Shown here: piece after piece, positions 1-10,341 of the stretch
How positions within the stretch are numbered: the first letter of the stretch is position 1
Layout: each line of letters begins with the position of its first letter
Assembly (NCBI GenBank): GCA_025966215.1
Contig: JAOPVM010000153.1
Coordinates: 1-10,341 of the forward strand
Origin: Klenkia sp.
GTDB lineage: Bacteria > Actinomycetota > Actinomycetes > Mycobacteriales > Geodermatophilaceae
Reading direction: 5' to 3'
DNA length: 10,341 nt
Translations under genes and position numbers: made by a program
Notes under the pieces: generated by a model
The model's database searches: none
Told to the model about the DNA's origin: nothing
The model's input: only the letters and a program-made list of their open reading frames with translations

Positions 1-156
1 GACCGCCAGCAGACCCAGCAGGCCGACGGCGCCGGTCCAGGTGCGCCGCCCCCGTGCGGTCCGGGCGGGGGCCCGGGACCGCCCCCCGGGCTGCAGCACC
101 AGCACCCCGCCCCACAGCGCGGTCAGACCCAGGAGCACCAGGACGAGCAGGGTCAC
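1..156 (-). CDS. small membrane protein, partial (runs off the window edge)
   Basis: I do not recognise a family. The 52 visible codons start at GTG (154-156) and continue past base 1 without a stop. The start overlaps the TGA of the upstream SatD-like gene in a GTGA arrangement, which suggests co-transcription and translational coupling. The first ~22 residues (VTLLVLVLLGLTALWGGVLV...) form a convincing membrane segment. A short loop rich in Arg, Pro and Ala follows, and a second hydrophobic stretch (TGAVGLLGLLAV) begins before the edge. It is probably a small integral membrane protein with two or more helices and an Arg-rich cytoplasmic loop. No function can be assigned. SatD-type regulators often sit next to a membrane protein gene, which fits, but the partner is not identifiable from this fragment. 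The overlap and hydrophobic pattern make coding likely. Confidence 0.55.
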   Translation of the reverse strand, partial: MTLLVLVLLGLTALWGGVLVLQPGGRSRAPARTARGRRTWTGAVGLLGLLAV

Positions 157-746
157 CGGCCCTCCCCCTCAGCGCGGGTCAGCAGCCGGGCGAGCACCGG
201 GTGCAGGTCCTGCTCGACGTCCCACAGCCCGGCGGCCAGTCGTTGACCGACCGCCTGCCGGCTGATGCCCAGCCGCCCTGCGGTCTCGGCCTGGGTCTGG
301 CCGGCGGCGACCAGGTCGATCGCCTCCCAGGCCTGGGGGCTGCGCCGCTGCACCAGGACGGTCAGCGCCGTGGCGACGGCCTGGGCGTCAGCGGCGGCAT
401 CGGCGTCCTGCCCGCGCACAGCGACCCGGGCAGGGCGCTGCTTGGCGGCGTCGATGGCCCGCCGGGCGCACAGGAACGCCGTCCCGGTGGCCGCCCGGGT
501 CGAGTCCGGCAGCGGTGTCTGCACCGGGCCGGCACCGACGCCGACGCTCCAGTTGCCGTCCCGGACCAGCCGGGCCAGCACGGCCACCACGACGCCGGGG
601 TCCTCCAGCACGCCCTGGAACTCGTCGCCGGCGGTCCGCTCGAACCCCAGCACCGCCGGCGTGCCGGCGAGGCTGTCGAGCACACCGGGGACCCGGTCGG
701 GTCCGGTGCGACTGGACCGCTGGTCGACCGTCAGCACGAAGGGCAC
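153..746 (-). CDS. SatD-family protein with C-terminal helix-turn-helix
   Basis: This 197-residue protein shows the SatD-family pattern: an N-terminal beta strand ending in Asp (FVLTVDQRSS, D8) and the motif TAGDEFQG at about residues 38-45, which is the family's hallmark. Residues ~66-102 (strand VGVGAGP, then TGTAFLCARRAIDAAK) complete an alpha/beta domain. Residues ~140-172 contain a sigma-region-4/LuxR-like helix-turn-helix (QTQAETAGRLGISRQAVGQRL), so DNA binding is likely. SatD proteins are poorly characterised; the name comes from the streptococcal sat locus. The GTG at 744-746 gives the expected N-terminus, but I see no strong Shine-Dalgarno before it. The gene overlaps the downstream membrane gene by 4 bp, so the two probably act together. 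Family membership is fairly secure. The function, perhaps sensing coupled to transcriptional control, is inference. Confidence 0.8.
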   Translation of the reverse strand: MPFVLTVDQRSSRTGPDRVPGVLDSLAGTPAVLGFERTAGDEFQGVLEDPGVVVAVLARLVRDGNWSVGVGAGPVQTPLPDSTRAATGTAFLCARRAIDAAKQRPARVAVRGQDADAAADAQAVATALTVLVQRRSPQAWEAIDLVAAGQTQAETAGRLGISRQAVGQRLAAGLWDVEQDLHPVLARLLTRAEGEGR

Positions 747-778
747 CCCGCAAGCGTGACAGCTTGCTCGGCGCAGGG

Positions 779-794
779 CAAGGACTGAGCCTTG
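779..794 (-). terminator. weak hairpin between two minus-strand genes
   Basis: A 5-bp stem (CAAGG/CCTTG, 779-783 and 790-794) with a 6-nt loop lies just past the stop of the F420-oxidoreductase gene and before the SatD-like gene. There is no U-tract, so as a terminator it is only a candidate. Confidence 0.25.
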
Positions 795-810
795 GCGCGT
801 GTCGGACGGG

Positions 811-1278
811 TCAGTCGGCAGCGAGCTCGGGCGGGAACCCGCCGGTGGCGATCGGGCCCCAGCGCACCGGGGTGACCCGGATGAGCGACTTCCCCTGGCG
901 CACCATCGCCGCCCGGTACTCCTCCCAGTCGGGGTGCTCCCCCGAGATCGACCGGAAGTACTCCACCAGCGGCTCGACCGACTCCGGCAGGTCGAGCACC
1001 TCGGCGGTGCCGTCGACCTGCACCCACGGCCCGTCCCACTCGTCGGAGACCACCACCACGCTCACCCGCTCGTCGGCCCGCGCGTTCGCGCTCTTGGCCC
1101 GCTGCGGGTAGGTCGAGACCACGATCCGGCCCTCGGCGTCCACCCCGCAGCTGACCGGGGAGATCTGCGGCTCCCCGTCGCTGCGGCGGCGGGTGGCCAG
1201 CAGGGCCCTGTGACGGGGGCGGAGGAAGGCGAGGAGGCCCTCGCGGTCGACGCGGTCGGCGGTGGCGGTCTTCGGCAT
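811..1278 (-). CDS. PPOX-class F420-dependent oxidoreductase
   Basis: A 155-residue protein of the split beta-barrel flavin/deazaflavin family (pyridoxamine-5'-phosphate-oxidase-like). The family order is visible: an N-terminal helix (LLAFLRPRHRALLATRR), the strand pair SDGEPQISPVSCGVDAEGRIVVSTYPQRAKSANARADERVSVVVV, then WVQVDGTAEVLDL, and a C-terminal VTPVRWGPIATGG. The TYPQRAKSANARAD segment resembles the cofactor-phosphate-binding stretch of F420H2-dependent members. Such enzymes are small soluble cytoplasmic dimers that use reduced F420 to reduce varied substrates. The substrate cannot be told from sequence. The length is typical. The ATG at 1276-1278 lies 6 nt from a TAGCGT hexamer and no Shine-Dalgarno is visible, so translation may be leaderless. 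It is divergent from the AI-2E-type permease gene. Confidence 0.88.
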   Translation of the reverse strand: MPKTATADRVDREGLLAFLRPRHRALLATRRRSDGEPQISPVSCGVDAEGRIVVSTYPQRAKSANARADERVSVVVVSDEWDGPWVQVDGTAEVLDLPESVEPLVEYFRSISGEHPDWEEYRAAMVRQGKSLIRVTPVRWGPIATGGFPPELAAD

Positions 1279-1284
1279 GCCGCG

Positions 1285-1290
1285 ACGCTA
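1285..1290 (-). promoter_or_regulatory. candidate -10 element, leaderless F420-oxidoreductase gene
   Basis: On the minus strand TAGCGT matches the TANNNT pattern and ends 6 nt before the ATG, which would place transcription start at or next to the start codon. No good -35 is seen. Leaderless mRNAs are common in Actinobacteria. Confidence 0.3.
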
Positions 1291-1388
1291 CGACGGGCCA
1301 CCGACAGACACCGCACCCGACGGTCGCCCGCCCCACACCGGGTGACGTCCAGCGGGTGGACGGGCCCCCGATGTGCTCCGATGTCGCC

Positions 1389-2726
1389 ATGGCCGACGCG
1401 CAGCAGGACGACGACAGCGTCGACACCGGGTCCCCGGACACGTCCGACAGCGGGGCCACGGCAGGCACCGCCGTGCGCACCGGCTCGAGCAGGACGCCCC
1501 CGGCGGACTTCCACGACGACTCCGGAGAGCCCCCCTCGAAGACCAGCGCCCCCGCCCCGGGCCCTGAGCGCAGCGCCCGGCTCGGTGCGGCCACCCGCGT
1601 GCTGGCCACGTTCTCCTGGCGTCTCCTGCTCATCACCGGTGCCGTGGTCGTCATCGGCTACGTGCTGGGCGTGCTCTGGTCGACCGTGCTGCTGCCCGTC
1701 GTCCTCGGGCTGCTGTTCTCCACCGTGATGTGGCCGCTGGCCCGGGTGCTGCGCCACGTCAACTTCCCCCCGGCGCTGGCCGCCCTCACCACCGTGCTGC
1801 TCTTCCTGGCCGCGTTCATCGGCATCATCGCCGCCATCGCCCCACCGGTGATCGCCCAGGTCAACGACCTGGCCGACGGGGTCAGCTCAGGCCTGCAGAG
1901 CGTGCAGAACTGGCTGACCGGGCCGCCGTTCAACCTGGGCACCGAGGAGATCGGGACCTACGTCGACCAGGCCATCAACAGCCTGCAGGCCAGCGCCGGG
2001 TCGGTCGCCGAGTACGCCCTGACCGGTGTGGGCGCCGTCGGCACCGGTCTGCTCAACCTGGTCCTGGCCCTGGTGCTGACCTTCTTCTTTCTCAAGGACG
2101 GCCCGCGCTTCCTGCCCTGGATGGCCGCGCAGACCGGCCCCAAGGCCGCCCCGCACGTCGCGGAGCTCTCCCACCAGAGCTGGCGGACGCTGTCGGAGTT
2201 CATCCGGCAGCAGGCCCTGGTCGGCCTGATCGACGCCGCCGGCATCGGCCTGGGACTCCTCGTCCTCGGCGTCCCGCTGGTGCTGCCGCTGGTGGTCATC
2301 ACGTTCTTCGCCGCGTTCGTGCCGATCATCGGCGCCTTCGTGGCCGGTGGCTTCGCCGTCCTCATCGCCCTGGTCAGCGACGGCTTCGGCACCGCGCTGT
2401 GGGTGCTGGCGATCGTGGTCCTCGTGCAGCAGGTGGAGGGGAACGTGCTCCAGCCGATCCTGCAGGGCCGCGGCCTCAAGCTGCACGCCGGTGTCGTCAT
2501 CCTCGCCGTCACGGCGGGCACCGGGTTGGCCGGCATCATCGGCGCCTTCCTCTCCGTCCCCGTGGCCGCGCTGATCGCAGTGCTCTACCGCTACGGCCGC
2601 GACCAGCTCGACGGCCGTCACCCCGAACGCGACGAGCAGGGCCGGGTGCCCGAGCTCGTGGGTGACGAGAAGGGCGCCCGGCTGACCATGAGCAAGGACC
2701 CGGTCGAGGACCCCGCCCCCCGCTGA
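1389..2726 (+). CDS. AI-2E family transporter (YdiK/PerM-like permease)
   Basis: This is a 445-residue polytopic membrane protein if started at ATG 1389; in-frame GTG 1356 and ATG 1371 would add 11 or 6 residues, and no Shine-Dalgarno decides between them. Residues 1-70 are hydrophilic and disordered, rich in Asp, Ser, Thr and Pro. Helices follow at about 76-97, 98-120 and 128-158. A soluble loop (~160-210) precedes helices at ~213-235 (ending FFFLKDG), 275-300, 300-330, 333-348 and 365-400. The family signatures FFFLKDGPRFLPW, FVPIIGAF and QQVEGNVLQPILQG are all present. The family was named for AI-2 export by E. coli TqsA, but many members carry other cargo, including ions, so the substrate is unknown. 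The C-terminal 40 residues are charged. The stop lies 6 nt from that of the convergent DUF3253 gene. Confidence 0.9.
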   Translation: MADAQQDDDSVDTGSPDTSDSGATAGTAVRTGSSRTPPADFHDDSGEPPSKTSAPAPGPERSARLGAATRVLATFSWRLLLITGAVVVIGYVLGVLWSTVLLPVVLGLLFSTVMWPLARVLRHVNFPPALAALTTVLLFLAAFIGIIAAIAPPVIAQVNDLADGVSSGLQSVQNWLTGPPFNLGTEEIGTYVDQAINSLQASAGSVAEYALTGVGAVGTGLLNLVLALVLTFFFLKDGPRFLPWMAAQTGPKAAPHVAELSHQSWRTLSEFIRQQALVGLIDAAGIGLGLLVLGVPLVLPLVVITFFAAFVPIIGAFVAGGFAVLIALVSDGFGTALWVLAIVVLVQQVEGNVLQPILQGRGLKLHAGVVILAVTAGTGLAGIIGAFLSVPVAALIAVLYRYGRDQLDGRHPERDEQGRVPELVGDEKGARLTMSKDPVEDPAPR

Positions 2727-2732
2727 GGCCGG

Positions 2733-2993
2733 TCAGTCCGCGCGGGGCCGGCGGACCCGCACCGGCCCGCGCGCCGTCGTCACGTCCACGACCACGCCCT
2801 TCTGGGTGACCTGCACCTCGCCGGCCGCGGCCAGCCGACCGGCGGCGGCCCGTGCGGCGGGCATCAGGTCGCGCCAGTCGTCGTCCCCGACCGCGCGGGC
2901 AGCATCCGACGGGCAGATGGACGACGTCGCGGCGCGGGCGTCCAGCAGCTCGCCGATCGCCTGTTCCAACCGTCGGTCGACGTCCTGTGCCAT
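2733..2993 (-). CDS. DUF3253 domain-containing protein
   Basis: A small 86-residue protein matching DUF3253. It has a helical start (DVDRRLEQAIGELLDAR), the family signature SSICPSDAARAVGDDDWRDLMPAARAAAGRLA at ~25-55, and the C-terminal strands GEVQVTQKGVVVD...ARGPVRVRR at ~58-82. The pattern resembles a winged-helix fold (three helices then a beta hairpin), so nucleic-acid binding is conceivable, but no function is established. ATG 2993 is chosen because the signature length then fits. A GTG at 3017 would add eight residues. The same frame stays open far upstream, but that is antisense to the PAC2 gene and is not counted. The gene ends 6 bp from the convergent permease gene and is divergent from the PAC2 gene, with 138 bp between their starts. 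Confidence 0.82.
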   Translation of the reverse strand: MAQDVDRRLEQAIGELLDARAATSSICPSDAARAVGDDDWRDLMPAARAAAGRLAAAGEVQVTQKGVVVDVTTARGPVRVRRPRAD

Positions 2994-3117
2994 GCCCTCA
3001 GGGTCGGCCTCCGACACGGCAGCCGCCAACGGAGGACGATGGGGGCTCGGCCGGGAATGGAGCAGGCCCCTGCGGGGCTGCTGCGGGAGACAGGGCCACC
3101 CGGCCACCGTCGACCCC

Positions 3118-3124
3118 AGGAGGG
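3118..3124 (+). promoter_or_regulatory. Shine-Dalgarno AGGAGGG deciding the PAC2 start
   Basis: AGGAGGG lies 7 nt before GTG 3132. It favours this start over the in-frame ATG at 3039, whose 31-residue extension reads as Gly/Pro/Arg-rich non-coding sequence, even though that ATG also has a GGAGG at a short 3-nt spacing. Confidence 0.7.
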
Positions 3125-3131
3125 ACCCACC

Positions 3132-4058
3132 GTGCCGCTGCACCCAGAGGACCTCGTCGAGGTGCTCCCCGAGGCCGACCGCCTCGTCGAGCGCACCGCC
3201 GCCGACGAGCTGGTGCTCGTGCACGACCTGGCCGGGGAGTACGACGCCGCCCACGCCAGCGCGCTCGCCGGGTCGCACCTGCTGGCCAGCCTCGACCACG
3301 AGGTGATCGCCCGCTTCGACGCCGACGCCCTGGTCGACTACCGCGGCCACCGGCCCCGGATCACCTTCTCCGGCGACCGGTACGAGTCCTTCGCCGCGCC
3401 GGAGATCACCCTCTACGCGGTCGAGGACGACGGCGGCACGCCCTTCCTCCTCCTGCACGGCACCGAGCCCGACTTCGCGTGGGAGCGGTTCACCCGCTCG
3501 GTGCTGGGTCTGGTCGAGCGGCTCGGGGTGACCCGGATGGTGATGCTGCAGGCGATCCCGATGCCCGTGCCGCACACCCGCCCGGTCACCGTCACCGCGC
3601 ACGCCACGCGCCGCGAGCTGATCGAGAGCTACCCGGTGTACTGGGGCGAGATGCGCATCCCGGGCAGCGCCGGTGCCCTGCTCGAGCTGCGTGCCGGCGA
3701 GGCCGGGGTGGACGCCCTGGGCATCGCCGCGCACGTGCCGCACTACCTCTCCCAGGCCACGTTCCCGGCCGCGTCGCTGACCCTGCTGGAGCACCTGGAG
3801 ACCCTCACCGGGCTGCACGTGCCCACCGAGACCCTCCGCGAGGCCGCCGAGGCCAACCGCACCGAGATCGACGCCCAGATCGGGCGCTCCACCGAGAACA
3901 CCGCGGTCGTGGCGCAGCTGGAGAACCAGTACGACGACTTCACCGCCGCCCGCGAGGGCACCGGCCTGCTCGGCGCCTCCGGCGAGATGCCCAGCGGCGA
4001 GGAACTCGGCGACCAGATCGAGGCCTTCCTCGCCGAGCAGGACCGCCGCCAGGACTGA
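3132..4058 (+). CDS. PAC2 family protein (proteasome-assembly-chaperone-like)
   Basis: A 308-residue soluble protein of the PAC2 family. It shows the strand LVLVHDLAGEYDAAHASALAGSHLL near the N-terminus, then VIARFDADALVDYRGHRPRITFSGDRYESF, ITLYAVEDDGGTPFLLLHGTEPDFAWERF, the segment MVMLQAIPMPVPHTRPVTVTAHAT, and a PHYLSQATFPAASLTLLEHLETLTGL block. In eukaryotes and archaea PAC2-fold proteins act around proteasome assembly. In Actinobacteria, many of which have a 20S proteasome, the role of these paralogues is not settled. The last ~70 residues are helical and acidic (ENTAVVAQLENQYDDF...EELGDQIEAFLAEQDRRQD). The start GTG 3132 is set by a strong Shine-Dalgarno. The stop abuts the left end of the palindrome-bounded DUF559 block. 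Confidence 0.87.
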   Translation: MPLHPEDLVEVLPEADRLVERTAADELVLVHDLAGEYDAAHASALAGSHLLASLDHEVIARFDADALVDYRGHRPRITFSGDRYESFAAPEITLYAVEDDGGTPFLLLHGTEPDFAWERFTRSVLGLVERLGVTRMVMLQAIPMPVPHTRPVTVTAHATRRELIESYPVYWGEMRIPGSAGALLELRAGEAGVDALGIAAHVPHYLSQATFPAASLTLLEHLETLTGLHVPTETLREAAEANRTEIDAQIGRSTENTAVVAQLENQYDDFTAAREGTGLLGASGEMPSGEELGDQIEAFLAEQDRRQD

Positions 4059-4068
4059 CCCCCCGCCG

Positions 4069-4127
4069 CCGGTTGCGCCCGAGACGGCCAGAACACGCCG
4101 CCATCTGGCCGCCTGGGGCTCAACCGG
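4069..4127. repeat. double-stem palindromic repeat, copy 1
   Basis: The outer arms are 4069-4080 (CCGGTTGCGCCC) and 4115-4127, which pair with a single mismatch. The inner arms are 4085-4092 (CGGCCAGA) and 4104-4111 (TCTGGCCG), which pair perfectly around an 11-nt loop. It sits between the convergent PAC2 and DUF559 genes and contains the DUF559 stop codon (4120-4122), so it could also terminate transcription from both sides. No U-tract follows. It is near-identical in design to copy 2. Confidence 0.8.
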
Positions 4128-5052
4128 CGAGGCCGCGCTCGCGCAGCCGGCGAGCCACCACGGCCGCGATCTCCCGGCGGCAACCCGAGGGGTCCTGGGT
4201 CAGTCGTTCGTAGCTGTAGCGCAGCACCACCCAGCCGAGGACGGCGAGGCCCGAGTCGCGCCGCATGTCCCGCTCCCGATCGGCCCGGCTGCCGTGGAAC
4301 CGGTGCCCGTCCATCTCCACCGCCACTCGGGCGTCGACCCACGCCGCGTCGAGGAACACCCAGCCCCCCTCCCGCACCCGCACCCGGTGCTGCTGCGCGA
4401 CGGCGGGCAGCCCCGGGATGCGCAACACGTGCAGCACGCCGAACACCTCGAGCTCGCTCTGGCACCCCTGCGCCACGAGGTCGAGCAGCGCCGACAGGGA
4501 GCGGACCCCGGGGTGTCGGCCGTGCACCGTCGAGGCGGCCCGCACGTCCTCGACCTCCACCCGCCGTTCCCGGACCGCCGCGATCACCGCCTGCCGGACA
4601 GCGGCCACGTCCCGGACCGCCCGCGGGTTCCAGCCCGGCGCGTGCGCCCAGGCCCAGGCATCGACCAGGCTCGTCGCCAGGGCGGTCACCAGGAGGCCGT
4701 GCGCGGCTGCGAGCCGGAGCCGACCGGTCGTGCGGTGGACCACCACCCGGGAGTCGTCCCGCGGGGTCTGCTCGGCGTTGACGAGCACGTGGAGCGGGCC
4801 GGCGTCCTTCGCGAGCAGGCCGTGGGCCACCAGCGCCGATCCGTGGCTCAGTGCGCCACCGGTCCAGACCAGTGCCGCCTCGGCGCGGACGCTCCACTCC
4901 GCGGCCCGCTCCGGCAGGGCGACGACCCCGGGGTGGACCTCCACGAGGTCCCCGCCGACGAGCCAGCGCCGGACGCTGCGCGAACTGCAGAGGTCGGCGA
5001 GTTCGGACCGCCCGAGGACGCCCCGGGGCAGCAGGTGGGCGAGGTCGTGCAC
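4120..5052 (-). CDS. DUF559 (Vsr-like endonuclease fold) protein with AbiEi-like N-terminus
   Basis: This 310-residue protein is read from GTG 5052. An upstream in-frame GTG at 5124 lies inside palindrome copy 2 and encodes an unlikely leader. Residues ~1-50 (HDLAHLLPRGVLGRSELADL...VRRWLVGGDLVEVHPGVVALPE) resemble the winged-helix start of AbiEi-type antitoxins. A middle domain (~55-190) follows. The C-terminus (~197-310) is DUF559-like: SELE at 199-202, FLDAAW with D235, VEMDGHRFHG with E246, then RDMRRDSGLAVLGWVVLRYSYERL. That spacing matches the Vsr/restriction-endonuclease-like fold with plausible catalytic Asp/Glu/His residues. Proteins of this layout are common and often multi-copy in Actinobacteria. 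Their biological role and DNA target are unknown to me. The final codons and the stop lie in palindrome copy 1, so repeat and gene are physically fused. Confidence 0.85.
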   Translation of the reverse strand: MHDLAHLLPRGVLGRSELADLCSSRSVRRWLVGGDLVEVHPGVVALPERAAEWSVRAEAALVWTGGALSHGSALVAHGLLAKDAGPLHVLVNAEQTPRDDSRVVVHRTTGRLRLAAAHGLLVTALATSLVDAWAWAHAPGWNPRAVRDVAAVRQAVIAAVRERRVEVEDVRAASTVHGRHPGVRSLSALLDLVAQGCQSELEVFGVLHVLRIPGLPAVAQQHRVRVREGGWVFLDAAWVDARVAVEMDGHRFHGSRADRERDMRRDSGLAVLGWVVLRYSYERLTQDPSGCRREIAAVVARRLRERGLAG

Positions 5053-5107
5053 CCCGTCAGCCTGACCGGAACCGCGGATTCCGACATGCAGCCTGTGGAC
5101 GACCGAC

Positions 5108-5166
5108 CCGGTTGCGCCCCACACGGCCAGAACGCGCCCGGTTCTGGCCGCCTCGGGCGCAACCGG
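5108..5166. repeat. double-stem palindromic repeat, copy 2
   Basis: The outer arms 5108-5119 (CCGGTTGCGCCC) and 5155-5166 pair perfectly over 12 bp. The inner arms 5124-5133 (CGGCCAGAAC) and 5141-5150 pair perfectly over 10 bp around a 7-nt loop. It lies upstream of the DUF559 start and just past the remnant of the MFS gene. It shares most bases with copy 1, including the arm sequences and the spacing between arms. Confidence 0.85.
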
Positions 5167-5180
5167 CGGGGGGATCAGGG

Positions 5181-5552
5181 ATCACCGAGGGGGCGGCCCG
5201 GAGATCGCCCCACGCGGCCCACGCCGGCCGTTCAGGCCAGCGCGGTGGCCTGGACGTGCGGCGGGTGGTTCGAGGAGGTGAACGGGTGGACCAGCACCTG
5301 GGCGCTGAACACGAAGCAGCCGGTCCGGAACACCATCGCGTAGCTGCCGCCCAGGGGCAGCCGGATCGACAGCAGCGCCAGGAACAGCGCGCCCGCGGCG
5401 GACCAGGCCATCCCGGCCCTCCGCGCCCCGATGCGGTCGGCGACCTGCCCGGCGACCAGCAGCCCGACGACGGCGCCGACCCAGCAGAGCGGGGCGACCC
5501 AGCCGGCGGGCCGGGCCGCCGTCGCAGGTGCGACGGGGGCGGTTCGGGACAC
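5181..5552 (-). pseudogene. MFS transporter remnant (AAHS aromatic-acid:H+ symporter-like)
   Basis: An open stretch of 106 codons starts at GTG 5552 behind a good Shine-Dalgarno and reads as part of a 12-helix transporter. WVGAVVGLLVAGQVADRIGARR is a helix plus MFS motif A, followed by two more helices. The segment GCFVFSAQVLVHPFTSSNHPPHVQATALA matches the second half of AAHS-type carriers, where GW...GVGR(I/V)GAI..GP comes next. After the TGA (5232-5234) the same frame continues TAGVGRVG, so TGA appears to replace the TGG of a GW pair. Losing one G from the following G-run shifts frame; the alternative frame reads GAISGPP. Homology stops near 5181, beside palindrome copy 2. Most of the N-terminal half and the last helices are absent. 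It is almost certainly non-functional. The substrate class is inferred from motif resemblance only. Confidence 0.72.
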
Positions 5553-5556
5553 GGGA

Positions 5557-5562
5557 CCTCCT
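5557..5562 (-). promoter_or_regulatory. Shine-Dalgarno AGGAGG retained before the MFS remnant
   Basis: AGGAGG on the minus strand, 4 nt before GTG 5552. It marks the remnant's original start, so the decay included loss of internal sequence rather than loss of the 5' end alone. Confidence 0.55.
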
Positions 5563-5589
5563 GGGGCCTCGGCGAGGAGCGGCAGGACC

Positions 5590-6471
5590 CTAGGCGAAGA
5601 CGATGGTCTTGGCGCCGTCGACGATGACCCGGTCCTCGACGTGCCAGGTCACGGCCTGGGCGAGCACCTGCCGCTCGACGTACCGGCCGACCCGGCGCAT
5701 GTCCTCGACGGTGGCGCGGTGGTCGACCCGGGCCACCTCCTGCTCGATGATCGGCCCGGCGTCGAGCTCGGCGGTGACGTAGTGCGCGGTGGCCCCGATG
5801 AGCTTGACGCCCCGGTCGGCGGCGGCCTGGTACGGGTTCGCCCCGACGAAGGCCGGCAGGAAGCTGTGGTGGATGTTGATCAGGCGCTCGGGGAACCGGC
5901 TGCAGAAGTCGGCCGAGACGATCTGCATGTAGCGGGCCAGCACCACCAGGTCACAGTCCCCGACCAGCTCCAGGGCGCGGGCCTCGGCCTGCGCCTTGGT
6001 GTCCGGGGTGACCGGCACGTGGTGGAAGGGGACGCCGTGCGCGCGGGCCACCGGTTCCAGGTCGGGGTGGTTGGAGACGACCACGGCGATCTCCGCGGCC
6101 AGGTCGCCGGCGCTGACCCGGTAGAGCAGCTCCTGCAGCACGTGGTCGGTCTTGGACACGAACACCGCCAGCCGCGGGCGCTGCGTGGCCAGCACCAGCC
6201 GCCAGGTCAGCTGCCACTCCTCCGCCAGCGCGGCCAGCTGGTCCTCCAGCTCGGCCCGACGGGTGGGCAGGCCGTCGAGCACGAACTCCAGCCGGAGGGT
6301 GAAGGTGCCCCCCGACGGGTCGGAGCTGTGCTGCTGGCTGTCGGTGATGTTGGCCCCGGCGTCGGCCATCAGCCGGGACAGCACGGCGACGATCCCGGGG
6401 CGGTCGGGGCAGCGGACGACGAGCCGACCGGTGTCGGTGAGGCGGTCGGCGGGGCGGGCGGCAGCGGGCAC
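5590..6471 (-). CDS. purU: formyltetrahydrofolate deformylase
   Basis: PurU hydrolyses 10-formyltetrahydrofolate to formate and tetrahydrofolate, balancing one-carbon units and feeding formate to purine synthesis. From GTG 6471 the protein has 293 residues, close to the usual ~280-290. Residues ~16-95 are an ACT domain (GRLVVRCPDRPGIVAVLSRLMADAGANITDSQQHSS), expected to bind an effector such as methionine or glycine as in E. coli. Residues ~98-290 are the formyltransferase-like catalytic domain with the Asn-His-Asp set: N199 and H201 in NIHHSFLPAF, H230 in GATAHYVT, and D237 in ELDAGPII. An upstream in-frame start at 6534 would overlap the polymerase gene and add an atypical leader, so 6471 is preferred; neither has a strong Shine-Dalgarno. 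It follows the NHEJ genes by 22 bp on the same strand and is probably read from the same transcript. Confidence 0.95.
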   Translation of the reverse strand: MPAAARPADRLTDTGRLVVRCPDRPGIVAVLSRLMADAGANITDSQQHSSDPSGGTFTLRLEFVLDGLPTRRAELEDQLAALAEEWQLTWRLVLATQRPRLAVFVSKTDHVLQELLYRVSAGDLAAEIAVVVSNHPDLEPVARAHGVPFHHVPVTPDTKAQAEARALELVGDCDLVVLARYMQIVSADFCSRFPERLINIHHSFLPAFVGANPYQAAADRGVKLIGATAHYVTAELDAGPIIEQEVARVDHRATVEDMRRVGRYVERQVLAQAVTWHVEDRVIVDGAKTIVFA

Positions 6472-6493
6472 GGTCGGTGATCTTCGCAGAGTC

Positions 6494-7381
6494 TCAGGGC
6501 AGCCCGGCCGGCTCCCCGACGGCGAACAGGTCACCGAGCCGGTCGACCCGGTCCAGCACGTCGGCGGTGTCGAACACCAGCGGCCCGTCGAGCTCGTCCC
6601 AGCCGACCGGGGTGGACACCGTCGCCCCGGCCCGGGCGCGCAGCGAGTAGGGCGCCACGGTGGTCTTGGCGGTGTTGTTCTGGCTCCAGTCCACCAGCAC
6701 CTTCCCCGGCCGCAGCACCTTCTCCATCCGCCAGACCACCTCCTCGGGGGTCTCCCGGGAGAGGTCCTGGGCCAGGTCCTTCGCGTACCGCGAGGGGTGC
6801 TCGGCGTCGGCGCAGCTGATCGGGGCGTAGACCTGCAGGCCCTTGCTGCCCGAGGTCTTCACCACCGGGTCCAGGCCGTCGGCGAGCAGTCGCTCCCGCA
6901 GCCGGCGGGCGACCGCGGCACACTCCACCACCCCGGTGCCCGGCCCCGGGTCGAGGTCGAGCACCAGCAGGTCGGGCAGCTGCGGTACGCCGTCGTCGTC
7001 CACCCGCCACTGCGGCACGTGCAGCTCCAGCGCGGCCAGGTTCGCCGACCAGGCCAGGTCCGGGACGGCGGCGAGCAGCACCATGTCCAGCTCCTCGCGG
7101 TCCTTCTTGGTCGACCCCGGGGCGGGCACGGTCACGTGCTGCACCCAGGCCGGTGCGTTGCGGGCGTTGTTCTTCTCGAAGAACGACGCCCCCTCGACCC
7201 CGTTCGGCCAGCGGGTGAAGGTGCACGGCCGGCGGGCCACGTGCGGCAGCAGCACCGGGGCGATCCGGACGTAGTAGTCGATCACCTGCGCCTTGCTGAA
7301 CCCCACCTCGGGGAAGAGCACCTTGTCCAGGTTGGACACCTCGAGCTGGCGGCCCTCGATCTCCACCCGCACCCGGCTCAC
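6494..7381 (-). CDS. LigD-type primase/polymerase domain protein (NHEJ)
   Basis: A 295-residue stand-alone version of the LigD polymerase domain, an archaeo-eukaryotic-primase-fold enzyme that adds nucleotides (preferably ribonucleotides in characterised homologues) at broken ends. Visible signatures are the N-terminal VSNLDKVLFPEVGFSKAQVIDYY, RPCTFTRWPNG, NLAALELHVPQWR (~114-126), the catalytic LDLDPGPG with D142 and D144, KTSGSKGLQVYAPI (~175-188), and VLVDWSQNNTAKTTVAPYSLRAR with the third acidic residue D231. Mycobacterial LigD has SGSKGLH in the fourth of these; here residue 183 is Gln instead of His. Its GTG start overlaps the stop of the ligase gene (GTGA), implying coupled translation. 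In mycobacteria this domain is fused to phosphoesterase and ligase domains; here it is a separate gene. Confidence 0.93.
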   Translation of the reverse strand: MSRVRVEIEGRQLEVSNLDKVLFPEVGFSKAQVIDYYVRIAPVLLPHVARRPCTFTRWPNGVEGASFFEKNNARNAPAWVQHVTVPAPGSTKKDREELDMVLLAAVPDLAWSANLAALELHVPQWRVDDDGVPQLPDLLVLDLDPGPGTGVVECAAVARRLRERLLADGLDPVVKTSGSKGLQVYAPISCADAEHPSRYAKDLAQDLSRETPEEVVWRMEKVLRPGKVLVDWSQNNTAKTTVAPYSLRARAGATVSTPVGWDELDGPLVFDTADVLDRVDRLGDLFAVGEPAGLP

Positions 7382-8343
7382 GGCTCGCGCTCCACGGCGG
7401 CGGGGTCGACGTCCTCGCGCAGCCCCCGCCAGGCGGGGTGCCGCAGCCGGCCCTCCCGGGTCCACTCGGTGAACGCGACCTCCCCGACCAGCAGCGGGTC
7501 CACCCAGTGCGCGTCCCGGGTCGCGGTCGCCGGCAGCACCCCGGTGAACGGCGACGTCGCACGGGCGGTGACGGCACCGCGGAGCGCGTCCAGCGCCCGG
7601 TCGGTGAACCCGGTGCCGACGTGTCCGGCGAACACCAGGTCCCCCGCCTCGTCGTGCACCCCGACCAGCAGCGAGCCGATCCCGCCCTGCCGTCGTCCGG
7701 CACCGGGGCGCCAGCCCCCGACGACGACGGTCTGGTGCCGGACGTTCTTGACCTTCACCCACTCCGGCCCGCGCCCCCCGGGCCGGTAGACCGACGCCGT
7801 CTTCTTCGCCACGACGCCCTCCAGCCCGTTGTCCAGGCTCGCCGCCTGGATGCCGGCGCCGTCGGAGGTGAACCAGGGGGTGGTGACCCAGCGCGCGTTG
7901 CCCACGCCCAGGGCGTCCAGCCGGTCGCGGCGTTCGACGTAGGACGACCCGAGCAGCGAAGCGCCGTCCCAGGCCAGCAGGTCGAAGACGAAGAAGCTCA
8001 CCGGCGCGGCCGCGGCCAGCCGGGCCACGTCGGGACCGACCAGGTGCATCCGACCCTGCAGGGCGCCGAAGTCGGGCCGGCCCTCGCGCAACGCGACCAC
8101 CTCGCCGTCCAGCACCGCGTCGTGACCGGCCAGCGCCTCGGGCAGCCGGGCCAGCTCGGGGTACCGCGCGGTGACGTCGGCGCCGCTGCGCGCCCGCAAC
8201 CGCAGGCCGCCGTCGCGGACGTGGGCCAGCACCCGGACGCCGTCCCACTTGAACTCGAACGCCCAGCCCTCGGCGGTCGGCAGCTCGCCGGCCGTGGCGA
8301 GCATGGGCAGCGTCGTCTCCGGGACGACATCGGGCGCCGTCAC
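7378..8343 (-). CDS. ATP-dependent DNA ligase, LigD ligase-domain type (NHEJ)
   Basis: A 321-residue ligase that seals nicks and double-strand ends, with ATP as the expected cofactor. Nucleotidyltransferase motifs are intact: motif I FEFKWDGVRV with the adenylated Lys at 32, motif III LDGEVVAL (79-81 DGE), motif IIIa FFVFDLLAWDG (~117-127), motif IV LEGVVAKK (175-181), and motif V WVKVK (195-199). The OB-fold C-terminus ends in motif VI (EWT...RHPAWRGLRED, ~293-310). This is the LigD ligase domain alone, with no polymerase or phosphoesterase fused. It lies 7 bp after ku and overlaps the polymerase gene by 4 bp, so all three genes should be made together. The start is GTG 8343, giving MTAPDVVPETTLPMLAT, with only a weak Shine-Dalgarno. 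Confidence 0.94.
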   Translation of the reverse strand: MTAPDVVPETTLPMLATAGELPTAEGWAFEFKWDGVRVLAHVRDGGLRLRARSGADVTARYPELARLPEALAGHDAVLDGEVVALREGRPDFGALQGRMHLVGPDVARLAAAAPVSFFVFDLLAWDGASLLGSSYVERRDRLDALGVGNARWVTTPWFTSDGAGIQAASLDNGLEGVVAKKTASVYRPGGRGPEWVKVKNVRHQTVVVGGWRPGAGRRQGGIGSLLVGVHDEAGDLVFAGHVGTGFTDRALDALRGAVTARATSPFTGVLPATATRDAHWVDPLLVGEVAFTEWTREGRLRHPAWRGLREDVDPAAVEREP

Positions 8344-8350
8344 CGCACGC

Positions 8351-9304
8351 TCAGGCGCTCTTGGCCGCGGCCTTCGCGGCCGGTGCCTTCTTCGCCGGTG
8401 CCTTCTTCGCAGGGGTCGCCTTCTTCGCGGGGGCGGCCTTCCTCGCCGCGGCCTTCTTCGCCGGAGCCGGCTTCTCGGAAGGCCCCTCGCCGTCGGACTC
8501 GTCGGACTCGTCGGACTCTGCGGGCTTCTTCCCGGCCCGTTCCACGCTGCGCCGCAGCGCGCTCATCAGGTCGACCACCGCACCGCCGTCGTCGTCGGAC
8601 TCGGTCTCCTCCGGGGCGACCACGTGCCCGCCGGCCTGCTTGGCCTCCAGCAGGGCGGTCATCGCCTCCTTGTAGTCGTCGGTGAACGCCGAGACGTCGA
8701 AGGTGCCGCTCATGGTGGAGATCAGGGACTCGGCCATGGCCAGCTCGGCGGGCTTGGCCGTGACGTCCTCGTCGAGGAAGCCGAACGAAGGGGTCCGGAT
8801 CTCGTCGGGCCAGCGCATGGTGTGCAGCACCAGCACCCCGTCGCGCACCCGCATCGCGGCCAGCGACTCCCGCTGCCGGATGGCGATCTTGGTGATCGCG
8901 ACCTGGCCGGCCTTCTCCAACGCACTGCGGAGCAGCACGTAGGGGCGGGTCGCGGTGCCCTCGGGCTCGAGGTAGTAGGTCTTCTCGAAGTGCACCGGGT
9001 CGATCTCGGCCTGGTCGACGAACTGCAGCACCTCGATCTCGTGCTTGCTGCCCAGCGGCAGCTCCTCGAGGTCCTCGTCGGTGAGCACCACGAGCTGGCC
9101 GTCGGGCAGCTCGTAGCCCTTGGCGATGTCGCGGTACTCGATCTCCTCGCCGTCCACCGAGCAGACCCGGCGGTACTTCACCCGGCCGCCGTCGGTCTTG
9201 TGCACCTGGTGGAACTTGACGTCGTGGTCCTCGGTCGCGGAGTAGAGCTTCACCCCGATCGAGACCAGTCCGAACGACACCGCGCCACGCCAGATCGACC
9301 GCAC
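8351..9304 (-). CDS. ku: Ku protein, NHEJ DNA end-binding
   Basis: The Ku homodimer rings DNA ends and recruits the LigD enzymes encoded just downstream. The 317-residue protein starts with the bacterial Ku signature (RSIWRGAVSFGLVSIGVKLYSATEDHDVKFHQVHK) and continues through RVKYRRVCSVDGEEIEYRDIAKGYEL, EIEVLQFVDQAEIDPVHFEKTYYLEPEG and KAGQVAITKIAIRQRESLAAMRVRDGVLVLHTMRWPDEIR. The core ends near residue 260. It is followed by an acidic SDESDESDGEG patch and a Lys/Ala/Pro tail (about 278-317, KKAPAKKA-type repeats) like histone-H1 tails. The protein is about 40 residues longer than the ~273-residue M. tuberculosis Ku. Such basic tails occur in other actinobacterial Ku proteins and add DNA binding. 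GTG 9304 is chosen because AGGAGT lies 4 nt upstream; GTG 9310 would overlap that site. Confidence 0.95.
   Translation of the reverse strand: MRSIWRGAVSFGLVSIGVKLYSATEDHDVKFHQVHKTDGGRVKYRRVCSVDGEEIEYRDIAKGYELPDGQLVVLTDEDLEELPLGSKHEIEVLQFVDQAEIDPVHFEKTYYLEPEGTATRPYVLLRSALEKAGQVAITKIAIRQRESLAAMRVRDGVLVLHTMRWPDEIRTPSFGFLDEDVTAKPAELAMAESLISTMSGTFDVSAFTDDYKEAMTALLEAKQAGGHVVAPEETESDDDGGAVVDLMSALRRSVERAGKKPAESDESDESDGEGPSEKPAPAKKAAARKAAPAKKATPAKKAPAKKAPAAKAAAKSA
8382..8411 (-). repeat. 15-bp tandem repeat encoding the Ku KKAP-type tail
   Basis: Two adjacent 15-bp units (8382-8396 and 8397-8411) differ only at the last base. Looser copies continue to about 8466. They encode the Lys/Ala/Pro tail and could vary in number between strains. 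Confidence 0.6.
8492..8518 (-). repeat. perfect 9-bp x3 coding repeat in ku
   Basis: GTCGGACTC occurs three times in exact tandem on the plus strand, at 8492-8500, 8501-8509 and 8510-8518. It encodes the repeated Ser-Asp-Glu of the acidic patch between the Ku core and the basic tail. Confidence 0.85.
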
Positions 9305-9308
9305 GGCC

Positions 9309-9314
9309 ACTCCT
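9309..9314 (-). promoter_or_regulatory. Shine-Dalgarno AGGAGT before ku
   Basis: AGGAGT on the minus strand lies 4 nt from GTG 9304 and decides that start over GTG 9310. Confidence 0.6.
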
Positions 9315-9389
9315 GTCGAAGGTCCACCACGCCCGCCCTCGGGCCCAAGATCACAGCGTAGGGCCGTAGTGGGGGCCTGGCAGCCCGGA

Positions 9390-9431
9390 ACGCCCCGCCG
9401 GGTGTAGTGCACGCCCCGTCGGGGGTAGGTC
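9390..9431. repeat. two 21-bp direct repeats in the ku / DUF5709 divergent region
   Basis: The units 9390-9410 and 9411-9431 both follow ACGCCCCG(C/T)CGGG(T/G)GTAG. The second contains the perfect palindrome CCCCGTCGGGG. The 21-bp period is two DNA turns, which suggests an operator or paired protein-binding sites. The 167-bp region between the two starts holds nothing else clear. A TACGCT hexamer at 9355-9360 on the minus strand could be a ku -10 but lacks a good -35. Confidence 0.45.
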
Positions 9432-9457
9432 GGACCGGACGCGCACCACCGACCCGA

Positions 9458-9464
9458 CGGAGGA
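9458..9464 (+). promoter_or_regulatory. Shine-Dalgarno CGGAGGA before the DUF5709 gene
   Basis: The GGAGG core lies 7-8 nt before ATG 9472, which fixes the start. Confidence 0.65.
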
Positions 9465-9471
9465 CACCCCC

Positions 9472-9894
9472 ATGACACAGCCCGAGGGCCAGACCGCCCG
9501 CGACGTGTTCCCCGAGGACGACGGCATCCCCGAGATCGCCGACGACACGCTCGAGGACGCCGCCGCGGCCGAGGACCCCCAGTTCGCCCCCAGCGTGGCT
9601 GCCGAGGAGGCCAACGCCAGCGTGGACTTCGGCACCACCGCGGCCGAGCAGGCCGAGGGCGAGGACCTGGACGGCCGGCTGGCCCGCGAGGTGCCCGACG
9701 TCGACGTCGACCCCGGCACCCGCCCGGCCGAGGACCCCGAGGCACCGCTGGCCCAGCTGGACCAGGACGCCGACGCCGACCCGCTGGACAGCTCGGGCAG
9801 CGACACCGTGGGCGACGACCTGGTCGCCAGCGGCAGCGAGGCCATCGGCGGCCAGGGTCCCGAGGAAGGCGCGATGCACGTCGTCGAGGACTGA
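9472..9894 (+). CDS. DUF5709 domain-containing acidic protein
   Basis: A 140-residue, strongly acidic, low-complexity soluble protein. Asp, Glu and Ala dominate and there are few basic residues. It has the DUF5709 look: an N-terminal VFPEDDGIPEIADDTLEDA, a central segment GEDLDGRLAREVPDV (~60-75) that is the most conserved part of the family, and a C-terminal GSDTVGDDLVASGSEAIGGQGPEEGAMHVVED. It has no membrane segment or signal peptide and is probably largely disordered. The family is actinobacterial and, as far as I know, has no established function. A good Shine-Dalgarno supports the ATG. It is transcribed divergently from ku across a region with two 21-bp repeats, so shared control with NHEJ genes is possible but unproven. 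Confidence 0.85.
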   Translation: MTQPEGQTARDVFPEDDGIPEIADDTLEDAAAAEDPQFAPSVAAEEANASVDFGTTAAEQAEGEDLDGRLAREVPDVDVDPGTRPAEDPEAPLAQLDQDADADPLDSSGSDTVGDDLVASGSEAIGGQGPEEGAMHVVED

Positions 9895-9920
9895 CCCTCA
9901 CCGGGGCCAGCCGGGTTGAG

Positions 9921-9950
9921 TTGTGCACGACCGCACCGGCTCACTAGGGT
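9921..9950 (+). promoter_or_regulatory. candidate sigma-70-type promoter for the STAS gene
   Basis: TTGTGC (9921-9926) and TAGGGT (9945-9950) are separated by 18 nt. A transcript starting here would carry a leader of ~165 nt before GTG 10122. The match is moderate, so confidence is low. Confidence 0.3.
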
Positions 9951-9983
9951 CCGGTCGGCGGTTGAGCAGCCAGCTGCCCCGTG

Positions 9984-10053
9984 GTGGTCCCGGTTGACGG
10001 ACCACGACATCGAACGAGTGACCTGCATGCCGGGGCACCGGGGCCGGGCATGC
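9984..10053 (+). other. two hairpins in the leader between the DUF5709 and STAS genes
   Basis: The first is GTGGTCC/GGACCAC (9984-9990 and 9999-10005), a perfect 7-bp stem with an 8-nt loop. The second is GCATGCC/GGCATGC (10025-10031 and 10047-10053), a perfect 7-bp stem with a 15-nt loop. They could form a terminator for the DUF5709 gene or structured leader RNA for the STAS gene. Neither is followed by a U-tract. Confidence 0.45.
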
Positions 10054-10104
10054 CGTACGCGGTAAGTTGTCTGCGCTGACGTGTGCCCGTCGGGCATCGC
10101 TGCT

Positions 10105-10112
10105 GAGAGGAG
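10105..10112 (+). promoter_or_regulatory. Shine-Dalgarno GAGAGGAG before the STAS gene
   Basis: The AGGAG core (10108-10112) lies 9 nt before GTG 10122, supporting that start. Confidence 0.6.
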
Positions 10113-10121
10113 CTGCAGTCC

Positions 10122-10341
10122 GTGACCTCATCTGACCTGCCCGCCGGGGGGCAGCGCGACGCGTCGGCTCCCGCTGACACCGCCGACGCTCCCTTCGACG
10201 ACGTGACCACCCTCTCGACGTCCACGGACGCCGACGGGTCGGTCACGGTGACGGTCGTCGGCGAGGTGGACACCTTCACCGCACCGGTGCTCCGTTCCAC
10301 GCTTGACAGCCAGCTCGAGCAGCAGCCGAGGGAACTCGTGA
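10122..10341 (+). CDS. STAS-domain anti-sigma-factor antagonist, partial
   Basis: The first 73 codons are visible and the gene runs off the right edge. After a ~28-residue Ala/Asp/Ser-rich leader (SSDLPAGGQRDASAPADTADAP...) the sequence DGSVTVTVVGEVDTFTAPVLRSTLDSQLEQQPRELV is the start of a STAS domain: strand, the GE(V/L)D turn, then the first helix. This is as in SpoIIAA/RsbV-type antagonists, which bind and inhibit anti-sigma kinases and free stress or developmental sigma factors. The phosphorylated Ser/Thr of the family lies beyond the window, so activity cannot be judged. The N-terminal extension is longer than in Bacillus RsbV. GTG with a Shine-Dalgarno supports the start. The long hairpin-containing upstream region suggests its own promoter. 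Confidence 0.82.
   Translation, partial: MTSSDLPAGGQRDASAPADTADAPFDDVTTLSTSTDADGSVTVTVVGEVDTFTAPVLRSTLDSQLEQQPRELV

Follow-up and report, generated by a model that had tools for sequence, protein, structure and literature searches.

The stretch analyzed here (10,341 nt, hereafter the window) contains a nuclease gene enclosed by two palindromes and located between a PAC2-family gene and the remnant of an MFS gene. The nuclease gene (4120..5052, minus strand) starts with GTG at 5052 and encodes a 310-aa protein (protein record P0001) of the DUF559/REase_MTES_1575 family. The left double-stem palindrome (4067..4129, no strand assigned) lies downstream of the gene, beside the end of the PAC2 gene (3039..4058, plus strand), and overlaps the final 10 nt of the nuclease gene. 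The right one (5108..5166, likewise without strand) lies between the start of the gene and the end of the MFS remnant (5232..5552, minus strand). Because the protein record sets the start at 5052, the right palindrome is wholly upstream of the gene, and the intervening 55 nt (5053..5107, minus strand) are the presumed promoter or leader. The MFS remnant is short: in relatives such as G040, the stretches to which its two parts align are separated by about 750 nt, so this genome has probably lost an internal portion of the MFS gene. A sequence-only reading of the window had described two double-stem palindromes around a single gene encoding no transposase, and both features were recovered, the encoded protein being a DUF559/MTES_1575 nuclease.

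The DUF559 and MTES_1575 profiles matched the protein with scores above the curated cut-offs (39.0 versus 38.2 and 31.8 versus 20.6 bits, respectively), and the nuclease domain spans residues 233-298 (4159..4356, minus strand). The residues S211, E214, D247, E258, D260, and H265 (numbering of the trimmed protein) are 96-100% conserved in 107 homologues; some of these residues are presumably catalytic. The DUF559 domain is shared with Vsr and Vsr-like endonucleases, and some homologues are named very-short-patch-repair endonuclease in database records. The region N-terminal to the nuclease domain (residues about 16-151; 4600..5007, minus strand) matched the PADLOC AbiEi profiles and is the presumed DNA-binding part, which we take to be a winged helix. 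Of 30 homologues, 27 were matched by an AbiEi profile and 28 by PDC-S37, a candidate-defence profile of PADLOC. The similarity to the AbiEi antitoxin of the type IV AbiE system concerns this N-terminal region; the C-terminal nuclease domain is a difference, and none of the eight window proteins scanned matched the partner AbiEii (DUF1814). No solved structure was matched by sequence at E <= 1.

The two palindromes are the only ones in the window that scored at least 12 in our custom script. Their predicted RNA folding energies range from -48.6 to -56 kcal/mol (z -3.9 to -5.4), none of 200 shuffles was equally stable for any of the four strands, and order-1 Markov surrogates of the window (n = 30) yielded no palindrome scoring 17 or more; chance palindromes were ruled out by the shuffled folding and the surrogates. 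Aligned over 64-66 nt, the two palindromes match at 84% when compared directly and at 85% when one is inverted. Thus, the similarity noted in the sequence-only reading, which took the palindrome halves for inverted copies, is real, but given these nearly equal values, the preference for inverted pairing is marginal. A search of 14 sources against Rfam at gathering scores gave no match.

In full length, the window-type palindrome was found in three copies in its own genome (2.92 Mb, 73% complete), two of them in the window and the third at G000:C88:297-355 (L047:297-355), and in two copies in G022, both at the orthologous nuclease gene; in G036 and G006 there are two partial matches, 23-36 nt in length. 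A high-copy repeat flanking the gene by accident was ruled out for this type, with two of the three full-length copies located here. The only exact sites of the 13-nt core GGTTGCGCCCGAG in the genome are the two window palindromes. With one mismatch allowed, there are 11 sites versus 14 for the reversed control, so that GGTTGCGCCCGAG alone is not a genome-wide repeat. The C88 copy lies at a rearrangement junction, the same flanks being separated in relatives by kilobases of other DNA, from 1.3 kb (G045) to 5.8 kb (G029) where they are found on one contig in order, which makes a clean insertion of this copy doubtful.

Homologues of the nuclease are encoded in 56 of the 57 genomes of the family (among the matches listed). 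We surveyed 80 loci representing 79 genes (one gene was counted twice, as L074 and L213), chosen among the matches listed with preference for nearer and full-length homologues, so that short or broken matches were mostly left out; the palindrome scores, the similarity cut-off of 18 for matched sides, and the distance limits were of our own choosing. A palindrome was detected upstream of 47 of the 79 genes and downstream of 52, with 31 genes having palindromes on both sides, 48 lacking them on at least one side, and 11 having none. Matching palindromes (similarity of at least 18) enclosed 27 of the 79 DUF559 genes versus 0 of 477 control genes, which our own GC-frame script had called in 796 kb of DNA from four relatives (Fisher, 2e-25, computed on the 80 loci with one gene double). 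Among the control genes, 13 had palindromes on both sides, none of them matched. The proposal that paired copies enclose DUF559 genes was therefore borne out by the survey. Outside loci containing clpX or valS, 19 of 49 loci had matched pairs. Across the 31 two-sided loci, the mean within-locus similarity was 31.9, whereas permuting the partners gave 11.6 on average and never more than 17.9 (20,000 permutations). The loci are not independent, forming 19 clusters by shared neighbours, of which eight include at least one matched pair (L202, counted as a single cluster, may belong to the clpX-valS group). At the 27 matched loci, the flanks aligned better in direct orientation in 13 cases and in inverted orientation in 10, with four ties. 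In other families of the class, palindromes were present on both sides at five of 29 loci and were matched at all five (34-48), two of these (L304 and L306) being from one genus.

The association was also found from the palindrome side. The only pair of similar palindromes (at least 16, 150-3,000 nt apart) in the 796 kb of control DNA, at L251, encloses a distant DUF559 homologue (E 2.8e-19) that is absent from the survey list and, having been missed by the GC-frame script, is not among the 477 control genes. In 1.48 Mb of loci with the control DNA included, six of eight similar pairs enclose a DUF559 homologue, a set that is biased because the window locus and its orthologue in G022 are part of it, as are loci chosen for a palindrome or neighbour. 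The two exceptions are L110 and a pair that involves a third palindrome next to L189, a DUF559 locus.

The type of palindrome follows the lineage of the nuclease. In 60 loci that were kept after palindromes with plain clpX-terminator motifs had been removed, palindrome similarity tracked protein identity (Mantel r 0.67, permutation maximum 0.19). The same type was shared by 82% of 55 pairs from different genomes with at least 70% protein identity, compared with 2 of 27 pairs from one genome, and hence the palindrome type belongs to the gene lineage rather than to the host. One orthologous DUF559 locus, identified by its neighbours, comprises 18 genes in 18 genomes. Among the 12 of these with both flanks, similarity is 38 within loci versus 18 between loci, a difference reached in 0 of 20,000 permutations, which implies that the two copies change in concert while the site stays fixed. 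At the clpX-valS loci the effect is weaker (22 versus 11 in 11 loci, with the own partner being the best in five).

Flanking by chance was ruled out by the within-locus similarity, the absence of matched pairs around the 477 control genes, and the joint change at the orthologous locus. The same results, together with the Mantel correlation, all speak against an ordinary restriction, repair, or defence-type nuclease that happens to be flanked by palindromes; we find this reading scarcely credible, notwithstanding the DUF559/MTES_1575 domain and the PDC-S37 matches on which it could draw. The pairing of palindrome and nuclease is very probably a real biological unit.

The clpX-valS gap contains DUF559 genes of different lineages (L195-L208 compared with L052-L069), and in some genomes the gene is apparently reversed and accompanied by a different palindrome type, beside which there is a separate clpX-side hairpin. 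This gap is a possible hot spot. In the genome of the window itself, the clpX-valS gap (L049:1089-1597, G000:C191) contains a DUF559 remnant between two palindromes, a 119-aa reading frame matching the N-terminal third of the protein.

Besides the flanking pairs, palindromes of the same types occur as dispersed solo copies. For the type with the outer arm GGCAWRGGAAGC, an exact search of the 57 genomes for the arm with its complement 20-48 nt away gave 167 matches in 15 genomes, whereas the reversed-pattern control gave none in any genome. All nine genomes in which the gene of the 18-genome locus carries this type contain 5-36 copies, the flanking ones included, and no exact copy was found in the other nine, where the orthologue carries a different arm or lacks a detected palindrome. 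Six further genomes have 1-12 copies each, five of them (G012, G054, G023, G004, and G037) without a cognate gene among the matches listed and the sixth (G052) with a candidate cognate gene. The 50 distinct copies of this type are 59-61 nt long, arm positions 13-25 pair at 80% (58% in shuffled sequences), and similarity of the flanks ends within about 2 nt, so that the ends are sharp. Complementarity of the flanks, which could have indicated insertion into stems, extends over about 2 nt at most in these 50 copies, and this reading was set aside. In G035, G039, and G041, 23 solo copies (out of 35 loci examined for the GGCAWRGGAAGC type) were compared with flanks; for 19 of them, those of the gene resident in the same genome were the best match, or shared first place, among nine.

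Of the 61 GGCCCAGAAC copies, found in 24 of the 57 genomes, 11 are located at nine DUF559 genes (place lists compared by eye, among the matches listed), eight of which are the gene at clpX-valS; these solos are thus weak evidence for a connection with DUF559. Many of them are likely to be old, because they often recur at orthologous sites. In the control DNA, 5 of 68 palindromes matched a DUF559 flank of their own genome, and these five also matched a flank of another genome; the remaining 63, the L251 pair included, matched no own-genome flank (all among the matches listed). Copy number is one beyond the pair for the window type, in an incomplete genome, and at least 0-36 exact copies per genome for the two other types. 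In G022, another dispersed palindrome family, GACGAGAAGCGCC, with four copies in 396 kb (L236:7708, L238:2610, L244:3614, and L249:8186), has no match to a DUF559 flank among the matches listed. A RAYT as the mover of these palindromes was ruled out at the level of the Y1_Tnp profile (PF01797), which was found in none of the 57 family genomes and in 5 of 14 control genomes.

The resemblance of the N-terminal region to AbiEi could point to another role for the flanking copies, in which the protein represses its own gene through the upstream palindrome and the downstream copy serves as a terminator. AbiEi is described (PMC7319586) as binding inverted repeats, a further likeness if the N-terminus binds the palindrome here, and as repressing its own operon through them. 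The frequency of AbiEi profile matches among the homologues and of upstream palindromes at the surveyed genes (47 of 79) fits such autoregulation, which nevertheless leaves unexplained both the matching downstream copy and up to 36 dispersed copies that are situated at gene ends, not at promoters. We consider this highly improbable.

The positions of the solos point to termination of transcription. The GGCAWRGGAAGC copies lie between convergent genes in 23 of 35 cases and between divergent genes in two, and the GGCCCAGAAC solos in 33 of 49 cases and none, respectively (gene calls by our own GC-frame script; many GGCCCAGAAC copies are mutually orthologous). Within the genus of G041, a site between convergent genes that is readable across in 21 of 26 genomes (partly by eye) has a palindrome of the GGCAT type in four genomes, in one of them decayed, and different palindromes or none in the others; in G004, it contains a two-gene insert. 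At clpX-valS of G045, there are palindromes without a DUF559 match. From the location at 3' ends, the varied palindromes at one site, and the G045 gap, we think it likely that the solos serve as bidirectional terminators. The G004 insert (L361/L366, G004:C15) lies between two short GTGCACTTCCGCGGAAGTGC palindromes of another family, and we take its genes to be TetR-like and DarcynII-like.

All these observations are compatible with a reading in which the palindromes are terminator families and nothing else, spread independently of the nuclease (by recombination, gene conversion, or an unknown enzyme) and borrowed by DUF559 genes on both sides, and the G004 insert, in which palindromes of a third family enclose a TetR-like gene and one more, would fit it as well. 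This was the plainer explanation offered in the sequence-only reading, and a terminator role stands as likely. As a full account it is rather unlikely in our estimate, since it does not explain the matched pairs at 27 of 79 DUF559 genes compared with 0 of 477 controls, the copy upstream of the start, the coexistence of different types in a genome, the concerted change of the two copies at the orthologous locus, or the blind match at L251, where a pair in control DNA led to a DUF559 homologue.

Presence and absence of the block were compared across nine genomes of the genus, that of the window included. The genus is probably Klenkia, a locus of G014 being identical to L044 of Klenkia marina. 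Only two of the nine, the window genome and G022, have the block at the PAC2-MFS junction. In six other genomes, PAC2 and MFS are convergent and directly adjoining, with stops ranging from overlapping to a few dozen nucleotides apart (by eye), and without a DUF559 match or a palindrome; a look for relatives of this kind, with PAC2 beside MFS and no block, had been proposed in the sequence-only reading. The ninth genome, G045, lacks both the block and a match to MFS. The gene and both palindromes come and go as one unit at this site. The two carriers are nested in the PAC2 tree rooted at its midpoint, where their sister is the blockless G040 (0.999); this topology favours a gain of the block, as do the tight empty sites. 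In the ClpX tree, the carriers are placed weakly (0.677) outside the other members of the genus, and by this placement a single loss would explain the pattern equally well. Taken as a whole, the comparison of sequences favours a gain at PAC2-MFS. No target-site duplication was recognised at this site or at the dispersed copies, and a plasmid or phage origin was set aside, with one weak plasmid match and no phage match.

Gain of a block with like ends could be due to homing, in which the nuclease would cut a solo palindrome and the palindrome-gene-palindrome block would be copied in by homologous repair, turning one palindrome into two. Vsr-like homing endonucleases exist, and blocks and dispersed copies of one type are found in one genome, so the presence and absence at PAC2-MFS could be read in this way. 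However, the blockless site has no palindrome in any of the six genomes, and one gene lineage has remained fixed at one locus in 18 genomes while palindromes multiplied. Homing is accordingly very unlikely to account for the block.

The arrangement closely resembles that of REP palindromes and their RAYT transposases. As described in PMC2817692, a RAYT gene lies between two cognate REP palindromes with which it coevolves, orthologous RAYTs keep their locus while the REPs change yet stay palindromic and matched, and REPs are also dispersed as extragenic copies without the gene. Here too, the gene is flanked by matching palindromes (in the window and at 27 of 79 family genes, the window included), gene and palindromes coevolve, palindromes change jointly at a fixed locus, and dispersed copies lack the gene. 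The differences concern the enzyme, which is a DUF559/MTES_1575 nuclease with an AbiEi-like N-terminus instead of a Y1/HUH enzyme; the palindromes, which are about 60 nt long and less numerous than REPs, usually given as more than 100 copies per genome; and orientation, for which the 27 matched loci gave no consistent direction. Because the defining Y1 enzyme was not found, the system is not a RAYT, although it works likewise. MITEs and IS elements with terminal inverted repeats are similar in that short gene-less copies exist beside a gene-carrying form, but here each end is a complete palindrome, the gene in the block does not encode a transposase, and there is no recognised target-site duplication. 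To our knowledge, REP-type palindromes have so far been tied to a single enzyme family, the Y1/HUH RAYTs. In open-access full text (subscription journals being outside the scope), no pairing of DUF559 with RAYT/REP, inverted repeats, or transposable elements was found, and the papers containing both DUF559 and "palindrom" looked unrelated by title.

We therefore interpret the block as the gene-carrying form of a palindrome-nuclease pair that follows REP/RAYT-like logic with a Vsr/DUF559 nuclease, and we assign this reading a probability of about 0.6. The sequence-only reading had arrived at the same analogy, which is now backed by the matched pairs, the six empty sites, and the covariation of palindrome with nuclease lineage. 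Under this interpretation, the unit would consist of a palindrome, a DUF559 nuclease gene, and a second palindrome, with one palindrome type per nuclease lineage, and solo palindromes of the resident type (close to 60 nt long for the type examined) would be dispersed at gene ends in the same genome. The AbiEi-like N-terminus may recognise the palindrome as a hairpin, cruciform, or duplex, and the Vsr/DUF559 domain may cut it, after which repair or template switching could copy palindromes to new sites and, by the same process, keep the two flanking copies alike. Solos would persist through their use as bidirectional transcription terminators, so that, in this proposal, persistence would be due to the terminator role and origin and matching to the nuclease. 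That action of the nuclease on the palindrome is the cause of the spread has, in our judgement, slightly better than an even chance.

More broadly, the data could represent a new class of mobile palindromic repeats in Actinomycetes, based on a PD-(D/E)XK/Vsr-fold nuclease with an AbiEi-like DNA-binding domain and no transposase, in which each nuclease breeds and maintains its own hairpin repeats; such a class would be an independent counterpart of REP/RAYT and one source of many actinobacterial terminators, a possibility for which we see even odds. The logic of REP/RAYT recurs here with a nuclease of unrelated kind, in a bacterial family whose genomes yielded no RAYT. Should the nuclease prove to drive the palindromes, this would be a second solution to the spreading of short palindromes, and if it is shown to move them, the system deserves a class of its own. 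The proposal, if true, would also give a function to the large group of "DUF559 domain-containing" proteins and provide protein and cognate DNA pairs ready for testing.

Elsewhere in the window (6494-9928), there are genes for Ku and an ATP-dependent DNA ligase, which, with an apparent LigD polymerase domain beside them, presumably form a non-homologous end-joining cluster.
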